Below, piece after piece: positions 1 through 64,000 of a DNA stretch of 64,000 bases. Source of the stretch: Bacteroidaceae bacterium (GTDB lineage: Bacteria; Bacteroidota; Bacteroidia; Bacteroidales; Bacteroidaceae); the NCBI GenBank assembly GCA_017447625.1, contig JAFSNB010000044.1:124001-188000 (forward strand), in the 5' to 3' direction. A model generated the notes under the pieces. It had not been told where the DNA came from. It did no database searches and saw only the letters and a program-made list of their open reading frames with translations. Numbering within the stretch: the stretch's first letter is position 1; every line of letters starts with the position of its first letter. The position numbers and the translations under genes were made by a program.

Positions 1-2340
1 CAGCTGTTTTTTGTTGTCCTCTTGACGCGGCTCAAAGGTGGCTAGTTGGTTCATCTCATGTGCTGTAAAGTATGTGTCAGTGTCAATGTGGCGGATCAGG
101 TACAGCCCCGAGTCGATAGCTGCAGCCTCGTCGTCAGGAACAAAAACATCGAAAGTGATGGTGTGTTCTTGTCCTCGCAGGGAGAAAGTGGCAGTGCAGG
201 TCGTTGAGGTTTCTACGTTCTCTAAGATATGTGTAGCGCCTGTTGTGCCATCGTTCCACGATACATTAGCGGGGCGCACAGCCGAAGGCAACGTCAAGCC
301 CAGCGTGACCATCTCTCCGGCATCTGTCACAGCCTGTGTCGTGCCAGCCATAGCCTCGCCGGTTCCTACGCTTACGTACGGTTGAGCGGGTATCATGTGA
401 ACGTTAAAGGTCATTGTCGTGATGGCACCGCCCTGGTTCTTGAACTCCACGGTGTACTCAGTGTCGGATACTACTGATTTAGTGATGGATTCTGTGGTAG
501 CGCCTGTGCTCCATTTGTATGTTCCCCAACCTCGTGATGGCTGCACGCCCAATGTCACATTTTTGCCATAAAGTACTTCGACGGTTGTGGACTCGGTAGT
601 CTCGCCTCCTGCCACTGTTACCTTTGGCGTAAGTTCATCCGCCAGACAATCGCCGGCTGCAGCGATGAAGAATGGCAACTGACTCTCCACGCCTTGCGCA
701 TTGGTGTAGGTGACACGATAGATGTAGCTCCGATCCGACGACACTGTGATCTCGCGTGATGATTCGCCAGTGTTCCAGGACCACTTGCCAGTGTCTTCCT
801 CGCCCTCAGGTAACTGCGGCTGTAGGGTGATTCTCTGTCCAGCGGGCACAGTAGTGTTGTTGTTGATAGCGAAGGTGTTTACAAGCCCACCCAGCTCGTT
901 GTGCTTGAGTGTAGAACCAACAATCATCTTGCGTGTCCGCTCCTGCGACAAGCTGGGGATGAGATTGGTGTTCAGCGTGCCGCTGTAGGTCATCTGCGGC
1001 TGCAGTTCCGTTGGACGCTTTTCTGCTGGGCAGAGCTGCTCATCGCGCGTGTTCATCAGCACGGAGAAGCCCAAATGGTCATAGCCACCACTGGTAGAGC
1101 CAGCGCCGCCACCATCGATTCCCATATTCGCGTATGCTTGCTCAGAAAAAGGCATCTGAACCCCCTTCACGCCCTCATAAATGCCGATGACGGTGCCCCA
1201 GTAGGGACGCGTATGTGCCCCCATGGCGGGTTCTGTCATTGTCCAAGCACGCGAGTCTGAGTAGAAATAACCGCTTGAGCCATAGATATAATTCACCCAT
1301 GGCAACTCTTCTACACTCAGAGACTGGGCAGCCAGATACTCTATGCCGGCCGCCAGACGGTGGTCCATATAGGCAAAGAGGTCGTCGCCCTGATTCCAGC
1401 CCACCTTGGCCACGTCAATTGCCACACCGAGGGACATCGATGAGTGGCCGGCATCACGACCGCTCTCGTTAAGCTGCCCCAACTTCCCGTAGGTGCCTGT
1501 TTCCAGCTCGCTCTCATAGGTTGTCACAACTAAGTTTCCCAAGAACTCCGTAAGACCGTCGTTCTTTATGGGAACCTCAGTGCGCGGATCCTTGAACGTG
1601 CCGCATTGGTCGTATTTGAAAAAGGACATACCTTGATTGTAGATAAATACATCGTCGCACAGCACACCGATACTGACGATGCACAGAGCGTTGCACAAGC
1701 CCCAATTACTCCAGTAGTGACCTGGCGCCTGCCACCACTTGCCAGAATTCTCCCAAGTGCCGTTACGCCCACGAAGAAATCCCAATGCCGAAGGATACCA
1801 TACATTAAGCATCCATCGCTGGAACTGTGCGAATTCCTCGCGGCTCCAGCCATTATAGTCGCGCATCAGTTCGGCTGCCTGGGCAAACTCGTAACCATAC
1901 AAACCGGCAGCCAGTGCATAGTTTGAGTCGCCGCCGATGCCTTTTGTAGTGTTCGCCCAAGCCATAAGAATCCGCACCGCAGCCTTCGCGTTCGCCGTCG
2001 TACCTGCAATTTTCCATCGTAGAGCGTTTTGGTAAGCCATTGCCGCACCGCGCGCTGCGTTCATATAGTTTTCACCATTGCCTCCGCCACGCACGATAAT
2101 CTCTGTCGGGAATGTCTGAACGCCCGACTGAGAGTACTCTGATGTCAGGAGTTTCTGCCAAGCTTGCTTCACCTTCGTATTGCCAGCTTCCAGTTGAGCT
2201 TTGATACGGTCGAAGTCAGCCTGCGTGTGAAGCCCCCCCGGATGCACAAAGCCTCGGTTCGTGTCATAATTCTCGTTCTGGGCGCTCACTGCCAAGCTCC
2301 AGCAGGTAAGCAACGCCACCATGAAATACTTTGTTTTCAT
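1..2340 (-). CDS. Secreted alginate-lyase-family protein (3' end missing)
   Basis: An open frame of 780 codons runs from an ATG at 2340 to the left edge without a stop, so the 3' end is outside the window. Residues 1-21 form a signal peptide ending SAVSAQ-like (LAVSAQ). Residues about 35-330 resemble the alginate lyase (PF05426) alpha-barrel: a conserved stretch WWQAPGHYWSNWGLCNA lies near residue 205. Then come about three beta-sandwich Ig-like repeats (around 420-700) of the form YKWSTGATTESI, and from about 740 a domain beginning SGLYLIRHIDTDTYF, as seen in Bacteroidales secreted enzymes. Likely role: depolymerising a uronic-acid polysaccharide outside the cell or in the periplasm. The polysaccharide lyase family (PL38 is one possibility) and substrate cannot be fixed from sequence alone. 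A promoter lies 32 bp upstream. Confidence 0.8.
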   Translation of the reverse strand, partial: MKTKYFMVALLTCWSLAVSAQNENYDTNRGFVHPGGLHTQADFDRIKAQLEAGNTKVKQAWQKLLTSEYSQSGVQTFPTEIIVRGGGNGENYMNAARGAAMAYQNALRWKIAGTTANAKAAVRILMAWANTTKGIGGDSNYALAAGLYGYEFAQAAELMRDYNGWSREEFAQFQRWMLNVWYPSALGFLRGRNGTWENSGKWWQAPGHYWSNWGLCNALCIVSIGVLCDDVFIYNQGMSFFKYDQCGTFKDPRTEVPIKNDGLTEFLGNLVVTTYESELETGTYGKLGQLNESGRDAGHSSMSLGVAIDVAKVGWNQGDDLFAYMDHRLAAGIEYLAAQSLSVEELPWVNYIYGSSGYFYSDSRAWTMTEPAMGAHTRPYWGTVIGIYEGVKGVQMPFSEQAYANMGIDGGGAGSTSGGYDHLGFSVLMNTRDEQLCPAEKRPTELQPQMTYSGTLNTNLIPSLSQERTRKMIVGSTLKHNELGGLVNTFAINNNTTVPAGQRITLQPQLPEGEEDTGKWSWNTGESSREITVSSDRSYIYRVTYTNAQGVESQLPFFIAAAGDCLADELTPKVTVAGGETTESTTVEVLYGKNVTLGVQPSRGWGTYKWSTGATTESITKSVVSDTEYTVEFKNQGGAITTMTFNVHMIPAQPYVSVGTGEAMAGTTQAVTDAGEMVTLGLTLPSAVRPANVSWNDGTTGATHILENVETSTTCTATFSLRGQEHTITFDVFVPDDEAAAIDSGLYLIRHIDTDTYFTAHEMNQLATFEPRQEDNKKQL

Positions 2341-2371
2341 TGCTTAATATAATTGTTTGTTGTTTTGCTCT

Positions 2372-2380
2372 GCAAAGATA
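2372..2380 (-). promoter_or_regulatory. Bacteroidota-type -7 box for the lyase gene
   Basis: On the minus strand the sequence reads TATCTTTGC, matching the TAnnTTTGC consensus, 32 bp before the lyase ATG. No clear -33 TTTG is visible. Confidence 0.6.
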
Positions 2381-2481
2381 GTGAATTTTGTGTTATACAG
2401 GACACATCATACGTCTAAAAACACATACCTTAAACGTATTAAACGATAAAATGTACGAAAATACCCCCTAAATGATGTTTT

Positions 2482-2515
2482 TTTGGACGAAAATGACACT
2501 TCTTTATATATTTGC
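2482..2515 (+). promoter_or_regulatory. Distal promoter upstream of the DEAD-box helicase
   Basis: TTTGG at 2482 and TATATTTGC at 2507-2515 are separated by about 21 bp, the usual Bacteroidota spacing. It would give a leader of about 165 nt before the helicase start. Confidence 0.45.
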
Positions 2516-2545
2516 CTGACCTTTGTGCCACAAAATATTAATGAA

Positions 2546-2641
2546 ATGAAGACAAAGGGAAAAGCTCTCACGATAGAAAAACATAGATTGAGCAACGCGA
2601 ATCTCTTATTAATCGTTAATCGGATTGGTGGTGTGGAATAA
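2546..2641 (+). CDS. Possible 31-residue leader ORF upstream of the helicase
   Basis: ATG at 2546 opens a 31-codon frame ending TAA at 2639-2641, encoding a basic peptide beginning MKTKGKALTIEKHRL. It lies between the distal promoter and the proximal promoter of the helicase. It could be a leader peptide or chance; no family is recognised and no ribosome binding site is evident. Confidence 0.2.
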   Translation: MKTKGKALTIEKHRLSNANLLLIVNRIGGVE

Positions 2642-2656
2642 AAGCATTACCTTTGC
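2625..2656 (+). promoter_or_regulatory. Main promoter of the DEAD-box helicase
   Basis: TTGG at 2625 and TACCTTTGC at 2648-2656 are 19 bp apart, a near-ideal Bacteroidota sigma-ABfr promoter. Transcription would start only about 20 nt before the TTG start codon. Confidence 0.75.
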
Positions 2657-2684
2657 GCGCGTTTTTAAAAAGGATAGATAGATT

Positions 2685-4631
2685 TTGAGTACATTTGAAG
2701 AACTGGGCGTGAGCGAGCCTGTACGCCGCGCCATTGAGGAGATGGGTTTTGAGAACCCTATGCCTGTGCAGGAAGAGGTAATCCCTTATCTTTTGGGAAC
2801 GAGAAATGATGTTATTGCTTTGGCACAGACGGGTACGGGCAAGACGGCCGCCTTCGGCATACCCATTCTGCAACGCATAGACACCGCGAGCAACGAGACA
2901 CAGGCGCTGATTCTCAGCCCCACACGCGAGCTGTGCCTGCAGATTGCAGATGATTTGCGCGATTTCAGCAAGTATCTGGAGGGAATCCACATCGAGGCTG
3001 TTTATGGCGGCGCATCAATAACCCAGCAGATTCACGCTCTGAAGAAGGGTGTGCATATTATAGTGGCCACTCCGGGACGCCTCATCGACTTGATGAACCG
3101 CGACGTGGCTCATTTGGACAAGGTTACGAACGTGGTGCTGGACGAGGCTGACGAGATGCTTAACATGGGCTTCTCGGAGAGCATAGATGCCATATTGGAG
3201 GGGGTGCCCGAAGAGCGCAACACGCTGCTTTTCTCCGCGACCATGAGCCGCGAGATAGAGCGGATAGCTCAGGGTTACCTGCACGACTACAAGGAGATTG
3301 TGGTGGGCAGTCGCAACGAAGGAGCCGAGAACGTGAATCACGTCTATTATATGGTGAACGCGAAGGACAAGTATCTGGCCCTGAAGCGTATAGTGGATTT
3401 CTATCCGAAGATATTCGCCATAATCTTCTGCCGCACCCGTACCGAGACGCAGGAGGTGGCAGACAAACTGATTCGTGACGGCTATAACGCCGAGGCTCTG
3501 CACGGCGAGCTGGTGCAGGGGCAGCGCGACATAACGATGCAGAAGTTCCGCCAGCACGTGACTCAGCTGCTCGTGGCTACTGATGTAGCGGCACGCGGAC
3601 TGGATGTTGATGATCTGACGCACGTGATAAACTACGGTCTGCCCGATGAGATAGAGAGCTATATCCACCGCTCGGGTCGCACGGGCCGCGCCGGAAAAAA
3701 GGGCACGAGCATCTCTATAATCCACAGCCGCGAGACGCGCAAGCTGAAAGCCATAGAGAAGGAACTCGGCAAGGAGTTCGTCGAGGGCGTTATCCCCGCA
3801 GCCGAGGAGATCTGCAAGAAACAGCTCTTCAAGGTAATGGATCACATTGTGAAGATTGATGTTGAAGAGGAGCAGATAGCTCCGTTTATGACGGAAATAA
3901 ACCGATACTTCGAGTTTATCGACAAAGATGAACTCATTAAGAAGATTGTCTCTATGGAGTTCGGTAAGTTCTTGGCTTACTATGCCGACGCTCCGGAAAT
4001 AGAGACTGTTAAGAAGGAAAGAAGTAAAAGAGAAAAGAGACAGAATGAGGGCAAAGGGAAAAGCGGCGAGCCTCGTGCAACGGAGGCCGGTTTCCGCCGC
4101 CTCTTTATCAATGTCGGCAAGATGGATGGGATGTACCCGTCTGAGTTGATGAAGTTCCTCAACCGCCACGTGAAGGGACAGTTCGAGGTGGGTCACATAG
4201 ACCTCCTGCCCCGATTCGCCTATTTCGAGGTGCCAGAGGCTGAGGCCAAGATGGTGATGCAGGCTCTGGACGGTGTGAAGCTGCGCGGTCGGGATATAAG
4301 ATGTAATGAGGCAGATGAAAGCCCCTCTCTCCGCTCCCCCCGTGGGGGGGAGAACCTCGCTGCCGCTCGTGAGCTGCGCGGAGGTAAAGCCGCTAAAGGG
4401 GAGAGTGGCCGCAAGGCCGCTAAGGGCGAGCGCGGAGGCCGCGAAGAAGGCGGACGAAAGTCTGTTAAGGGCGAGCGCGGAGGCCGCAAGAATTCCAGCG
4501 GAGTTGTAAGCCCCGGCGAAAAGCGCGGCAGACGGAGCGGGCGTGCTGACAGATTTGTTCAGGAGGAGCCGCAGCCGCGCCGTGGCCGTAAGTTCAAGAA
4601 AGAAGACTGGCTGAAATTCCTTAAGAAATAA
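2685..4631 (+). CDS. deaD: DEAD-box ATP-dependent RNA helicase (DeaD/CsdA type)
   Basis: RNA helicase for ribosome assembly and RNA turnover, often needed in the cold. The frame starts with TTG at 2685; it directly precedes the conserved N-terminus STFEELG, so it is preferred over any downstream ATG. Motifs: Q-motif GFENPMPVQ (21-29), Walker A AQTGTGKT (47-54), PTREL, TPGR, DEAD (153-156), SAT (184-186), then helicase C with FCRT, ARGLDVDD and HRSGRTGRAG. A DbpA-type RNA-binding domain occupies about 468-540 (RRLFINVGKMDG). The tail from about 555 is Lys/Arg/Gly-rich (repeated KGERGGR). At residues 546-556 the coding sequence passes through a GC-rich palindromic repeat (4321-4352) found elsewhere between genes. 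648 residues, normal for the family with a tail. Confidence 0.93.
   Translation: MSTFEELGVSEPVRRAIEEMGFENPMPVQEEVIPYLLGTRNDVIALAQTGTGKTAAFGIPILQRIDTASNETQALILSPTRELCLQIADDLRDFSKYLEGIHIEAVYGGASITQQIHALKKGVHIIVATPGRLIDLMNRDVAHLDKVTNVVLDEADEMLNMGFSESIDAILEGVPEERNTLLFSATMSREIERIAQGYLHDYKEIVVGSRNEGAENVNHVYYMVNAKDKYLALKRIVDFYPKIFAIIFCRTRTETQEVADKLIRDGYNAEALHGELVQGQRDITMQKFRQHVTQLLVATDVAARGLDVDDLTHVINYGLPDEIESYIHRSGRTGRAGKKGTSISIIHSRETRKLKAIEKELGKEFVEGVIPAAEEICKKQLFKVMDHIVKIDVEEEQIAPFMTEINRYFEFIDKDELIKKIVSMEFGKFLAYYADAPEIETVKKERSKREKRQNEGKGKSGEPRATEAGFRRLFINVGKMDGMYPSELMKFLNRHVKGQFEVGHIDLLPRFAYFEVPEAEAKMVMQALDGVKLRGRDIRCNEADESPSLRSPRGGENLAAARELRGGKAAKGESGRKAAKGERGGREEGGRKSVKGERGGRKNSSGVVSPGEKRGRRSGRADRFVQEEPQPRRGRKFKKEDWLKFLKK
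4321..4352. repeat. GC-rich palindromic element inside the helicase gene
   Basis: A CTCCCCCC-GT-GGGGGGGAG palindrome preceded by GCCCCTCT. Similar palindromes lie between genes at 45486, 46714 and 63042. Here it is read in frame as part of the basic tail of the helicase. Confidence 0.7.
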
Positions 4632-4640
4632 AGGGGGCGT

Positions 4641-4716
4641 TTCAATGTAGAATGTAAAATGTAAATGTAAGCCCCGCGCAGCCAATTATGCATTATGCAT
4701 TAAGCATTATGAATTA
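4641..4716. repeat. Heptamer tandem tracts before the MATE gene
   Basis: Two heptamer families are joined by a short GC segment (GCCCCGCGCAGCC). First comes AATGTNN (about 4641-4670), then ATTATGC/ATTAAGC (about 4684-4716). The last heptamer supplies the ATG of the MATE gene. The first tract closely resembles the one at 10512-10549 in front of clpC. Confidence 0.75.
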
Positions 4717-6136
4717 CTCCAAGGACGAACTGCTAAGTCGAATACGTGAGGGCCGCAAGCTCAATACGAGTGAGCAACTGCGCCTGACTGTGTTGCTGAG
4801 TGTGCCGGCTATACTGGCGCAGGCGGCCAGTATCCTCATGTTCTACATCGATGATGCTATGGTCGGTTCGCTTGGTGCGCTCGCTTCAGCTTCAATAGGA
4901 CTGGTGGCAACTACGATGTGGCTCTACTGGAGCATTATCTCGTGTGTAAGTATGGGCTTCTCCGTACAGGTGGCTCATCTTATCGGAGCTAACAGGTTGG
5001 AGGATGCGCGTAATGTGTTCCGCCAGGGAATAGTCACAGCCGCCATTGTCTGTCTGACGGTTATGGCCGTTTGTGCGCTGATAGCCTTCCCGCTGCCTTA
5101 TTGGTTAGGGGGAGGGGAGGATATAGCGCCGCAGGCATCGGTATATTTCCTCATATTCATTCTCGGCACGCCGTTTGCGATGTTTCATCTGCTTGGGTCG
5201 GGTATGCTGAGATGTGCGGGAGACATGAAGACCCCGTCGTTTGCCAGCGTTTTGATGTGTATCCTGGATGTGGGCTTCAACTTCATAGCCATTTTCCCCA
5301 CGCGGGTTATATCCGTGTTCGGCCTATCGCTTACTATGCCAGGCCTGGGCTTGGGAGTGGCGGGGGCAGCTGTAGGTACGGTGCTAGCGGAGGCAGTCGT
5401 GGCGTCTTACGTGATGTGGTTCGCCGTAGTCCGCCACCGCGAATTGCGTCTGTTGGGCGAGAAGGGACGTTTCCGTCCCGAATTGCTTGTGCTCCGTAAG
5501 GCTTCCGATATAGCTATGCCAGTGCTGTTTCAGCGGGTGCTTATGAATGCGGCCCAGATAACAATCACCATAATCGTGGCTCCGTTGGGAGCTATCGCCA
5601 TAGCAGCCAACGCTTTGGGTATCACGGCCGAGAGCCTCTGCTATATGCCCGGCTACGGTATAGGCGAGGCCGCCACGACGTTGGTAGGCCAGAGTTACGG
5701 GGCCAAACGCCACGGTCTCACAGAACGTTTCGCGTGGATGACAACCCTGTTTGGCATCGGAGTGATGACGCTGATGGGAGCCGTGATGTATGTGGCTGCG
5801 CCGCTGATGATGGCAACGCTGACTCCCGACGCCGCCGTACGTGCACTCGGCACAGAATGTTTGCGCATTGAGGCTTGGGCCGAGCCGATGTTTGCCGCAT
5901 CTATAGTAGCCATGAGTGTGTTCATCGGAATCGGAGACACCCGTAAGCCCGCCCTTATGAATCTCCTGTCCATGTGGTTCGTGCGTGTCACGCTGGCAGC
6001 TCTGCTCGCTCCGCGCTATGGCTTGCAAGGCGTCTGGGTAGCGATGGCCATTGAACTGACATTCAGAGGAATAATATTTCTGATAAGGTTAAAGACCCAC
6101 CCCCAAACCCCTCCCGTCAGGGAGGGGAGGAGCTAG
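4709..6136 (+). CDS. MATE family multidrug/Na+ antiporter
   Basis: Inner-membrane MATE exporter (MatE domains) of about 475 residues, consistent with 12 transmembrane helices and the family length of 450-480. The frame stays open to an ATG at 4688, but residues 1-7 of that version (MHYALSI) are only translated repeat DNA, so ATG 4709 (MNYSKDELLSRIREG) is preferred. Hydrophobic helices begin near residue 28 (LLSVPAILAQAASILMFYID), and the two half-domains repeat the VxLSVP/MPVLFQR pattern. The C-terminal tail PQTPPVREGRS comes from a GC-rich palindromic element that also contains the stop codon. Substrate unknown. It probably lies in one transcription unit with the downstream DUF3737 gene. Confidence 0.88.
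   Translation: MNYSKDELLSRIREGRKLNTSEQLRLTVLLSVPAILAQAASILMFYIDDAMVGSLGALASASIGLVATTMWLYWSIISCVSMGFSVQVAHLIGANRLEDARNVFRQGIVTAAIVCLTVMAVCALIAFPLPYWLGGGEDIAPQASVYFLIFILGTPFAMFHLLGSGMLRCAGDMKTPSFASVLMCILDVGFNFIAIFPTRVISVFGLSLTMPGLGLGVAGAAVGTVLAEAVVASYVMWFAVVRHRELRLLGEKGRFRPELLVLRKASDIAMPVLFQRVLMNAAQITITIIVAPLGAIAIAANALGITAESLCYMPGYGIGEAATTLVGQSYGAKRHGLTERFAWMTTLFGIGVMTLMGAVMYVAAPLMMATLTPDAAVRALGTECLRIEAWAEPMFAASIVAMSVFIGIGDTRKPALMNLLSMWFVRVTLAALLAPRYGLQGVWVAMAIELTFRGIIFLIRLKTHPQTPPVREGRS
6092..6135. repeat. GC-rich palindromic element forming the MATE 3' end
   Basis: It reads AGACCCACCCCC, then CCCCTCCCGTCAGGGAGGGG. It is the reverse complement of the right half of the full-length element in the PnuC-type gene. 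It encodes the last residues of the MATE protein. Confidence 0.75.
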
Positions 6137-6183
6137 CGCGATGCCTAATAAATCCCATAGGCCCAATAGACCCATTAAGCCCA

Positions 6184-6214
6184 ATTATGAATTATGAATT
6201 AAGCATTATGAATT
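6184..6214. repeat. ATTATGA/ATTAAGC heptamer tract at the DUF3737 start
   Basis: Four heptamers of the ATTATGN family end in the ATG used as start codon by the DUF3737 gene, as at the MATE gene. An alternative in-frame ATG lies exactly three units (21 bp) upstream. Confidence 0.7.
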
Positions 6215-7083
6215 TAATAAAGGATAAGAGCTTCGGCGGCGAACGTCCGCTGTTTGGCATCAGGGACACGCGCCTTGAGAACGTGACAATAACCGAAGGA
6301 GAGAGCGGCGTGAAGTGCTGCCAGAACATCGAGGCCTACGGCTGCCGCTTCATCGGAAAGTATCCGTTGTGGCACGTGGATGGCAGTCTCATTACGAACT
6401 GCTATTTCGAGGTGGGCTCGCGCTCAGCCATCTGGTATAGTAACGACATGAAGATGCGCGACTGCACTATAGACGGGCCGAAGTTCTTCCGCGAGATGAA
6501 CGGTCTCAGCGTGGAGAACGTCTCCATAACCGATGCCGACGAGACGTTCTGGCGTGTTAAGGGATTGCGTGTCCGCAACCTGAAACTCCATGACGGCACT
6601 TATCCCTTTATGTTCTGCGAGGACATAGATGTCGATGGGCTGGATAGCGACTCGAAGTATGTGTTCCAGTATGTCCGCAACGCCGTAATCCGCAACGCTC
6701 GCATCGTAACCAAAGACGCTTTCTGGGAGACGGAGAATGTAACGATATACGACTCCGTTCTTGATGGCGAATATCTCGGCTGGCACTCCAAGAACCTGCG
6801 TCTTGTGCGTTGTCATATCACGGGTGAACAGCCTCTTTGCTACGTTCAGGGCCTTGTCCTTGAGGACTGCACCTTTGGCGAGGACTGCGACCGAATGTTC
6901 GAGGACACAGACCTCGAGGCTACTATCATTGGTCACGTCACGAACATCAAGAACCCGCGCACCGGCCATATACGCCTCGGCTCGCTCGGCTCGCTGACGA
7001 TAGATGAACACATAAAACAGCCCGCAAACTGTATAATAACGAAGACTCTCCCCCCTGCCCCTCCCTGCGAGGGAGGGGAGTAG
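6208..7083 (+). CDS. DUF3737 family right-handed beta-helix protein
   Basis: About 291 residues with many short parallel-beta rungs (patterns such as LENVTIT, VENVSIT, LRVRNLKL, AVIRNARIV), typical of DUF3737 (PF12541). The function of the family is not established. No signal peptide, so probably cytoplasmic. ATG 6208 (MNLIKDKSFGGERPLFGIRD) is preferred because the seven residues before it are encoded by the heptamer tract. The C-terminal residues (TLPPAPPCEGGE) are encoded by a GC-rich palindromic element, so the original end was probably near residue 278. It sits between the MATE exporter and the PatB-type lyase. Confidence 0.8.
   Translation: MNLIKDKSFGGERPLFGIRDTRLENVTITEGESGVKCCQNIEAYGCRFIGKYPLWHVDGSLITNCYFEVGSRSAIWYSNDMKMRDCTIDGPKFFREMNGLSVENVSITDADETFWRVKGLRVRNLKLHDGTYPFMFCEDIDVDGLDSDSKYVFQYVRNAVIRNARIVTKDAFWETENVTIYDSVLDGEYLGWHSKNLRLVRCHITGEQPLCYVQGLVLEDCTFGEDCDRMFEDTDLEATIIGHVTNIKNPRTGHIRLGSLGSLTIDEHIKQPANCIITKTLPPAPPCEGGE
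7044..7083. repeat. GC-rich palindromic element forming the DUF3737 3' end
   Basis: It reads GACTCTCCCCCCTGCCCCTCCC-TGCGA-GGGAGGGGAG and ends with the TAG stop of the DUF3737 gene. Confidence 0.65.
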
Positions 7084-7101
7084 TTAGAGGACAAGGGAAG
7101 A

Positions 7102-7130
7102 TGCTAAATGTAAAATGTAGAATGTGAAAA
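7102..7130. repeat. AATGTNN heptamer tract before the PatB-type gene
   Basis: TAAATGT-AAAATGT-AGAATGT units lie directly before the start codon at 7132. Same family as at 4641 and 10521. Confidence 0.6.
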
Positions 7131-7131
7131 T

Positions 7132-8370
7132 ATGGATAAAGAGAATACACTAGGAGAGTCCGCTTTTGATATTTTAATTCAGAGGCGAGGCTCTGGCTCT
7201 GTGAAATATGACGAAGCGCCGGCAGATGATGTTATCCCGATGTGGGTGGCGGATATGGACTTTGAGGCGGCGCCATGTATCGTAGAGGCGCTGCGTCGGC
7301 GTGTCGAGCATGGCGTGTTCGGATATCCGTATATCTTCCCCTCATATTACGAGAGTGTAATCTCATGGTTCAAGCGCCGTTACGACTGGCATATAGAGCG
7401 TGAGTGGATTCAATATACTATTGGTGTAGTGCCGGCAATGTCGGCTGTAATCAAAGCTCTGACAAAGCCCGGCGACGGAGTAATCCTGTTCTCGCCCGTA
7501 TATAACCTCTTCTTCACATCTATCCGCAACAACAAGTGCGAGACTGTCGATATACCCCTGCTTAGGGTGGATAAGTCCCCTACGGAGTTCACCTACGCTA
7601 TAGATTTCGAGGCATTTGAGCAGGCTTGCGCACGACCAGAGGTGACTATGTTGCTCTTCTGCAGCCATCACAACCCGGCCGGACGGGTCTGGCGGCGCGA
7701 CGAACTGCAGCGTGTCTATGACATCTGCCGCAGGAACGGCGTTGTCATCGTATCAGACGAAATTCATTGCGAACTGACGATGCCCGGAAACCAGTTCACA
7801 CCAATGGCCACAATAGCACCCGACGCTTCGGAGTATGTGGTAACCTGCAATTCACCATCGAAGAGCTTCAATATAGCAGGTCTGCAGATGGCAAATATAA
7901 TCACGTCCAACGCCGAGTGGCGTAAACGGATTGACCGCGCGCTGAATGACAACGAGGTGTGTGACGTGAATGTCTTTGGTCCTGTGGCTGTTGAGGCCGC
8001 CTACAGCAAGGAGGGCGAGCTGTGGCTAACGGAACTGAACGACTATCTGTCCCGAAACTATCAGGCTTTGCGAGCCTACTTTGCCGAACATCTGCCAACG
8101 CTCCCGATAGCCACTTTGGAAGGAACCTATCTCGTGTGGGTGGATGTGTCCGCCCTCTTGAAACGCCAAAATAAAGGCCAACAGCCAACAACCGGCGGCC
8201 AATTCACAGCCACAGACTTGGAACACAAGCTGTTGCGTGACCACCGCGTGTGGGTGAACGGCAGCGAGATGTACGGGGCCGAGGGCTTTATCCGCATAAA
8301 TATCGCTATGCCACACGAACGGATGATGGAAGGTCTGAAACGTATAGTAGAAGGTTTAGCACAATACTGA
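7132..8370 (+). CDS. patB: PatB/MalY-type PLP-dependent C-S (cystathionine beta-) lyase
   Basis: Cytoplasmic class I/II aminotransferase-fold enzyme of 412 residues. MalY/PatB proteins cleave cystathionine or cysteine conjugates to homocysteine or thiol, pyruvate and ammonia. Hallmarks: VIPMWVADMDFEAAP near the N-terminus, CSHHNPAGRVW in the substrate region, SDEIHCEL with the cofactor-binding Asp, and SPSKSFNIAGL, where Lys244 should form the Schiff base. The C-terminal GSEMYGAEGFIRINIAMP is also typical. An aminotransferase role (PatB of some annotations) cannot be excluded. The stop codon lies only 7 bp before the sigma-54 promoter of htpG. Confidence 0.88.
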   Translation: MDKENTLGESAFDILIQRRGSGSVKYDEAPADDVIPMWVADMDFEAAPCIVEALRRRVEHGVFGYPYIFPSYYESVISWFKRRYDWHIEREWIQYTIGVVPAMSAVIKALTKPGDGVILFSPVYNLFFTSIRNNKCETVDIPLLRVDKSPTEFTYAIDFEAFEQACARPEVTMLLFCSHHNPAGRVWRRDELQRVYDICRRNGVVIVSDEIHCELTMPGNQFTPMATIAPDASEYVVTCNSPSKSFNIAGLQMANIITSNAEWRKRIDRALNDNEVCDVNVFGPVAVEAAYSKEGELWLTELNDYLSRNYQALRAYFAEHLPTLPIATLEGTYLVWVDVSALLKRQNKGQQPTTGGQFTATDLEHKLLRDHRVWVNGSEMYGAEGFIRINIAMPHERMMEGLKRIVEGLAQY

Positions 8371-8377
8371 GTGGGTT

Positions 8378-8393
8378 TGGCACGACTTTTGCA
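8378..8393 (+). promoter_or_regulatory. Sigma-54 (-24/-12) promoter of htpG
   Basis: TGGCACG at 8378-8384, four bases, then TTGCA at 8389-8393: an exact match to the RpoN consensus TGGCACG-N4-TTGCW. It lies 68 bp before the htpG ATG, on the coding strand. No TAnnTTTG box is visible in this gap. Confidence 0.65.
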
Positions 8394-8418
8394 AGAAATC
8401 TGTAGGAGACCTACGGGC

Positions 8419-8432
8419 TCTTTTGCAAAAGA
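8419..8432. promoter_or_regulatory. 14-bp perfect palindrome in the htpG leader
   Basis: TCTTTTGCAAAAGA lies about 26 bp downstream of the -12 element, following a small hairpin (GTAGG-aga-CCTAC, 8402-8414). It could be a regulator site or mRNA structure. Confidence 0.35.
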
Positions 8433-8461
8433 AAGTCTAACACATTAATTAATATTTAACC

Positions 8462-10510
8462 ATGCAAAAAGGTAATATTGGAGTAACAACCGAGAACATA
8501 TTCCCGGTAATCAAGAAATTCCTCTATAGTGATCACGAGATATTCATCCGCGAGATAGTAAGTAACGCCGTAGATGCCACTCAGAAGCTGAAGACTCTGG
8601 CTGGCAAGGGCGACTTCAAGGGAGAGATGGGTGAACTGAAGGTGACTGTCAGTATCGATAAAGAGGCAGGCACGATTACCGTCAGCGACCGCGGTATCGG
8701 TATGTCGGCCGAGGAGATTGACAAGTATATCAACCAGATAGCTTTCAGCGGCGCCAACGACTTTTTGGATAAATACAAGGAGGATGCCAACGCAATAATC
8801 GGCCATTTCGGTCTTGGCTTCTATTCCGCATTCATGGTGTCCAAGCGAGTGGATATCATCACTAAGAGCTATCAGGATGTGCCCGCTATGAAGTGGAGCT
8901 GCGACGGCAGTCCGGAGTTCACGCTCGAAGAGACCGACCGCGCCGACCGAGGCACCGACATCGTGATGTATATCGATGATGACTGCAAGGAATTCCTGGA
9001 GAAGGACAAGCTCGAGGGCCTGTTGAAGAAGTATTGCCACTTCCTGCCTGTTCCTGTGGTCTTTGGAAAGAAACAGGAGTGGAAGGACGGCGAGATGCGC
9101 GACACAGAGGAGGATAATCAGGTGAACGACACGACTCCCATCTGGACGCGCAAGCCCAGCGACCTGACGGACGAGGACTACAAGACCTTCTACCGTTCGC
9201 TCTATCCGATGGCAGACGAACCTCTGTTCTGGATTCACCTGAATGTGGATTTCCCCTTCCACCTTACTGGCGTCCTCTATTTCCCGAAGATCAAGCAGAA
9301 CATAGATCTGCAGCGTAATAAGATTCAGTTGTATTGCAACCAGGTGTTCGTCACCGACCAGGTGGAAGGCATCGTGCCCGACTTCCTCACTCTGTTGCAC
9401 GGCGTCATTGACTCGCCGGATATTCCGCTGAATGTCAGCCGTTCGTATCTGCAGAGCGACTCTAACGTGAAGAAGATTGCCGGTTATATCACCAAGAAAG
9501 TGTCCGATCGTCTGGCTTCCATCTTTAAGAACGACCGTGAGGACTTCGAGAAGAAATGGGATGACATCAAGATATTCATAGATTACGGTATGCTTACCGA
9601 TGAGGACTTCTATGAGAAGGCCAAGGCTTACGCTCTGGTGAAGGACACCGAGGGTAAGTACTTCACGATGGACGAATACACCGAGTCCATCAAGGAAAAG
9701 CAGACCAACAAGGACGACCAGCTTATCTATCTCTATGCCAACGATGTAGAAGCACAGTACAGCTATATAGATGCTGCTAAGGCCAAGGGCTACAGCGTGA
9801 TGGTGATGGACGGCCAGCTCGACACCCCGCTAATTTCCATGTTGGAGCGTAAGCTGGAGAAGAGCTCGTTTGCCCGCATTGACTCTGACACCATAGACCG
9901 TCTCATTCAGAAGGAAGAGACGAAGCGTGAACTCTTGGAGGCTGAGAAGGCTGACAAATTGTCAGCTATCTTCCAGAGCATGGTACCGCGCACGGACAAG
10001 ACTGAGTATCATGTGGAGGCTCAGGCTCTTGGCGAGGAGGCTCTGCCGGTTATGATAACCCAGAGCGAGTATATGCGCCGAATGAAAGACATGGCACGCA
10101 TACAGCCCGGTATGTCCTTCTATGGCGAGATGCCGGATATGTTCACTATCGTGCTAAACACCGATAGCACACTAATCCGTGACATCCTCTCTGACAGCGA
10201 AGAGAAGACTACCGAAGCCCTCAAGCCCATTGAGGCCGAGCTGAAAGGTCTGCATGCACGTCAGTCGGTACTGCGTAAGGAGCAGGAAGGCAAGAAGGCC
10301 GACGAGATCAGTCAGGCAGAGAAGGACGACCTGAAGCAATGCGGTGACGACATCACAGCCCAGCAGCAGAAGAAGAACGACGTGTTGGCCGAGTACGCCC
10401 GTGGTAATGAGCGCGTGTCGCAGCTCATCGATCTGGCCCTGCTCCAGAACGGGATGCTGAAGGGCGAGGCTCTGACCCGCTTCGTGCGCCGTTCTGTCTC
10501 CCTGATGTAA
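8462..10510 (+). CDS. htpG: Molecular chaperone HtpG (bacterial Hsp90)
   Basis: Cytoplasmic ATP-dependent chaperone of 682 residues. The GHKL ATPase domain shows REIVSNAVDATQKL (ATP-binding Asn), VSDRGIGMSAEEI (Bergerat motif) and GHFGLGFYSAFMV (lid/glycine box); the middle domain shows LNVSRSYLQSD with the catalytic-loop Arg. Bacteroidota HtpG proteins often have an extended C-terminal domain, here about 590-682 with a charged coiled-coil (EGKKADEISQAEKDDLKQ). Start ATG 8462 gives the conserved MQKGNIGVTTENIFPVIKK. The gap to clpC is 35 bp, so the two protein-quality-control genes may share transcripts. The upstream sigma-54 promoter suggests enhancer-dependent control. Confidence 0.96.
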   Translation: MQKGNIGVTTENIFPVIKKFLYSDHEIFIREIVSNAVDATQKLKTLAGKGDFKGEMGELKVTVSIDKEAGTITVSDRGIGMSAEEIDKYINQIAFSGANDFLDKYKEDANAIIGHFGLGFYSAFMVSKRVDIITKSYQDVPAMKWSCDGSPEFTLEETDRADRGTDIVMYIDDDCKEFLEKDKLEGLLKKYCHFLPVPVVFGKKQEWKDGEMRDTEEDNQVNDTTPIWTRKPSDLTDEDYKTFYRSLYPMADEPLFWIHLNVDFPFHLTGVLYFPKIKQNIDLQRNKIQLYCNQVFVTDQVEGIVPDFLTLLHGVIDSPDIPLNVSRSYLQSDSNVKKIAGYITKKVSDRLASIFKNDREDFEKKWDDIKIFIDYGMLTDEDFYEKAKAYALVKDTEGKYFTMDEYTESIKEKQTNKDDQLIYLYANDVEAQYSYIDAAKAKGYSVMVMDGQLDTPLISMLERKLEKSSFARIDSDTIDRLIQKEETKRELLEAEKADKLSAIFQSMVPRTDKTEYHVEAQALGEEALPVMITQSEYMRRMKDMARIQPGMSFYGEMPDMFTIVLNTDSTLIRDILSDSEEKTTEALKPIEAELKGLHARQSVLRKEQEGKKADEISQAEKDDLKQCGDDITAQQQKKNDVLAEYARGNERVSQLIDLALLQNGMLKGEALTRFVRRSVSLM

Positions 10511-10520
10511 GGACGGGCAT

Positions 10521-10549
10521 TTCAATGTGGAATGTAGAATGTAAAATGG
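10521..10549. repeat. NNAATGT heptamer tract overlapping the clpC start
   Basis: TCAATGT-GGAATGT-AGAATGT-AAAATGG. The ATG in the last unit is the clpC start. The preceding GGGC-RTTTCAATGT stretch matches 4635-4647. Confidence 0.7.
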
Positions 10550-13089
10550 AACCCAATATACAGAAAATAGTAAACGGAAGTCTCGAAGAAGCCGGACGCC
10601 TGTTGAGCAAAAGCGTTGAGCCTGAGCATCTGCTGCTTGCCATAATCCGTCAGGAGGACGAGCAGGTGCTGCAGGTCTTGAAGCTTGCAGGCGTGGATTT
10701 GCTTGAGATTAAGTTCAATCTTGACAAGCGAGTAGTCGGATTCACCTTGGAGACGACTGAGCTTCAGTTGAGTGACGCCAGCAACCGCGTGTTGCGGCTG
10801 ATGGACTTGGAGGCGCGGGCTATGAATTCTGCCCCTGAAGCCATCCATCTTCTGCTTGCGATGTTGCGAGATCACAATAACGGAGTCTTCGAGGTTCTGT
10901 CAGAGTTTGGAGTCGATTACGAATCTGTGGCGACGATGGTGGGTCAGTTCATAGATCCGCAGGACGGCCGTTCGGATGCAGACGATGAGGACGATGAGGA
11001 CGAAGAGGATGATGACCAGGACGAAGACGACGAGTGGGGAGACGAAACGCACAATGAGGAGCGTAGGCCGAAACCGGCTTTCGTTCCTTCGGCAAAGCCC
11101 GTCTCACGAGGCACCGGCGGCGGAAAGAAGTCTGACACTCCGGCCTTGGACCGTTTTGGCACCGACCTCACAGCAGCTGCTGCTCAGGGTCTGTTGGACC
11201 CTGTAGTCGGGCGCGAACGTGAGATAGAGCGTGTCGCTCAGATTTTGTGCCGCCGCAAGAAGAACAATCCGATACTGATCGGTATGCCGGGTGTGGGCAA
11301 GAGTGCCATTGTTGAAGGCTTGGCTACCCGCATCGTGCATCGCAAGGTGGCCCGTCTGCTTTTCGACCGTCGGGTCATAGTGCTTGATATGGCTGCCGTG
11401 GTTGCCGGAACGAAGTACCGCGGACAGTTCGAGGAGCGTCTGCAACATATTATACAGGAGTTGCGTGACCACCCCGAGATAATCCTCTTCATAGATGAAA
11501 TCCACACCCTTATAGGTGCGGGATCGGCTGCGGGGACTATGGATGCAGCCAACATCCTCAAACCTGCTCTGGCAAGGGGTGAGGTACAATGTATCGGCGC
11601 TACGACTCTGGATGAGTTCCGCAAGAGCATAGAGAAGGACGGAGCGCTTGACCGCCGCTTCCAGAAAGTCATCGTGGAGCCAACCACAGTCGAGGAAACC
11701 ATACAGATACTCCAGAATATAAAGGACCGCTACGAGGCACACCACAACGTAACCTATACGGACAAAGCCATCGAAGCCTGTGTTCGCCTGACTGAGCGTT
11801 ATGTCACAGACCGCTGTCTTCCGGACAAGGCTATCGACGTAATGGACGAAGCCGGCAGTCGCAGTCATCTGAAGAACGTCCCCATCAGCGTTGAGATAGA
11901 GAACAAGGAAGAACTGTGCAGCCAGCTTGCACGCCTGAAGGAAGAGGCTGTGCAGACACAGAACTTCGAGCTCGCTATGGTCTATCGCGACCAGCTGAAG
12001 AACGAGGAGGAGCGTCTTGAGATGATGAAGAAGGACTGGGAAGCCACACTCTCCGACCAGCGTGAGGTGATTGACGAGACAGAGATTGCAGAAGTGGTCT
12101 CGATGATGACCGGAATCCCTGTACAGAGGGTGGGAGAGAGCGAGAATGAGAAGCTCCGCCATCTGGCCGACTCGCTCAAGGAAAGCGTGGTTGGACAGGA
12201 TGACGCTGTGGCGCAGTTGGTAGGTGCCATACAGCGTAGCCGCGTTGGACTGAAAGACCCGAATAAGCCCATAGGAACGTTTATGTTCCTCGGCCCGACG
12301 GGTGTCGGAAAGACCTATCTGACCAAACGGCTCGCTGTGGAACTGTTCGGCAGCGAAGATGCCCTAATCCGAGTTGATATGAGCGAGTATATGGAGAAAC
12401 ACACCGTGAGCCGAATGGTCGGTGCTCCCCCGGGATATGTCGGCTACGAAGAAGGTGGGCAACTGACTGAAAGAGTGAGGCGTAAGCCCTACAGCATAGT
12501 GCTGCTTGACGAAATAGAGAAGGCCCACAGCGACATTTTCAATGTCCTGCTTCAGGTTATGGACGAAGGCCGCATGACTGACGGTAACGGCACTACGGTG
12601 GATTTCAAGAATACCATCATAATCATGACGAGCAACAGCGGCACACGCCAGCTCAAGGAGTTCGGACAGGGCGTGGGCTTTACCACTCATGACGTGACCA
12701 ACCGCGAATACAGCCGCAGCATCATACGAAAAAGTCTGCAACGTCAGTTCTCGCCTGAGTTCCTGAACCGCCTTGATGACATAATCTTCTTCGATCAGCT
12801 CTCACCGGAAAGCATACTTAAGATTGTTGATGTTGAGCTGAAGCCGCTCGTGAAGCGCATTTCGGACATGGGATATGGCCTTGAACTTACAGATGCCGCC
12901 CGCCAGTGGCTGGCAAAGAAAGGCTATGATGTCCAGTATGGAGCACGCCCCCTGAAACGTCTTCTCCAAACCAGCATAGAGAATGCCATATGCCAGATGA
13001 TTTTGGACGGAAAAATTGCCGAGGGAGCCACTATAAAGGTCGACGCGACCGCTCCAGATGCCAAAGAAATGACATTTACTGCCGCTTGA
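10546..13089 (+). CDS. clpC: ATP-dependent Clp protease ATP-binding subunit ClpC
   Basis: AAA+ unfoldase of about 847 residues that feeds substrates to ClpP. Order: Clp N domain (1-140, two LLAI/LLAML repeats), an unusually acidic Asp/Glu linker (about 143-172), AAA1 with Walker A GMPGVGKS (near 246) and IILFIDEIHTLIG, UVR motif (about 455-490, LKEEAVQTQNFELAMVYRD), and AAA2 with GPTGVGKT (near 584), ending with ClpB-D2-like small domain GARPLKRLLQ. The UVR motif makes it ClpC rather than ClpA or ClpB. ATG 10546 is chosen; an in-frame ATG 21 bp upstream (MWNVECK) is only translated heptamer repeat. Confidence 0.94.
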   Translation: MEPNIQKIVNGSLEEAGRLLSKSVEPEHLLLAIIRQEDEQVLQVLKLAGVDLLEIKFNLDKRVVGFTLETTELQLSDASNRVLRLMDLEARAMNSAPEAIHLLLAMLRDHNNGVFEVLSEFGVDYESVATMVGQFIDPQDGRSDADDEDDEDEEDDDQDEDDEWGDETHNEERRPKPAFVPSAKPVSRGTGGGKKSDTPALDRFGTDLTAAAAQGLLDPVVGREREIERVAQILCRRKKNNPILIGMPGVGKSAIVEGLATRIVHRKVARLLFDRRVIVLDMAAVVAGTKYRGQFEERLQHIIQELRDHPEIILFIDEIHTLIGAGSAAGTMDAANILKPALARGEVQCIGATTLDEFRKSIEKDGALDRRFQKVIVEPTTVEETIQILQNIKDRYEAHHNVTYTDKAIEACVRLTERYVTDRCLPDKAIDVMDEAGSRSHLKNVPISVEIENKEELCSQLARLKEEAVQTQNFELAMVYRDQLKNEEERLEMMKKDWEATLSDQREVIDETEIAEVVSMMTGIPVQRVGESENEKLRHLADSLKESVVGQDDAVAQLVGAIQRSRVGLKDPNKPIGTFMFLGPTGVGKTYLTKRLAVELFGSEDALIRVDMSEYMEKHTVSRMVGAPPGYVGYEEGGQLTERVRRKPYSIVLLDEIEKAHSDIFNVLLQVMDEGRMTDGNGTTVDFKNTIIIMTSNSGTRQLKEFGQGVGFTTHDVTNREYSRSIIRKSLQRQFSPEFLNRLDDIIFFDQLSPESILKIVDVELKPLVKRISDMGYGLELTDAARQWLAKKGYDVQYGARPLKRLLQTSIENAICQMILDGKIAEGATIKVDATAPDAKEMTFTAA

Positions 13090-13120
13090 AACGGGTCTTA
13101 ACTTATTTTAGCCCGTAAAG

Positions 13121-13153
13121 TTTGCATAGTTGCCCAAAAAGGTGTACCTTTAC
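13121..13153 (+). promoter_or_regulatory. gyrA promoter
   Basis: TTTG at 13121 and TACCTTTAC at 13145-13153, 20 bp apart. The -7 box sits in a GGTGTA-ccTT-TACACC dyad (13141-13156), which could be an operator. The leader before gyrA is about 95 nt. Confidence 0.55.
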
Positions 13154-13254
13154 ACCGTTTTTGAGGCAACTTATGCGTTTTAGGCCTTTCTTTTGAGCTC
13201 TGACGCACGAACGCCAAAACGGACAAGTAAATTATCAATACAATAATCATCTAA

Positions 13255-15801
13255 ATGCAAGATTCAGAAGACAGAATTATCAAAGTGAACATCGAGCAGG
13301 AGATGCGCTCCTCATACATCGACTATTCTATGTCGGTGATTGTGGCCCGCGCCTTGCCTGATGTTCGAGACGGCTTCAAGCCTGTACATCGCCGCATCCT
13401 CTTCGGTATGCGACAAGACGGAAACACCCATGACAAGGACTACCGTAAATGTGCCCGCACAGTAGGTAACGTGCTGGGTCACTATCACCCTCACGGCGAC
13501 TCAAGCGTCTATTTCGCTATGGTTCGTATGGCGCAGGACTGGAATATGCGCTATCCGTTGGTTGACGGCCAGGGAAACTTCGGTAGTGTTGATGGCGACT
13601 CGCCAGCTGCTATGCGTTACACGGAGGCCCGCCTCTCGCTGATGGGTGAAGCAATGATGCTTGACCTGGAGAAGGAGACGGTGGATATGGACGACAACTT
13701 CGACGGCTCGCTGAAGGAACCGACTGTTATGCCGACCCGCATCCCGAACCTGTTGGTTAACGGCGCAAGCGGTATTGCGGTCGGTATGGCCACGAATATC
13801 CCGACCCATAATCTGGGAGAGGTTATAGATGCCTGTGTAGCCTATATCGACAACCCCGAGATTGACACCGATGGGCTGATGCATTATGTTAAGGCTCCCG
13901 ACTTCCCTACAGGTGCCTTCATTTATGGAATGCAGGGCGTGCGCGAGGCTTACGAGACAGGACGCGGACGCATCGTGATGCGTGCACGTGCTGAGATTGA
14001 GCCGGGTGAGACCCACGACAAGATTGTTATCAGCGAGATTCCCTACGGCGTGAACAAGGCCGAGCTGATTAAGACCATTGCCGACCTCGTGAACGAGCAT
14101 AAGATTGAAGGCATCAGCAACGCTAACGACGAGAGCGACCGCGAAGGAATGCGTATCGTGATTGACGTGAAACGTGACTTCAACGCCAACGTAGTCCTCA
14201 ACAAGTTGTTCAAGATGACGCAGTTGCAGACTTCGTTCAGCGTCAACTGCATCGCTCTGGTCAAGGGACGTCCAAAGTTGCTCTCCCTGCGCGACTGCAT
14301 CTCCTGCTTCGTTGACCACCGTCACGAAGTGGTAATCCGTCGCACCCAGTATGACAAGCGCAAGGCTGAAGAGCGTGCCCACATCCTGGAAGGCCTTATC
14401 ATAGCTTCAGACAATATCGATGAAGTCGTTCATATCATCAAGGCCAGCAAGACTCCCGCATTGGCTCAGGAAGGTTTGATGAAGCGCTTCGATCTGGACG
14501 AGCTGCAAGCCAAGGCAATCGTGGATATGCGTCTGGCTCAGCTCACCGGTCTCCAGCAGGAGAAGCTCCATGCCGAGTACGATGAACTGATGAAGAAGAT
14601 TGAGTACTACAATCAGATTCTCACAGACGACGCTCTCTGCTGGAAGGTTATCAAGGACGAGCTGATCGAGGTGAAGCAGCAGTTCGGCGATCCGCGCCGT
14701 TCGGAGATTGTCTATTCCAGCGAGGAGTTCAACCCCGAAGATTTCTATGCAGATGACGAAGTGGTTATTACCATCAGTCACATGGGATATATCAAGCGCA
14801 CCCCGTTGGCAGACTTCCGTGCCCAGGCCCGTGGCGGAGTGGGAGCAAAAGGCTCCTCCACACGCGATGCCGACTTCATAGAGTATCTCTATACGGCCAC
14901 AATGCACAACACGATGTTGTTCTTCACGCGTAAGGGCCGCTGCTACTGGCTCAAGTGCTATGATATCCCAGAGGGCAACCGCGCTTCGAAGGGTCGTGCC
15001 ATCCAGAACATGCTCAATGTGGAGCCCGACGATGCTATCAATGCAGTACTATATATAAGGAACCTTAATGACAAGGAGTTCAACGAGAGCCATTATGTAA
15101 TCTTCTGCACCAAACAGGGCACAATAAAGAAGACCACGTTGGAGGCCTACAGCCGCCCGCGTGCCAACGGTATTATCGCTATCAGACTTGAGGAAGGCGA
15201 CCAGTTGGTAGATGTCGCTCTGACAAATGGCGAGAACGAGATTGTTATTGCAAACCGCAACGGACGTGCCATTCGCTTCAATGAGAACACCGTTCGCGCC
15301 ATGGGCCGCAACTCTGCAGGTGTTCGCGCCATGCGTCTTGACGAGGAAGAGGGTGACGAAGTTGTTGGAATGGTGACTATAAATGATCCTCAGAGCGAGA
15401 CCATAATGGTAGTTTCTGAAAAGGGCTACGGCAAGCGCTCAGATGTGGAGGACTACCGTGTCACGAATCGTGGTGCCAAGGGCGTCAAGACCCTGCAGGT
15501 TACCGATAAGACCGGTCTTGTAACAGCCATCAAGAGTGTTACCGACGACAACGACCTCATGATTATCAATCGCAGCGGTGTCACCCTGCGTCTGAAGGTC
15601 AGCAGCGTCCGCATAATGGGCCGTGCCACTCAGGGCGTCCGCCTCATAGACCTCGTGAAGCGCAACGACAGCATAAGCAATGTCTGTGTCGTGCCTACTG
15701 AAGATGATGTGGAGGATGCTGAGGATTCAGCAGCCGCACCTGAGGTGTCTCCAGAAGGTCAGGAACCAATGCAAACAGAGTTAAACCTAACAGAAGAATA
15801 A
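13255..15801 (+). CDS. gyrA: DNA gyrase subunit A
   Basis: Type IIA topoisomerase subunit of 848 residues that introduces negative supercoils with GyrB. N-terminus SYIDYSMSVIVARALPDVRD is diagnostic. The catalytic tyrosine is Tyr122 in AAMRYTEARLS. The quinolone-resistance region reads HPHGDSSVYFAMVRMAQ with Ser83 intact; Phe occupies position 87, as is usual in Bacteroidales. The GyrA-box reads QARGGVG near residue 523, supporting GyrA over ParC. C-terminal beta-propeller repeats (IANRNGRAIRF, MVVSEKGYGKRS, MIINRSGVTLRLK) are followed by an acidic tail. Start ATG 13255 precedes the conserved IIKVNIEQEMRSSYIDYSM. Confidence 0.96.
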   Translation: MQDSEDRIIKVNIEQEMRSSYIDYSMSVIVARALPDVRDGFKPVHRRILFGMRQDGNTHDKDYRKCARTVGNVLGHYHPHGDSSVYFAMVRMAQDWNMRYPLVDGQGNFGSVDGDSPAAMRYTEARLSLMGEAMMLDLEKETVDMDDNFDGSLKEPTVMPTRIPNLLVNGASGIAVGMATNIPTHNLGEVIDACVAYIDNPEIDTDGLMHYVKAPDFPTGAFIYGMQGVREAYETGRGRIVMRARAEIEPGETHDKIVISEIPYGVNKAELIKTIADLVNEHKIEGISNANDESDREGMRIVIDVKRDFNANVVLNKLFKMTQLQTSFSVNCIALVKGRPKLLSLRDCISCFVDHRHEVVIRRTQYDKRKAEERAHILEGLIIASDNIDEVVHIIKASKTPALAQEGLMKRFDLDELQAKAIVDMRLAQLTGLQQEKLHAEYDELMKKIEYYNQILTDDALCWKVIKDELIEVKQQFGDPRRSEIVYSSEEFNPEDFYADDEVVITISHMGYIKRTPLADFRAQARGGVGAKGSSTRDADFIEYLYTATMHNTMLFFTRKGRCYWLKCYDIPEGNRASKGRAIQNMLNVEPDDAINAVLYIRNLNDKEFNESHYVIFCTKQGTIKKTTLEAYSRPRANGIIAIRLEEGDQLVDVALTNGENEIVIANRNGRAIRFNENTVRAMGRNSAGVRAMRLDEEEGDEVVGMVTINDPQSETIMVVSEKGYGKRSDVEDYRVTNRGAKGVKTLQVTDKTGLVTAIKSVTDDNDLMIINRSGVTLRLKVSSVRIMGRATQGVRLIDLVKRNDSISNVCVVPTEDDVEDAEDSAAAPEVSPEGQEPMQTELNLTEE

Positions 15802-15831
15802 ACGTATAATTTACCTTAAACAACGAAAATT

Positions 15832-17100
15832 ATGAAAAAGTTGATTTTAACCTTAGCTGTGCTTCTGTCCGTAGGTACAGCCTCCGCCCAGGACCGTCAA
15901 GTGAGGAAATCACGTGATCTGATGGAGGAAGTGCAGAACCTTATGGCCAATAAGCAGCGTAAGGAGAAGGAAACCCTTGAGATGCAGGAGAAACTGCAGA
16001 AGTGCAAGGAAATGATTGCACCCACGTTGACCAGCCCTGAAACAAAGAAGGAACTGGCAAACGCATGGGATGTGCAGAGCAAACTGTATAAGTTCACTTT
16101 CAGTCCGCTGCTTGATCAGGTTATTGCCAAGCAACCTACTGACACTCTGGCTCTTTACCAGAATGTACTCGGCGCATTGGACGCAATGGAAGAGTGCTTC
16201 AAGGTTGAGAATGCATCAGGCAAGGAACCTGTCTATTCAAAGCTCAACGAGGTCGATGTGGAGCGTTATCGCCCCTATCTCGCCTACTGCGGCCAGATGT
16301 TCTTTACCAATAAGCAATACACTAAGGCTGTTGAGGCCTTCTCTGTATGGATGGACTACTGCCAGCGTTACACCATCCTGGCTGAAAACGCTGCAAACCT
16401 CATTGCCGATCCTCAGACCCCGCAGATTGCCTATTTCACCTGCCTTTGCGCATATTTTGCCAAGGATTTTACCACTTTGAATAAGTATATCAGTCAGGCC
16501 AAGTTCTACGAGGAAGAAATTGACAATGTCAACCAGCTCTATGCCACAGCCCTCATTGAACAGGGTGATACTGCTGCTTGGGCTGCAGAGTTGCGTGAGC
16601 AGGCCGTTGCACATCCCAACAACGAGGCTCCCATCCAGAACCTCTTGGCTTATTACTTCAATAAGAAGCAGGAGGCTGAGGCTGCCAAATTTGCCAAGGA
16701 GCTTATCGATGCCGACCCGAACAACAAACTGGCCAACTACGCAATGGGCGTTGCCTATATGAATTCCAACAAGTTTGAGCAGGCTATCCCTTACTTTGAT
16801 AAGGCCATTGAGGTTGATCCTGATTACACCGATGCATACTACAATGCAGGTGTCTGCCACAGTAACTACGGCTATGCAATCAATGAAAAATTGAACGGCA
16901 AGAAGATGACTCAGAAACAATACGATGCTGCTGTTACACCCGTTAAGGAACAGTATCGTTTGGCTGAGCCTTACTTCCTGAAAGTCAAGGAAATGATGCC
17001 TGACAAACCAGAAATGTGGGCAAGCCGTTTGAGTACCATCTACTATATCCTCGGCAATAAGGCAAAGCAGGCCGAGATGGATAAACTATTGAACTATTAA
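15832..17100 (+). CDS. Exported tetratricopeptide-repeat protein
   Basis: 422 residues with a signal peptide (MKKLILTLAVLLSVGTASAQ), so periplasmic or outer-membrane associated. A coiled-coil stretch (about 25-65, NKQRKEKETLEMQEKLQK) is followed by TPR units, clearest at about 285-350 (ANYAMGVAYMNSNKFEQAIPYFDKAIEVDPDYTDAYYNAGVCHSNYG split over two repeats). TPR proteins mediate protein-protein contacts; the partner is unknown. It follows gyrA by 30 bp and precedes an unknown gene by 19 bp, so the three are probably cotranscribed. Confidence 0.75.
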   Translation: MKKLILTLAVLLSVGTASAQDRQVRKSRDLMEEVQNLMANKQRKEKETLEMQEKLQKCKEMIAPTLTSPETKKELANAWDVQSKLYKFTFSPLLDQVIAKQPTDTLALYQNVLGALDAMEECFKVENASGKEPVYSKLNEVDVERYRPYLAYCGQMFFTNKQYTKAVEAFSVWMDYCQRYTILAENAANLIADPQTPQIAYFTCLCAYFAKDFTTLNKYISQAKFYEEEIDNVNQLYATALIEQGDTAAWAAELREQAVAHPNNEAPIQNLLAYYFNKKQEAEAAKFAKELIDADPNNKLANYAMGVAYMNSNKFEQAIPYFDKAIEVDPDYTDAYYNAGVCHSNYGYAINEKLNGKKMTQKQYDAAVTPVKEQYRLAEPYFLKVKEMMPDKPEMWASRLSTIYYILGNKAKQAEMDKLLNY

Positions 17101-17119
17101 ACCAATTAGTGAATAATTG

Positions 17120-17902
17120 ATGAGTGCCAACAAAGAAGAAGCGCTCGGGTCGATTCTCGACCTGAGCGCAAACAGCATCTGGAGCGCAGATGAGCAGACG
17201 ATAGCTCAACTTTGGGAAGAGGAGAAGAAATCCGAAAGCTTCGCCCAAAGTGAGGAGAAGTTGCTCAACATAATTCGTTTGGCATACGAGGTTGTGCATT
17301 TCAATCCTGAGAACGAACGCGAAGCTGCCAAGTTCCAAGAAGGTTGGACAATCTTCTCCCGTACGAATCCCGCCAAGGGTAACGTAGCCATTCGCAAGCG
17401 CACCATCCGTCAGCTTACTGATCTTTCATACGAGAATATCAAGCATATCTCTGCAGCTACATTGCTCGAACTCATTAGTCGCAATTTCGGCGGCGGATGG
17501 GATAGTATCCCCTTGTCTATCAAGGATATCATAGAGAGCTCATTCGATGTTTCTACATCCACTCTGCCTTCATCACGTATTCATATGCCAGGCGGAACCT
17601 TGGAAAAGAAAGTCGCTGACGGTTATGAAGTATTGGAGGTGGCTAAAGGCTCTTGGACAGAAGCCATCTTCGCCAAGAAGAAAACCCCGAATGTGAAGCT
17701 CCGCTTCGTTTCTGAACCTGAATATGATGAAGACGGCAACCGCCTGTCTGTTCCCGATGAGGAGCGTGAGGACGAAGACCGCGAGGAAGAAGAGGAGGTA
17801 CAGCCGACCGAGGATGACACCTTCTACAGTACCTACGCAGCAGAAGCTGAAGTGAAGGATGAGGATGAGGATGAGACAGCTGGTCTCTCCGTTTTGGAAT
17901 AA
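17120..17902 (+). CDS. Conserved hypothetical protein with acidic tail
   Basis: 260 residues; ATG 17120 is chosen over the adjacent TTG at 17117. No signal peptide or transmembrane segment. Residues 1-180 look globular (HISAATLLELISRNFGGGWDSIP), and 205-260 are strongly acidic (EEREDEDREEEEEVQPTEDD). I recognise no family. The position directly after the TPR gene suggests cotranscription. Confidence 0.65.
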   Translation: MSANKEEALGSILDLSANSIWSADEQTIAQLWEEEKKSESFAQSEEKLLNIIRLAYEVVHFNPENEREAAKFQEGWTIFSRTNPAKGNVAIRKRTIRQLTDLSYENIKHISAATLLELISRNFGGGWDSIPLSIKDIIESSFDVSTSTLPSSRIHMPGGTLEKKVADGYEVLEVAKGSWTEAIFAKKKTPNVKLRFVSEPEYDEDGNRLSVPDEEREDEDREEEEEVQPTEDDTFYSTYAAEAEVKDEDEDETAGLSVLE

Positions 17903-17927
17903 TAATTTGTTAATAGTGCTAATAATT

Positions 17928-17970
17928 AGGCGGTCAGTTGTAGTAATTAAGCTACAATTGACCGCCTATA
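17928..17970. terminator. Strong hairpin between convergent genes (1)
   Basis: TAGGCGGTCAGTTGTAG and CTACAATTGACCGCCTA form a 17-bp stem with one G-T pair and a short loop. It lacks a T-tract but lies between the ends of two convergent genes. Confidence 0.65.
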
Positions 17971-17989
17971 AGTTTGAGGCCCAATAAAG

Positions 17990-18036
17990 CATTGCGCGCA
18001 CGTAACATTTATAGTGTTCACGTGCGCGCAATGTCG
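17990..18036. terminator. Strong hairpin between convergent genes (2)
   Basis: GCATTGCGCGCACGT and ACGTGCGCGCAATG form a second very GC-rich stem around a loop with GTAACATTTATAGTGTTC. It lies just before the stop of the minus-strand BY-kinase. Confidence 0.65.
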
Positions 18037-18050
18037 TTTATGAATTCTGG

Positions 18051-20513
18051 TTATTTCTCCAGATGAGTCTTGCCTGAGTTGTGGTCTCCATAATGGCCAT
18101 ACGAACCATAGTGTCCATAGGATCCGTAGTAGGTACCGTACTTGGCATATGAACGATATGAACCGTAACCGTAGTAGAAACCGTACTTCTTCTTCTTCAA
18201 GTTTACGCCGTTCAGTACTAGATTCACCTTCGGCAACTTGCCTTCGGCCTGAGCGCGGTTGATAATGTCGAAGTCAGACTTGGCAGAGTATTCTGAGCGG
18301 CAAACGAAGAGTGTAAGGTCAACGACACGAGCCAACTCGTATGTATCTGACACAAGACCAACGGGCGGGGTGTCAAGGATAATGTAATCGTAGATATCCT
18401 TCAACATCTCGATACCCTTGTCCAGAGCTTCGCGAGTGATAAGCTCACCTGGGTTGGGCGGGATAATACCAGCCGGCATAACATCTAGATTCTCGTTTTC
18501 GACTCCATAGAAAATCTGGTCTTTCAGTGCCTCCAAAGTCGGATTCTCCATTGCAAGGTAAGTTGTGATACCTTTTTTTGATGAAGACAGACCGAACAGC
18601 TGAACGAGACGCGGCTTACGGACGTCAAGACCGATGATAAGCACTTTTTTGCCAAGGAGGGCAAGGCTCATTGCGAGGTTGGTGGCTATGAATGTCTTAC
18701 CTTCACCCGGTACGGTACTGGTGACACAAATAACCTTCTCGCCCGGAGACAGGAGGAAGCGCAGGTTGGTACGCAGGCCGCGGAACACCTCTTCCATGAT
18801 ATTATTGGAGTTCTCGCGCACAACTACTGCACGCTCACCCTCTTCAATGACATTGGAGAGAGGAATATCGGCAACTATGGGGATGTTCGTAATCTTTTCG
18901 ACATCCTCGCGACCCTCAATGCGGAATCTAATCAGCTCAAGGAAGTAGAAGAGGCCGAGAGGTAGTGCAAGACCGAGTATGAGTGCGAAAAGCATGATAA
19001 TACGGCTCTTCGGGCTAACGATGCCTTTGTACAGCGGTTCGTCAATAATACGAGCCTTGGCTGCGGTGGAAGCCAGAGAAATATAGTTTTCTTCACGCTT
19101 CTGAAGAAGGGTAAGATAGAGGCCGGCCTTGATTTCCTGCTGGCGTCCGATGCTGTTCAGCACTCGCTCGCTGGATGGCGTACGAGTAACCTTGCCGGAA
19201 TAGAGGGCATACTGGTCGTCAATGCTCTTCTTCTGGACTCTAAGATCATTTCCGATACCTGCCAACTGCTGCTGGATGGCCTCCCATATGCTTCGAACCT
19301 CATCAGTCATCTGCAAGAGGGCTGGTGACTGCTCAGGTGCGCTGCGAAGCAGACGGCGGCGGGTAAGCACCTTGTCGTTGTAGTCGGCAATTACTTTGTT
19401 AATGGACTGGTTGTTTACACCTATGTTTGCAGGAATAATCTCGTAGCAGTTTGCTGGGTTGGACACGAAATCGGTGAGCAGGTTGACTAGAGAAATCTGT
19501 GTCTGAATTTCCACCTGACGCTTCTGCATCTCTGTGCTTTGTGTCAGCGATTGGCTGGCATTGGTAGGCAGGTTAATGATTTCATTGTCGCGCTTGTATT
19601 TCTCCAATGAAGTCTCGGTGCTGTCCAGCTCCTGACGAATCATATCAATACGCTCATCGATAAACTCCTTGGTCTTGTTGGCCACCTCGTTCTTGTCCTC
19701 GTTAGCGTCGTCATTATATGACTTGATAATCTGTGATAGGTATTCGAGGGCGCGGTCGCGCTGAGTGTCCTCAAGCGTGAGGATGGCAACGGTGGTCATC
19801 TTTGATGAGCGGTTGATAGTCAATGCACGGGCATACATTCGACCCATCATCAGCGGCGGGTAGATCGTGACTGTCATCTCGCGGTCAGGCATATTGATGC
19901 CGGGATTGGGAGCCAGCATGATTGTACCTACCTTCGTATTGATGGTGGCAGGCAGGCTGGAAAGGTCACGTTCCAGAATCTCTCCTTTCGGATTTTCAAT
20001 AGAAGGGAGGGTAATTGCCACGTGTAAGCCTTTTCCCTTGCGGTTAATCTTCATGGGAATTGGCATTTCCAGTTCGGCAAGGTGGCTCTCATCCAAATCT
20101 ACTACGATGGGAGAGTTCTTGTAGAGCTCTACTTCAGTCACACGTCCGGCTATGCTGTAGGTTACATACAACTTGAGTGCAGTAACTGCTTTTGTGGCTA
20201 CGGCTGCGGAACCCAGAATCTCCAACTCGTTGTCAAAACCGTTGGAGTTGGTCATAATTCCCAAGTCGGACAAATCGAAGTTGTTGCCGTATCGGCGCGA
20301 TCGATTATCGTTGTCCTTAATCAGAACTTTCGTTTCTGCGGAAAATACGGGGCGCTGGTAACGTAGATACACATACGCTAAAGCCACGCAAACCAATGTT
20401 GAGAAAATGAACCAATACCAGTTCAGAATCACAATTGACCAGATCTTGCGAAAATCGAAACTGCTTTCGCCTTCACTTTCTTTGATTTTTTCGTTGTCGA
20501 TATACTCGGCCAT
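18051..20513 (-). CDS. Polysaccharide chain-length regulator / BY-kinase (Wzc-like)
   Basis: Inner-membrane protein of 820 residues that controls polymer length and export through tyrosine autophosphorylation. The N-terminal Wzz domain has a transmembrane segment near 28-48 and the second one lies near 505-525. The cytoplasmic kinase domain shows Walker A VPGEGKT (about 598), Walker A' LIIGLDVRKPRL and Walker B YIILDTPPVGLVSD (about 705). The C-terminus is a tyrosine cluster of the YGSYGHYGSYGHYG type, the autophosphorylation tail. It is separated from the main polysaccharide block by about 6 kb but is transcribed in the same direction and likely serves it. Its promoter is divergent from that of rfbA. 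Confidence 0.9.
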   Translation of the reverse strand: MAEYIDNEKIKESEGESSFDFRKIWSIVILNWYWFIFSTLVCVALAYVYLRYQRPVFSAETKVLIKDNDNRSRRYGNNFDLSDLGIMTNSNGFDNELEILGSAAVATKAVTALKLYVTYSIAGRVTEVELYKNSPIVVDLDESHLAELEMPIPMKINRKGKGLHVAITLPSIENPKGEILERDLSSLPATINTKVGTIMLAPNPGINMPDREMTVTIYPPLMMGRMYARALTINRSSKMTTVAILTLEDTQRDRALEYLSQIIKSYNDDANEDKNEVANKTKEFIDERIDMIRQELDSTETSLEKYKRDNEIINLPTNASQSLTQSTEMQKRQVEIQTQISLVNLLTDFVSNPANCYEIIPANIGVNNQSINKVIADYNDKVLTRRRLLRSAPEQSPALLQMTDEVRSIWEAIQQQLAGIGNDLRVQKKSIDDQYALYSGKVTRTPSSERVLNSIGRQQEIKAGLYLTLLQKREENYISLASTAAKARIIDEPLYKGIVSPKSRIIMLFALILGLALPLGLFYFLELIRFRIEGREDVEKITNIPIVADIPLSNVIEEGERAVVVRENSNNIMEEVFRGLRTNLRFLLSPGEKVICVTSTVPGEGKTFIATNLAMSLALLGKKVLIIGLDVRKPRLVQLFGLSSSKKGITTYLAMENPTLEALKDQIFYGVENENLDVMPAGIIPPNPGELITREALDKGIEMLKDIYDYIILDTPPVGLVSDTYELARVVDLTLFVCRSEYSAKSDFDIINRAQAEGKLPKVNLVLNGVNLKKKKYGFYYGYGSYRSYAKYGTYYGSYGHYGSYGHYGDHNSGKTHLEK

Positions 20514-20537
20514 AATCTTTATTTTGAATTTTGCGGC

Positions 20538-20572
20538 GCAAAGTTACGCATTCTTTTTCATTAATAAGCCAA
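20538..20572 (-). promoter_or_regulatory. Promoter of the BY-kinase gene
   Basis: Minus strand: TTGG (20572-20569) and TAACTTTGC (20546-20538), about 22 bp apart, 24 bp before the ATG. Confidence 0.65.
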
Positions 20573-20596
20573 AAAACAGGAAAAAGTTTATATTCT

Positions 20597-20629
20597 TTAG
20601 GCTGTTTCGCAAAAAAACGCTACTTTTGC
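20597..20629 (+). promoter_or_regulatory. rfbA promoter
   Basis: TTTA at 20597 and TACTTTTGC at 20621-20629, 20 bp apart, about 40 bp before the rfbA ATG. Confidence 0.6.
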
Positions 20630-20668
20630 GCCACAAAAGAACATAATAATGCCATTTTTTTACCAGTT

Positions 20669-21574
20669 ATGAAAGGAATAGTCCTTGCAGGAGGCAGTGG
20701 AACTCGCCTGTATCCGATAACCAAAGGTGTGAGCAAACAGATGCTACCCATTTTTGATAAGCCGATGATATACTATCCCATTTCCGTGCTTATGATTGCC
20801 GGTATCCGGGAAATCCTGATTATCTCCACACCGCAGGATTTGCCTGCTTTCCGCCGTCTTTTAGGTGACGGTTCGGACTTCGGTGTAAAGTTCGAGTATG
20901 CAGAGCAGCCCTCACCCGATGGACTGGCTCAAGCCTTTCTTATAGGTGAAGAGTTTGTTGGTGATGATTCTGTATGCCTTGTACTTGGTGACAACATTTT
21001 CCATGGTGCTGGTCTGACGGAAAAACTGAAAAATGCAGTAAAGGCAGCAGAACAGGAGAATAAGGCCACGGTATTCGGCTATTGGGTGAGCGATCCGGAA
21101 CGTTACGGAGTGGCAGAATTTGACAAAAACGGCAACTGCCTCAGCATCGAGGAGAAACCCGAACATCCCCGCAGCAATTATGCAGTTGTCGGCCTTTATT
21201 TTTATCCAAACAAGGTCGTAAGTGTGGCGCACACTATCAAGCCTTCGGCTCGTGGTGAATTGGAGATAACCACTGTAAATCAGCGTTTTCTGGCAGACGG
21301 CGAGTTGAAGGTGCAGACCCTTGGTCGAGGCTTCGCATGGCTTGATACCGGCACTCATGATTCTCTGTCTGAGGCTTCAACATTCATTGAAGTCATAGAG
21401 AAGCGCCAGGGGCTTAAAATCGCATGTCTCGAAGGAATCGCTTACCGCAAAGGATGGATTGACGAGGAGAAAATGCGCCAGTTGGCTCAGCCGATGCTTA
21501 AAAACCAGTATGGGCAATATCTTCTTAAGGTGATAGACGAACTGAAGGAGCCGACCCCGTCAACCCTTGATTAA
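20669..21574 (+). CDS. rfbA: Glucose-1-phosphate thymidylyltransferase
   Basis: Makes dTDP-glucose from dTTP and glucose-1-phosphate, the first step to dTDP-rhamnose and related sugars. 301 residues from ATG 20669: [20 protein letters not shown] holds the nucleotide-binding GGSGTRL; then [21 protein letters not shown], and C-terminal [13 protein letters not shown]. The frame is open further upstream, but those codons overlap the promoter, so the internal ATG is right. RfbB, C and D are not in the window. It is placed beside the BY-kinase, consistent with polysaccharide assembly. Confidence 0.94.
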
Positions 21575-21628
21575 GGAAGTCGTATAAGCAATATAAATAA
21601 ATCAGTTTTATACATTAATATATTAATA

Positions 21629-22258
21629 ATGTCTTTTTTTAGTAATCTTTTCGGACGAAAGACGACCGAAACGAAAGAAAAAGTTGGGGGAATGGAGGAT
21701 TTTATGACCCTCATCCGAGTATATTATCAGGCCAGCATAGCTAATCAGGTCGGTATTACGAACCTTGCCGCTCTTCCAGATTTGCGTGTATTCAAGCAGA
21801 CTCTGAAGGTCCCGACTCTCAACAACCGCCTCGGACTGGGCGAAAAGAAACGCTGCGGCAAGATGTTGACAGAGATGTACGGTGTCAGCGAAGAATTCTG
21901 CAAGGAAATTGATGCCAGCATTAAGAAACGTGTACACAAATTGCAGGACGTTCAGCCTTATTTGCTCCAGTTCCAGAGTTTCACTCAGGAGCTGATGATG
22001 CTGATGGGTAATCTTATGCAATGGAAATTCCGTTTGCCTTCGTTCATGCGTTCCGTTTTGCGATCGATGACTGAGAAGACGGTTCACGACATCTTAACCA
22101 AGAACGAATGGAAAGACGACAATGTGCGTCGTAGTTGTGCTACAGTACGCAAGATGCAGCAGGCGCTCGGTTACAGCGAATCTTGGATGACAGAGTTCAC
22201 TCAGACCGTCGTGATGCTTGCAAAGAAGGAAAAACGTCCCAATGTTGACGATAAATAA
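21629..22258 (+). CDS. Conserved hypothetical protein
   Basis: 209 residues, no signal peptide or membrane segment, mainly helical. Near the N-terminus it reads MSFFSNLFGRKTTETKEK, with a central YLLQFQSFTQELMMLMGNLMQWK. No family recognised. It follows rfbA by 54 bp and may be cotranscribed; a small hairpin (TGTAG-gctg-CTACA, about 22275) lies after its stop. Confidence 0.6.
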   Translation: MSFFSNLFGRKTTETKEKVGGMEDFMTLIRVYYQASIANQVGITNLAALPDLRVFKQTLKVPTLNNRLGLGEKKRCGKMLTEMYGVSEEFCKEIDASIKKRVHKLQDVQPYLLQFQSFTQELMMLMGNLMQWKFRLPSFMRSVLRSMTEKTVHDILTKNEWKDDNVRRSCATVRKMQQALGYSESWMTEFTQTVVMLAKKEKRPNVDDK

Positions 22259-22353
22259 CCTTCAAAAGGGCTAATGTAGGCTGCTACAATGTAAAAAAAA
22301 CAAAAAAAACAGAAAGAAAGTGGCTTAAATGGGATTCAGATGGTATATTTTAC

Positions 22354-22361
22354 TACCTTTG
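22354..22361 (+). promoter_or_regulatory. -7 box upstream of the coiled-coil/zapA unit
   Basis: TACCTTTG lies 29 bp before the ATG at 22391. No good -33 box is visible. Confidence 0.45.
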
Positions 22362-22390
22362 TACCCAAGTAAGCATATAATAGGCACTCA

Positions 22391-22693
22391 ATGACCGCAG
22401 ACGAAGATAAAATAATACGAAATCTGCAAACGCAAACCAGGCAGCTCATACTCCGATATCAGCAAGTGAAGAAGGAGAATGAAGACTTGCTTGCTCAGTT
22501 CGTTAGAAAGGACGATGAGCTAAAGGAAGCGCAGCAGAACTATCGTAGGCTGAGTGCTGAATACGCCAATCTGAAAATGGCTAAGATGCTGGAAGTAGGT
22601 GATGGAGACATCGCTCTTGCAAAACAGCGAATGGCCAAATTGGTGCGAGACGTAGATAAATGTATTGCCCTCCTGAAAGGGCTTAACCAATAA
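22391..22693 (+). CDS. Small coiled-coil protein upstream of zapA
   Basis: 100 residues, almost entirely a predicted coiled coil (LQTQTRQLILRYQQVKKENE, then AQQNYRRLSAEYANLKMAK). It precedes zapA by 15 bp. ZapA partners with coiled-coil proteins such as ZapB in other bacteria, so a divisome role is a reasonable inference, but homology to ZapB is not shown. Confidence 0.65.
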   Translation: MTADEDKIIRNLQTQTRQLILRYQQVKKENEDLLAQFVRKDDELKEAQQNYRRLSAEYANLKMAKMLEVGDGDIALAKQRMAKLVRDVDKCIALLKGLNQ

Positions 22694-22708
22694 GCAATCT
22701 GCCTGAAT

Positions 22709-22999
22709 ATGGAAATCAGCGATACATTTCAAATAACTCTGAAAGTGGGCACAACAACCTTTCCCATCACCATACGAAGGGACGAGGAACTGTACTACCG
22801 CAATGCGGAGAAGCTCATAAACCAGAAGTTCAGCTATTATGCTAACCACTATCCACGTCAGGAGAACGAGACATACCTGATGATGGCAACACTTGACATA
22901 GCTGTAACCCTCCAGAAGGCGGAGGCTACCGGCAACCTCAAACCCGTTATGGGCATACTCGAGGAACTTGTCACCGAGGTGGAAGGCGCACTAAAATAA
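22709..22999 (+). CDS. zapA: Cell division protein ZapA
   Basis: 96 residues, the usual ZapA length. ZapA bundles FtsZ filaments at midcell. The N-terminal beta part (TFQITLKVGTTTFPITIRRDEE) is followed by YYRNAEKLINQKFSYYAN and a C-terminal helix (YLMMATLDIAVTLQKAEA). It lies between the small coiled-coil gene and rny, a gene order common in Bacteroidales. Confidence 0.85.
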   Translation: MEISDTFQITLKVGTTTFPITIRRDEELYYRNAEKLINQKFSYYANHYPRQENETYLMMATLDIAVTLQKAEATGNLKPVMGILEELVTEVEGALK

Positions 23000-23107
23000 C
23001 TCCTCTACGCCAATCTTTTCGCACCATCGGCACTCATCTCACCTGTGAGGGTGGGGATAAGAGCGTTCGTATGGTGCTTTAATTTTATATATATAATTTT
23101 ATTCAAA
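23000..23107 (+). ncRNA. Possible structured leader between zapA and rny
   Basis: A GCACCAT (about 23025) and ATGGTGC (about 23072) pair could close a stem around an inner stem TCTCACC/GGTGGGG, followed by a U-rich run. The structure could be an attenuator or RNase Y leader. Not matched to a known RNA family. Confidence 0.3.
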
Positions 23108-24667
23108 ATGACGACAATTGGATTGATAATTACCATTTCATCTGTTGTAATCGCGCTCGCGATGGTCATCTATCAGGTGGTCTGGTATCGGCACACCAAG
23201 CCAAACAAAATCAAGGAATTGCACGAAGAAGCCCAAAAGGAGGCTGAAGTGCTTAAACAGAAGAAACTGCTCGAAGTGAAGGAGAAGTTCCTGAACAAGA
23301 AGGCAGAACTGGAAAAGGAGGTTCAGCAGCGCAACCAGCAGATTCAGCAGAGCGAGAACCGTCTGAAACAGCGCGAGATAAGTCTCAACCAGCGTCAGGA
23401 TGAGTTGAATCGTCGCAAGGCAGAGACCGACAGCGAGCGTCACCGTCTGGAGCAGCAGGCAGCCCTGTTGACTAAACGTGAAGAGGCCATCGCTCAGCGT
23501 GAAGAGAGCCTTATCGAGCAAGAGCGCACCCAGCTGGAGAAGATAAGCGGACTCAGTGCTGAGGAAGCCAAGGAGCGCCTCGTGGAAAGCCTTAAAGAAG
23601 AGGCCAAGACAGCAGCAGCTTCATATATTAATGAAATAATGGATGAGGCTAAGATAAACGCCAACAAAGAGGCCAAGCGTATCGTTGTTCAGACCATCCA
23701 GCGTGTAGCTACCGAAACTGCCGTGGAGAACAGCGTCACCGTTTTCCATATCGAGAATGATGAAGTCAAAGGACGCATTATCGGACGTGAAGGCCGCAAT
23801 ATACGTGCTCTCGAAGCCGCAACTGGCGTTGAAATAGTTGTGGATGACACTCCAGAGGCTATCGTAATCAGTGCCTTCGACCCCATTCGCCGTGAGATCT
23901 GCCGTCTGGCTTTGCACCAGCTTGTTGCCGACGGCCGCATACATCCCGCACGTATTGAGGAGGTCGTTGCAAAGGTTAAGAAGCAGATAGACGAAGAGGT
24001 GATAGAGACTGGAAAGCGCACGGCTATAGACCTCGGTATCCATGGCTTGCATCCCGAACTGATCCGTATTGTCGGTAAAATGAAATACCGCTCCAGTTAT
24101 GGACAGAACCTGTTGCAGCATGCACGCGAGACAGCAAACCTCTGTGCTGTGATGGCAGCGGAACTTGGTCTGAACGTCAAGAAAGCCAAACGTGCCGGTC
24201 TGCTCCACGATATAGGTAAGGTGCCTGATGAGGAACCCGAATTGCCACACGCACTCTATGGAGCCAAACTGGCCGAGAAATACAAGGAGAAACCAGATAT
24301 CTGCAATGCAATCGGCGCTCACCATGATGAGATGGAGATGGATACCATCATCGCTCCTATAGTTCAGGTCTGCGATGCCATAAGCGGCGCACGTCCTGGT
24401 GCCCGTCGCGAAATCGTTGAGGCATATATCAAGCGCCTGAAGGATCTTGAGAACATTGCAATGAGCTATCCAGGCGTAACCAAGACATACGCAATCCAGG
24501 CAGGCCGCGAGCTTCGTGTGATTGTCGGTGCAGACAAGATTGACGACAAGCAGACCGAGAGTCTCAGCGCAGAGATAGCCAAGAAGATTCAGGATGAAAT
24601 GACCTATCCTGGTCAGGTAAAGATTACCGTAATCCGCGAAGTTCGCTCCGTGAACTACGCAAAGTAA
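23108..24667 (+). CDS. rny: Ribonuclease Y
   Basis: Membrane-anchored endoribonuclease that starts mRNA decay, 519 residues from ATG 23108. Order: N-terminal transmembrane helix ([19 protein letters not shown]), long coiled coil (about 35-190), KH domain (about 211-260, [17 protein letters not shown]), HD domain (about 335-430) with [18 protein letters not shown] and [10 protein letters not shown]. An in-frame upstream start at 23045 would add residues encoded by the structured leader and place codons before the membrane anchor, so 23108 is preferred. Confidence 0.94.
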
Positions 24668-24745
24668 CTTAACGAATTTGACGAATTAAACGAATAATAT
24701 ATTCGTAACTCAAGTTCCAGGAATCGAATTGTTCGAACAAAAAGT

Positions 24746-24785
24746 AAGAGGCTTTGTCAACATAGACATAGCCTCTTTTCTTATT
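24746..24785 (+). terminator. Rho-independent terminator of rny
   Basis: AAGAGGCT-t-TGTC-aacata-GACA-t-AGCCTCTT followed by TTCTTATTT. Confidence 0.75.
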
Positions 24786-24840
24786 TAAATGTAAATATCT
24801 GGAGACTTGAAGAAATAGGTACCGTCCCAATAACTTCCTT

Positions 24841-25932
24841 TTAACTTCCAGATTTATGTTGTCTGATTGCTCGCAATATTAGGAAGAATGTGGCAAATAT
24901 GGCTATGTTAATGAAGAAGATGCTCGTTAGTCCAATACCAACAGAGCCAAGCCCAATGTTTACCAACAGGAAAAACAGCATCAGCAAAAGGATTGTAGCC
25001 AGTGATGCACGCATTGATAAGCCAGAACTCATTAACACATGGTGAATATGGCGCTTATCCGCCACAAAAACAGATTGCCCGTTCAATAGACGGGTAAAGA
25101 ATACGCGGACCAAGTCAAAGACAGGAACGATAAACAAGGAATAGGGAACGAGCAGGGGGTTGCCAATGAAGTAAATGTCCTTGTCACAAATCAAAATAGT
25201 CTTTATAGCTAAATAAGATAGAATGTAGCCTAGTATCAGACTTCCCGCGTCTCCCATAAATATCTTATAACCGCGCTCTCGTCCAAAAACATTGAAGCAG
25301 AAGAACACCAGCACAGAACCCAATAGGGCGGACGAGATTGTCATGAAGAATATGGAATGTAAGTCCTGGAATATCAGGATGAAGACTATAAGACAGACAC
25401 ACGCAATACCAGAGGCTAATCCGTCGATTCCATCTATAAGATTCAGAGAATTAACTATTGTGAGAATAACAAGAACTGTTATAGGGAAACCCACCCACAG
25501 AGACAGCTCGTAAAAGCCAAAAAGACCGTGGACATTATTTATCATCAGGCTGCAAAACGGTAGCAGGATTGAGCAGCAAAGCATGAAGAAGAACTTTGTT
25601 ATTGCCGGGAGGTTCAGCAAATCATCCAACAGTCCAATCAGATAAATCACAACCGAGCCCAGAATCATTAACACCGCTGAATATGTGAACTGAGGCAGCG
25701 ACTGTGTCTGGTTATAATAGATAAGGGTGGTAACTGTTGTTCCTAAGGCCATAGTAGGCAGAAACGCCAAACCTCCAAGTCGAGGGATTGCTTTCTGATG
25801 AACCTTGCGGTGATTGGGCTGGTCGTAGAAATTGTATTTTCTACAAAAGGCAATAATAATAGGTATAAGCACGCCTGTGCAGGCTGCACTTATGAGGAAA
25901 GATATTATTATGTATATTATATACGAGGTCAT
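24841..25932 (-). CDS. WecA-like undecaprenyl-phosphate sugar-phosphate transferase
   Basis: Polytopic membrane enzyme of 363 residues (glycosyltransferase family 4, MraY/WecA). It transfers a sugar-phosphate, usually GlcNAc-1-P, from UDP-sugar to undecaprenyl phosphate. Motifs: HRKVHQKAIPRLGGLAF, LIGLLDDLLNLP with the Asp pair, NSLNLIDGIDGLASG, FMGDAGSLILGY, and the cytoplasmic HIHH (HRHIHH-type KRHIHHVLM). It is not MraY because it lies outside any mur cluster. A second initiating enzyme of a different family is at 40593. It lies downstream of glf in the same direction. Confidence 0.87.
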   Translation of the reverse strand: MTSYIIYIIISFLISAACTGVLIPIIIAFCRKYNFYDQPNHRKVHQKAIPRLGGLAFLPTMALGTTVTTLIYYNQTQSLPQFTYSAVLMILGSVVIYLIGLLDDLLNLPAITKFFFMLCCSILLPFCSLMINNVHGLFGFYELSLWVGFPITVLVILTIVNSLNLIDGIDGLASGIACVCLIVFILIFQDLHSIFFMTISSALLGSVLVFFCFNVFGRERGYKIFMGDAGSLILGYILSYLAIKTILICDKDIYFIGNPLLVPYSLFIVPVFDLVRVFFTRLLNGQSVFVADKRHIHHVLMSSGLSMRASLATILLLMLFFLLVNIGLGSVGIGLTSIFFINIAIFATFFLILRAIRQHKSGS

Positions 25933-25982
25933 GGTATTGCAGAATGCTCTTTACTCTTATAACGTCTGAATATAGGCTTTTA

Positions 25983-27149
25983 TTATAGTGAGTCTGCAAA
26001 ATCTGTCATATTCATAACCTTTTCGATTATCGGTGCCATGTCGTAGTATTTGTATTCGGCCAACCGCCCGCCGAAAATGACATTTTTCTCCGCCATTGTC
26101 AACTGCTGATAGCTGGCATATATCTGGCTGTTACGCAAGTCGTTGACAGGATAATACGGTTCCAATCCTTCTTCCCACTCGACGCTGTACTCGCGTGAGA
26201 TGACTGTATGCGGGCAGGCATCCACCTGCGGGCCGAACATATCAAAGTGCTTATGTTCGATAATCCGGGTATAGGGTACCTCTCTGGCTGTATAGTTTAC
26301 AACCGCGTTACCCTGGTAGTTCGCGATTGGCAGGTCCTCGGTTTCGAAGCGTACGGTGCGGTAGTCCAGCTTGCCGCAACGATAGTCGAAATACTCGTCA
26401 ATTCGTCCGGTGAACACAACTTTGTCGAACGACATTCCCAGAATGTTAAATGACGATCCGGTTTTCTGCCGTTCAGCGAAGAAATCCACTCCGGTACGTG
26501 TCTCCACGCCGCTTAGAAGACCGTCTATGAGCTTGTTGTATCCGCCTATGGGCACGCCTTGGAATGTGTCGTTGAAATAGTTGTTGTCAAAGACAAAGCG
26601 TACAGGCAGTCGGCGAATGATAAATGCGGGCAGTTCGTTGCATGGACGTCCCCATTGCTTCTCTGTGTAGCCTTTGATCAGACGTTCATAAATATCCTTG
26701 CCGATAAGGACCAAGGCCTGTTCTTCAAGGTTACGAGGTTCTTTCACTCCCTCGGCCTGCATCCGCCCTAAAGCCTCGCTTCGCTGCTCCTCCAGTTTCT
26801 TCATAGCCTCTTCAGGCGTGGTGACGCCCCACATCTGGTAGAACGTGTTCATGTTGAACGGCAGATTGTACAGCTTCCCTTGATAATTGGCCAGCGGGGA
26901 GTTGGTATAGCGGTTAAACGGTACGATACTGTTTACCAACCTCCAGACGTCGGCGTTGTTGGTGTGAAAGATATGTGGGCCATATTTATGTACCTGAATA
27001 CCATCCCTTTCCTCACAGTATATATTGCCTCCGAGGTGATTACGACGGTCTATGACAAGACACCTCTTGCCAGCCTGCTTTGCTTTATAGGCGAAAGTGG
27101 AGCCAAAGAGCCCAGCCCCAACAATCAGATAGTCGAAATGATTATTCAT
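25983..27149 (-). CDS. glf: UDP-galactopyranose mutase
   Basis: Flavoenzyme that converts UDP-galactopyranose to UDP-galactofuranose. 388 residues, standard length. The FAD-binding motif YLIVGAGLFGSTFAYKAK is N-terminal; RNHLGGNIYCEERDGIQVHKYGPHIFHTN is split over the conserved GPHIFHT region; then KGYTEKQWGRP and the C-terminal GGRLAEYKYYDM. It implies galactofuranose in the surface polysaccharide. Followed by the WecA-like gene 50 bp downstream. Confidence 0.95.
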   Translation of the reverse strand: MNNHFDYLIVGAGLFGSTFAYKAKQAGKRCLVIDRRNHLGGNIYCEERDGIQVHKYGPHIFHTNNADVWRLVNSIVPFNRYTNSPLANYQGKLYNLPFNMNTFYQMWGVTTPEEAMKKLEEQRSEALGRMQAEGVKEPRNLEEQALVLIGKDIYERLIKGYTEKQWGRPCNELPAFIIRRLPVRFVFDNNYFNDTFQGVPIGGYNKLIDGLLSGVETRTGVDFFAERQKTGSSFNILGMSFDKVVFTGRIDEYFDYRCGKLDYRTVRFETEDLPIANYQGNAVVNYTAREVPYTRIIEHKHFDMFGPQVDACPHTVISREYSVEWEEGLEPYYPVNDLRNSQIYASYQQLTMAEKNVIFGGRLAEYKYYDMAPIIEKVMNMTDFADSL

Positions 27150-27210
27150 AGCAGATTATTTACTATTTAAACGGAAAAACACGCGATATATTGCAAAAAA
27201 AAGTACTTTA

Positions 27211-27243
27211 TTTGAGTGATTAAATAAAAATGATTACCTTTGC
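27211..27243 (+). promoter_or_regulatory. Promoter of the plus-strand glycosyltransferase
   Basis: TTTG at 27211 and TACCTTTGC at 27235-27243 with 20 bp between, 24 bp before the ATG. Confidence 0.7.
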
Positions 27244-27267
27244 AGCAAATTACACATAAACTATACT

Positions 27268-28038
27268 ATGACCGAAGGATTAGTATCTATAATTACACCG
27301 ATGTATAAGGGCGCCGAATTTGTGGGTGAAACCATAGAAACGGTGATAGCCCAGACATATAAAAATTGGGAGATGATAATTGTTGATGACTGTTCACCTG
27401 ACGATGGCGCAGGCATCCGCGTGGTTGAGAGCTATGCACAACGTGACCCTCGTATTCACCTCATTGCCAGCAAAGTAAACAAAGGCTCGTCGGGTGCAAG
27501 AAACATAGCGTTGGAAGCTGCTGAAGGTCAATATATTTCATTTTTGGATTCTGACGACCTCTGGACCCCGCAGTTCTTGGAGAAGCAGTTGGCTTTCATG
27601 CGTGAAAAAGATGCAGCTATGGTGTTCTCTTCGTATCGCCGCATTGATGAACATACGAAAAAAGAGGTGCTACGCCCCTTTATTGTTCCGGACGAAGTGA
27701 CATACAAGAGCATGCTGAAGACGTGTGACATATTCCCCTCTACAGCTATCTACGACTTGAAGAAGACCGATAAGATCTATTTCAATGAGGCTATGGGCAG
27801 CCTTCGTGACGATTATGTCTATTGGCTTCACATGCTGAAAGCCATCAAGGTGGGTCACGGCAACAAGGAGATACTTGTCGATTACCGTATGCGCAAGGGA
27901 TCTCTGACGGCGGACAAGAAAAAGGTGGTCTATCCCCAGTGGCGTGTGCTTCGTGATGTGGAGGGGCTGCCTCTGCACACCTGTATTTACAACATTTGCT
28001 GCTGGTTCGTTATTTCCTATCTGAAATACAGGAAGTAA
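27268..28038 (+). CDS. Glycosyltransferase family 2
   Basis: 256 residues, GT-A fold. LVSIITPMYKGAEFVGETI begins the nucleotide-sugar domain; IIVDDCSPDDG and FLDSDDLW are the acidic metal-binding motifs. Adds a sugar during polysaccharide repeat synthesis; donor and acceptor unknown. It is the only plus-strand gene inside the polysaccharide locus, has its own promoter, and ends 3 bp from the stop of the convergent glycosyltransferase. Confidence 0.88.
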   Translation: MTEGLVSIITPMYKGAEFVGETIETVIAQTYKNWEMIIVDDCSPDDGAGIRVVESYAQRDPRIHLIASKVNKGSSGARNIALEAAEGQYISFLDSDDLWTPQFLEKQLAFMREKDAAMVFSSYRRIDEHTKKEVLRPFIVPDEVTYKSMLKTCDIFPSTAIYDLKKTDKIYFNEAMGSLRDDYVYWLHMLKAIKVGHGNKEILVDYRMRKGSLTADKKKVVYPQWRVLRDVEGLPLHTCIYNICCWFVISYLKYRK

Positions 28039-28041
28039 GGG

Positions 28042-29031
28042 CTAAATCATCCAGTTTATAAGGTAACGGCTCAGGCGTGGCGATAGCCACAGGCACAAGG
28101 CCATTGCCCATCGTTTCAGACCAATAGAAGGGTGTTGGGCGCAACGGCGTACGGCACCCTTGAATAATGTGTGTTTCATAGTTTGTTGGACAAACTCAAG
28201 AGCCTCTTTGTCGGAGAATGAAAGAGGGATATATTTCTTCAACAGGCAGGAGGACAGGAAAGTATAGACCAGCACCTGAAAAGCGAGATCAGAAGAGCTA
28301 AGCTTATATTTCCCGGTATCCAGCATTTCTGTAGCCTCTACTACAGAAGTCAAGGCAGCAAGGTCACGCTTCTGGATAAGGTTCTTGTTTGTAGAGCTGG
28401 CAGGGTTGCTAAGTACATAATGATAAGGGTTCGCTGGCAGCTCCAGCACTTGTCCGGCGTGTAGGAAGAACGTGAGGTTAAACTGCATATCCTCATATAT
28501 ACGGCCTTCGGGGAAGCGGATGTCGTGCTCAAGAATAAGCGAGCGGCGGAAAAGCTTGTTCACGGGATAAGTGCGGAACGTAGCCTGCATGTTGCTTCGT
28601 CGGAAATAATCGATACCGTCAGGATATGTCCGCCGTTGCAGTACCGGCGACGGAACCGACTGCCCGCCTTCATCCAGCTTCAAGCCAAAAACAATTGCAT
28701 CAAACTCCTGGCTTTCAGCTGCTTCGGCTACGACGCGTCCAGCTTCCTCATCTATATAATCGTCTGCGTCTATAAACCAGATATAGTCACCTGTCGCCTG
28801 CTGCAGTCCTCGGTTTCTTGCAACGCTCTGCCCCTGATTCGTCTGTTGCAGGATAATCACGTTTTCCTCTTCCTTCAGCAGCTCCTTGGCAATTTCCGTT
28901 GTCGAGTCTGTTGAACCGTCATCTACAAGAACAAGCTGATGTCCTAATGCCAGGAAAGGCTTTAGGGAGTTCAGGCAAGTGGCGATGTACCGCTCGGCAT
29001 TGAAGGCGGGTATAATGAATGAAATCTTCAC
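28042..29031 (-). CDS. Glycosyltransferase family 2
   Basis: 329 residues. MKISFIIPAFNAERYIATCL, LVLVDDGSTDSTTEIA and IWFIDADDYIDEEAG are classic GT2 motifs. Specificity unknown. It follows the WbsX-like gene by 12 bp, so both use the promoter at 30223. Confidence 0.9.
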   Translation of the reverse strand: MKISFIIPAFNAERYIATCLNSLKPFLALGHQLVLVDDGSTDSTTEIAKELLKEEENVIILQQTNQGQSVARNRGLQQATGDYIWFIDADDYIDEEAGRVVAEAAESQEFDAIVFGLKLDEGGQSVPSPVLQRRTYPDGIDYFRRSNMQATFRTYPVNKLFRRSLILEHDIRFPEGRIYEDMQFNLTFFLHAGQVLELPANPYHYVLSNPASSTNKNLIQKRDLAALTSVVEATEMLDTGKYKLSSSDLAFQVLVYTFLSSCLLKKYIPLSFSDKEALEFVQQTMKHTLFKGAVRRCAQHPSIGLKRWAMALCLWLSPRLSRYLINWMI

Positions 29032-29043
29032 GTGAGTCTGTAC

Positions 29044-30204
29044 TTATCCGATTGCCTTGGCAAGAGCGTCAATGAAGCCGTGCCCGTATTTCAGGTCTGG
29101 CTCTATATAGTTACCTTCAGCCCATTCGTTCCACGAGCGAAGGAACAGGATGCGGTGTTCGGGGTCGCGTTTCTCAATATACTTCAGGGCGTCGCGCACG
29201 TGGGCTTCGAAGTTCTCAGGTGTGAAATTCACATACACCCCTTCTTCTGTCCCGACGCGCGGGCTTCGGTCCCAACCCGCCATTACAGACGGATAGACAT
29301 TTGGCCACGCGTCCTCTGGCGCAAAGAAATGCCGGACAACCTCAGGATAGTCATATTTAATGGCCGGCAGCCATGAGATGCGTTCGTGCAGAGCCTTGCG
29401 AATAAGGTTTATTGTGCGTCCGCCTTGAATCATTTCTGCCCTTAGCTTACCGATGGAGTTGATGCCGTCGAATCCCAGAGACAGGATGTCATTATATACC
29501 TTGGCGCTGCTCTTGAGGTCAGGCAAATGACGCTCGAAAGTGCCGTCCTCACGGCGTGTTGCCGTAGTCGTGGATTTTACCAGAGCAACGATATAGATGC
29601 CAGGCAAACCGTTCTTGGCAGCCAGCTCACGCCATACTTCGATGAAGCGACTAACGTCGGTAAAGAAATAGGGGTCGAAGAGCAGGAACAGGGGCTTGCC
29701 GTCCACCGTGATATATCTGTGGTCGCGGAATGCCGAAAGACAATAGTTGAAGTGAGCTATATAGTCCTCGTCTCCAGGGTATTCTTGTTTGGCTATCATG
29801 TGCGTTCCGCCGCCTTTCTGCCAAGTGCCAGTGGTCCAGTCGTGATTGGCCCAGCAGAGACAGAACGGGAAATCAGGTTTTCCGCTGGCCAGCACCTCTT
29901 CAAACGGACGCTCCAGCAGCATCTTGCCGTTGCCGAACCAATAGTGCCAATAGCAAAAGCCCTCGATACCTGCCTCATGTGCCAGTTCTGCCTGTTGCTC
30001 ACGTATCTCCGGAAGTCTCAGGTCGTAGAATCCGAGGTCTGCAGGTATGTGTGGCTGGTAGTGTCCGCGGAACAGAGGCTTAGCTTTGGCCACATTTGTC
30101 CACTCTGTGAACCCCTTGCCCCACACCGCGTCATTTTCCGGAATCGGGTGAAACTGTGGAAGATAGTATGCAATAACTCTTGCTTTTGCCGATGTTTCCT
30201 TCAT
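29044..30204 (-). CDS. WbsX-like (glycosyltransferase WbsX / GH99-like) protein
   Basis: 386 residues. The start RVIAYYLPQFHPIPENDAVWGKGFTEW contains the YxLPQFHPIPEND signature of the WbsX family (PF14307), seen in O-antigen and capsule clusters and related in fold to GH99. AHEAGIEGFCYWHYWF and the C-terminal FLRSWNEWAEGNYIEPD are also typical. Cytoplasmic. Whether it transfers or hydrolyses sugars is not settled for the family. First gene of a two-gene unit with its own promoter. Confidence 0.88.
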   Translation of the reverse strand: MKETSAKARVIAYYLPQFHPIPENDAVWGKGFTEWTNVAKAKPLFRGHYQPHIPADLGFYDLRLPEIREQQAELAHEAGIEGFCYWHYWFGNGKMLLERPFEEVLASGKPDFPFCLCWANHDWTTGTWQKGGGTHMIAKQEYPGDEDYIAHFNYCLSAFRDHRYITVDGKPLFLLFDPYFFTDVSRFIEVWRELAAKNGLPGIYIVALVKSTTTATRREDGTFERHLPDLKSSAKVYNDILSLGFDGINSIGKLRAEMIQGGRTINLIRKALHERISWLPAIKYDYPEVVRHFFAPEDAWPNVYPSVMAGWDRSPRVGTEEGVYVNFTPENFEAHVRDALKYIEKRDPEHRILFLRSWNEWAEGNYIEPDLKYGHGFIDALAKAIG

Positions 30205-30222
30205 ATTTCGTTGATTTTCGGG

Positions 30223-30254
30223 GCAAAGGTAATGAATCCTCTTGAATAAGCAAA
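30223..30254 (-). promoter_or_regulatory. Promoter of the WbsX-like gene
   Basis: Minus strand: TTTG (30254-30251) and TACCTTTGC (30231-30223), 19 bp apart, 18 bp before the ATG. Confidence 0.7.
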
Positions 30255-30282
30255 AATAAATACAGAAAAGTTGGGCGCCAGA

Positions 30283-30315
30283 TTTGCATATTTCAGATTA
30301 ATGTTGTATCTTTGC
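30283..30315 (+). promoter_or_regulatory. Promoter reading into a repeat array without a gene
   Basis: TTTG at 30283 and TATCTTTGC at 30307-30315 are 20 bp apart. Downstream on this strand there is no credible ORF, only the 21-22-bp repeat array. Confidence 0.55.
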
Positions 30316-30369
30316 GCTGTGAAAAGAGAGGGGAGTAATGAGGATTTATAGTTGAGACAGAATATAAAT

Positions 30370-30645
30370 CCAGCCCGGGAATTTAATAATCCACGCCGAG
30401 GATTATTGAATCCACGCAAAAAATTAAAGGTTTCACGCCGAGAATTTTATTATACTTCAGCATCAAACAGCTTTTACCCTTAGGTCAAACAGATTTTGTC
30501 CCTTGGCCGAAAGGATAGTATCTCTTGACCAAACGGATTGTATCTCTAGACCAAAAGGTTTTTACCTCTTGGCCAAATGAATTATAACCCTTGGCTAAAC
30601 TGATTTCGCTTCTATGGCAAAGTGGATTGTACCCCGGATACAAGT
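30370..30645. repeat. 21-22-bp period tandem array
   Basis: Three units with CCACGCCGAG-like cores lie 21 bp apart (30392, 30413, 30434). About eight degenerate units with a TTGGCCAA-like core follow at 22-bp steps (cores near 30483, 30505, 30527, 30549, 30571, 30593, 30615, 30637). The array continues into the 3' end of the DUF4886 gene. Apart from this, 30316-30611 holds no gene. Confidence 0.75.
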
Positions 30646-31625
30646 TGTTTTGTGATATTGAACGGCTGTTCGATTGCGTTTATTACGCATTGGTGACAAA
30701 GCGGACGGTTCTCGTCTGTGACAGGCTCGAGCGGATAAACGTGTGTGGTGTCAGGTGACTGTGGGATTTGGATTTGCATGGTGTCATTTAGGATAGAGAT
30801 GCCAAACACGGGCGCAAAGAGCGATTGAACTACGGTACATGCAGCTATATAGCAGCCAACACCTTCGTTGAGATGCCATCCGTCGCGTGTAAGCTGGCTT
30901 TCGGAGTTCAAGTCTGTGTTGCGTGCGTTCTGAATGGCGGTACCCACAGGGATAACGACATCAATGCCATCGTTCCAAGTCATTGTCTGAGCGGCCAAAG
31001 CGATCAGCAGCCAGCGTCCATAGTTGGAATATGTTGTAACATGAGTGTCATTGTAAGACCAGGACATCTCCCAGGCCAATGTGAGGTTTGGATTGGGACA
31101 ATGCTGCAGGATGTGGTCGATAAGCAGATGTAACCAGGGATTGAATGTCTCGTAGTGAATTGCGTCTTCTGATTTCTGTATGAGAACAACTACATCCCAA
31201 GACTGTGCCAGTAATTCTTGCATGGTTCCTTGCTCAACGTCCATTTTCGCTCCTCCCCAATGAGTGAGCTCAACCAAAGAGTCCTGCAGAGCCTGTTCAC
31301 ACCAATGTTCCAGAGAAGCGCTACTGTGGGTCGCTCCATAGAGGGAATAGGTCGCTTTATCAACACCGAGATTGGTCAGGATGTCGCTTACATAACGGAG
31401 TGCGTCTATCGTGAAACTGTTGCCAATGGCCAAGATTCGCAGATGTCCTTGCCCTATAGGTAATGGATTATTCAGGAAATACGGACTGTGGGGCGATTCG
31501 TTGTTCTGAGCCAAACGACGTTCCAACTGGCCAATATCCAGCTCATCTTTACTCCCGCAAGCGGTCAGAGACAGACATGCAAGGAGGCTCAAGCAACCTA
31601 TCCAGCTATGGAATAACCTTGTCAT
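30612..31625 (-). CDS. DUF4886 lipoprotein (SGNH-hydrolase-like)
   Basis: 337 residues with a lipoprotein signal peptide (lipobox LTAC, Cys23), so anchored in a membrane. LRILAIGNSFTIDALRYVSDI contains the GNSF block of DUF4886 (PF16227), which resembles SGNH esterases; the C-terminal DGWHLNEGVGCYIAA supplies the DxxH-like block. It might deacylate a glycan; substrate unknown. Last gene of the minus-strand polysaccharide operon, 18 bp after the acetyltransferase. The last few codons overlap the repeat array. Confidence 0.8.
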   Translation of the reverse strand: MTRLFHSWIGCLSLLACLSLTACGSKDELDIGQLERRLAQNNESPHSPYFLNNPLPIGQGHLRILAIGNSFTIDALRYVSDILTNLGVDKATYSLYGATHSSASLEHWCEQALQDSLVELTHWGGAKMDVEQGTMQELLAQSWDVVVLIQKSEDAIHYETFNPWLHLLIDHILQHCPNPNLTLAWEMSWSYNDTHVTTYSNYGRWLLIALAAQTMTWNDGIDVVIPVGTAIQNARNTDLNSESQLTRDGWHLNEGVGCYIAACTVVQSLFAPVFGISILNDTMQIQIPQSPDTTHVYPLEPVTDENRPLCHQCVINAIEQPFNITKQLVSGVQSTLP

Positions 31626-31643
31626 TCTTTGTGAAGTCCGCTG

Positions 31644-32270
31644 TTAATAAATTTGTTTTATGATACGTGCCGGATTGCCTGCCACCAGCGTATAGGGCGG
31701 AACGTCATGTGTAACCACAGCGTTAGCCCCGACAATTGCCCCTCTGCCGATAGTTACTCCTGGCATTATGCAAGCCATTTCGCCAATCCAGACGTTGTCT
31801 TCAATAACGACCGGGCCTTTGCTTACTATCGGCCGGAGATTAGCAGGTGTGTCAAGCATGGCGCGTTCGGAAGCTCCGTGGCTGTTGTCAGTTATGAACA
31901 CTTTGCGACCGATGCGCACCCCTTTGCCGATATGTACTCCGTTGACACAAGTGATGTGTCCGCTGTCGCCGAACGAGGAGCCGTCACCGATTGTAAGCGA
32001 AGGAGTGAACGTCTGTCCGAGGAATGTGTCATATACTTCCCATACGACTCCCTCACCAATATACAGATTGCTGCCGAGTGAGATATACTTCCCACCTCTT
32101 AAAAGCGTAAAACTCCCTATGTCGTTGCAACTCCCGCAGGAAGCGAACTCATGGCTTATCCACGCGGTATAGAACTTCCGCTTGAGGTGATTCCATCGCT
32201 CTATCATGCGATAATTGACAAGACAATGATAAAGAGCGGATAACGGTCTGATGAATATACTTCGTTTCAT
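31644..32270 (-). CDS. Left-handed beta-helix acyltransferase (WcaF/LacA-like)
   Basis: 208 residues with hexapeptide repeats (IGDGSSFGDSGHI, IGKGVRIGRKVFITD, VIEDNVWIGEMACIMPGVTIG, GAIVGANAVV) ending VAGNPARII. Such enzymes O-acetylate sugars using acetyl-CoA. The acceptor is unknown, most likely the repeat unit of this locus. The start overlaps the stop of the preceding glycosyltransferase gene by 4 bp. Confidence 0.88.
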   Translation of the reverse strand: MKRSIFIRPLSALYHCLVNYRMIERWNHLKRKFYTAWISHEFASCGSCNDIGSFTLLRGGKYISLGSNLYIGEGVVWEVYDTFLGQTFTPSLTIGDGSSFGDSGHITCVNGVHIGKGVRIGRKVFITDNSHGASERAMLDTPANLRPIVSKGPVVIEDNVWIGEMACIMPGVTIGRGAIVGANAVVTHDVPPYTLVAGNPARIIKQIY

Positions 32271-33400
32271 AAGGCAGCTTTTCGTATTTGGCCAGTGGTC
32301 TGACCCTGTTTCTGGTTAAGCGTATTGACAAGCGCGTTTCTCCGCTTGTCGGCAAGCTTCGTAATCCTGAAGCGATAAAGGATATTTGGTGACATCGCAA
32401 TTTTTGCGGAGAATTTATTTCCTAATATTGGCTTCAGGCATTGAGCAATCGATATTTGGAGGCGCAACGTGCGTTGCCAACACTTTGTATATCGGCCGAT
32501 TGTTTCAGGAATACGACCAATCAGCTGCTTGTCGTATCCTGACAGCAACAGCCGGAAACAGAGGGTTGCAGCCCCTTCGTATAGGGCGCGGTCGTATTTG
32601 TGTTTGAAGTGCAGTTGGTAGAGACGGAAAAACTTGTCAATGGTGTAAAGCTGAGTCTCAAAATGTTTCCTGCTAAGCACGTGGGCTGAAATCGAGTCCG
32701 TGCTCGGTTCCCGGCGATAGCCATAGTCAGGGTAGGTGAGGGCATAGTCGTAACAGAGTCCTGCAAGCAGAGACTCGACGTTGAAGTTTGAGTCCTGCAA
32801 CGACAGCAACTCGGGGTCCCATGTTATGCCAGCCTTGCGAAGCGACGCTGTGCGATATATATTAGACCAGACTATAAACGGGAGATTGCGAGAGGCAAAA
32901 GCCTGTAGATCATCAGAATATACCGGGTAACCAAATGTCAGCTCCTTGGCATAAGCCTGAAAGCCTGCTTGGTCGTTATACAATCCGGAAGGGAAGACCA
33001 GAAAGTCTAACTCAGGCCGGGACTTTATTAGCCGGACGCGTGTTTCGAGAGAATCGGGTGTGGCGTAATCATCAGAATCGAAGAACACGATGAACTCTCC
33101 ATTTGCTTCTTCCAGACCTATATTCCGGCAGGACTGAGCTCCCTTGGGTTGTCGGCTGCGGTGGATTACACGTATGCGGCTGTCTTTCCTTGCATATTCA
33201 TCAAGCAAGTCCAAAGTGTCATGCTCAGACCCATCGTCAACAGCCAAAAGCTCCCAGTCTTGGAAACTGTTAGCCAGAATGCTGTCAATCATCACCCGCA
33301 CCTGAGAGGTGTGGTTGAACACAGGCATCGCTATCGTGAGCTCGATGTTGTCAAGTGGTTTCTGACGTTCCATTCTTGAGGGCTTCTGTTTGTTCGACAA
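32267..33400 (-). CDS. Glycosyltransferase family 2
   Basis: 377 residues. ELTIAMPVFNHTSQVRVMID, LLAVDDGSEHDT and FIVFFDSDDYATPD are the GT2 motifs. The start overlaps the preceding polymerase-like gene by 50 bp; an ATG at 33373 (MERQKPLDN) would reduce this to 23 bp and is a reasonable alternative. Specificity unknown. Confidence 0.87.
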   Translation of the reverse strand: MSNKQKPSRMERQKPLDNIELTIAMPVFNHTSQVRVMIDSILANSFQDWELLAVDDGSEHDTLDLLDEYARKDSRIRVIHRSRQPKGAQSCRNIGLEEANGEFIVFFDSDDYATPDSLETRVRLIKSRPELDFLVFPSGLYNDQAGFQAYAKELTFGYPVYSDDLQAFASRNLPFIVWSNIYRTASLRKAGITWDPELLSLQDSNFNVESLLAGLCYDYALTYPDYGYRREPSTDSISAHVLSRKHFETQLYTIDKFFRLYQLHFKHKYDRALYEGAATLCFRLLLSGYDKQLIGRIPETIGRYTKCWQRTLRLQISIAQCLKPILGNKFSAKIAMSPNILYRFRITKLADKRRNALVNTLNQKQGQTTGQIRKAAL

Positions 33401-34547
33401 TTAGGGGATAATAGTAAATAAACGTGAGCAGGTATAACACGAGGAATAGCGGATAGACTTCCATCAACATCATGAATAACAGAGTGCATAAGCCAAAGGT
33501 TAGCACACAGGCCATACGGTCGAAACACGTCAGGATGCGTCGAATAGCAACAATGAAAATACAGATTAGCAATGACAACAACAATACGCCGCCATTGATC
33601 AACTGCCCCCAGATGAAGTTGTGCGGGCCGATGGCGAAGGAGGTCATGTGATTGACATACCAGTCTCTATCTACACATCCATAGCCAATTATCGGAGAAT
33701 CAGCAAAAAGACGTGATGCCAGTTCCCACAAAGTAGTGCGGTAAGTGAAGGTGATGTCTTTTCCAAGAACATCTATAATTATATAGCGTGCCAGTTCGTT
33801 ATTGTGCAGGCCTTCGCCGTTGAAACATACAAATATCTGGAAGAAAAGGTAAAAGATGAAGAAGGATAATAACCCGATACGTTGCAGTCTGGCGAAAGGC
33901 ACTAAACAGAACAAAGTAAAAATTATTATTCCACTCAGGGCTGTCATTGATCCTACAATAGCGAGTGTGATAAGGGAGACGACGATGAGGCCAATAGTGT
34001 TGATTACCCACCTCTTATCAAACTTGATGCAGAGAACACTCGTTATTATACCGCAGAGCAGTCGGCCTCCCATCTGATTATAGTTACCGCCAAGCAGGAA
34101 ACTGTCAAAAACGTTTTCAGCGGCAAACATCCAGTTTGGGAACATAATCATCAATGCCAGATTGAGGTATATTATCCCGGAAAAGACTATATTGCAGCAT
34201 TTTATCAGATAGACTATGTTGTGCTGGTAATAGCTTACAAGCATCATGAACAAAGTGCAATCTACAATGATACGGCTCAATAATTTTAATGAAGTGCCGT
34301 TTAGTAGTGTTGTGGAGAGCAAGATCAAGAACAGATAAGAGACCCATAGCATGCCGTAGTTAGACATCTTTCCTTCCCGAGCATATAAGTACAAGACCAC
34401 AATAAAACTCAAAAGACACACTGTCCAGACAACTATGGATAAGGGAAGCAGGAATCCAAAGACATTGAAACTCACCACTACTTGCATTATCACACATGCA
34501 AGAATGGTGAACGGCACCAGTTTCAAATTCTTCAGATCAATGGACAT
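33351..34547 (-). CDS. O-antigen/capsule polymerase-like membrane protein (Wzy candidate)
   Basis: 398 residues with about ten hydrophobic helices and a periplasmic loop around 255-310 (FADSPIIGYGCVDRDWYVN ... SFAIGPHNFIWGQLINGG), which matches the O-antigen ligase/polymerase pattern of a GPHN(x)xxxxL motif. Wzy proteins are poorly conserved, so the call rests on topology, the loop motif and position between the Wzx flippase and glycosyltransferases. Confidence 0.75.
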   Translation of the reverse strand: MSIDLKNLKLVPFTILACVIMQVVVSFNVFGFLLPLSIVVWTVCLLSFIVVLYLYAREGKMSNYGMLWVSYLFLILLSTTLLNGTSLKLLSRIIVDCTLFMMLVSYYQHNIVYLIKCCNIVFSGIIYLNLALMIMFPNWMFAAENVFDSFLLGGNYNQMGGRLLCGIITSVLCIKFDKRWVINTIGLIVVSLITLAIVGSMTALSGIIIFTLFCLVPFARLQRIGLLSFFIFYLFFQIFVCFNGEGLHNNELARYIIIDVLGKDITFTYRTTLWELASRLFADSPIIGYGCVDRDWYVNHMTSFAIGPHNFIWGQLINGGVLLLSLLICIFIVAIRRILTCFDRMACVLTFGLCTLLFMMLMEVYPLFLVLYLLTFIYYYPLIVEQTEALKNGTSETT

Positions 34548-34558
34548 AGTATGAGTCT

Positions 34559-35455
34559 TTAATGTAGCTCGCAGAGCTTTCCTAACATAAGGTTGAATTC
34601 AGGTGTATAGAAATAGTTTATTCCAGAGGCGGCTGTCATTGTCATTTCTCCAAAATAGAGCTTTCCGTCAACTACATAGAAATCGACCCGGACTTCGGGC
34701 CAGCCTTCGGATAAGATGGCGGCGGCCTGAAGCATCTCCGACAGCTTTTCAGGCTTGGGAATAAGTATATTGGACAGCTGATAGTGCGGGGTGGATATCG
34801 AGTATTCGGGATGGAATGTCCAGTTCGTATCGTAAACGCCAACATCTGTGCTGTGGTGAGTTCGGTTATAGCAAACCCAGATATATGCAGGCTTGCCATT
34901 GAAGCTCCACACCTTATAGTCTGCAATCGAGGATGACTGAATGGGCTGCTTGGTGGCATCCAATAACTCCTCAACGATTATGCACGGCTTTATCTTGTTG
35001 TAGTGCGGTTCTGCATGTGCGTATCCGAACTTGAATTTCAGCTGTTTAGCAAAATGGCGCTTCCAATGTTCGATGTCCAAAGTGCTCTTGTCTTTGCAGA
35101 TAAGCGCATCTCCGCTGCCGTTGTTCGTCTTCATCACAAACTGGTTAGGCAGCGATTCCCAGTCGATATCCTCAACTTTATCCCAATGGCCATATATCGG
35201 CACCAGAAGATGAGCAAGACCTCTTTCTGCAACATATTCGCGCACACGGTATTTATCGGCTAAGAGCGGCCACATAGATGTGTCGCCATTGAATTTCAGC
35301 CAGTTGATTTTCTCGTCTATATCCTGTGGGTCCTCCCAGTTTATATGCCGCTTGAATGTCCTGAAAAAGAGGAGGTCGGCATAGCGCTTGGGAGCCACTC
35401 GGCCCAGGATGTAGAAGTAGGCGTCACGTATTGTATGTTTAATTGTCTTCCACAT
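34559..35455 (-). CDS. TupA-like ATP-grasp protein
   Basis: 298 residues. DEKINWLKFNGD, LPNQFVMKTNNGSGDALICKDKS and the C-terminal VRVDFYVVDGKLYFGEMTMTAASG are typical of the TupA-like ATPgrasp family (PF14305) in surface-polysaccharide loci. ATP-grasp folds ligate carboxylates to amines, thiols or hydroxyls, so it may attach an amino-acid-like group to the glycan. The reaction is inferred only. It lies 3 bp after the flippase gene. Confidence 0.85.
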   Translation of the reverse strand: MWKTIKHTIRDAYFYILGRVAPKRYADLLFFRTFKRHINWEDPQDIDEKINWLKFNGDTSMWPLLADKYRVREYVAERGLAHLLVPIYGHWDKVEDIDWESLPNQFVMKTNNGSGDALICKDKSTLDIEHWKRHFAKQLKFKFGYAHAEPHYNKIKPCIIVEELLDATKQPIQSSSIADYKVWSFNGKPAYIWVCYNRTHHSTDVGVYDTNWTFHPEYSISTPHYQLSNILIPKPEKLSEMLQAAAILSEGWPEVRVDFYVVDGKLYFGEMTMTAASGINYFYTPEFNLMLGKLCELH

Positions 35456-35457
35456 AG

Positions 35458-36972
35458 CTATTTATGAATAAAAGATAATATGGTTGCCCGCTCCGAGGCC
35501 CCACAACTCCAGAACCACGTTGCCAGCCCGCCTGCCAATGCGGAGGCTGCCAGCGTTACCAGAAAACGGAACGGAAACAGTCCCACATGTGTCATGAGAA
35601 CGCATACTGCCAATATCGTAAGGCAAGGCACGGACACAGACAGGAATACGTTGCGAAGGAACTTGGGGATAGAGAGGCCTGCGGTGAAATGCAGGAAAGG
35701 CAGTCTTATCATAGCTCCTACAAACTCAATGGCTGCATACGCCCACATGGTGACATTAAGGGGTACATCAGACCAAAGAAGAAAAAGAAGAACTGGCAGC
35801 GTGAGCACTTTTATTGTGTTGATTACCAGAGAGTAGTTGCGTATCTTACCGATGGCTTGATTTGCTACGCCAAGCCCGATTGTGAGCTGGTCGCAGATGG
35901 CTGCAATCAGAATAACACGGCAGAAGAGAGGTGTTTCAGCCGGGTAACGTCCTGAGCCAAGCCAGAAGTCGAGCACCTGGTCCATTTCTGCGATGAGTGG
36001 AGCTGTGGCCATCAGCAGCAGAAGGAATGCATATTTGCTGGTGTGTTCAGCCAGTTCCAGCATCCTACGGCGGTCTCCTCCGCCTTCTGCTTTGATTATC
36101 TGGGGGCTAAGGGCATTTATTATTGCCTGCGATACGAATATTGCAGCACCGTTAATCTGAAGCGCAATTCCATAAGCCGCATTTATCAGGGTGTTTAGGA
36201 ACACTTTGTTCAACACTACGGCCGTGCCTTGGTTTCGGGCTATAATGCATCCCATACTGTATGTGGTCCACCCGGCAAAACCGACAATCCGGCGCATAAT
36301 GGGGTAGGAGAGTTCCTTGCGCGAAGGACACAGGGTTGTTTCGCCATAGTGGATCCGAGCGTAAATGGAAAAGGCGCACAGATTGAATAGCATTAGTGAG
36401 CTTATCAGGAGGGCATATGTAAGCAGACGGTCGGGAAAAAGAGACAGGAAGAGCACGACAAATGCGACTTTCAGAACTCCGTCCAGTACGTCAATACACG
36501 ATATATAAATAATGTTTTCCCGGGCTATGAACAATGCGCGGAAAGGAGCTACAAGGAAGGATAGGAAGAGAGTGGCCAAGGTTATAAGAAATACCTTTTG
36601 AGCTGTTTCTATGCGTCCGCTGTCAATCTCTAGGAAACCGATTATCCATGGAGTTGATAGGGCAAGAATGAGAACCAGAAAACCGCCGAGAATCAGATGC
36701 AGCATCAGGCTGTTGGCAAACACCCTGCGCAGTTCGTCTTTATCGCCGCGGCCGTGAGCGTAGGATAAGTGACGTTGCGTGGTGATAACCAGAGCGTTTG
36801 TCAGGAATCCGAGCATAGCCACAACACCTCCGACCAACTGGAAGATTCCAAAATCACCCTTTCCCAATGCATCAAGAACCAAACGTGTCGAATAGAGTGA
36901 TAAAAGGATGTTGATTATTGTGCGGACGTATTGGGCAGATGTGTTTACTATTGCTCGCTGGGCCGGCTGCAT
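35458..36972 (-). CDS. Polysaccharide flippase (Wzx-like, MATE/MOP superfamily)
   Basis: 504 residues with about 12-14 transmembrane helices. The first helix region reads YVRTIINILLSLYSTRLVLDALGKGDFGIFQLVGG, the usual Wzx N-terminus. It would flip undecaprenyl-linked repeats to the periplasm. Two bp separate it from the Wzz gene upstream. Confidence 0.86.
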   Translation of the reverse strand: MQPAQRAIVNTSAQYVRTIINILLSLYSTRLVLDALGKGDFGIFQLVGGVVAMLGFLTNALVITTQRHLSYAHGRGDKDELRRVFANSLMLHLILGGFLVLILALSTPWIIGFLEIDSGRIETAQKVFLITLATLFLSFLVAPFRALFIARENIIYISCIDVLDGVLKVAFVVLFLSLFPDRLLTYALLISSLMLFNLCAFSIYARIHYGETTLCPSRKELSYPIMRRIVGFAGWTTYSMGCIIARNQGTAVVLNKVFLNTLINAAYGIALQINGAAIFVSQAIINALSPQIIKAEGGGDRRRMLELAEHTSKYAFLLLLMATAPLIAEMDQVLDFWLGSGRYPAETPLFCRVILIAAICDQLTIGLGVANQAIGKIRNYSLVINTIKVLTLPVLLFLLWSDVPLNVTMWAYAAIEFVGAMIRLPFLHFTAGLSIPKFLRNVFLSVSVPCLTILAVCVLMTHVGLFPFRFLVTLAASALAGGLATWFWSCGASERATILSFIHK

Positions 36973-36974
36973 AT

Positions 36975-38048
36975 TCAGAAGAATGCTTTAAAGAGGTTGT
37001 CCTTTAGCACATAAAGAATGGTTCCTGTGGTGGCCATAACTAACATACCCAACACAAACAGCATACGTTTGGGCTCGGATGCCTTGATGGGAACGGTGGC
37101 ATTCTGCAAAACCGTAAATGCAGGAGTGCGCTCCTGTACCTTTGCCTCTGCGGTCTGTAATTGGGTAGATATGGCGTTGTAAGCGTTGTACTTTAATTGC
37201 AATTCGTTCTCCAGATCGTCACGCTTGGAGAGATAGACCTGCATTGTTGTGTTCCTGTGGGCATCACAGAACGTGCTATAGTGAATTAATGCGGCTTCAT
37301 AGTCTTTGCGGGCCTTGACAATGAGGTGTTTGTAGTAATCGACATCAACACGGGCCTTTTGTGTGCGATATTCTGTGATGAAGTCTTGCAGGTGTACACG
37401 AACCGAATCGGCCATTGTTGCGCAGATGAGGCGGTCTTGAGCTCTGACAAGAATAGTGATTGTGTAGAACTGCTTATCTACTGTGCACACGATGTTTGCC
37501 TTTATTGCTTCGACCAGGTCTCGATCGTCCTCTGAGAGTCTGAATGGGTCTATGCGTCCGTCTCCCCCGCCGCCTTGAACTTTCTTTTTGCCAAATAGTT
37601 TCTTGATATGGCTTATAGTCCAAATGAGGGGAATCTTGTAGAAAGTCTTTTTCTGATAGTTACGCATGTAGTCATAGTAGGTGGTCTTGATGTCACCGTC
37701 CTCAGACTCTACTTTGATGTCAAACAGGCTACATATAAACTCCGTAGATTCGAAAAGATGCGGATATAAGAGCGGTTGTATTGCGTCGCCGCTGCCCTGA
37801 GAGAAATCCACGTTGACGCCGAACGAGGAGGCTATGGACCCCAACGCACCAGCTGCACTATTGCCTTCGAGCTCGGGAGCAAGTGTCACTTGTGCCAGAT
37901 AATTGCGAGGAATAGGAAGAACCCAGGCAGAGGCCAGAACGAACGTGACAACCCACACCTTAAAGAATAGTTTTTTATTATGCCAGATTTTACTGGCAAC
38001 CTCACGGAGGTCTATTATATTCTTCTTTTTCTGTGACTCTTCCATCAT
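36975..38048 (-). CDS. Wzz-type chain-length determinant
   Basis: 357 residues. Two transmembrane segments, near 33-50 (FFKVWVVTFVLASAWVLPI) and 333-352 (MLFVLGMLVMATTGTILYVL), bracket a periplasmic coiled-coil domain (about 200-310). No kinase domain; the BY-kinase at 18051 may complement it. The start overlaps the end of the exporter gene by 4 bp (ATGA). Confidence 0.85.
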   Translation of the reverse strand: MMEESQKKKNIIDLREVASKIWHNKKLFFKVWVVTFVLASAWVLPIPRNYLAQVTLAPELEGNSAAGALGSIASSFGVNVDFSQGSGDAIQPLLYPHLFESTEFICSLFDIKVESEDGDIKTTYYDYMRNYQKKTFYKIPLIWTISHIKKLFGKKKVQGGGGDGRIDPFRLSEDDRDLVEAIKANIVCTVDKQFYTITILVRAQDRLICATMADSVRVHLQDFITEYRTQKARVDVDYYKHLIVKARKDYEAALIHYSTFCDAHRNTTMQVYLSKRDDLENELQLKYNAYNAISTQLQTAEAKVQERTPAFTVLQNATVPIKASEPKRMLFVLGMLVMATTGTILYVLKDNLFKAFF

Positions 38049-40591
38049 TTCAGGTTGTTTATCAGCGTGACAATCATTGTAGATAGGGAGACGGCGGATG
38101 TACCGAGCATCATTATTTCAGCTGCCGAGAGTCCTTGGCGTTTCTTCTTTGTCGGAACAACAATCTCGCAGCCCGGTTGGATGTTCTTGCTGCGTGTGCG
38201 CTTACCCAATTGGTTCACGGTCCCGTTCATGTATATGGCGTAGGCACCGCGCTTGGCTGCGTTCTGCGTGTATCCGCCTGCGCGTTTGATGTAATATTGT
38301 ATGCCTTCTCCTTCTTTATAATTAATACTGATAGGATACATAACCTCACCGCTGATCTTGATAGTGTTGGAATACTGTGGAACAACCAGACGGTCGTTTT
38401 CGCGAAGAAGGATATCATCGACGCCGCCAGGATGTTTGATGGCTTCTTCAAGATTTATTCCCACGTTGTATGTGGTGCCCATGTCCATCTTCATTTCCAG
38501 CAGAGAGTCGGCGAGGGCAAGATTGTAATTCTTGTCTTCATCCATGCTCTGTTCGTAAAGGCGAATCTGTGCCTTGCGCAATGACTGCTCCTGTTGCTGA
38601 CGCTCAATATCTGTCATCGTACGAATCAGCTGTGCGCCTTTGGGGTAGGCCAGACTGTCCAGACCTCCGGCCATCTTGACAAGGTCGGAGAGACGGAATT
38701 CCTTGCTTGTCATAGCGTAGTCACCCTCGAAGTTCACGTTGCCGGTTACCGTCACGTTCTGCTGGTTGGGCGTTATCGGGCTGCGGCGTACCTGCACCTC
38801 GTCAAAGGGCTGCAGGACGAACATCGTGTCTTCAAGCTCGAATCCGTCCTTCAAAGTGAAGGAATAGTGGCGAGCCTGCCGGCTCTCTTTGAGCAAGGCT
38901 TTGGGGTCATAAATCGGGCGGAACACATCGACCTTAGCAATAGAAGCGGTGCGGGTGAGGCCGCCTGCCATCAGGATAAGGTCTTTGATGGTAGTGTTCT
39001 CGGCAAATTTGTATTTACCGGGGTAATTCACCTCGCCGCCGATGGTGAGCGTCTGTTCGCCCTTCATCTCTTCCTTTGAAGGAATAAAGAGCACATCGCC
39101 TTTCTTCAGGGGAACGTCAGGTGAGGTGCCTGCCATTATGCCTTCGAGATCCACGGAAATCATTTCCAGCGAGAGGTCGTCTTTCATGCGGTGCATCACG
39201 GCACGCTGTGTGAAAGCGTCCTCGCGCAGGCCCTCGGCCAGACGAATCAGGTCTCGCACGCTCTGCACGGAACCGTCCATCTGGAACTGTCCCGGATGCA
39301 TAACAGCACCACGCACTTCCGCCATGTTTGAGAATCGGGGAATTACGCTGTCGATATAGAGTGAGTCTCCGTCGGCAATCTTGAAGTTGCCCATATCGAA
39401 CTCTCCGATAGTGTGCATCGTGTATTCCATGCCCTGCTTGCGCACGAGACGAACGTTCTTGGTATAGGCGTCTCCGGAAAAGCCGCCTGAGTAGTTCACT
39501 ACCTGAGCAACGCTCTCGGTAGGCTTCATCTCATAGAACATCGGGCGTTTCACCTTACCGCGAACCTCAACGAGACATTCGTAGGGGCCGACTATGATGA
39601 CATCGTCATCCTGAAGGCGAACGTTGCCCGTGGAGTTGCCGTGAAGCAGGAATTCATAAACGTCGATGGTGGTCAGCTGTCGTCCGCCACGATAGACCTT
39701 GATATTTCTCACCGTACCGATATCTCCGATACCACCGGCTGCATACAAGGCGTTGAAGGCAGATGAGAGCGAGGACATAGTGTAGCTACCGGGCATCTTT
39801 ACTTCGCCCAACACCTGCACGTTGATGGAACGGTTCTCGCCCAGTGCAAGGCTTACTTCACAGTCGGAATAGAACTGTCCTATGCGACTTCTCAAGCGTT
39901 GCTTGGCTTGACTAACCGTAAGACCCGCAAGTTGAACAGGTCCAACATTATCTATAGTTATCGTTCCGTCCGGTGAAATCGTTTCTTCGATGGTGAGCTG
40001 GCTTGCTCCCCAGATGTCAATTATGACTTTATCGCCTGCTCCAAGACGATAGTTGGTCGGAGTGGCTATATTCTGGTTAGGTTCAAAGCTGAGATAAGGC
40101 TGGTTGAATATCTCGCGACCGAACACCTGCTGATCTTTTGGCAGACGGTCTGCATAATACTGCAGAGAGTCCAGATCGAAGAAATCGGTCTCGCTCTCCA
40201 AATCCTGAATGCGCTGCTTACGGTTTTTGTAGCGCCACTCCTGCTCTTCCATCTGCGAACGGACCATCTGTCCCTGGCGCTTCTGGCGCTCGTCCAATTC
40301 TCGCTGGCGCTGGGTGCGCAGGCGGCTTTGGGTTGTGCCGCCGGTCTTGCCTGTGAGGTCGCTGGCACCCAACTGCTGCTGCTCTGCTTCAACCTTGCGG
40401 CGTACGCGGCGTACCTGCTCCGGTGTTACACCTTTGGCGACCAGGTTTCGCAATATGACATTCTGGCTTGTGCCTTTCTCTTTTTCCGCTTGGACATATT
40501 TTATAAGTTGCTCGTCAGTCATTGACTGGGCCATTGCCATCGTCACCGTAAGCGTGGCGACAAGCATGAAAACTATTCTTCTTATATGCAT
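38045..40591 (-). CDS. Outer-membrane polysaccharide export protein with SLBB domains (Wza-like)
   Basis: About 848 residues. ATG 40591 (MHIRRIVFMLVATLTVTMAMAQ) gives a clean signal peptide and starts 3 bp after the sugar transferase stop; an ATG 18 bp upstream is possible. The poly-export domain is at about 160-250 (YRLGAGDKVIIDIWGASQ), followed by several SLBB units (VQVLGEVKMPGSY, VEVRGKVKRPMFYE, LTIGGEVNYPGKYKF, VTVTGNVNFEGDY, KISGEVMYPISI). A helical Gln/Arg-rich stretch occupies 40-130. It exports the polymer across the outer membrane together with the Wzz and BY-kinase proteins. Confidence 0.9.
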   Translation of the reverse strand: MHIRRIVFMLVATLTVTMAMAQSMTDEQLIKYVQAEKEKGTSQNVILRNLVAKGVTPEQVRRVRRKVEAEQQQLGASDLTGKTGGTTQSRLRTQRQRELDERQKRQGQMVRSQMEEQEWRYKNRKQRIQDLESETDFFDLDSLQYYADRLPKDQQVFGREIFNQPYLSFEPNQNIATPTNYRLGAGDKVIIDIWGASQLTIEETISPDGTITIDNVGPVQLAGLTVSQAKQRLRSRIGQFYSDCEVSLALGENRSINVQVLGEVKMPGSYTMSSLSSAFNALYAAGGIGDIGTVRNIKVYRGGRQLTTIDVYEFLLHGNSTGNVRLQDDDVIIVGPYECLVEVRGKVKRPMFYEMKPTESVAQVVNYSGGFSGDAYTKNVRLVRKQGMEYTMHTIGEFDMGNFKIADGDSLYIDSVIPRFSNMAEVRGAVMHPGQFQMDGSVQSVRDLIRLAEGLREDAFTQRAVMHRMKDDLSLEMISVDLEGIMAGTSPDVPLKKGDVLFIPSKEEMKGEQTLTIGGEVNYPGKYKFAENTTIKDLILMAGGLTRTASIAKVDVFRPIYDPKALLKESRQARHYSFTLKDGFELEDTMFVLQPFDEVQVRRSPITPNQQNVTVTGNVNFEGDYAMTSKEFRLSDLVKMAGGLDSLAYPKGAQLIRTMTDIERQQQEQSLRKAQIRLYEQSMDEDKNYNLALADSLLEMKMDMGTTYNVGINLEEAIKHPGGVDDILLRENDRLVVPQYSNTIKISGEVMYPISINYKEGEGIQYYIKRAGGYTQNAAKRGAYAIYMNGTVNQLGKRTRSKNIQPGCEIVVPTKKKRQGLSAAEIMMLGTSAVSLSTMIVTLINNLK

Positions 40592-40592
40592 A

Positions 40593-41228
40593 TTAGAATT
40601 TCTTTCCAAAAACTATGTATTCAACGGTTGTGAACAGAATCTTCAAGTCAAGCAGCAGCGACCGCTTCTGAAGATACTCTAAATCCATCTGCAGGCGGAT
40701 AAGCATCTTCTCCATGTTGAAGGTGTAACCGTTGTAGATGGTTGCCATGGAAGTGCAGCCGGGACGCATCAGGAAGATGTACTCGTAATCGCTGTTGACT
40801 TCCATTATCTTGTCTATAAAGTATTTGCGTTCAGGTCGGGGGCCGACAAAGCTCATGTCACCTCTGAGGACATTCCACAACTGTGGGAGCTCGTCCAGAT
40901 GGTGCTCTCGCAAAATCTTTCCGACAGGTGTCAGACGATTGTCTTCATATTTCTCCAGCTGCGGACAGCCGTCTTCCTCGCTATCCATTACCATTGTCCG
41001 GAATTTCAGGATGTTGAACGGCTTGCCTTGATAGCCTATACGCTCCTGACGGAAGATTACAGGGCCATCGCCTTGCTTCTTCAGCAAAATATAAACAAAG
41101 AGGAAAACCGGTGAAAGAAGAATAAGCCCAATAAGAGCCACTGTGAAATCGAAAATGCGTTTCACTGCCCGCTCCGCTGGGTTCATGCTATCTGATATTG
41201 CCATTGTAATGGTGGCTTGTTGTATCAT
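40593..41228 (-). CDS. Initiating sugar transferase (bacterial sugar transferase, PglC/WcaJ C-domain type)
   Basis: 211 residues. One membrane segment (FDFTVALIGLILLSPVFLFVYILL), then the catalytic domain with GPVIFRQERIGYQGKPFNILKFRTM, LREHHLDELPQLWNVLRGDMSFVGPRPE and the C-terminal RPGCTSMATI. It transfers a sugar-1-phosphate to undecaprenyl phosphate to begin repeat-unit synthesis. It is short like PglC and lacks the long N-terminal membrane domain of WcaJ. First gene of the main polysaccharide operon. Confidence 0.92.
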   Translation of the reverse strand: MIQQATITMAISDSMNPAERAVKRIFDFTVALIGLILLSPVFLFVYILLKKQGDGPVIFRQERIGYQGKPFNILKFRTMVMDSEEDGCPQLEKYEDNRLTPVGKILREHHLDELPQLWNVLRGDMSFVGPRPERKYFIDKIMEVNSDYEYIFLMRPGCTSMATIYNGYTFNMEKMLIRLQMDLEYLQKRSLLLDLKILFTTVEYIVFGKKF

Positions 41229-41290
41229 GATTTAGGTCTTTCTCTTATATTAATATAACTCTCGCAACGCGATTTTATTGCAAAAGCGGC

Positions 41291-41326
41291 GCAAAATTAC
41301 AAAAAAATATCGAACTATTGCACCAA
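41291..41326 (-). promoter_or_regulatory. Promoter of the polysaccharide operon
   Basis: Minus strand: TTGG (41326-41323) and TAATTTTGC (41299-41291), about 23 bp apart, 63 bp before the sugar transferase start. It overlaps the divergent tmRNA promoter region. Confidence 0.55.
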
Positions 41327-41350
41327 CTTGAAAATATTTTGTACTTTTGC
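41317..41350 (+). promoter_or_regulatory. tmRNA promoter
   Basis: ATTG at 41317 and TACTTTTGC at 41342-41350, 21 bp apart; the RNA starts 12 bp after the box. Confidence 0.65.
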
Positions 41351-41361
41351 ACCGCTTTTCC

Positions 41362-41762
41362 GGGGCTGACATGGATTTGACAGCAGGACGGAACGTCGCG
41401 CAAGCATGCGGAGAGTCGCTAATCGCTCTCCTTAATCAATGGTTTCCAACAATTATCTGGCGAAAACACTTACGCTCTCGCTGCTTGATTGAAGTCTTAG
41501 TAGATCGATAGCTTTATTCCGGCACAAGGTGCTGGAACGAGACATCACCCGGAGGCACTCGTCCCGTAACTCTCCGAAACGGTGGTGCAGCAACAACGGG
41601 ACTAACCCGCGGCGGCCCCGCGCCAAGGGTGACATCTTCAGGGGATAAGGCGTTGGCCTGTGGCCCAGGTCGGGTCTTCGCTCGAAAACTTAGGCTGGGA
41701 TAAGCATGTAGAAAACTCGGTATTTCCCTGTTTGGACGAGGGTTCAATCCCCTCCAGCTCTT
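41362..41762 (+). ncRNA. ssrA: Transfer-messenger RNA
   Basis: About 401 nt. The 5' end GGGGCTGACATGGATTTGACAG and the 3' end GGGTTCAATCCCCTCCAGCTC are the conserved tmRNA termini; GGGGCTG pairs with CAGCTCT as acceptor stem (two G-U pairs). The tag reading frame at 41459-41488 encodes GENTYALAA and a TGA stop. CCA is not encoded. Rescues stalled ribosomes with SmpB. Confidence 0.95.
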
Positions 41763-41804
41763 CTTTCGTTCCGCTCGGTGGGGATTGAATCCTTCCGAGT
41801 TTTT
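41740..41804 (+). terminator. Inverted copy of the tmRNA T-arm / terminator
   Basis: GGGTTCAATCCCC at 41740-41752 (the T-arm of tmRNA) is complementary over 13 bp (one G-U) to GGGGATTGAATCC at 41780-41792. A run of Ts follows at about 41800. It may terminate ssrA transcription but would compete with the tRNA-like fold. Confidence 0.55.
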
Positions 41805-41908
41805 GGGCTATCCTCTGTGTTTCTATAAGCATTTTTCCTGTAAAAGTGGGCGTTATTGTGTTTTTTTGAAAGAAAATGGGGCGAAAACGGCAAAAAAGTG
41901 GAAAAAAG

Positions 41909-41940
41909 TTTGGTGGAAAACAAATAAAGCCCTACTTTTG
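41909..41940 (+). promoter_or_regulatory. Promoter of the small exported protein gene
   Basis: TTTGG at 41909 and TACTTTTG at 41933-41940, 19 bp apart. Confidence 0.7.
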
Positions 41941-41981
41941 TCGCCAGTAAGGAACTATTTATATAGTAAAAGAGAAAAGAA

Positions 41982-42293
41982 ATGAGAAAATCGTTCATCA
42001 TACTTGCGCTTTTAGCATCCTTTACAGCATTATCTGTGAAGGCATCTGAGGTTAGCGACAAGGAAAAGGATGGGATAGAGGCAGAGGTAACTCCTGTCAC
42101 CATCGTTGTGAGCGGTGCTCAAGTTCATGTCTCAGGTGCCGAAGGCCAGATGTTGGAGGTCTATAACCTTGCTGGTGTGCGCGTTGCTGTGATGAAGATA
42201 GACAGTGAGGATAAGTCGATGACGCTAAATCTGCCGAAAGGCTGCTATATTCTGCGTGTCGGCAACACAGCCCGTAAGGTTTCCATCAGATAG
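41982..42293 (+). CDS. Small exported protein with T9SS-like sorting domain
   Basis: 103 residues. Signal peptide MRKSFIILALLASFTALSVKA; the remaining 75 residues are little more than a type IX-like C-terminal sorting fold (VEVYNLAGVRVAVMKIDSED ... LNLPKGCYILRVGNTARKVSIR). There is no separate cargo domain. Monocistronic, with a promoter and a terminator. Function unknown. Confidence 0.7.
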   Translation: MRKSFIILALLASFTALSVKASEVSDKEKDGIEAEVTPVTIVVSGAQVHVSGAEGQMLEVYNLAGVRVAVMKIDSEDKSMTLNLPKGCYILRVGNTARKVSIR

Positions 42294-42322
42294 GGAATAA
42301 CGAAACTTTATAAATCAAAAAT

Positions 42323-42350
42323 CCCAGAGCCTTTGCTCTGGGTTATTTGT
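42323..42350 (+). terminator. Rho-independent terminator
   Basis: CCCAGAGC-cttt-GCTCTGGG followed by TTATTTGT, 30 bp after the small exported protein gene. Confidence 0.8.
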
Positions 42351-42402
42351 TTCTAGCCTCTACCGTTGTTCCTGGCCTTTTCGGGTCTGGCTTCAGCTGT
42401 TC

Positions 42403-42840
42403 TTATTCGCTCATCAGTTGGGCAAGGAATTCGTCCAGTTCTTTGTCGAGCCCTTTGAGAAGCTCGGTGTCGAGGATGAGGTTGTTATCATCAACCAGAT
42501 AGATGTCGGCGATAGTCTCTCCGTCTTCGTCAATCAGCACGAAGGAGTAGGGATGCAAGACGGCCATCTGCTCCAGTTCCTCGGAGAGGTGGCTTAGACA
42601 TTGTTTCAGGATTGGAGTTATGTCCTCGTAGAAATTGTCATCCGGACTGCCTATCCACTCTTCAATAACGACACGGGTCAACTCTTCCATGTCGTCGTTG
42701 TATGCAATCAGTTCGCCGCTGCCAGGCTTGGCCTGAAGGTGGATATCTGTGAGCACTGGCTCTGCCTCCTTCGGGAACTTATCTGCCACTTTGTGCAGCG
42801 CCCTTTCTATCTGTTGAATGGTCTGATGGGTTGCTTTCAT
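42403..42840 (-). CDS. Conserved hypothetical protein
   Basis: 145 residues, acidic and probably cytoplasmic. It reads as alternating helices and strands (HPYSFVLIDEDGETIADIYLVDDNNLI) with a C-terminal helix LLKGLDKELDEFLAQLMSE. No family recognised. It is followed on the plus side by a convergent terminator and may be a single-gene unit. Confidence 0.6.
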   Translation of the reverse strand: MKATHQTIQQIERALHKVADKFPKEAEPVLTDIHLQAKPGSGELIAYNDDMEELTRVVIEEWIGSPDDNFYEDITPILKQCLSHLSEELEQMAVLHPYSFVLIDEDGETIADIYLVDDNNLILDTELLKGLDKELDEFLAQLMSE

Positions 42841-42926
42841 GCTATGCTTCCGTCTTTTTTCGGGCCAAAAGTACTAAAAAAGGTAATACGCTGTAGCATG
42901 AAAGGCGATTTTTTTGCGTTTTTAGT

Positions 42927-43391
42927 TCATTTACGCTTCCACTTGTGGTCTTTTTGGTGCTCATGACCCTTTCTGGCGCCTTGAATCATGCGCCTGTGCA
43001 GCTTGTCTTCAGCCAACATCATCTTCAGGACTTTGCTTGCGGGAATAGCCTTGCACATCTTCTTGTAATAAGACTCTTCGGTCTCTGCCAAGTCGATCTG
43101 CAGTTCCTTGATTTTCATCACAGCTTTCTGGCTTTCTTTGTCGTCTGCGTAGGTCGCGCATTTGATGGTTCTGATTTGCTCGCCGAGGGCACGCTGCTTC
43201 TCACGCATCTCGTTATAGATGGGGAAAACGGCATTGGCCTCTTCGGTGGTCAGGCACGCTTCTTGAGTTAGGGCGCGTTCCATGTGCTGGCGGAAGGCCT
43301 GCGGGTCGAACTTCGGGGCTTTCGGCTCCTGGGCTCTTATTGAAGTCGCTGAAATAGCGATCAGGGCTATAAGGAAAACGATTCTCTTCAT
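42927..43391 (-). CDS. Exported Spy/CpxP-like helical protein
   Basis: 154 residues with a signal peptide (MKRIVFLIALIAISATSIRAQ). The mature part is helical and rich in Lys/Glu (LTTEEANAVFPIYNEMREKQRAL ... KMKIKELQIDLAETEESYYKKM) with a His/Lys-rich end, as in LTXXQ-type Spy/CpxP and periplasmic heavy-metal sensor proteins. Bacteroidales often encode such a protein beside an ECF sigma factor. Probably an envelope stress partner; this is inference. Confidence 0.6.
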   Translation of the reverse strand: MKRIVFLIALIAISATSIRAQEPKAPKFDPQAFRQHMERALTQEACLTTEEANAVFPIYNEMREKQRALGEQIRTIKCATYADDKESQKAVMKIKELQIDLAETEESYYKKMCKAIPASKVLKMMLAEDKLHRRMIQGARKGHEHQKDHKWKRK

Positions 43392-43399
43392 ATTATAGA

Positions 43400-43502
43400 G
43401 AGTTTAAGGAGTTTAAGGAGTTTAAAAGGTTTAAGAGTTTAAGAGGTTTAAGGGCTGCGCGCAGCCTAATTATGCATTCTTAATTATGCATTATGCATTA
43501 AA
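43400..43502. repeat. Repeat island between the Spy-like and membrane protein genes
   Basis: A 9-bp tract (AGGAGTTTA family, about 43400-43452) is joined through the palindrome GGGCTGCGCGCAGCC to an ATTATGC heptamer tract (about 43466-43502). The same modules occur at 4671 and 52254. Confidence 0.7.
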
Positions 43503-43913
43503 TTAGTATGCTTCTGTGAGGTAATAGGCTATTTCCTGGTTGTTTACCATCTCGTAGTCGAGGACGTCGTTGATGTAGTTCTCGTCCATATTCTCTTCCT
43601 GCATTGCGGTGAGGAGATAGTCCATGTCCTGACTCTGGCGTGAGAAGAAATATGCGCTTGTGCCGAAGACGACACCTGCGAGCGCTGCGGCCACAGCATA
43701 TTTGACGAACTTGCTTGTGCGGCTGAAAAGCGAGATGACCTTGGCGGTTTGCTGTGCGCTTGGCTGTGCGGCTTCGGCTGTCACCCGTTCCTCCTTGGCT
43801 TTCTCCTCGGTGGCGATGCGTGCCATCATCCGCTGGGTAAAGTCCTCGAAGTAGCCCTCCGGTGTGCTGAACGGCTGGCTATTCTTATGCTTTATAGGGT
43901 CAAACTGTTTCAT
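43503..43913 (-). CDS. Single-pass membrane protein, putative anti-sigma partner
   Basis: 136 residues. Cytoplasmic N-terminus with PEGYFEDFTQRMMARI, one membrane segment near 68-88 (FVKYAVAAALAGVVFGTSAYFF), acidic C-terminus (DYLLTAMQEENMDENYINDVL). It lies directly downstream of the ECF sigma factor gene. Anti-sigma function is inferred from topology and position; no zinc-binding anti-sigma motif is seen. Confidence 0.6.
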   Translation of the reverse strand: MKQFDPIKHKNSQPFSTPEGYFEDFTQRMMARIATEEKAKEERVTAEAAQPSAQQTAKVISLFSRTSKFVKYAVAAALAGVVFGTSAYFFSRQSQDMDYLLTAMQEENMDENYINDVLDYEMVNNQEIAYYLTEAY

Positions 43914-43991
43914 AGTTTTCTGTATCTTTGTCTATATGACACCGTTTTTGTTAAAAGGTTTAAGGTAAAATATAAAAAAGTTCAGTTTTTC

Positions 43992-44534
43992 TTATTCCAG
44001 TTTATTAAACCAGTCCGAGATCTTCTTTACTGCGTGGTGGTAAGAGGCTTTCAGGGCGCCGACACTGGTGCCGAGTCGCTCGCTGATATCCTCGTATTTC
44101 ATGTCTTCGTAGTACTTCAGAGTGAATACCAGACGCTGCTTCTCGGGCAGTGAGGCTATTGCCTCCTGCAACTGCATCTCCGTTTCGTCCCCGTCGAAAT
44201 AGGGGTCGCTCTGCAGGGTCGCTGCCACGGCGGCTGCCCCTTCGTCATCAATGCTTGTAGCCTGTCGGCGGCGCTCGATGAAGTTGAGCGTTTCGTTGTA
44301 GGCTATACGGAAGAGCCAGGTCGATAGTTTCGACTCCCCGCGGAAGTTCTCTATTCCCGTCCAAGCCTTGAGGAACGTGTTCTGCAGCACGTCGTCGGCG
44401 TCGTCATGCACGAGCACCATGCGCCGGATCTGCCAGTAGAGCGGTTCCTTGTAGGCTTCCACGAGCTCGGTGAACGCGCTTGTGCGCTGTTCCGGGTCTC
44501 GCAGTCGGAGAGTCAGTTCTGTCTCGTTCGTCAT
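43992..44534 (-). CDS. ECF-type RNA polymerase sigma factor
   Basis: 180 residues. Region 2 reads LVHDDADDVLQNTFLKAWTGIENFRGESKLSTWLFRIAYNE (split here for the conserved DADDVLQNTFLKAW core), region 4 reads ASLPEKQRLVFTLKYYEDMKYEDISERLG followed by LKASYHHAVKKI. It directs RNA polymerase to a specific set of promoters, probably for envelope stress given the membrane and Spy-like genes downstream. It lies 22 bp after the rnz gene. Confidence 0.9.
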   Translation of the reverse strand: MTNETELTLRLRDPEQRTSAFTELVEAYKEPLYWQIRRMVLVHDDADDVLQNTFLKAWTGIENFRGESKLSTWLFRIAYNETLNFIERRRQATSIDDEGAAAVAATLQSDPYFDGDETEMQLQEAIASLPEKQRLVFTLKYYEDMKYEDISERLGTSVGALKASYHHAVKKISDWFNKLE

Positions 44535-44556
44535 TTGTTCAGTTGATAATTCATTA

Positions 44557-45471
44557 TTAGACGCGCAGTGTCACTTCCAGCCCTTCGTCGGCAAGTTCTG
44601 TGGCGGGGAATATGGCTTGAGCCTCGTGGAGTAGGGGAGTCTCGTCGTCGTAGCGTGCTGAGAAATGCCCTATCAGCAGACGTCGGACATATGCAGCCCG
44701 TGCGATTTCGGCCGCCTGGGTCGCCGTGGAGTGGCCCACAAGCGTCGCTTTGGACGCGTCGGCTTCTGCATAGGTGGCTTCGTGGTAAAGCAAATCCACA
44801 CCCTCTATCCATGCGGGGAGGTCGGGATTCGGCATCGTGTCGGTGCAGTAGGCGTAGCGGCAGGGCGGTTCTGCGGGGCGTGTCAGACGCTCGTGGGAGA
44901 TTACCTCGCCGTTGGCAGCGGTCCAGTCGGCTCCCGCCTTTATGTTGTTTATCGCCCAGTGCGGAATATCGTATTCTGCAATCATTTCAGGCCGGATGTG
45001 CGGCAGCGACGGCTGTTCCTCAATGAGGTAGCCGCAGCAGGGCACGCGGTGGCGCAGCGGCAGAGAGCTTACGCGGAAGGAGGAGGTCTCGCAGACGACC
45101 TCGCATCGCTCCGGATCTACAGGGGTAAACGTCACCTCATATTGCATCCCCACGCAAAAGGAGTCTATAATGCAGTCGAAGAACGGCTGTAACGTGGCTG
45201 GCGCGAAGACGTGAAGCGGAGTCTTGCGACCAAGCAGAGAGAATGTGGAAATCAGTCCTGGCAGTCCGAAACAGTGGTCTCCGTGGGCGTGGGTTATGAA
45301 GACATGTCCAATTCGCATCAGGTTCAGGTGTTGGTGGCGCAGTTGCAGTTGCACACCTTCGCCGCAATCCAGCAGCAACAGCTTGCCCCTCACTTCCACC
45401 ACCTGCGCACTGGGCAGATGATGGCTTGTTGGCAGAGCCGAGCCACAACCTAATATCTTGACGTTGAACAT
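44557..45471 (-). CDS. rnz: Ribonuclease Z
   Basis: 304 residues, standard short form. Metallo-beta-lactamase fold endonuclease that matures tRNA 3' ends. MFNVKILGCGSALPTSHHLP, LLLDCGEGVQLQLR, ITHAHGDHCFGLPGLIS (zinc-binding HxHxDH) and LYHEATYAE, VGHSTATQAAEIA, LLIGHFSARY are all family signatures. First gene of a run with the sigma factor. Confidence 0.95.
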   Translation of the reverse strand: MFNVKILGCGSALPTSHHLPSAQVVEVRGKLLLLDCGEGVQLQLRHQHLNLMRIGHVFITHAHGDHCFGLPGLISTFSLLGRKTPLHVFAPATLQPFFDCIIDSFCVGMQYEVTFTPVDPERCEVVCETSSFRVSSLPLRHRVPCCGYLIEEQPSLPHIRPEMIAEYDIPHWAINNIKAGADWTAANGEVISHERLTRPAEPPCRYAYCTDTMPNPDLPAWIEGVDLLYHEATYAEADASKATLVGHSTATQAAEIARAAYVRRLLIGHFSARYDDETPLLHEAQAIFPATELADEGLEVTLRV

Positions 45472-45485
45472 GCTTTGAAAATTTA

Positions 45486-45525
45486 AAGCCCCCCTCCAAC
45501 TCCCCCCTGGGGGGGAGAGTAGCTG
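45486..45525. repeat. GC-rich palindromic element upstream of rnz
   Basis: AGCCCCCCTCC, then CTCCCCCC-TG-GGGGGGAG, then AGTAGCTGCG. Same family as in the helicase gene, here intergenic. Confidence 0.65.
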
Positions 45526-45565
45526 CGTCGGGCTGGTCTTTCTTCCCTTTAACTTCCTTTTAACT

Positions 45566-46687
45566 TCACTTCAGCAGCGTGGACAGCTTTTCAGCCAGAG
45601 CCTCGCCTCTGAGGTCGGATGCAACCACCTTGCCGTCAGGACCGAACAGGATGGTGCAGGGGATGGACTGAATCTGATATTGCTGTGCTGCCACGGACTT
45701 CCATCCTTTCAGGTCGGAGAGGTGAGTCCATGGCATCTGCAGTTCGTTGATGGCTTTCAGCCACGCCTCGCGGTTGTTGTCGAAGGAGAGGGATACGATG
45801 TCAAAGCCCTTATCGTGGAAACGCTCGTAGGCAGCTTTTACGTTTGGCATCTCCTGACGGCATGGGCCGCACCACGAGGCCCAGAAGTCAACCAGCACAT
45901 AGCGTCCGTGACCGATATATTCAGACAGGCGGTGCTCTGTGCCGCTCTCGTCTGGAAGGGCGAAGTCTATGAGCGAAGCGCCCGGAGCGCGCAGGGCAGC
46001 GGCCTTTACCTCAGAAGCCAGTCTCTTCAGGCAGGCGGCTGATGCGAAGGGGTAGTCGCGGAAATATGTGACCACGAAGCTCTTGTCTAATATCTCCGAT
46101 GTCTCTGCCAGTATAAGCAGCGAAATGAGGCTCTGGCGGTTCTCGTTGAGGGCGTTCTGCATCTTTTTCCGCATCTGAAGGATTTCTGCATCCAAGCGAG
46201 CCTGATATTTCTGAATGGCATCGGGGGAGGGCTTGCCGCCGTTCTGTTCTGCGCTGGCGCGAACGCTTGCGTATGCTTTCATTATTTCGGCTACGTGGAT
46301 GTTGAACTGAGCCGCAATAGAGTCAATCTTGCTGTTGTCGGCAGAGCCGCTGATGGTAACGCCCGCGTTTATCCCGTCGCCGGCTTTAGTCTTGTCCACA
46401 GTCACCTTTGTGGGTGTGGAGTCCAGAATCAGGGTTGCCATCTGGCCGCGTGAGCCGGGCTGTGTGATTCTCACCAGTTTGGGCAGTCCCTGTAAAGTGC
46501 CTTCCAGTATGGCGTGTTCGTGGCTTACTTGGAAGGAGTCAATCACGGCTCCCGTCTGCATATCAACCAGATTCACGCGTTGCAGGTCTCCGCCTGCGCC
46601 CGGAGCGTTGAAGTCTATCTCGTATCTCTGTGCGTAAAGAGAAAGTGCTGCGAAAGTGAGCAGCAACGCAAATAATTGCTTTTTCAT
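45566..46687 (-). CDS. TlpA-like thiol-disulfide oxidoreductase with DUF4369-type N-domain
   Basis: 373 residues from ATG 46687, which gives the signal peptide MKKQLFALLLTFAALSLYAQ; the frame is open upstream through repeat DNA but lacks sense there. N-terminal beta-rich domain (about 25-115), helical linker (about 120-230), then a thioredoxin domain from about 240 with FWASWCGPCRQEMPN (CGPC near 270) and PCTILFGPDGKVVASDLRG with the cis-Pro. Periplasmic redox protein, as is common in Bacteroidales; substrate unknown. Confidence 0.87.
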   Translation of the reverse strand: MKKQLFALLLTFAALSLYAQRYEIDFNAPGAGGDLQRVNLVDMQTGAVIDSFQVSHEHAILEGTLQGLPKLVRITQPGSRGQMATLILDSTPTKVTVDKTKAGDGINAGVTISGSADNSKIDSIAAQFNIHVAEIMKAYASVRASAEQNGGKPSPDAIQKYQARLDAEILQMRKKMQNALNENRQSLISLLILAETSEILDKSFVVTYFRDYPFASAACLKRLASEVKAAALRAPGASLIDFALPDESGTEHRLSEYIGHGRYVLVDFWASWCGPCRQEMPNVKAAYERFHDKGFDIVSLSFDNNREAWLKAINELQMPWTHLSDLKGWKSVAAQQYQIQSIPCTILFGPDGKVVASDLRGEALAEKLSTLLK

Positions 46688-46713
46688 CTGTATATATATA
46701 TATATTAATGTAT

Positions 46714-46757
46714 AGGCCCCTCTCCATCTCCCCCCGTGGGGGGGAGGGCTGCTGGCG
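46714..46757. repeat. GC-rich palindromic element upstream of the TlpA-like gene
   Basis: GGCCCCTCTCCATCTCCCCCCGTGGG-type palindrome followed by GGGCTGCTGGCG. Directly abuts a heptamer tract. Confidence 0.65.
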
Positions 46758-46846
46758 CAATGTTCAATACTCAATGCTCAATGTTCAATGTTCAATGCTC
46801 AATGTTCAATGCTCAATGTTCAATGATCAATGTTCAATGGTTCAAA
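46757..46846. repeat. TCAATGN heptamer array at the queF 3' end
   Basis: About eleven consecutive 7-bp units (TCAATGT, TCAATGC, TCAATGA, TCAATGG). The same heptamer is found in frame in the C10 protease at 52137. Confidence 0.8.
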
Positions 46847-47300
46847 GATCGTGGTGAAGCAGGCGGTACTGCGCCATTTCCTCGTATTTCGTGCCCGGCT
46901 GTCCGTAGTTGGCGTATGGGTAGATGCTTATTCCGCCGCGTGGGGTGAAGAGTCCGATTACCTCGATGTATTTGGGCTGCATCAATCGAATCAGGTCCTT
47001 CATGATTGTGTTCACGCAGTCCTCGTGGAAGTCTCCGTGGTTGCGGAAACTGAAGAGATAGAGTTTCAGGCTCTTCGATTCCACCATCAGTTTGCCGGGC
47101 AGGTAGTTGATGCGAATCTCGGCGAAGTCCGGCTGTCCGGTGATAGGGCAGAGGGAGGTAAATTCAGGACAGTTGAATCGCACCCAGTAGTCGTTGTCCG
47201 GGTGGCGGTTCTCGAAAGTTTCCAGCATCTCCGGCGCATAGTCAGTCGGGTACTCCGTCTTGCGTCCGAGCGATTGCAGGTTGTCTTGTTCTCGGTTCAT
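46842..47300 (-). CDS. queF: NADPH-dependent 7-cyano-7-deazaguanine reductase
   Basis: 152 residues, short-type QueF. Reduces preQ0 to preQ1 for queuosine in t[23 protein letters not shown] holds the catalytic Cys; [15 protein letters not shown] holds the catalytic Asp; [16 protein letters not shown] is the QueF signature. A cytoplasmic housekeeping gene with its own promoter; other queuosine genes are not in the window. Its stop codon abuts a heptamer array. Confidence 0.95.
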
Positions 47301-47339
47301 ATATTGTGTGTTAATCTTGTTCGTTTCTTGAAATCGGGT

Positions 47340-47348
47340 GCAAAGATA
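47340..47348 (-). promoter_or_regulatory. queF -7 box
   Basis: Minus strand TATCTTTGC, 39 bp before the ATG. Confidence 0.55.
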
Positions 47349-47423
47349 CAGAGATAAATCTGACTATAGAAAGAAAAAGAGTTATTTTTTGGTTAAACAT
47401 GCTTTAGTTCAGTATAAAAAGAT

Positions 47424-47432
47424 TACTTTTGC
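47424..47432 (+). promoter_or_regulatory. -7 box of the C10 protease gene
   Basis: TACTTTTGC, 27 bp before the ATG, with a TTTAG about 17 bp upstream. Confidence 0.6.
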
Positions 47433-47459
47433 AGCGGAAAAACTAATAAAACTGAAAAT

Positions 47460-50400
47460 ATGAAGCACTTTTTACACTTGAAGAGGCTCTCTGCGCTCTT
47501 GCTCGGCCTCACCGTGACCATCGCCTCCAACGCTGCTCCAATCACACGTCAGCAGGCTAAGGAGAGGGCTGCACAGTTCCTGCAGAATGTACCCGGAAGC
47601 CGCCAGCTGGCTCCCGTGACGCGTCGTGCCAAACTATCCCCGAGGCTCAAGACGGCCACGTCCGTCGAGAAGGAACTCTACTATGTGTTCAACCGCGGCG
47701 TTAACCAGGGTTATGTTATTGTCTCCGGCGACGACGAGACTCTGCCTGTGTTGGGATATACCGATGAGGGCGAGTTCGACTACGAGGCTCTGCCAGACAA
47801 TATGCGTGTGTGGCTCTCGCAATATGAGAATGAACTGTCGGAGATGCGCGAGCACCCGGAGAAATTCCCCGAGAGACCCCGCTACGCTCCTGTGCACCCT
47901 GCCATCTCCCCGATGATTACGTCGAAGTGGAGTCAGGGTAGTCCTTATAACGACCTGTGCCCCAACTATTTCAACAAGGGCCGCTCCGTCACCGGCTGCG
48001 TGGCTACGGCAATGGCACAGGTGCTTTATTACTGGCGCAAGATTTCTGTCACCGAGACTCAGGCCGCTATCCCCGCCTACGACACCTACACCGAAGACCC
48101 GACCTACGGACATCTGCATGTAGATGGCATCGCTGCCGGTGCCCCGATAGACTGGGACAATATGATAGACGAATACGGCAGCTCTGCCACTGGCAAGCAG
48201 CGTACAGCTGTGGCGCAGCTGATGCTTTACTGCGGAGTCAGCGTCCAGATGGACTACACGAACAGCAGCTCCGGAGCCAACTCCTGGCGTGTGGCAGATG
48301 CCATGCGCAACTACTTTGGCTATGACAACAACACCCGCTATGTTGACGGCAGTCAATATTCAGCTGACGCTTGGGATGCATTGCTCTATAACGAGTTGGC
48401 TGAGGGCCGTCCCTTCTACCTCGCCGGCGCAAATGCCGAGGGAGGCCACGCTTTCGTTTGTCACGGTTACGACGGCAACCACTGTTTTCGCATCAACTGG
48501 GGCTGGGGCGGAAGCAGCGACGGTTGGTTCCTGTTGACCACCCTCAACCCGAGCTCTCAGGGCATCGGCGGCTCAAATGGCGGTTATAGCGAATACCCAG
48601 AGGCCATTCTCGGTTCGCAGCCGCCCGCCAGCGCAAACAAGGCAATGGCGTTTGAGAACAAGAACGCCCAGAAACTGTGCACGGCTGCGTTTGACGCCGA
48701 CGGCGACGGCACCCTGACATACGCGGAGGCAGCCGCCGTGAAGGACCTTGGCACCACATTCAAAGGGCAGCGCATCTCTGCCCTGCCTGAGCTCTATTAC
48801 TTCACTGGTCTTACAGCCATCGCCGACAGCGCCTTTGCCGGTTGCTCGAATTTGGCATCCGTGAACCTGCCCAAGAAACTGCGTTCTATCGGAACTGCCG
48901 CCTTCGAGGGCTGCCGCTCACTGAAGGAAATAAACCTGCCGTCCACCGTTACCAGCATCGGCTCGAACGCTTTCGCCGACTGCGCCAAGCTCACAGACGT
49001 GAATCTGCCTGAGAGGTTGCAGACCATCGGCGACGGAGCCTTCTTCGGCTGTGCCGCCCTGACATCGATGACTTTCCCGATTACCCTGACAAACATCGGC
49101 TCCCAGGCATTTGCAGGATGTTCGAAACTCAAGACCTTCACCACTAATGGCCTCGTGCCAGAGATTCTGACCATCGATGCAACCGCTTTCGAAGGCCTCG
49201 ACCTCTCGGACGCTACGCTCAACTGTCAGCAGGGCACCACTGCCTATTATTCCTCCACAGCCCCGTGGAATGCCATAGGGACAATCAAGGGCGAGCGCAA
49301 TTTTTCCGGTGCACGCTTCACCGAAATGGCAGAGAACACGCCGGTTTATATCTATAATGTCGGCACGGGCCGCTTCCTCTCCAAGGGCGAGGCCTACGGC
49401 ACTCAGGCTGTGGGCACGGATGCAGGTATGCCGATGATGTTCAAACTGCAGCGCCCGTCGTCAGGCTCAAGCAACTATTATCTCTATTCCGACGACACTG
49501 GCAACAACAACCACCTGACTTTCCGCACAAAGACCGACGGCAAGGTAGGCAACGGCACTTGGGCCTGCTTCGTTGACGGCACTACATCCAACGGAACAAG
49601 TGCCCAGTGGACTGTCACCGCTACCGAGGACGGAAGCTATATTATTCAGACGCCGAAGGGTGCCACCGGATATAGCGCAAACAAGGCTCTCGGCATCAAT
49701 CCAGACCACGCCAGCAACGAGACCTCTCCGACTTATGGCGCTTATCCGGACGTGAACAAAGAGCAGATGCCGCTCAACTGCCGCTGGCGTTTTGTGGCTC
49801 AGGACGCGCATGCCGACTCCGTATATGTGGCAGCCAAGGCTCTTGCCGACCTGCTCGAACTGGCCAGCATGAAACATGTGAGCGCCATCCGCGAGCGAGC
49901 TGTCTATGACAACATGGATAGCGACGTGGCCGATCTGGAGCGAGCTCAGCGTACCCTGCGCAAGCGTCTCGGATTCATTGTCTTTGCAGACGAGGCCGCA
50001 CGTCAGGCTTGTGTCGGTGAGTGGGATGTGAACCAAGATGGCGAGCTGACTCTGGCCGAGGCCGAGGCCGCCGAATATTTCTACAACGAATGTGGATTCC
50101 AGAACAACAAGAATGTGACGGAGTTTGACGAGATGCTGCTCTTCAAGAACGCCACAGCAATCTTCTACAACTCCTTCCTCGGCTGCTCCAATCTGAAGCG
50201 CGTGCTTATGCCAAACAGAATAGCATCCGTGGCTTCACAGGCGTTCAAGGACTGCACATCGCTCGCAAACGTGGAGTTCGGCACTGGCCTGCTCTCTATT
50301 GCGGAGAACGCTTTTGCCGGATGCACCGCCCTGAAGGAGGTTCGTCTGCCGGTGGCTGACCCCGCAACCGTCAGCGTGACTGCCAACTCGTTCAGCGGTG

Positions 50401-52247
50401 TTGATCTTAGCAAGGCTGTGCTCTATGTACCGCAGGGCAGTTCCGCCCTCTATTCCGAGGCCGACGTGTGGAAAGAGTTCGGCGAGATTCGCGAGATGCG
50501 CGTGATTCCGGATGCAGGCTTTGCACCCTTAGAAGAGAACGAGACCGTGTATGTCTATAACCTCGGCACCCGCAGTTATCTGAACAAAGGCGAGGCCTAC
50601 GGCACTCAGGCCGTGGTGGCCAACAGCGGAGTCCGTTATCAGGTGAAGCGCACCAAGTCGATGAAGGATGGACAGTATTATCTCCAGACTCTTGCCGCAG
50701 AAAAGAACACCCTGTTCCGCACTAATACCGACAGTAAGGTGGGCGAGGGCGTGAAGGCCTGCTTCGTTGACGGCTCCGTATCCGCCAAGGCCTACTGGCA
50801 GGTTACAGAGATTGACCCCGAACGCCACATCTACACCCTGCAGGTTCCGACCGGCGACAGCGAGCATGTCGATACGCTGTTCCTCGGCACACAGTATAAC
50901 CACGAGACGGACTATGCGTATATCACCGACGGCGTTTATTACGATGTTGATTATAACCTCAACCCTGCCAACTGCCAGTGGGCTTTCATCCGTCTGAGTG
51001 ATGTTGAGGAGGTTGAGCGCCAGCGCGACAACATGGCTAACCTGCGTTCGCTGCTCGCTATAGCCAATGGTCAGGCTCTTGAGGTGAGCACAGAGCAGGC
51101 TGTGTATGACAACCCGGCATCTACAGACGATGATGTGCAGGCTGCCATAGACGCCCTCCGCGTGAAACTTCATTATATCGAGTTTGCCGACGAGCGCGCC
51201 AAGACAATCTGCGTGAACAACTGGGATGCGAACGACGACGAGGAACTGAGTGTTGAAGAGGCCGCAGCCGTAACAGACTTAGGTTCAGCCTTCCGCTCAG
51301 CCACAGGCGTTGTCTCTCTTGAGGATCTGCGCTACTTCACCTCTCTCACTTCGATTCCTGACGAGGCGTTCAGCAGCGCCAGCACTCTACAGACTATCTA
51401 TCTGCCCGCAGGCGTGAAGACATTAGGCAAGAACGTGTTCCCGACGACGTCGGTGCTGAAATATATCGTAGTGCTGAACAACGAGGCCAAGCTGGAGAGC
51501 GAGACCGTGGGCACAGAGCACCACACGTGGTTCGTGCCGCAGCAGTTCGTTGAGGCCTACGGCGCAGACGAGGCGTGGGCTCAGAGCCGAGTCACGGCCT
51601 TCACTGGCCAGCCCATTGTGACTCCGGACAGCGTCAGCCGCGCTTACGGCCGTCCGAACCCGACATTCACTTTCCATGTTGATGGCGCCCCGATAAGCGG
51701 CCAGCCGGAGATGTCCTCCGAAGCCGTCAACGCATCGCCCGTGGGCTTCTACCCAATTGCCATTGAGATCGGCACGATAACCACCGAGGGCGTGGAACTG
51801 CGTCCCGGCGTGCTCGCTGTTGAGCCTTCGCTGCTCACCGTGACTGCCAAGAGCTACACCCGTGAGGTGGGCCAAGAGAACCCCGAGTTCGAACTGACCA
51901 TTCGCACCTTCCGCAACCGCGAGAACGCCAGCGTCTTCACGGCCCAGCCTATCATAGAGTGCGACGCCACGAAGGACAGTCCCGCCGGAGAATACGAGAT
52001 TCGTGTCTATGGAGCTGAGGCCGAGAACTACATCTTTGAGTATGTCTTCGGCACGCTCACCGTCACGAACCCCGACGGCATCGCCGGCATACAGGCCGAC
52101 AGCAAGGGCGGCGACGTTTATGACTTGAGCGGTCGCAAAATGGTCAATGGTCAATGTTCAATGGTCAATGGTCAATGTTCAATGTTCAATGGAAAACTCC
52201 CGAAGGGCGTCTATGTAATCGGCGGCCGCAAGGTCGTAGTTAAGTGA
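47460..52247 (+). CDS. Secreted C10 (streptopain-like) cysteine protease with BspA-type LRRs and sorting tail
   Basis: 1595 residues. Signal peptide (MKHFLHLKRLSALLLGLTVTIASNA), Spi-like propeptide, then the C10 domain with catalytic Cys180 (SVTGCVATAMAQVLYYW) and His330 (GGHAFVCHGYDG), followed by INWGWGGSSDGWF. Three modules follow, each with an EF-hand-like loop (near 411, 855, 1255: FDADGDGTLT, WDVNQDGELT, WDANDDEELS) leading into LRR_5 repeats. Two modules also carry a VYIYNVGTGRFLSKGEAYGTQ-type domain. MBG-like domains lie at about 1390-1540. The C-terminus is a T9SS-like sorting tail (VYDLSGRKM ... LPKGVYVIGGRKVVVK). The tail is interrupted by translated heptamer repeats. Probably cell-surface proteolysis or adhesion. 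Confidence 0.9.
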   Translation: MKHFLHLKRLSALLLGLTVTIASNAAPITRQQAKERAAQFLQNVPGSRQLAPVTRRAKLSPRLKTATSVEKELYYVFNRGVNQGYVIVSGDDETLPVLGYTDEGEFDYEALPDNMRVWLSQYENELSEMREHPEKFPERPRYAPVHPAISPMITSKWSQGSPYNDLCPNYFNKGRSVTGCVATAMAQVLYYWRKISVTETQAAIPAYDTYTEDPTYGHLHVDGIAAGAPIDWDNMIDEYGSSATGKQRTAVAQLMLYCGVSVQMDYTNSSSGANSWRVADAMRNYFGYDNNTRYVDGSQYSADAWDALLYNELAEGRPFYLAGANAEGGHAFVCHGYDGNHCFRINWGWGGSSDGWFLLTTLNPSSQGIGGSNGGYSEYPEAILGSQPPASANKAMAFENKNAQKLCTAAFDADGDGTLTYAEAAAVKDLGTTFKGQRISALPELYYFTGLTAIADSAFAGCSNLASVNLPKKLRSIGTAAFEGCRSLKEINLPSTVTSIGSNAFADCAKLTDVNLPERLQTIGDGAFFGCAALTSMTFPITLTNIGSQAFAGCSKLKTFTTNGLVPEILTIDATAFEGLDLSDATLNCQQGTTAYYSSTAPWNAIGTIKGERNFSGARFTEMAENTPVYIYNVGTGRFLSKGEAYGTQAVGTDAGMPMMFKLQRPSSGSSNYYLYSDDTGNNNHLTFRTKTDGKVGNGTWACFVDGTTSNGTSAQWTVTATEDGSYIIQTPKGATGYSANKALGINPDHASNETSPTYGAYPDVNKEQMPLNCRWRFVAQDAHADSVYVAAKALADLLELASMKHVSAIRERAVYDNMDSDVADLERAQRTLRKRLGFIVFADEAARQACVGEWDVNQDGELTLAEAEAAEYFYNECGFQNNKNVTEFDEMLLFKNATAIFYNSFLGCSNLKRVLMPNRIASVASQAFKDCTSLANVEFGTGLLSIAENAFAGCTALKEVRLPVADPATVSVTANSFSGVDLSKAVLYVPQGSSALYSEADVWKEFGEIREMRVIPDAGFAPLEENETVYVYNLGTRSYLNKGEAYGTQAVVANSGVRYQVKRTKSMKDGQYYLQTLAAEKNTLFRTNTDSKVGEGVKACFVDGSVSAKAYWQVTEIDPERHIYTLQVPTGDSEHVDTLFLGTQYNHETDYAYITDGVYYDVDYNLNPANCQWAFIRLSDVEEVERQRDNMANLRSLLAIANGQALEVSTEQAVYDNPASTDDDVQAAIDALRVKLHYIEFADERAKTICVNNWDANDDEELSVEEAAAVTDLGSAFRSATGVVSLEDLRYFTSLTSIPDEAFSSASTLQTIYLPAGVKTLGKNVFPTTSVLKYIVVLNNEAKLESETVGTEHHTWFVPQQFVEAYGADEAWAQSRVTAFTGQPIVTPDSVSRAYGRPNPTFTFHVDGAPISGQPEMSSEAVNASPVGFYPIAIEIGTITTEGVELRPGVLAVEPSLLTVTAKSYTREVGQENPEFELTIRTFRNRENASVFTAQPIIECDATKDSPAGEYEIRVYGAEAENYIFEYVFGTLTVTNPDGIAGIQADSKGGDVYDLSGRKMVNGQCSMVNGQCSMFNGKLPKGVYVIGGRKVVVK
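52137..52193 (+). repeat. TCAATGN heptamers in frame in the protease tail
   Basis: About seven 7-bp units read as two copies of a 7-residue peptide (MVNGQCS) between SGRK and KLPKGVYV. 21 bp equals three units and seven codons, so the frame is kept every three units. Confidence 0.8.
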
Positions 52248-52253
52248 CAATTC

Positions 52254-52366
52254 TTAATTCATAATGCATAATGCATAATGCATAATCAGACTACGCGCCG
52301 CCCTTAAACCTCTTAAACTCCTTAAACTCTTTAAACCTCTTAAACTCCTTAAACCCCTTAAGCTTC
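52254..52366. repeat. Repeat island after the C10 gene
   Basis: CATAATG heptamers (52254-52285), a GC-rich CTACGCGCCGCC joint, then a CTTAAACTC 9-bp tract (about 52303-52362). Mirror image of the island at 43400. Confidence 0.7.
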
Positions 52367-52369
52367 TTA

Positions 52370-52433
52370 TCCCCCGCCGGGGGATTATAGGGGCTTCCTC
52401 AAACCCTCCTCCCCCTCTGGGGGTAGGGGGGCT
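52370..52433. repeat. GC-rich palindromic elements before the thiamine operon
   Basis: Two adjacent palindromes, CCCCCGCCGGGGG and CTCCCCCTCTGGGGGTAGGGGG, joined by TTATAGGGGCTTCC. Confidence 0.6.
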
Positions 52434-52452
52434 AACTTTTTTTGCCATTTTA

Positions 52453-52485
52453 TTTGGCGGTTAGAGTGAAAAGCACTACCTTTGC
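52453..52485 (+). promoter_or_regulatory. Promoter of the thiamine uptake operon
   Basis: TTTGG at 52453 and TACCTTTGC at 52477-52485, 20 bp apart, just before the riboswitch. Confidence 0.75.
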
Positions 52486-52492
52486 GCCGTCC

Positions 52493-52574
52493 TTTTAGGG
52501 GTGCAGTCCGGAGTCGGTCTGCTGAGAATATACCCTCGAACCTGAAGCAGGTAATTCTGCCGTAGGAAATAAAG
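52493..52574 (+). promoter_or_regulatory. TPP riboswitch (THI element)
   Basis: AGGGGTGC opens the aptamer; CTGCTGAGAATATACCCTCGAACCTGA contains the CTGAGA and ACCCTYGAACCTGA core motifs (written here for recognition), and GTAATTCTGCCGTAGGAAA is the 3' part. It lies between promoter and TonB receptor start, so TPP binding likely represses both genes of the operon. The expression platform is not obvious; sequestration of the start region is more likely than termination, as no T-tract hairpin is seen. Confidence 0.92.
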
Positions 52575-52606
52575 AATTATGTACAAAGAACTTTATATAT
52601 AATAGA

Positions 52607-55006
52607 ATGAAAAAGATTGTTTTTGCGACAGCTTTGCTCGTCGCCCTTTCTGCGTATGCGGTTCCGGCCCCCCCTACCGCCCCCGAGTGGGCCTCAAATG
52701 ATAGCATTGTGCCCCATTATGGGGACGAATCTGGCGCGCAGCCAACTCCCCTCCCTGACGGGAGGGGTGAGAGGGTGGGTCTTCTCCAAGAGATTCAGGT
52801 CACATCCACCCGTGCCGGCAGCCGCACACCGATGGCTGTGAAAGAGCTCTCACGCGAGCAGATTCAGGCTGTGAACCACGGCCGGGACGTGCCGTTCCTG
52901 CTCTCGCTCACACCCAGCGTGACAACAACCACCGATGCAGGAGCGGGCGTAGGCTACACCTCGTTTCGCGTGCGCGGCACAGACCCCTCGCGCATTAACA
53001 TAACTGCCAACGGCGTGCCGCTTAACGACGGCGAGAGCTCGCTGGTCTATTTCTCCAATATGGGCGATTTCGCCAGCAGCGTGCAGTCCATACAGATCCA
53101 GCGCGGCGTGGGAACGAGCACCAACGGCGCGGGCGCTTTCGGTGCCACGGTGAATATGCTTACAGACCGCATCGACGCCAAGCCCTATGTGGGCCTCGAC
53201 GCGTCGGCTGGCTCCTACGCTACACACAAAGAGACCCTGCGTTTCGGCACAGGACTTATAGGCGGACGGTTCGGTTTGCAGGGCCGCCTCTCGAATATCG
53301 GCTCAAACGGCTACATAGACCGAGCCACATCCTCGCTCAACTCCTATTTCCTGCAGGCCGGCTGGTTCGGCGACAACTCCAGCGTGAAACTGATTACCTT
53401 CAACGGCACAGAGAAGACCTATATGGCGTGGAACTACACCTCGAAATACGAGCAGAGCCTCTACGGACGCACCTTCAATTCCTGCGGCCTCTACTACGGC
53501 AAGAACGATGAGATGTGCTTCTACGATAACCAGTATGACAAATACCGCCAGCAGCACTACCAACTGCACTGGAATCAGCAGATTGGCACACGCTGGACCA
53601 CGAATGTAGCCCTGCACTATACGCACGACGGTTACGACTACGACCAGATGAAACAGAACAAGAAACTGTACAAATGGGGATTGACCGAGAGTTCCGAGTT
53701 GCGCGGCAATCTCGTGCAGCGCAAGGGCGGCAAGAAGGATTTCTTCGGACTGGTGGCTTCGGCAAACTACAAGAACTTCCGCGGGCTGGAGGTGAATCTC
53801 GGCGGAGCCGTGAACCGCTTCAACTCCAAACACGACGGAACCGTGCTCTGGGTAGCCAGACCTTTGTACAATGAGGTTGATGACGTGTTGGACATGTATG
53901 CGAACCTCGCTCCCGACCAGCCTTATTACCACACCGCGTCGCACAAGACAGATGCCAACCTTTATGCAAAGGCCACGTGGGAAATCGTGCGCGGACTCTC
54001 GCTCTTCGGTGACATCCAGTTCCGACACATCAAATACGTGCTTGCAGGCACGCTTGATGAATGGGCCGATGGCCATCAGCAGGCTATTGACATAAACAAG
54101 AACTTCAATTTCCTGAATCCGAAGGTGGGCGTGAACTACGAGTTCCTGCGCCACCACCGCCTCTACGCCTCTTACGCCATAGCCCACCGCGAACCCACGC
54201 GTGACCACTATCAGGAACACTACGGCGAGGACGTGCGCCCGGAGCGTCTCGGCGACCTCGAAGTGGGCTATAAGTTCCAGAGCCGCCGCTTCACGGCCGG
54301 AGTGAACTTCTATCACATGCATTACAAGGACCAGTTCGTGCTCACCGGCGAACTTGACGACGAGGGCGTTGCCGTAACGAAAAACATCCCGAAGAGCTAC
54401 CGCATGGGCGTTGAACTTGAAGCCGCCTGGCAGCCAGCCGACTGGTTCCGCTGGGATGCGAACGCCACGCTGAGCCGCAACCGCGCCAAGGATATGGTTG
54501 TGACGCTCGACGATTATGTGACGAAGGTGAATATCGGCGAGACACCGCTCTCGTTTTCGCCCAACTTTATGTTCAATAACATCCTGACATTCAGCTACAA
54601 GGGCGCACGAGCAAGCATCCATAGCAAATACGTGGGACAGCAGTATCTGACTAATTACGGTGTGAAGACAATGACAGCTTGGAGCGACTGGACACCGACC
54701 GATGACACGAAGACCACCGAGACTCTCATGCTCGCTGCCCACTTCACCACCGACGTGGACCTCAGTTACACCCTGCCGCTAAAGAAGTCAATGGTCAAAG
54801 TCCCTTCCATCACCCTTGGCATAACTCTGTATAACATCTTCAATGCGAAATACGACAATAACGGATGGGCCGCGCCCCAGTTCCGTCAGAACGCCGACGG
54901 CTCCGTATATGCCGTGAACACTTGGGGACTGCGCGACTACGATGCCGCAGGCTTCGCTCCCTCCGCCCCCTTCAACTTCCTCGGATATATTTCAATAAAT
55001 TTTTAA
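52607..55006 (+). CDS. TonB-dependent outer-membrane receptor, probably for thiamine
   Basis: 799 residues. Signal peptide MKKIVFATALLVALSAYA; after a linker a TonB-box-like EIQVTSTR leads into the plug (DVPFLLSLTPSVTTT, RVRGTDPSRINITANGVPLND, IQIQRGVGTSTNGAGAFG), then a 22-strand barrel ending LGYISINF. Linker residues 44-60 (about AQPTPLPDGRGERVGLL) are encoded by a GC-rich palindromic element (52736-52787). The TPP riboswitch and the downstream PnuC-type gene argue for thiamine uptake. A TonB-dependent receptor under TPP control is known in Bacteroides; the ligand here is inferred. Confidence 0.9.
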   Translation: MKKIVFATALLVALSAYAVPAPPTAPEWASNDSIVPHYGDESGAQPTPLPDGRGERVGLLQEIQVTSTRAGSRTPMAVKELSREQIQAVNHGRDVPFLLSLTPSVTTTTDAGAGVGYTSFRVRGTDPSRINITANGVPLNDGESSLVYFSNMGDFASSVQSIQIQRGVGTSTNGAGAFGATVNMLTDRIDAKPYVGLDASAGSYATHKETLRFGTGLIGGRFGLQGRLSNIGSNGYIDRATSSLNSYFLQAGWFGDNSSVKLITFNGTEKTYMAWNYTSKYEQSLYGRTFNSCGLYYGKNDEMCFYDNQYDKYRQQHYQLHWNQQIGTRWTTNVALHYTHDGYDYDQMKQNKKLYKWGLTESSELRGNLVQRKGGKKDFFGLVASANYKNFRGLEVNLGGAVNRFNSKHDGTVLWVARPLYNEVDDVLDMYANLAPDQPYYHTASHKTDANLYAKATWEIVRGLSLFGDIQFRHIKYVLAGTLDEWADGHQQAIDINKNFNFLNPKVGVNYEFLRHHRLYASYAIAHREPTRDHYQEHYGEDVRPERLGDLEVGYKFQSRRFTAGVNFYHMHYKDQFVLTGELDDEGVAVTKNIPKSYRMGVELEAAWQPADWFRWDANATLSRNRAKDMVVTLDDYVTKVNIGETPLSFSPNFMFNNILTFSYKGARASIHSKYVGQQYLTNYGVKTMTAWSDWTPTDDTKTTETLMLAAHFTTDVDLSYTLPLKKSMVKVPSITLGITLYNIFNAKYDNNGWAAPQFRQNADGSVYAVNTWGLRDYDAAGFAPSAPFNFLGYISINF
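52736..52787. repeat. GC-rich palindromic element in frame in the TonB receptor
   Basis: GCGCAGCCAACTCCCCTCCC-TGACGGGAGGGG-TGAGAGGGTGGGTCTTCTCC. About 45 of 52 bases match the right half of the element in the PnuC-type gene 2.6 kb downstream. Confidence 0.8.
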
Positions 55007-55107
55007 ATTAATTCATAATTCAAAATTCATAATGCATAATTGGCTGGCGCACGGATGCATCGCGCAGCAATAATTATGAATTATGCATTATGCATTATGC
55101 ATTGAGC
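55005..55107. repeat. Heptamer island between the TonB receptor and the PnuC-type gene
   Basis: CATAATG-type heptamers, a GC joint (TGGCGCACGGATGCATCGCGCAGC), then ATTATGC heptamers ending just before ATG 55111. Two inward-facing tracts make the island partly palindromic. Confidence 0.7.
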
Positions 55108-55110
55108 TAA

Positions 55111-55749
55111 ATGAATTATCTTGACCTCATAACAGCCATCCTTGGCCTGATGTACATCTTTCTGGAGGTGCGTGTAAGCATCTGGATGTGGGTCGTAGGT
55201 TTCGTCATGCAACTGCTTGGCATCGTCCTTTATTACCAGAAGGGGCTGTATGCCGACTGCGGCATGGAGTTCTATTACCTCGCCATGACTGTCTATGGCT
55301 TCTGGGCTTGGACGAGAGTGAGACCCACCCCCAACCCCTCCTGTAATGGAGTGGAGCCGGATTCCTCTGCGCAGCCCACCCCCCTCCCTGACGGGAGGGG
55401 TTCGGGGGTGGGTCTTCTCCCCACCCGCCTTTACCTGCCTGCCCTCTTGGTTCTCTGCCTGCTCTGGGCGCTGATTTGGTGGTTGCTTGTGACGTTCACT
55501 AACAGCACCGTTCCGGTGGCTGACAGCTTCACCACCGCGATGAGTATTGTCGGCATCTGGGCGCTGGCACGAAAGTATGTGGAGCAGTGGCTGTTATGGA
55601 TCGCCGTTGATGCCGTCTCCTGCTATCTCTATTTTCTCAAGGAAATCCCTTTCAAGGGCAGCCTCTACGCCCTCTACGTCATCATCGCCATCGTGGGCTT
55701 CTTCCGCTGGCGCCGCCAGGCCCTTGGGAATTTGACAGTTGAAAATTGA
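55111..55749 (+). CDS. pnuT: PnuC-family transporter, probable thiamine transporter PnuT
   Basis: 212 residues, about six to seven membrane helices, no signal peptide. YLDLITAILGLMYIFLEVRVSIWMWVVGF and the C-terminal FLKEIPFKGSLYALYVIIAIVGFFRWRRQ fit the PnuC family (PF04973), which facilitates uptake of vitamin nucleosides that are trapped by phosphorylation. Placement behind a TPP riboswitch indicates thiamine. Residues 71-104 are a hydrophilic insert encoded by a GC-rich element with 22-bp terminal inverted repeats; it falls between membrane helices and so may be tolerated. The usual thiamine pyrophosphokinase gene is not next to it. Confidence 0.85.
   Translation: MNYLDLITAILGLMYIFLEVRVSIWMWVVGFVMQLLGIVLYYQKGLYADCGMEFYYLAMTVYGFWAWTRVRPTPNPSCNGVEPDSSAQPTPLPDGRGSGVGLLPTRLYLPALLVLCLLWALIWWLLVTFTNSTVPVADSFTTAMSIVGIWALARKYVEQWLLWIAVDAVSCYLYFLKEIPFKGSLYALYVIIAIVGFFRWRRQALGNLTVEN
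55321..55415. repeat. Full-length GC-rich element with terminal inverted repeats, in frame
   Basis: Left end AGACCCACCCCCAACCCCTCC and right end GGAGGGGTTCGGGGGTGGGTCT are inverted copies of each other (about 21 of 22 match, one indel). The 95-bp element keeps the reading frame and lies within a loop of the transporter. Confidence 0.8.
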
Positions 55750-55829
55750 CAGTTGAAAATTGACAGTTGGCATTTGGCTTAACTACTTAACTACTTAACT
55801 ACTTAACTACTTAACTTCTTAACTTCTTC
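55735..55829. repeat. TTGACAG heptamers and AACTACTT octamers
   Basis: TTGACAG/TTGAAAA heptamers begin inside the last codons of the PnuC-type gene (five to six units), followed by AACTACTT 8-bp units (about six). Confidence 0.7.
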
Positions 55830-55982
55830 AGAAATCTATATTTAAAATGTTTTGGAAATAATCTACCGAATGTACCGAAATCAATCCTAATGCATTGAAT
55901 ACCAAATGTATTTATTTCGGTAGATTACTATATAAATCTACCGCAAATTCGGTGCATTTTGCTAAAAATGTACCGCAAGGTG

Positions 55983-56013
55983 TTGCGTATTTAATTCTTT
56001 TTTATTACCTTTG
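55983..56013 (+). promoter_or_regulatory. Promoter reading into the GTGACA array
   Basis: TTG at 55983 and TACCTTTG at 56006-56013, about 20 bp apart. No ORF follows within the array. Confidence 0.5.
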
Positions 56014-56077
56014 TAGCGGATTGTCAGACCCTGAGTCACCAAAACCTAAGAGTAGTTGCGTCGCTGAGAGACATCAT

Positions 56078-56171
56078 TGTCACCCTCGAGTGACATTCGT
56101 GTCACCTGCGAGTGACACGAGTGACACTTGCAAGTGACACCCGTGTCACCACCGTGTGACATTAATGTCAC
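56078..56171. repeat. 22-bp period TGTCAC/GTGACA array
   Basis: TGTCAC at 56078, 56100, 56144 and 56166 and GTGACA at 56090, 56112, 56134 and 56156, each series at 22-bp steps; at 56121 the direction is reversed. The unit is TGTCAC-N6-GTGACA-N4. Confidence 0.8.
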
Positions 56172-56497
56172 TTCCCACTCAAAGGCTTGATGACGTGAAT
56201 AGCGTTTAGTCATACGCTCTACGCCCCCCAGTTCTCTGCTCTAAGGTACTAAGGCCTCCTTTTTAGACTGTCAAGGCATCTAATTCGGTAGATTCGGTAC
56301 AAATGCGGTACATTCCAAAAGGAATCTACCGAAAGTCAAGACTTTGAGACACAACTTGTTATAGTCAAATTCGGTACATTCGGTACATTTCCAGCCAAAA
56401 ACATTTATTATTTTGTCTCTTATTCTGCTTCAAAACTAATTTTGCACTTTTTCTTTATTTTTTCTCTTTTATCTTCTTCTCTTTTAATTAAAAGTTG

Positions 56498-56506
56498 TAT
56501 TTTTGC
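56498..56506 (+). promoter_or_regulatory. -7 box of the Rpn-type nuclease gene
   Basis: TATTTTTGC, 62 bp before the ATG; the -33 region is only T-rich. Confidence 0.5.
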
Positions 56507-56568
56507 GGCGTGCTTCCGAAGAAAACATGCACACATAACTTCTTATTAGCTCATCTGAAGACGGAATT

Positions 56569-57525
56569 ATGGTAGTAGAAAACAAATACGTTCGATTCGA
56601 CTGGGCCGTGAAGCGGATGCTTCGCGACAAGGCCAATTTTGGAGTACTCGAAGGACTAATCACCGTGCTGCTCGGCGAGAAGACTCAAATAGTCGAAATA
56701 CTTGAGAGCGAGAGCGATCAGGAACAAGAAGACGAAAAGTTCAACCGAGTTGATATCAAAGCTAAGAACGCAGCTGGAGATATTATTCTGGTGGAAGTTC
56801 AGCTCACGCGCCAGCTCTACTATCTGGAACGCATCCTCTACGGAGTGGCCAAGACGCTGACCGAGCACATAAAGCTGGGCAGCCTGTACAAAGAGGTGAA
56901 GAAGGTTTATCACATCAGTATCGTATATTTCGATCTCGGACGGGGTTCCGATTATCTTTATCATGGTCAGACCCGCTTCATCGGCGTTCATACAAACGAT
57001 GAACTTCTGGTGAGCACCAAAGAACAGGATGTCATTCACATGAAGACACCCGCCCAAGTGTTCCCAGAGTACTTCATCATTCGCGTCAATGAATTCAACG
57101 CCGTAGCCAAGACTCCTTTGGAGGAGTGGTTAGACTACTTGAAAAACGGACATATTAAGGACGACACGCAGACTCCCGGACTGAGTGAGGCTAGAAAGAA
57201 GCTGCAGGTGATGACTATGACTCCCTCCGAGCGCGTAGCATACGACCGCCACCTTGATGCTATCATGGTGCAGGAAGATGTACTGACAACTGCCAAGATG
57301 GAAGGACACGCAGAAGGTCGTGCAGAAGGTCGTGCAGAAGGTCGTGCAGAAGGTCGTGCAGAAGGTCGTGCAGAAGGTCGTGCAGAAGGCCTTAAAGAAG
57401 GCCTTAAAGAGGGCCGTACAGAAGGCTTGTCAGATACAGCTCGCCGCATGAAATCTGACGGCGTACCTGCGGAACTTATTGAAAAATATACTGGTCTTAG
57501 TGCCGAAGACATAGAGAAGCTATAA
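56569..57525 (+). CDS. Rpn-type PD-(D/E)XK nuclease family protein (transposase-related)
   Basis: 318 residues. FDWAVKRMLRDKANFGVLEG, then FNRVDIKAKNAAGDIILVEVQL with the D...ExQ nuclease core, then LTEHIKLGSLYKEVKKVYHISI: this matches the Rpn / PDDEXK family transposase group (PF12784) seen in Bacteroidales. Rpn nucleases can promote recombination; a role in mobility is possible but no element ends are seen. The tail carries the peptide repeat AEGR (about seven times), encoded by a perfect 12-bp DNA repeat prone to copy-number change. Confidence 0.85.
   Translation: MVVENKYVRFDWAVKRMLRDKANFGVLEGLITVLLGEKTQIVEILESESDQEQEDEKFNRVDIKAKNAAGDIILVEVQLTRQLYYLERILYGVAKTLTEHIKLGSLYKEVKKVYHISIVYFDLGRGSDYLYHGQTRFIGVHTNDELLVSTKEQDVIHMKTPAQVFPEYFIIRVNEFNAVAKTPLEEWLDYLKNGHIKDDTQTPGLSEARKKLQVMTMTPSERVAYDRHLDAIMVQEDVLTTAKMEGHAEGRAEGRAEGRAEGRAEGRAEGRAEGLKEGLKEGRTEGLSDTARRMKSDGVPAELIEKYTGLSAEDIEKL
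57310..57402 (+). repeat. 12-bp coding tandem repeat in the Rpn-type gene
   Basis: GCAGAAGGTCGT occurs about six times without change, followed by degenerate GAAGGCCTTAAA copies. Encodes AEGR repeats. Confidence 0.85.
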
Positions 57526-57623
57526 CTCTTAAACTTATTACACTTCTTTAAAGCCTTTCAGCCATAACGTTGAGAGACTGCAAAACCGCCCATAAGCGTG
57601 CGTTTGTGTTAAAACATCATGAG

Positions 57624-59453
57624 ATGAACAGACGAAAATACTATCTATTACTGTTTTTTATGCTGGTTGCCACCATACAGGTGGCGGCTCAGGAACTCGT
57701 GGTCAGAAAATTCTATTTAGATGAGCGCGACTTCACAGCCAACCGTGGAAGCACATGCATCCTCGACCACGCCAACAATGAACCGTGCGCCCTGATTAAG
57801 GTGCGAACCAACGAGCACGGCTTTACCTTCGATGCAGGACAGCTCCTGCCGATAGAGAAGACCGAGGAGCAGACCCCGGCACACCCGTTGGAGATCTATG
57901 TCTGGGTGCAGAGCGGCGCCAAACGCCTGTCGATAGGCCATAAACAGTTGGGCAACCTTTATGACTTTCAAATGGGAGATTACATCGCTTCTGGTGGGCT
58001 CGAATCTGGCAAGACATATATTATGGAACTGGTCTCGGGAGAGAGGGAAATCATTATCAAGGAGGCACGCACCACACAGTATGTGGTATTCCAGCTCACG
58101 CCGCCCGAAGCCGTAGTGGAACTCGACGGCGAGATGCTTGCCACCAGTGACGGCACGGCGCAGAAGCCGATGCCATTCGGCTCGTACCAATATACCGTGA
58201 AAGCTCCGAACTACCAGATGGAGGTGGGCCGCATCAAGGTCGATGACCCGAAGAACAAGCATATCGTAACTGTCAATCTAAAGCCTAATTTCGCAGCCAT
58301 CACCCTTACAGCCCCGTCGGGAGCTGAGATCTGGGTAGATGAGCAGCGCAAAGGGACAGGCTCCTGGACGGGCAATCTCGGCGCAGGCGTGCACATCTTC
58401 GAGGCTCGGCTGGCAGGCCATCGCCCGTCGCAGCGCCGTTATGACCTCGTGGTAGCCAACGGCCCTCAGACCATCAGTCTCGAAGCACCGAAACCTATAG
58501 TGGGCGAAGCGGAGATAACCAGCAATCCGGCTCTCGCCGACATCTATATAGACGGGAAGAAGGTGGGGCAGACCCCGCAACTGATTTCCAATTTGCTTGT
58601 TGGCTCACACAGCATTAAACTCAGCCGCAAAGGATACGCCGACTACATATCCACGCTCACCGTCAAAGAGGGCGAGACCGCCTCTCTTACTGCCACGATG
58701 AAGAAGCAGGAGACTCCAGCCATCGATGGCGGCTCCGCAACAGCAAACGCCGCCGGCAACCTCAGTTTTACGGTTAAGGGTGTGACGTTCACTATGGTGA
58801 AAGTTGAGGCGGGTACATTTACTATGGGAGCTACTGAGGAGCAGGGGAGCCATGTATATGATGGGGAGAAGCCTGCACATCAGGTAACTCTTACTAAGGA
58901 CTACTATATTGGTCAGACAGAGGTTACTCAGGCTCTTTGGCAGGCTGTTATGGGCAGCAACCCGTCTAATTTTAAGGGTGACAACTTACCTGTTGAACAG
59001 GTCCATTGGGAGGATTGCCAGACGTTCATAACGAAATTAAACAGCTTGACAGATTCAAAGTTCCGCCTGCCAACTGAGGCTGAATGGGAGTATGCAGCTC
59101 GTGGCGGCAATAAGAGCCGTGGATATAAATACAGCGGGAGTAATAGTATAAATGATGTTGCCTGGTATGAAGAAACGACCAATGACACAAGAACGAAACC
59201 CGTTGCAACCAAGGTTCCCAACGAACTTGGTATTTACGATATGTCAGGAAATGTGTATGAGTGGTGCAATGATTGGTACGGTAGCTATAGCTCTTCCCCT
59301 CAGACAAATCCTACAGGGGCATCTTCGGGCTTTGACCGCGTGAACCGTGGTGGCGGCTGGGGCAGCTTCGACGTGGGCTGCCGTGTGTCGTGCCGGGACA
59401 ACAATTCGCCTGGCTTCCGGAGCAGAAGCGTTGGACTGCGCCTTGCCCAGTAG
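57624..59453 (+). CDS. Exported PEGA / formylglycine-generating-enzyme-like protein, possible DGR target
   Basis: 609 residues. Start ATG 57624 gives the signal peptide MNRRKYYLLLFFMLVATIQVAAQ. Three PEGA-like domains follow (about 155-200, 225-280, 300-355), then an FGE-sulfatase/SUMF1 domain (about 386-609) with VEAGTFTMGAT, PAHQVTLTKDYYIGQTEVT, FRLPTEAEWEYAARGG and GNVYEWCNDWYG. The last 37 residues (GGGWGSFDVGCRVSCR ... GLRLAQ) fit the C-type-lectin-like variable end of diversity-generating-retroelement targets: at invariant TGC CGT GTG TCG the neighbours are codons of the NNC type. SUMF1-like proteins without DGR links exist, so this is an inference. Confidence 0.85.
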   Translation: MNRRKYYLLLFFMLVATIQVAAQELVVRKFYLDERDFTANRGSTCILDHANNEPCALIKVRTNEHGFTFDAGQLLPIEKTEEQTPAHPLEIYVWVQSGAKRLSIGHKQLGNLYDFQMGDYIASGGLESGKTYIMELVSGEREIIIKEARTTQYVVFQLTPPEAVVELDGEMLATSDGTAQKPMPFGSYQYTVKAPNYQMEVGRIKVDDPKNKHIVTVNLKPNFAAITLTAPSGAEIWVDEQRKGTGSWTGNLGAGVHIFEARLAGHRPSQRRYDLVVANGPQTISLEAPKPIVGEAEITSNPALADIYIDGKKVGQTPQLISNLLVGSHSIKLSRKGYADYISTLTVKEGETASLTATMKKQETPAIDGGSATANAAGNLSFTVKGVTFTMVKVEAGTFTMGATEEQGSHVYDGEKPAHQVTLTKDYYIGQTEVTQALWQAVMGSNPSNFKGDNLPVEQVHWEDCQTFITKLNSLTDSKFRLPTEAEWEYAARGGNKSRGYKYSGSNSINDVAWYEETTNDTRTKPVATKVPNELGIYDMSGNVYEWCNDWYGSYSSSPQTNPTGASSGFDRVNRGGGWGSFDVGCRVSCRDNNSPGFRSRSVGLRLAQ

Positions 59454-59475
59454 TTTCTACCCTAAAGGCATTCGG

Positions 59476-59545
59476 TTCTTGACTCGGCTTTGCTCAAAAA
59501 GCGGCTCAATAAAAAGAGCCGCAAAAGAGCAAGGACGAGCCAAGA
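59476..59545. terminator. Long imperfect hairpin after the first SUMF1 gene
   Basis: An outer stem (CTTGACTCGGCTTTGCTC with GAGCAAGGACGAGCCAAG) encloses an inner perfect stem GCGGCTC-aataaaaa-GAGCCGC. It could be a terminator; DGR cassettes also often have a hairpin just after the variable region. Confidence 0.5.
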
Positions 59546-59639
59546 CCGCAAAAAGAATCCTCGCGAAGCGCGGTCGAATATATTGAGATATTCAATCATG
59601 TAGATAAAGACTTTTATTCTTCCCGTTATGTCTTCCGCA

Positions 59640-59795
59640 CAGAGTGAGGAGGAACTGAATAAATTCCTTCGCGGCCACCGCGTTCTCCAGATGGGCCTGG
59701 CCTTCTATCGGAGCCACCGTATCAGCATCAAGGGGCTCATCCACCACTCTGACAGGGGGTCGCAATATGCCTCTTCCATGTATACGGATCTGCTT
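59640..59795 (+). pseudogene. Fragment of an IS3-type transposase (orfB)
   Basis: Translation gives GLIHHSDRGSQYASSMYTDLL, the region around the second catalytic Asp of IS3-family integrase-core transposases. The fragment has no start region of its own and stops where the 69-bp direct repeat begins. The remaining sequence of 59454-59894 shows no gene. Confidence 0.65.
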
Positions 59796-59863
59796 TTTTG
59801 TGCCTTAAAGACAAAAAACTTTGTTTTTTCTTTGCCATTTTACGACTAATTCATATTTTTGCG
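59795..59863 (+). repeat. 69-bp promoter-bearing direct repeat, copy 1
   Basis: Identical to 61422-61490 except two bases. It ends with TTTGCC (59831) and TATTTTTGC (59854-59862), 19-20 bp apart, so the repeat carries a complete Bacteroidota promoter in front of the MNT gene. Confidence 0.9.
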
Positions 59864-59894
59864 GCGTAATAAATCGATAATTGCGTCACAGAAT

Positions 59895-60212
59895 ATGAGT
59901 TCAGCCAGTATGATTGATAAGATTAAGCATGTTGCCCAGGAAGTCCTTCCCGAGCATAGCAAGCTTTATCTCTATGGCTCACGAGCCCGAGGCGATGCTC
60001 ATGAGGGTTCTGATTGGGATCTGCTTATACTGTTGGATAAACCCACCCTCACCTTTAGTGACTACAGCGTTGGATATCCTTTCCGTAAACTAGGTTGGGA
60101 ACTCAACGAGGAGATTAATCCTCAGGTCTATTCTCAGAAAGAATGGATGGAATATCATTTTACTCCTTTCTATAAAAACGTAGAACATGACAAACAAGTT
60201 GTAATAGGATGA
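59895..60212 (+). CDS. MNT-type nucleotidyltransferase (MntA-like)
   Basis: 105 residues from ATG 59895; an upstream TTG in the same frame overlaps the promoter box and is unlikely. YLYGSRARGDAHEGSDWDLLILL is the GSxxxxGxxxxxSDxD nucleotidyltransferase motif with both acidic metal ligands. In HEPN/MNT modules this protein adds AMP to the HEPN toxin and neutralises it. The stop overlaps the HEPN start by 4 bp (ATGA), showing translational coupling. Confidence 0.85.
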   Translation: MSSASMIDKIKHVAQEVLPEHSKLYLYGSRARGDAHEGSDWDLLILLDKPTLTFSDYSVGYPFRKLGWELNEEINPQVYSQKEWMEYHFTPFYKNVEHDKQVVIG

Positions 60213-60607
60213 GTTTAACTAATGAAGAAAGAAACCTTATTGTAGCTCGTGAGTTGGCAAGAGCCAAAGAAGCCTACGACGACATCCTTTATCTGCAAAA
60301 GGATGGCAGGTTGAGTGCAGCTGCAAACAGACTATATTATGCTGTTTTCCATGCCGTTAGTGCATTGCTAATAAAAGATGGTTACCAAGCGGGCAGGCAT
60401 AATGGTTCTCATATATTGTTCAGCCAACATTACATTAAGACAGGTATTCTTCCTTCAGACTTTGGAACACTATATAACAACTTGCAAACCTTGAGAGAGA
60501 AGAGCGACTATAACTGTTTCTTCGATGTCAAAGAACAAGATATTGCTGAGGGTATAGATACAGCTCATAACTTAATACAAGCAATTGAAGAGCAAATTAA
60601 CGCATAG
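60209..60607 (+). CDS. HEPN domain protein (HepT-like)
   Basis: 132 residues, all-helical. LARAKEAYDDILYLQKDGRLSAAANRLYYAVFHAVSALL contains the HEPN core; the R-x6-H of RLYYAVFH resembles the RNase motif of the family. It is expected to be an RNase toxin or a substrate-binding partner of the MNT protein. Confidence 0.85.
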   Translation: MSLTNEERNLIVARELARAKEAYDDILYLQKDGRLSAAANRLYYAVFHAVSALLIKDGYQAGRHNGSHILFSQHYIKTGILPSDFGTLYNNLQTLREKSDYNCFFDVKEQDIAEGIDTAHNLIQAIEEQINA

Positions 60608-60733
60608 AATCAAATCAATAATTCAATTTTAAACCTTTTAAACCTCTTTAGAGCCAATGAATTAAATATAGATTAGACATACAGACTGAAGCATCCGCTT
60701 AAATTCTCGAAAACAAGACAATAAGAATAAATA

Positions 60734-61273
60734 ATGAATGACATAACTGAAGAATTGGCGAAACTACATATTCTAAACGGAGCCGACTTTATACGCCAGC
60801 TCCGTTTAATTGTGTCATTCAGAGAGTTTCAGCCTGTGGCTGGTGAAATCAATATATTCTCTGCAATAGGTCAGGAGAACGGAGATTACCCTGCATTGTT
60901 GAATGCAGCACGCAAAGCGGTTACTTTCGGTTATACAGTCTATATTCTTCCCAATCCAAGAGGCATTCGGACAGCAGACTTCATATTTGAACGAAAGGGC
61001 GTGTATAAGATGTTTGATTTGAAGACAATCACTGGTCAGAATTCTGTTGGGAATCGGTTGAAAGAATCTATAGGCCAATCAAATCGCGTGTTATTGAATT
61101 TGTGTTGTAATTACAACATACGAAACTTAACATCGGAAATACTTCATTATTTTGAATCGTATTCCAATGCTCAGGAAGTTTTGCTCTTTTCTGGAGGCCG
61201 ACATTTGTCTATTGGTAGGAATATAGCAGAAAGCAAAGGATTTATACGCCTAATGATGAATACCTTCAAATGA
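60734..61273 (+). CDS. Orphan CdiA-CT-like toxin domain protein (tentative)
   Basis: 179 residues without signal peptide. FSAIGQENGDYPALLNAARKAVTFGYTVY then RTADFIFERKGVYKMFDLKT, followed by SVGNRLKESIGQSNRVLLNL, resembles the C-terminal nuclease domains of CdiA and phage-type toxins (a charged DLKT strand followed by an R..Q pattern). There is no obvious immunity gene directly after it. It lies 126 bp after the HEPN gene and ends at a terminator. Toxin identity is uncertain. Confidence 0.4.
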   Translation: MNDITEELAKLHILNGADFIRQLRLIVSFREFQPVAGEINIFSAIGQENGDYPALLNAARKAVTFGYTVYILPNPRGIRTADFIFERKGVYKMFDLKTITGQNSVGNRLKESIGQSNRVLLNLCCNYNIRNLTSEILHYFESYSNAQEVLLFSGGRHLSIGRNIAESKGFIRLMMNTFK

Positions 61274-61302
61274 AAAAGCCGCACCAAAGTACGGCTTTTA
61301 TA
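61272..61302 (+). terminator. Terminator after the toxin-like gene
   Basis: AAAAGCCG-caccaaagta-CGGCTTTT, overlapping the end of the gene, followed by ATAAAAATG. Confidence 0.6.
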
Positions 61303-61421
61303 AAAATGGGTAGTGACGTGTACGGCTTGCCCTCTCGGGATTCTACCCGGATAGTCAAAACTATTGTTCTGACGTTGCAAAGTAAGTACATTTCTTCGAT
61401 TCCTGCAAATTATTTTGCATC

Positions 61422-61490
61422 TTTTTGTGCCTTAAAGACAAAAAACTTTGTTTTTTCTTTGCCATTTTACGACTAATTCCTACTTTTGCG
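61422..61490 (+). repeat. 69-bp promoter-bearing direct repeat, copy 2
   Basis: Same sequence as 59795-59863 apart from two bases. Here the promoter (TTTGCC at 61458, TACTTTTGC at 61481-61489) reads into the long leader of the second SUMF1 gene. Confidence 0.9.
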
Positions 61491-61801
61491 CAGAGAATCA
61501 GCTCTTTTTGGCCTTTTCGTTCTATAACGAGGGCTGATTTGAGGTTGTTTTCACCCGACAGCGGTCGGCTATCTTATTGAAATAAAAACGAAGCGTTATG
61601 CTCGACTTGCACTCTGAAACTTAGGAACTTTCAAACGCAGCAAGAAAACATGATGGCTTCCATGCGTAAGCGTGGATTGTTGTCGATTTCTTCTGTGTTG
61701 GGTTTCCTAAGACCTCAGAGTGGAGAAGTGGATACAGTTCCACGCTTCACACATTAATTATAATGCTCTCTTGAGGAACTGGAGGGGCAGACAAAACAAT
61801 T
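61491..61801 (+). promoter_or_regulatory. Long leader region of the second SUMF1 gene
   Basis: 311 nt between promoter and start codon with several small hairpins (CCGAC-agc-GGTCGG near 61557; GTGGA-tacagt-TCCAC near 61729) and a 35-codon ORF at 61650-61757. No known riboswitch core is seen. Confidence 0.35.
61650..61757 (+). CDS. Possible 35-residue leader peptide
   Basis: ATG ATG at 61650 opens a short frame, MMASMRKRGLLSISSVLGF and further to SGEVDTVPRFTH, ending TAA 61755-61757, 44 bp before the SUMF1 gene. Composition looks protein-like (signal-like basic then hydrophobic start), but no family is recognised. Confidence 0.3.
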   Translation: MMASMRKRGLLSISSVLGFLRPQSGEVDTVPRFTH

Positions 61802-63043
61802 ATGAAAAGAAGTAAGTTTTTGAGACTGTTTACCATCATGATGGTTGCAGCGATTAGTGTTTGTTTATTCTCATGTGGAGATGATGAGGAAGAAGAAGTA
61901 TCTGGTTTATCTGGTTTATATTATTATGAAACTGGTCCAAGTAGTAGAACTGCTTATTATTTCGTTAACAGTAATACTGTTGAAGTGTACAGTCAAATGA
62001 GTCAGAAGTCAACAAGCACTTGGCAAGGTCAGCGAGGAGAAGCATTCCCATATCGAAGTGGTTGGTATTATTGGTCAGGTAACAAGAGAACTTATGGCTA
62101 TCATATTATTGAAGATTTGGTTGTAATAGGCTCCGAAATTGTCATGACAATAAGTGGAAACACGCTCCTATATGATGGAAAAGTTCTCTATAAGTGGGAT
62201 AATACGTATAATTCAGATAATACGTATAATTCAGATAATACGTATAATTCAGATAATACGTATAATTCAGACAATACAGGTAAAACAGACAATACAGGTA
62301 ATACGGATTATGAAAAAAGTCGTTACTTCACAGTTACAGGCAATGGTAAGTCTGTAACATTCAAGATGATAAAAGTAGAGGGAGGAACGTTCCAGATGGG
62401 TTCAAATGATGGGTATAGTGATGAACAACCCGTCCATAGCGTGACCATTACTAACGATTACTATATGGGCGAAACTGAGGTTACTAACGCTCTTTGGTAT
62501 GCAGTTATGGGCACTACTCCTTCTTCAGTGAACACATCAGATGATTATCCAGTTGAGACAATCAGCTACTCGGATTGCGAGAGTTTTTTGTCCGCTTTGA
62601 ATAGCAAGCTATCTTCCCAGCTTGGCAGAGACGAAAAGTTCCGTTTTCCGACAGAAGCTGAGTGGGAGTTTGCAGCTAAAGGCGGCACAAAGAGTAAAGG
62701 CTACACATATTCCGGCAGCAACTCCATAGGTGATGTAGCATGGTATTGGGATAATAGTAGCAGCTTAACTCATATAGTAAAGACAAAAGACAAGAATGAA
62801 CTTGGCTTGTATGATATGTCTGGCAACGTCAGGGAGTGCTGCTATGACTGGGATGGAGATTATACCAGCAGCGCACAGTACAATCCTACAGGTGCAACCT
62901 CGGGCTTTTTACGTGTGCAACGGGGTGGCGGCTGGACCGACGATGCAGAGTACTGCCGTGTTGCGAGCCGGCACTCCGAGTCGCCGACGCACCCCTACAT
63001 CGGCGCTGGCTTCCGCCTCTGCCTCGGTGCACCGATTAAATAG
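61802..63043 (+). CDS. SUMF1-like lipoprotein, possible DGR target
   Basis: 413 residues. Lipoprotein signal with lipobox LFSC (Cys25). A 6-residue linker repeat (DNTYNS, four copies at 133-156) leads to the SUMF1 domain (about 180-413) with VEGGTFQMGSNDGYSDEQPVHSV (start of the FGE fold), TEAEWEFAAKGG and GNVRECCYDWDGDY. From about 62930 the codon usage turns sharply GC-rich in GGGWTDDAEYCRVASRHSESP ... GFRLCLG, the same place where the first SUMF1 protein varies. It is probably surface-exposed, with variable ligand binding as for DGR-diversified proteins; the retroelement itself is not in the window. Confidence 0.85.
   Translation: MKRSKFLRLFTIMMVAAISVCLFSCGDDEEEEVSGLSGLYYYETGPSSRTAYYFVNSNTVEVYSQMSQKSTSTWQGQRGEAFPYRSGWYYWSGNKRTYGYHIIEDLVVIGSEIVMTISGNTLLYDGKVLYKWDNTYNSDNTYNSDNTYNSDNTYNSDNTGKTDNTGNTDYEKSRYFTVTGNGKSVTFKMIKVEGGTFQMGSNDGYSDEQPVHSVTITNDYYMGETEVTNALWYAVMGTTPSSVNTSDDYPVETISYSDCESFLSALNSKLSSQLGRDEKFRFPTEAEWEFAAKGGTKSKGYTYSGSNSIGDVAWYWDNSSSLTHIVKTKDKNELGLYDMSGNVRECCYDWDGDYTSSAQYNPTGATSGFLRVQRGGGWTDDAEYCRVASRHSESPTHPYIGAGFRLCLGAPIK
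62198..62307 (+). repeat. 18-bp coding tandem repeat
   Basis: GATAATACGTATAATTCA occurs four times exactly (62198-62269), then degenerate copies. Encodes DNTYNS linker repeats. Confidence 0.9.
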
Positions 63044-63101
63044 CCCCCTATAATACCCCCTCGGCGGGGGGGAGTTATAGTTGACAATTGACAATTTTTC
63101 G
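63042..63101. repeat. GC-rich palindrome and TTGACAA heptamers after the second SUMF1 gene
   Basis: TAGCCCCCTATAATACCCCC-TCGGCGGGGGGGAG, followed by TTGACAATTGACAATTTTT. Confidence 0.65.
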
Positions 63102-63131
63102 TCTTCGCTCAACAGTACGTTACAGTTAACC

Positions 63132-63170
63132 AAAGAGGCTGGGCATAGTGTTCAGCCTCTTTGCGTTTTC
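63132..63170 (+). terminator. Rho-independent terminator
   Basis: AAAGAGGCTG-ggcatagtgtt-CAGCCTCTTT followed by GCGTTTTC. Confidence 0.8.
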
Positions 63171-63222
63171 TTAGCATATGTATCTTGTATATTCCCCATT
63201 TTAATTACTTTCCCGCTAAAAA

Positions 63223-63255
63223 TTTGGTGGTTATGAGTATTCTGTTTACCTTTGC
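63223..63255 (+). promoter_or_regulatory. Promoter of the DUF3791/DUF3990 module
   Basis: TTTGG at 63223 and TACCTTTGC at 63247-63255, 19 bp apart, 28 bp before the ATG. Confidence 0.75.
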
Positions 63256-63283
63256 AACAAACTAACAGCTATATAATCTTTCT

Positions 63284-63505
63284 ATGTCCCAAAAACATTA
63301 TAATAAGCTGAATTATCTCATGGTATTCGTGAAAATGTTCGCGGATAAATTTGGCCTTACTGAACGTCAGGCATTTAACTATCTGGACGTTCATAAGGGC
63401 TTTCACTTCGTTAATAAACATTATGATGTTATACATACGATGGACTTTTCCTATGCCATTCAGGATGTTCAGGAGGTGTGTAGAGCTTATGGAGGACAGT
63501 TATGA
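63284..63505 (+). CDS. DUF3791 family protein
   Basis: 73 residues: YLMVFVKMFADKFGLTERQAFNYLDVHKGFHFVNKHYDVIHTM fits DUF3791, a small family always found beside DUF3990. Likely the antitoxin or partner in a two- or three-gene module. The stop overlaps the next start (ATGA). Confidence 0.8.
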   Translation: MSQKHYNKLNYLMVFVKMFADKFGLTERQAFNYLDVHKGFHFVNKHYDVIHTMDFSYAIQDVQEVCRAYGGQL

Positions 63506-63981
63506 TTAAAGTATATCATGGCTCAGACGTTGAAGTGAGAGAGGTTGACCTCGTGCACTCTCAGATGTTTAAAGACTTTGGACCTGGCTTTTATGTGAGT
63601 AAGGAAATGAGACAAGCTGTTCGCTTTGCAAAGTATAAGGCAGACCGTCCATCTTCGAAAACACATAAGGCCTTTGTGTCTGTTTTTGAATTTAATGATG
63701 ACTCTATTGTTGATGGCTCGTTGAGAGTGAAGAAGTTCGATAACTATTCAGATGAATGGGTTGACTTTATCCATGAATACAGACAATCAACAGATACGGA
63801 TTATGACCTGATTATTGGCCCCATAGCAAATGATGATGTTCGCACACAATATGCGCGCTATGATATGGGTGAAATCTCAAAACAAGAATTGTTGGAAAGT
63901 CTGAAATACAAGAGAGTGACTTATCAGTATTGTTTCAAAACAGCGAAAGCTATATCATTTCTTAGGAGGGTTGATTTATGA
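63502..63981 (+). CDS. DUF3990 family protein, putative ADP-ribosyltransferase-like toxin
   Basis: 159 residues. VYHGSDVEV at the N-terminus followed by DFGPGFYVSKEMRQAVRFA is the HGS ... DFGxGFY pattern of DUF3990, which resembles ADP-ribosyltransferase active sites; DLIIGPIANDDV and C-terminal QYCFKTAKAISFL are also typical. Position between two overlapping small genes supports a toxin-antitoxin type module. Activity is not shown. Confidence 0.8.
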   Translation: MIKVYHGSDVEVREVDLVHSQMFKDFGPGFYVSKEMRQAVRFAKYKADRPSSKTHKAFVSVFEFNDDSIVDGSLRVKKFDNYSDEWVDFIHEYRQSTDTDYDLIIGPIANDDVRTQYARYDMGEISKQELLESLKYKRVTYQYCFKTAKAISFLRRVDL

Positions 63982-64000
63982 GTACTAATCAGATTGGCAG
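63978..64000 (+). CDS. Start of a further gene (cut by the window)
   Basis: ATG at 63978 overlaps the stop of the DUF3990 gene by 4 bp and opens MSTNQIG before the right edge. In related modules a second DUF3791 gene lies here; identity cannot be read from seven codons. Confidence 0.5.

Follow-up and report, generated by a model that had tools for sequence, protein, structure and literature searches.

The window analysed here, a stretch of 64,000 nucleotides, contains a gene for a PnuC-type vitamin transporter, interrupted by a 95-bp palindromic segment that leaves the reading frame open. This raises the question of what the segment is and how it came to be translated as part of a transporter. 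The original prediction described it as a MITE-like element inserted in frame, with inverted ends, adding 33 residues and having its halves repeated elsewhere. The features relevant to this question are as follows (REP denotes the repeating unit).

55321..55415, no strand assigned: REPIN-like doublet of two inverted REP units, AGACCC tags outward, within the PnuC-type gene
55319..55360, plus strand: left REP unit, stem partly degenerate (nhmmer, 34.5 bits)
55369..55418, minus strand: right REP unit (nhmmer, 48.0 bits)
55111..55749, plus strand: PnuC-type transporter ORF of 212 amino acids reading through the doublet, with the insert at about residues 70-104
52736..52785, minus strand: single REP unit close to the N-terminal end of the TonB-dependent receptor ORF 52607-55006, where it is read in frame as AQPTPLPDGRGERVGLL
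6090..6140, plus strand: single REP unit (52.5 bits), flanks not scored as coding (a putative MATE 3′ end in the original prediction)
7041..7088, plus strand: diverged REP unit (25.2 bits), coding stretch to its left

The segment at 55321-55415 has the structure AGACCCACCCCC...GGGGGTGGGTCT. The inverted ends are present: the 18-nt arms are 89% complementary, and an inner pair of 27 nt is 81% complementary. When folded as single-stranded DNA, the segment was more stable than all 200 shuffled versions on both strands (z -4.4 and -5.0). The 212-codon frame is open across it, and matches to its halves were found at 52736-52785 and 6090-6140, as had been claimed. The predicted gain of 33 residues was correct in kind but only approximate in size, as 95 is not a multiple of three and the net gain over the shortest loops is about 21 residues (41 versus 20). 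The MITE-like description needed revision: a palindromic family exists, but its repeating unit is a half of about 40-50 bp, AAGACCCACCCCCnnCCCCTCCCGTnAGGGAGGGGAG, consisting of a tag and a hairpin and present here as two inverted copies. Since half-elements are also found singly, spacers are variable and the outer length of tag-outward doublets ranges from 100 to 196 bp, a REPIN-like doublet of REPs fits better than a MITE of one sequence.

Other repeats were noted in the window. Tandem GACAGTTGAAAATT and TTAACTAC repeats lie 3′ of the PnuC gene (55727-55830) and AATTATGCATT-type inverted repeats lie 5′ of it (55010-55105). AT-rich tandem CAATGGTCAATGTT repeats at 52143-52200, read as NGQCSMVNGQCSM, are located near the C-terminus of ORF 47460-52247; similar CATTGACC repeats adjoin L033, a locus of the host genome described below.

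When the host genome (2.56 Mb in 46 contigs, 73% complete) was searched, 86 matches to parts of the segment were obtained, which identified one half as the repeating unit. Alignment of 22 units from several genomes gave the consensus above, in which a short GC-rich hairpin follows a tag whose core, AGAC, is common to all. The exact pattern AGACCCACCCC-N(1-6)-CCCTCC was present in 88 copies in the host genome and was found in 90 of 139 genomes of the genus, with a maximum of 146 copies, while the reversed pattern used as a control had no match in any of the 139, host included. Outside the genus it was detected in four of 392 genomes drawn from the order, in one or two copies each, and in none of the five genomes among them that belong to other genera of the same family. 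The palindrome family is thus nearly restricted to the genus. Relatives of the PnuC gene are entries assigned to Prevotella, Prevotellaceae, Bacteroidaceae or Bacteroidales. Metagenomes from the ruminant gut make up many of these entries, and the host group is probably rumen Prevotella.

The arrangement of units was analysed with a profile built from 41 strict copies and applied to 469,712 sampled bases, part of which had been fetched because they matched, so that densities are biased upward; 92 of the 96 collapsed matches scored at least 8 bits. Twenty-six neighbouring pairs were less than 400 bp apart. Twenty-two were inverted with tags outward, two were in the -- arrangement, one was ++ and one -+ (binomial probability of the inverted class 3e-10 against 25%). 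The preferred outer length of the tag-outward doublets was 147-174 bp (17 of 22). The family therefore combines a conserved tag at one end and high copy number, as in REPs, with the over-represented inverted doublets of preferred length that characterize REPINs. Its tag is AGACC and neither GTAG nor CGTC.

Further sequences accompany these elements. The sequence ATGACCCTATAAGCCC, or a variant close to it, forms an internal motif beside one REP in doublets at L009, L012, L020, L021, L022, L028 and L230/L262, also in other species; some of these doublets end about 10 bases or less from an ATG. A second REP-like family, GGCCCCTCTCTAACTCCCCCCGTGGGGGGAG, has 12 strict copies in 0.47 Mb (for example C1:13068, C8:44924 and L034 in the host genome), some of them adjoining the RAYT-like genes L032 and L034. 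In genome G059 a different repeat of about 100 bp, CCCTCACC...GGTGAGGGATTGAGGGA, was seen in the flank of L229; it occurs in at least dozens of places, often as +/- pairs, and is absent from the G088 matches listed.

To place the elements relative to genes, we scored the flanks of 57 elements of at least 20 bits for coding in the 0.47-Mb sample, which was partly chosen by matches. Eleven had coding flanks joined by one continuous frame without a stop. One further element lay in the same frame with one stop, five had both sides coding in different frames and one had them on opposite strands; 26 were coding on one side, 12 on neither and one could not be judged. In this partly match-selected sample, then, 11 elements are clearly within genes as against 38 with coding on one side or neither. 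Three of the in-frame elements are in one uvrA, two in one gene that reads as a glycoside hydrolase and one is the PnuC element; the others lie in apparent genes for glycogen synthase, glutamate synthase, an MFS transporter (here a doublet of 147 bp), methionine synthase and dihydroxy-acid dehydratase. Five more, scored as one-sided, have an ORF that is open through the element by eye (the TonB receptor, a topoisomerase, Mfd and two further genes). Except for UvrA and IlvD, proteins were named by reading the sequence. In-gene elements are present in both orientations and use several forward and reverse frames. We considered that the REP might be adapted to be open in all frames and rejected this: 54 units had on average 4.06 of six frames open versus 4.23 in shuffles, no better than expected from composition. 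The elements thus show in-frame insertion into unrelated protein genes, as in Rickettsia palindromic elements (RPEs), and absence from homologues, which was checked for UvrA and PnuC.

For PnuC, 110 loci yielded 82 different loops, 10 being left unparsed and 18 set aside as duplicates. The loop has 20 residues in 22 of the 82 and 41 in the host. Other PnuC proteins show no conservation of the inserted residues, and short loops free of the insert are common. A perfect stem of at least 8 was present in 12 of 82 loops and in 12 of 1589 control windows taken elsewhere in the gene. Stems of at least 7 were found in 14 of 34 loops of 29 or more residues, in 3 of 21 with 23-28 and in 1 of 27 with 22 or fewer; p-values for these stem counts are rough, as windows overlap and genomes are related. 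At L042 and L041 the loop contains sequences of the AGACCC or GGGTCT type, and other species have different palindromes there. One of the latter (L204:1501-2082) contains a 27-bp perfect inverted repeat of another palindrome family, and the loop of L159 has a similar peptide (QGDGSF). In the predicted structure of the host protein (mean pLDDT 67), residues 70-104 form a low-confidence coil between two helices. The insert would appear to be near-neutral for PnuC.

UvrA provided a second case. Fifty-two of 61 genomes searched had a match; the best 30 loci were examined and 27 were resolved, three falling outside the motif. The stretch from the CxxC motif to the helix EIxKEIxxRLxF has 66 residues in 17 of the 27, 68-73 in four, 77 in one, 81 in two, 92 in one and 103 in one; the host has 99. 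The host insert is 101 bp long, starts with AGACCC and finishes with GGGTCT, and relative to the solved UvrA structure 2r6f about 32-35 residues are added at this site. In the relatives G127, G008 and G019 this place is occupied by GC-rich palindromic sequences of other kinds. Different palindromes thus occupy the same PnuC and UvrA loops, the short form of which is common. A second REP site in the host UvrA is merely 2-3 residues longer than 2r6f, which makes replacement possible as well as insertion.

Presence and absence were compared directly at six loci of G059 and G088. The similarity of the two genomes at these loci is only about 72-93%, so that empty sites there are not base-exact. At two loci (L245/L264 and L237/L265) the doublet was present in one genome only, with flanks that differed too. 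Two doublets (L230/L262 and L240/L261) were common to both genomes, indicating that some copies are old and stable. One of the remaining loci had an unrelated variable stretch and the other gave no alignment across the site. The shared L240/L261 doublet (480-720 of L240, REP at 623) is situated directly before a start codon. Between the two genomes its right hairpin changes from CCCTCCC/GGGAGGG to CTCCCCC/GGGGGAG on both stem sides, with the spacer and tag nearly the same, a change that could reflect conversion rather than transposition. The original prediction had looked to a clean empty site in relatives as support for mobility. No base-exact empty site or target duplication was readable in the G059/G088 pairs or at the UvrA and PnuC loci, and the nearest PnuC relative (78% identical, L036/L140) lacks the element but has a 28-residue loop of its own. 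Another pair, G021/G035, was dropped as it had no shared loci among those fetched. Overall, the palindrome is apparently mobile, and its mobility has good support.

We consider it likely that the segment belongs to the non-autonomous mobile palindromes of REP/REPIN type, and that it has spread within Prevotella-type genomes through a Y1 HUH enzyme acting in trans and persists in frame in permissive loops. The element would be composed of two inverted REP units with a short spacer between them, each unit having a 5′ tag AAGACCC(ACCCCC) and then a short GC-rich hairpin. Spread would most likely proceed via a single-stranded hairpin intermediate, handled by a Y1 HUH transposase of the REP-associated type; we infer both this route and the type of enzyme. 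Insertions within genes would be kept only where the frame stays open and the site is a permissive loop, and the GC-rich sequence, often free of stops, would then be translated as a Pro/Gly-rich linker.

A more specific version of this mechanism, plausible though leaning towards doubtful, is that the doublets are moved by a long REP-transposase-like protein with a DprA-like C-terminal domain. The host genome has six matches to this protein, four of which were examined (L031 and L033 on contig C25, L032 on C1 and L034 on C21), and matches are found in 89 of the 139 genus genomes. The protein is 340-483 amino acids long, and a variable insert separates its HuH part from the remainder of the core. 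MPDHxH and a later Tyr are invariant in all 12 aligned members, Pfam detected Y1_Tnp in 11 of the 12, and the model of L031 matches the Y1 fold; the candidate is thus predicted to be a Y1 HUH protein with HxH and a putative catalytic Tyr. The C-terminal domain of the L031 model resembles DprA/ShosA. Pfam found no DprA model in the 12 members, so the DprA-like assignment is that of the predicted L031 fold. The best match of the candidate to a curated model was NF047646 (RAYT), at 16-33 bits, below the cut-off of 80. Its alignment matched a single-sequence E. coli RayT weakly in hhalign (probability 6.7), with the HUH motif aligned, and PADLOC gave no match for the four RAYT-like proteins.

The association of the candidate with the repeats is less clear. 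AGACCC/GGGTCT was found within 220 bp of the RAYT-like gene at none of 30 loci, so the REPtron arrangement is not seen there; within flanks of about 1.5 kb a REP was present at four of 30 loci at 27 bits or more and at six at 12 bits or more. The correlation of the candidate with copy number vanished in independent contrasts, a phylogenetic correction (r 0.08, p 0.73, 24 genomes; these used 24 of the 30 UvrA loci, six being dropped as the motif was not found), and the protein is also present in 21 of 49 genomes without any pattern copy. The link between candidate and REP family is therefore weak. Conserved synteny of REPs and RAYT-like genes was rejected, the contexts differing among the three loci compared. 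Canonical Y1_Tnp genes were likewise rejected as movers: the 11 viewed lie between other palindromes, and copy number shows a correlation of 0.07 with the presence of a strong match, which 26 genomes have at a cut of about 60 bits. Next to one of these short genes (L079, in G116) the different palindrome contains both AGACCC and GGGTCT, in a genome without a pattern copy.

A mover of another kind would be required if the element were a MITE that derives from a conventional DDE insertion sequence, for example an IS5-like one (Porphyromonas members have GAGACC... ends), and spreads by cut-and-paste. The outward AGACC/GGTCT ends do resemble the GAGACC...GGTCTC terminal inverted repeats (TIRs) of ISPg1 and BrickBuilt (PMC4596501). 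However, the 22 tag-outward pairs, all found less than 400 bp apart, are too short for a transposase gene, the units are hairpins that also occur singly, and several high-copy genomes (G010, G011, G017, G018, G022 and G029) have no DDE_Tnp_1 match. DDE_Tnp_1 was rejected as a mover, its correlation with copy number being 0.09, and no target duplication was recognised, at loci that lack a base-exact empty site. We regard this origin as improbable.

An equally low probability is assigned to a functional sequence, a terminator or RNA element, that came first and was copied by recombination, with the in-gene copies being accidental. It would account for the 26 of 57 elements with coding on one side only, for several copies seen by eye directly after stop or before start codons, and for the two of six compared doublets common to both species, one of them right before a start codon. 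Against it are the inverted-pair architecture, both orientations of the in-gene copies, the lack by eye of a consistent T-tract 3′ of the hairpin and the absence of any Rfam match in the window stretch searched. That native low-complexity Pro/Gly loops are alike merely by composition would agree with the GC content of the REPs (67% versus 52%) and their shuffle-like frame openness but is almost certainly wrong, given 88 exact-pattern copies against none for the reversed control, tag-conserved hairpins also in non-coding DNA and short forms in relatives.

The REP/REPIN reading has practical consequences. The short forms in relatives and the repeated use of the same loops make tolerance, neutrality and function of the inserts testable. 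PTPLPDGRG-type stretches in Prevotella proteins may be scars of mobile elements, a point to bear in mind in annotation. If confirmed, the fusion of a transposase with a DprA-like domain would be an architecture for which we found no description among REP-associated proteins; it suggests that transposition of hairpins and the handling of single-stranded DNA are connected. Speculatively, a rumen Prevotella family of AGACC-tagged REPINs moved by such a fusion might, together with sister palindromes, repeatedly rewrite the same loops of transporter and repair proteins and so act as a standing source of linker evolution; this we think rather unlikely in its entirety.

Among known systems, REPINs are inverted REP doublets that form hairpins, have a variable spacer and high copy number and spread within genomes, with a transposase proposed to act in trans (PMC3116915). 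The present family shares the inverted doublets, variable spacer and many copies; it differs from the REPINs described there in its AGACCC tag (GTAG is usual for REPs), its sequence and its many in-gene copies, and no flanking RAYT gene was found. The GTAG- and CGTC-tagged REPs reported from several bacteria are tagged hairpins of 20-40 bp that also form dimers and insert in uvrA and other repair genes, with intragenic copies in recB of two Xanthomonas species at nearly the same position, and CGTC repeats are reported in Bacteroidetes among other phyla (PMC3733652). Tagged hairpins, dimers and uvrA insertions are common to both, whereas here the tag is AGACC and several kinds of palindrome occupy the same UvrA and PnuC sites in many species of one genus. 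A TnpA_REP subclass abundant in Bacteroidetes and Cyanobacteria has variable inserts and REP insertions even within its own genes (PMC6006769). Subclasses 2.4 and 2.6 occur in Bacteroidetes, and 2.4 has, like our candidate, a variable insert after the HuH part; as described there, however, 2.4 has a median of 194 amino acids and no extension after the core, whereas the candidate has 340-483 and a predicted DprA-like C-terminal domain. The original prediction knew of no named equivalent in Bacteroidales. This holds for the AGACC-tagged family, of which we found no description in the open-access literature, judged partly by titles and the beginnings of abstracts, but not for REPs in general, since both REPs with a CGTC tag and transposases of the REP-associated type have been reported from Bacteroidetes (PMC3733652, PMC6006769). 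Within Bacteroidales, the BrickBuilt MITEs of Porphyromonas gingivalis (19 copies) are likewise non-autonomous with AGACC-type ends, but they are intergenic and built of 23-nt tandem repeats with IS5-like TIRs, in contrast to the in-gene REP doublets found here (PMC4596501).

The proposed likeness to RPEs was borne out in that a palindrome family lies in frame in proteins, with residues not conserved in other PnuC and short loops common. RPEs are about 150 bp long and encode a conserved peptide in frame in unrelated genes, at a frequency in Rickettsia that has been called unusual (PMC10969869). In both cases palindromes in unrelated protein genes are read as additional residues; compared by description, the two differ in host phylum and in that several frames are used here as opposed to the conserved RPE peptide (PMC10969869). 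In-frame coding palindromes are best known from Rickettsia. Here they are found in a free-living gut genus, in dozens of copies, with short forms in relatives and the same loops struck repeatedly, and the family differs from known REPs in its tag, its host range and the recurrent use of the same protein loops.
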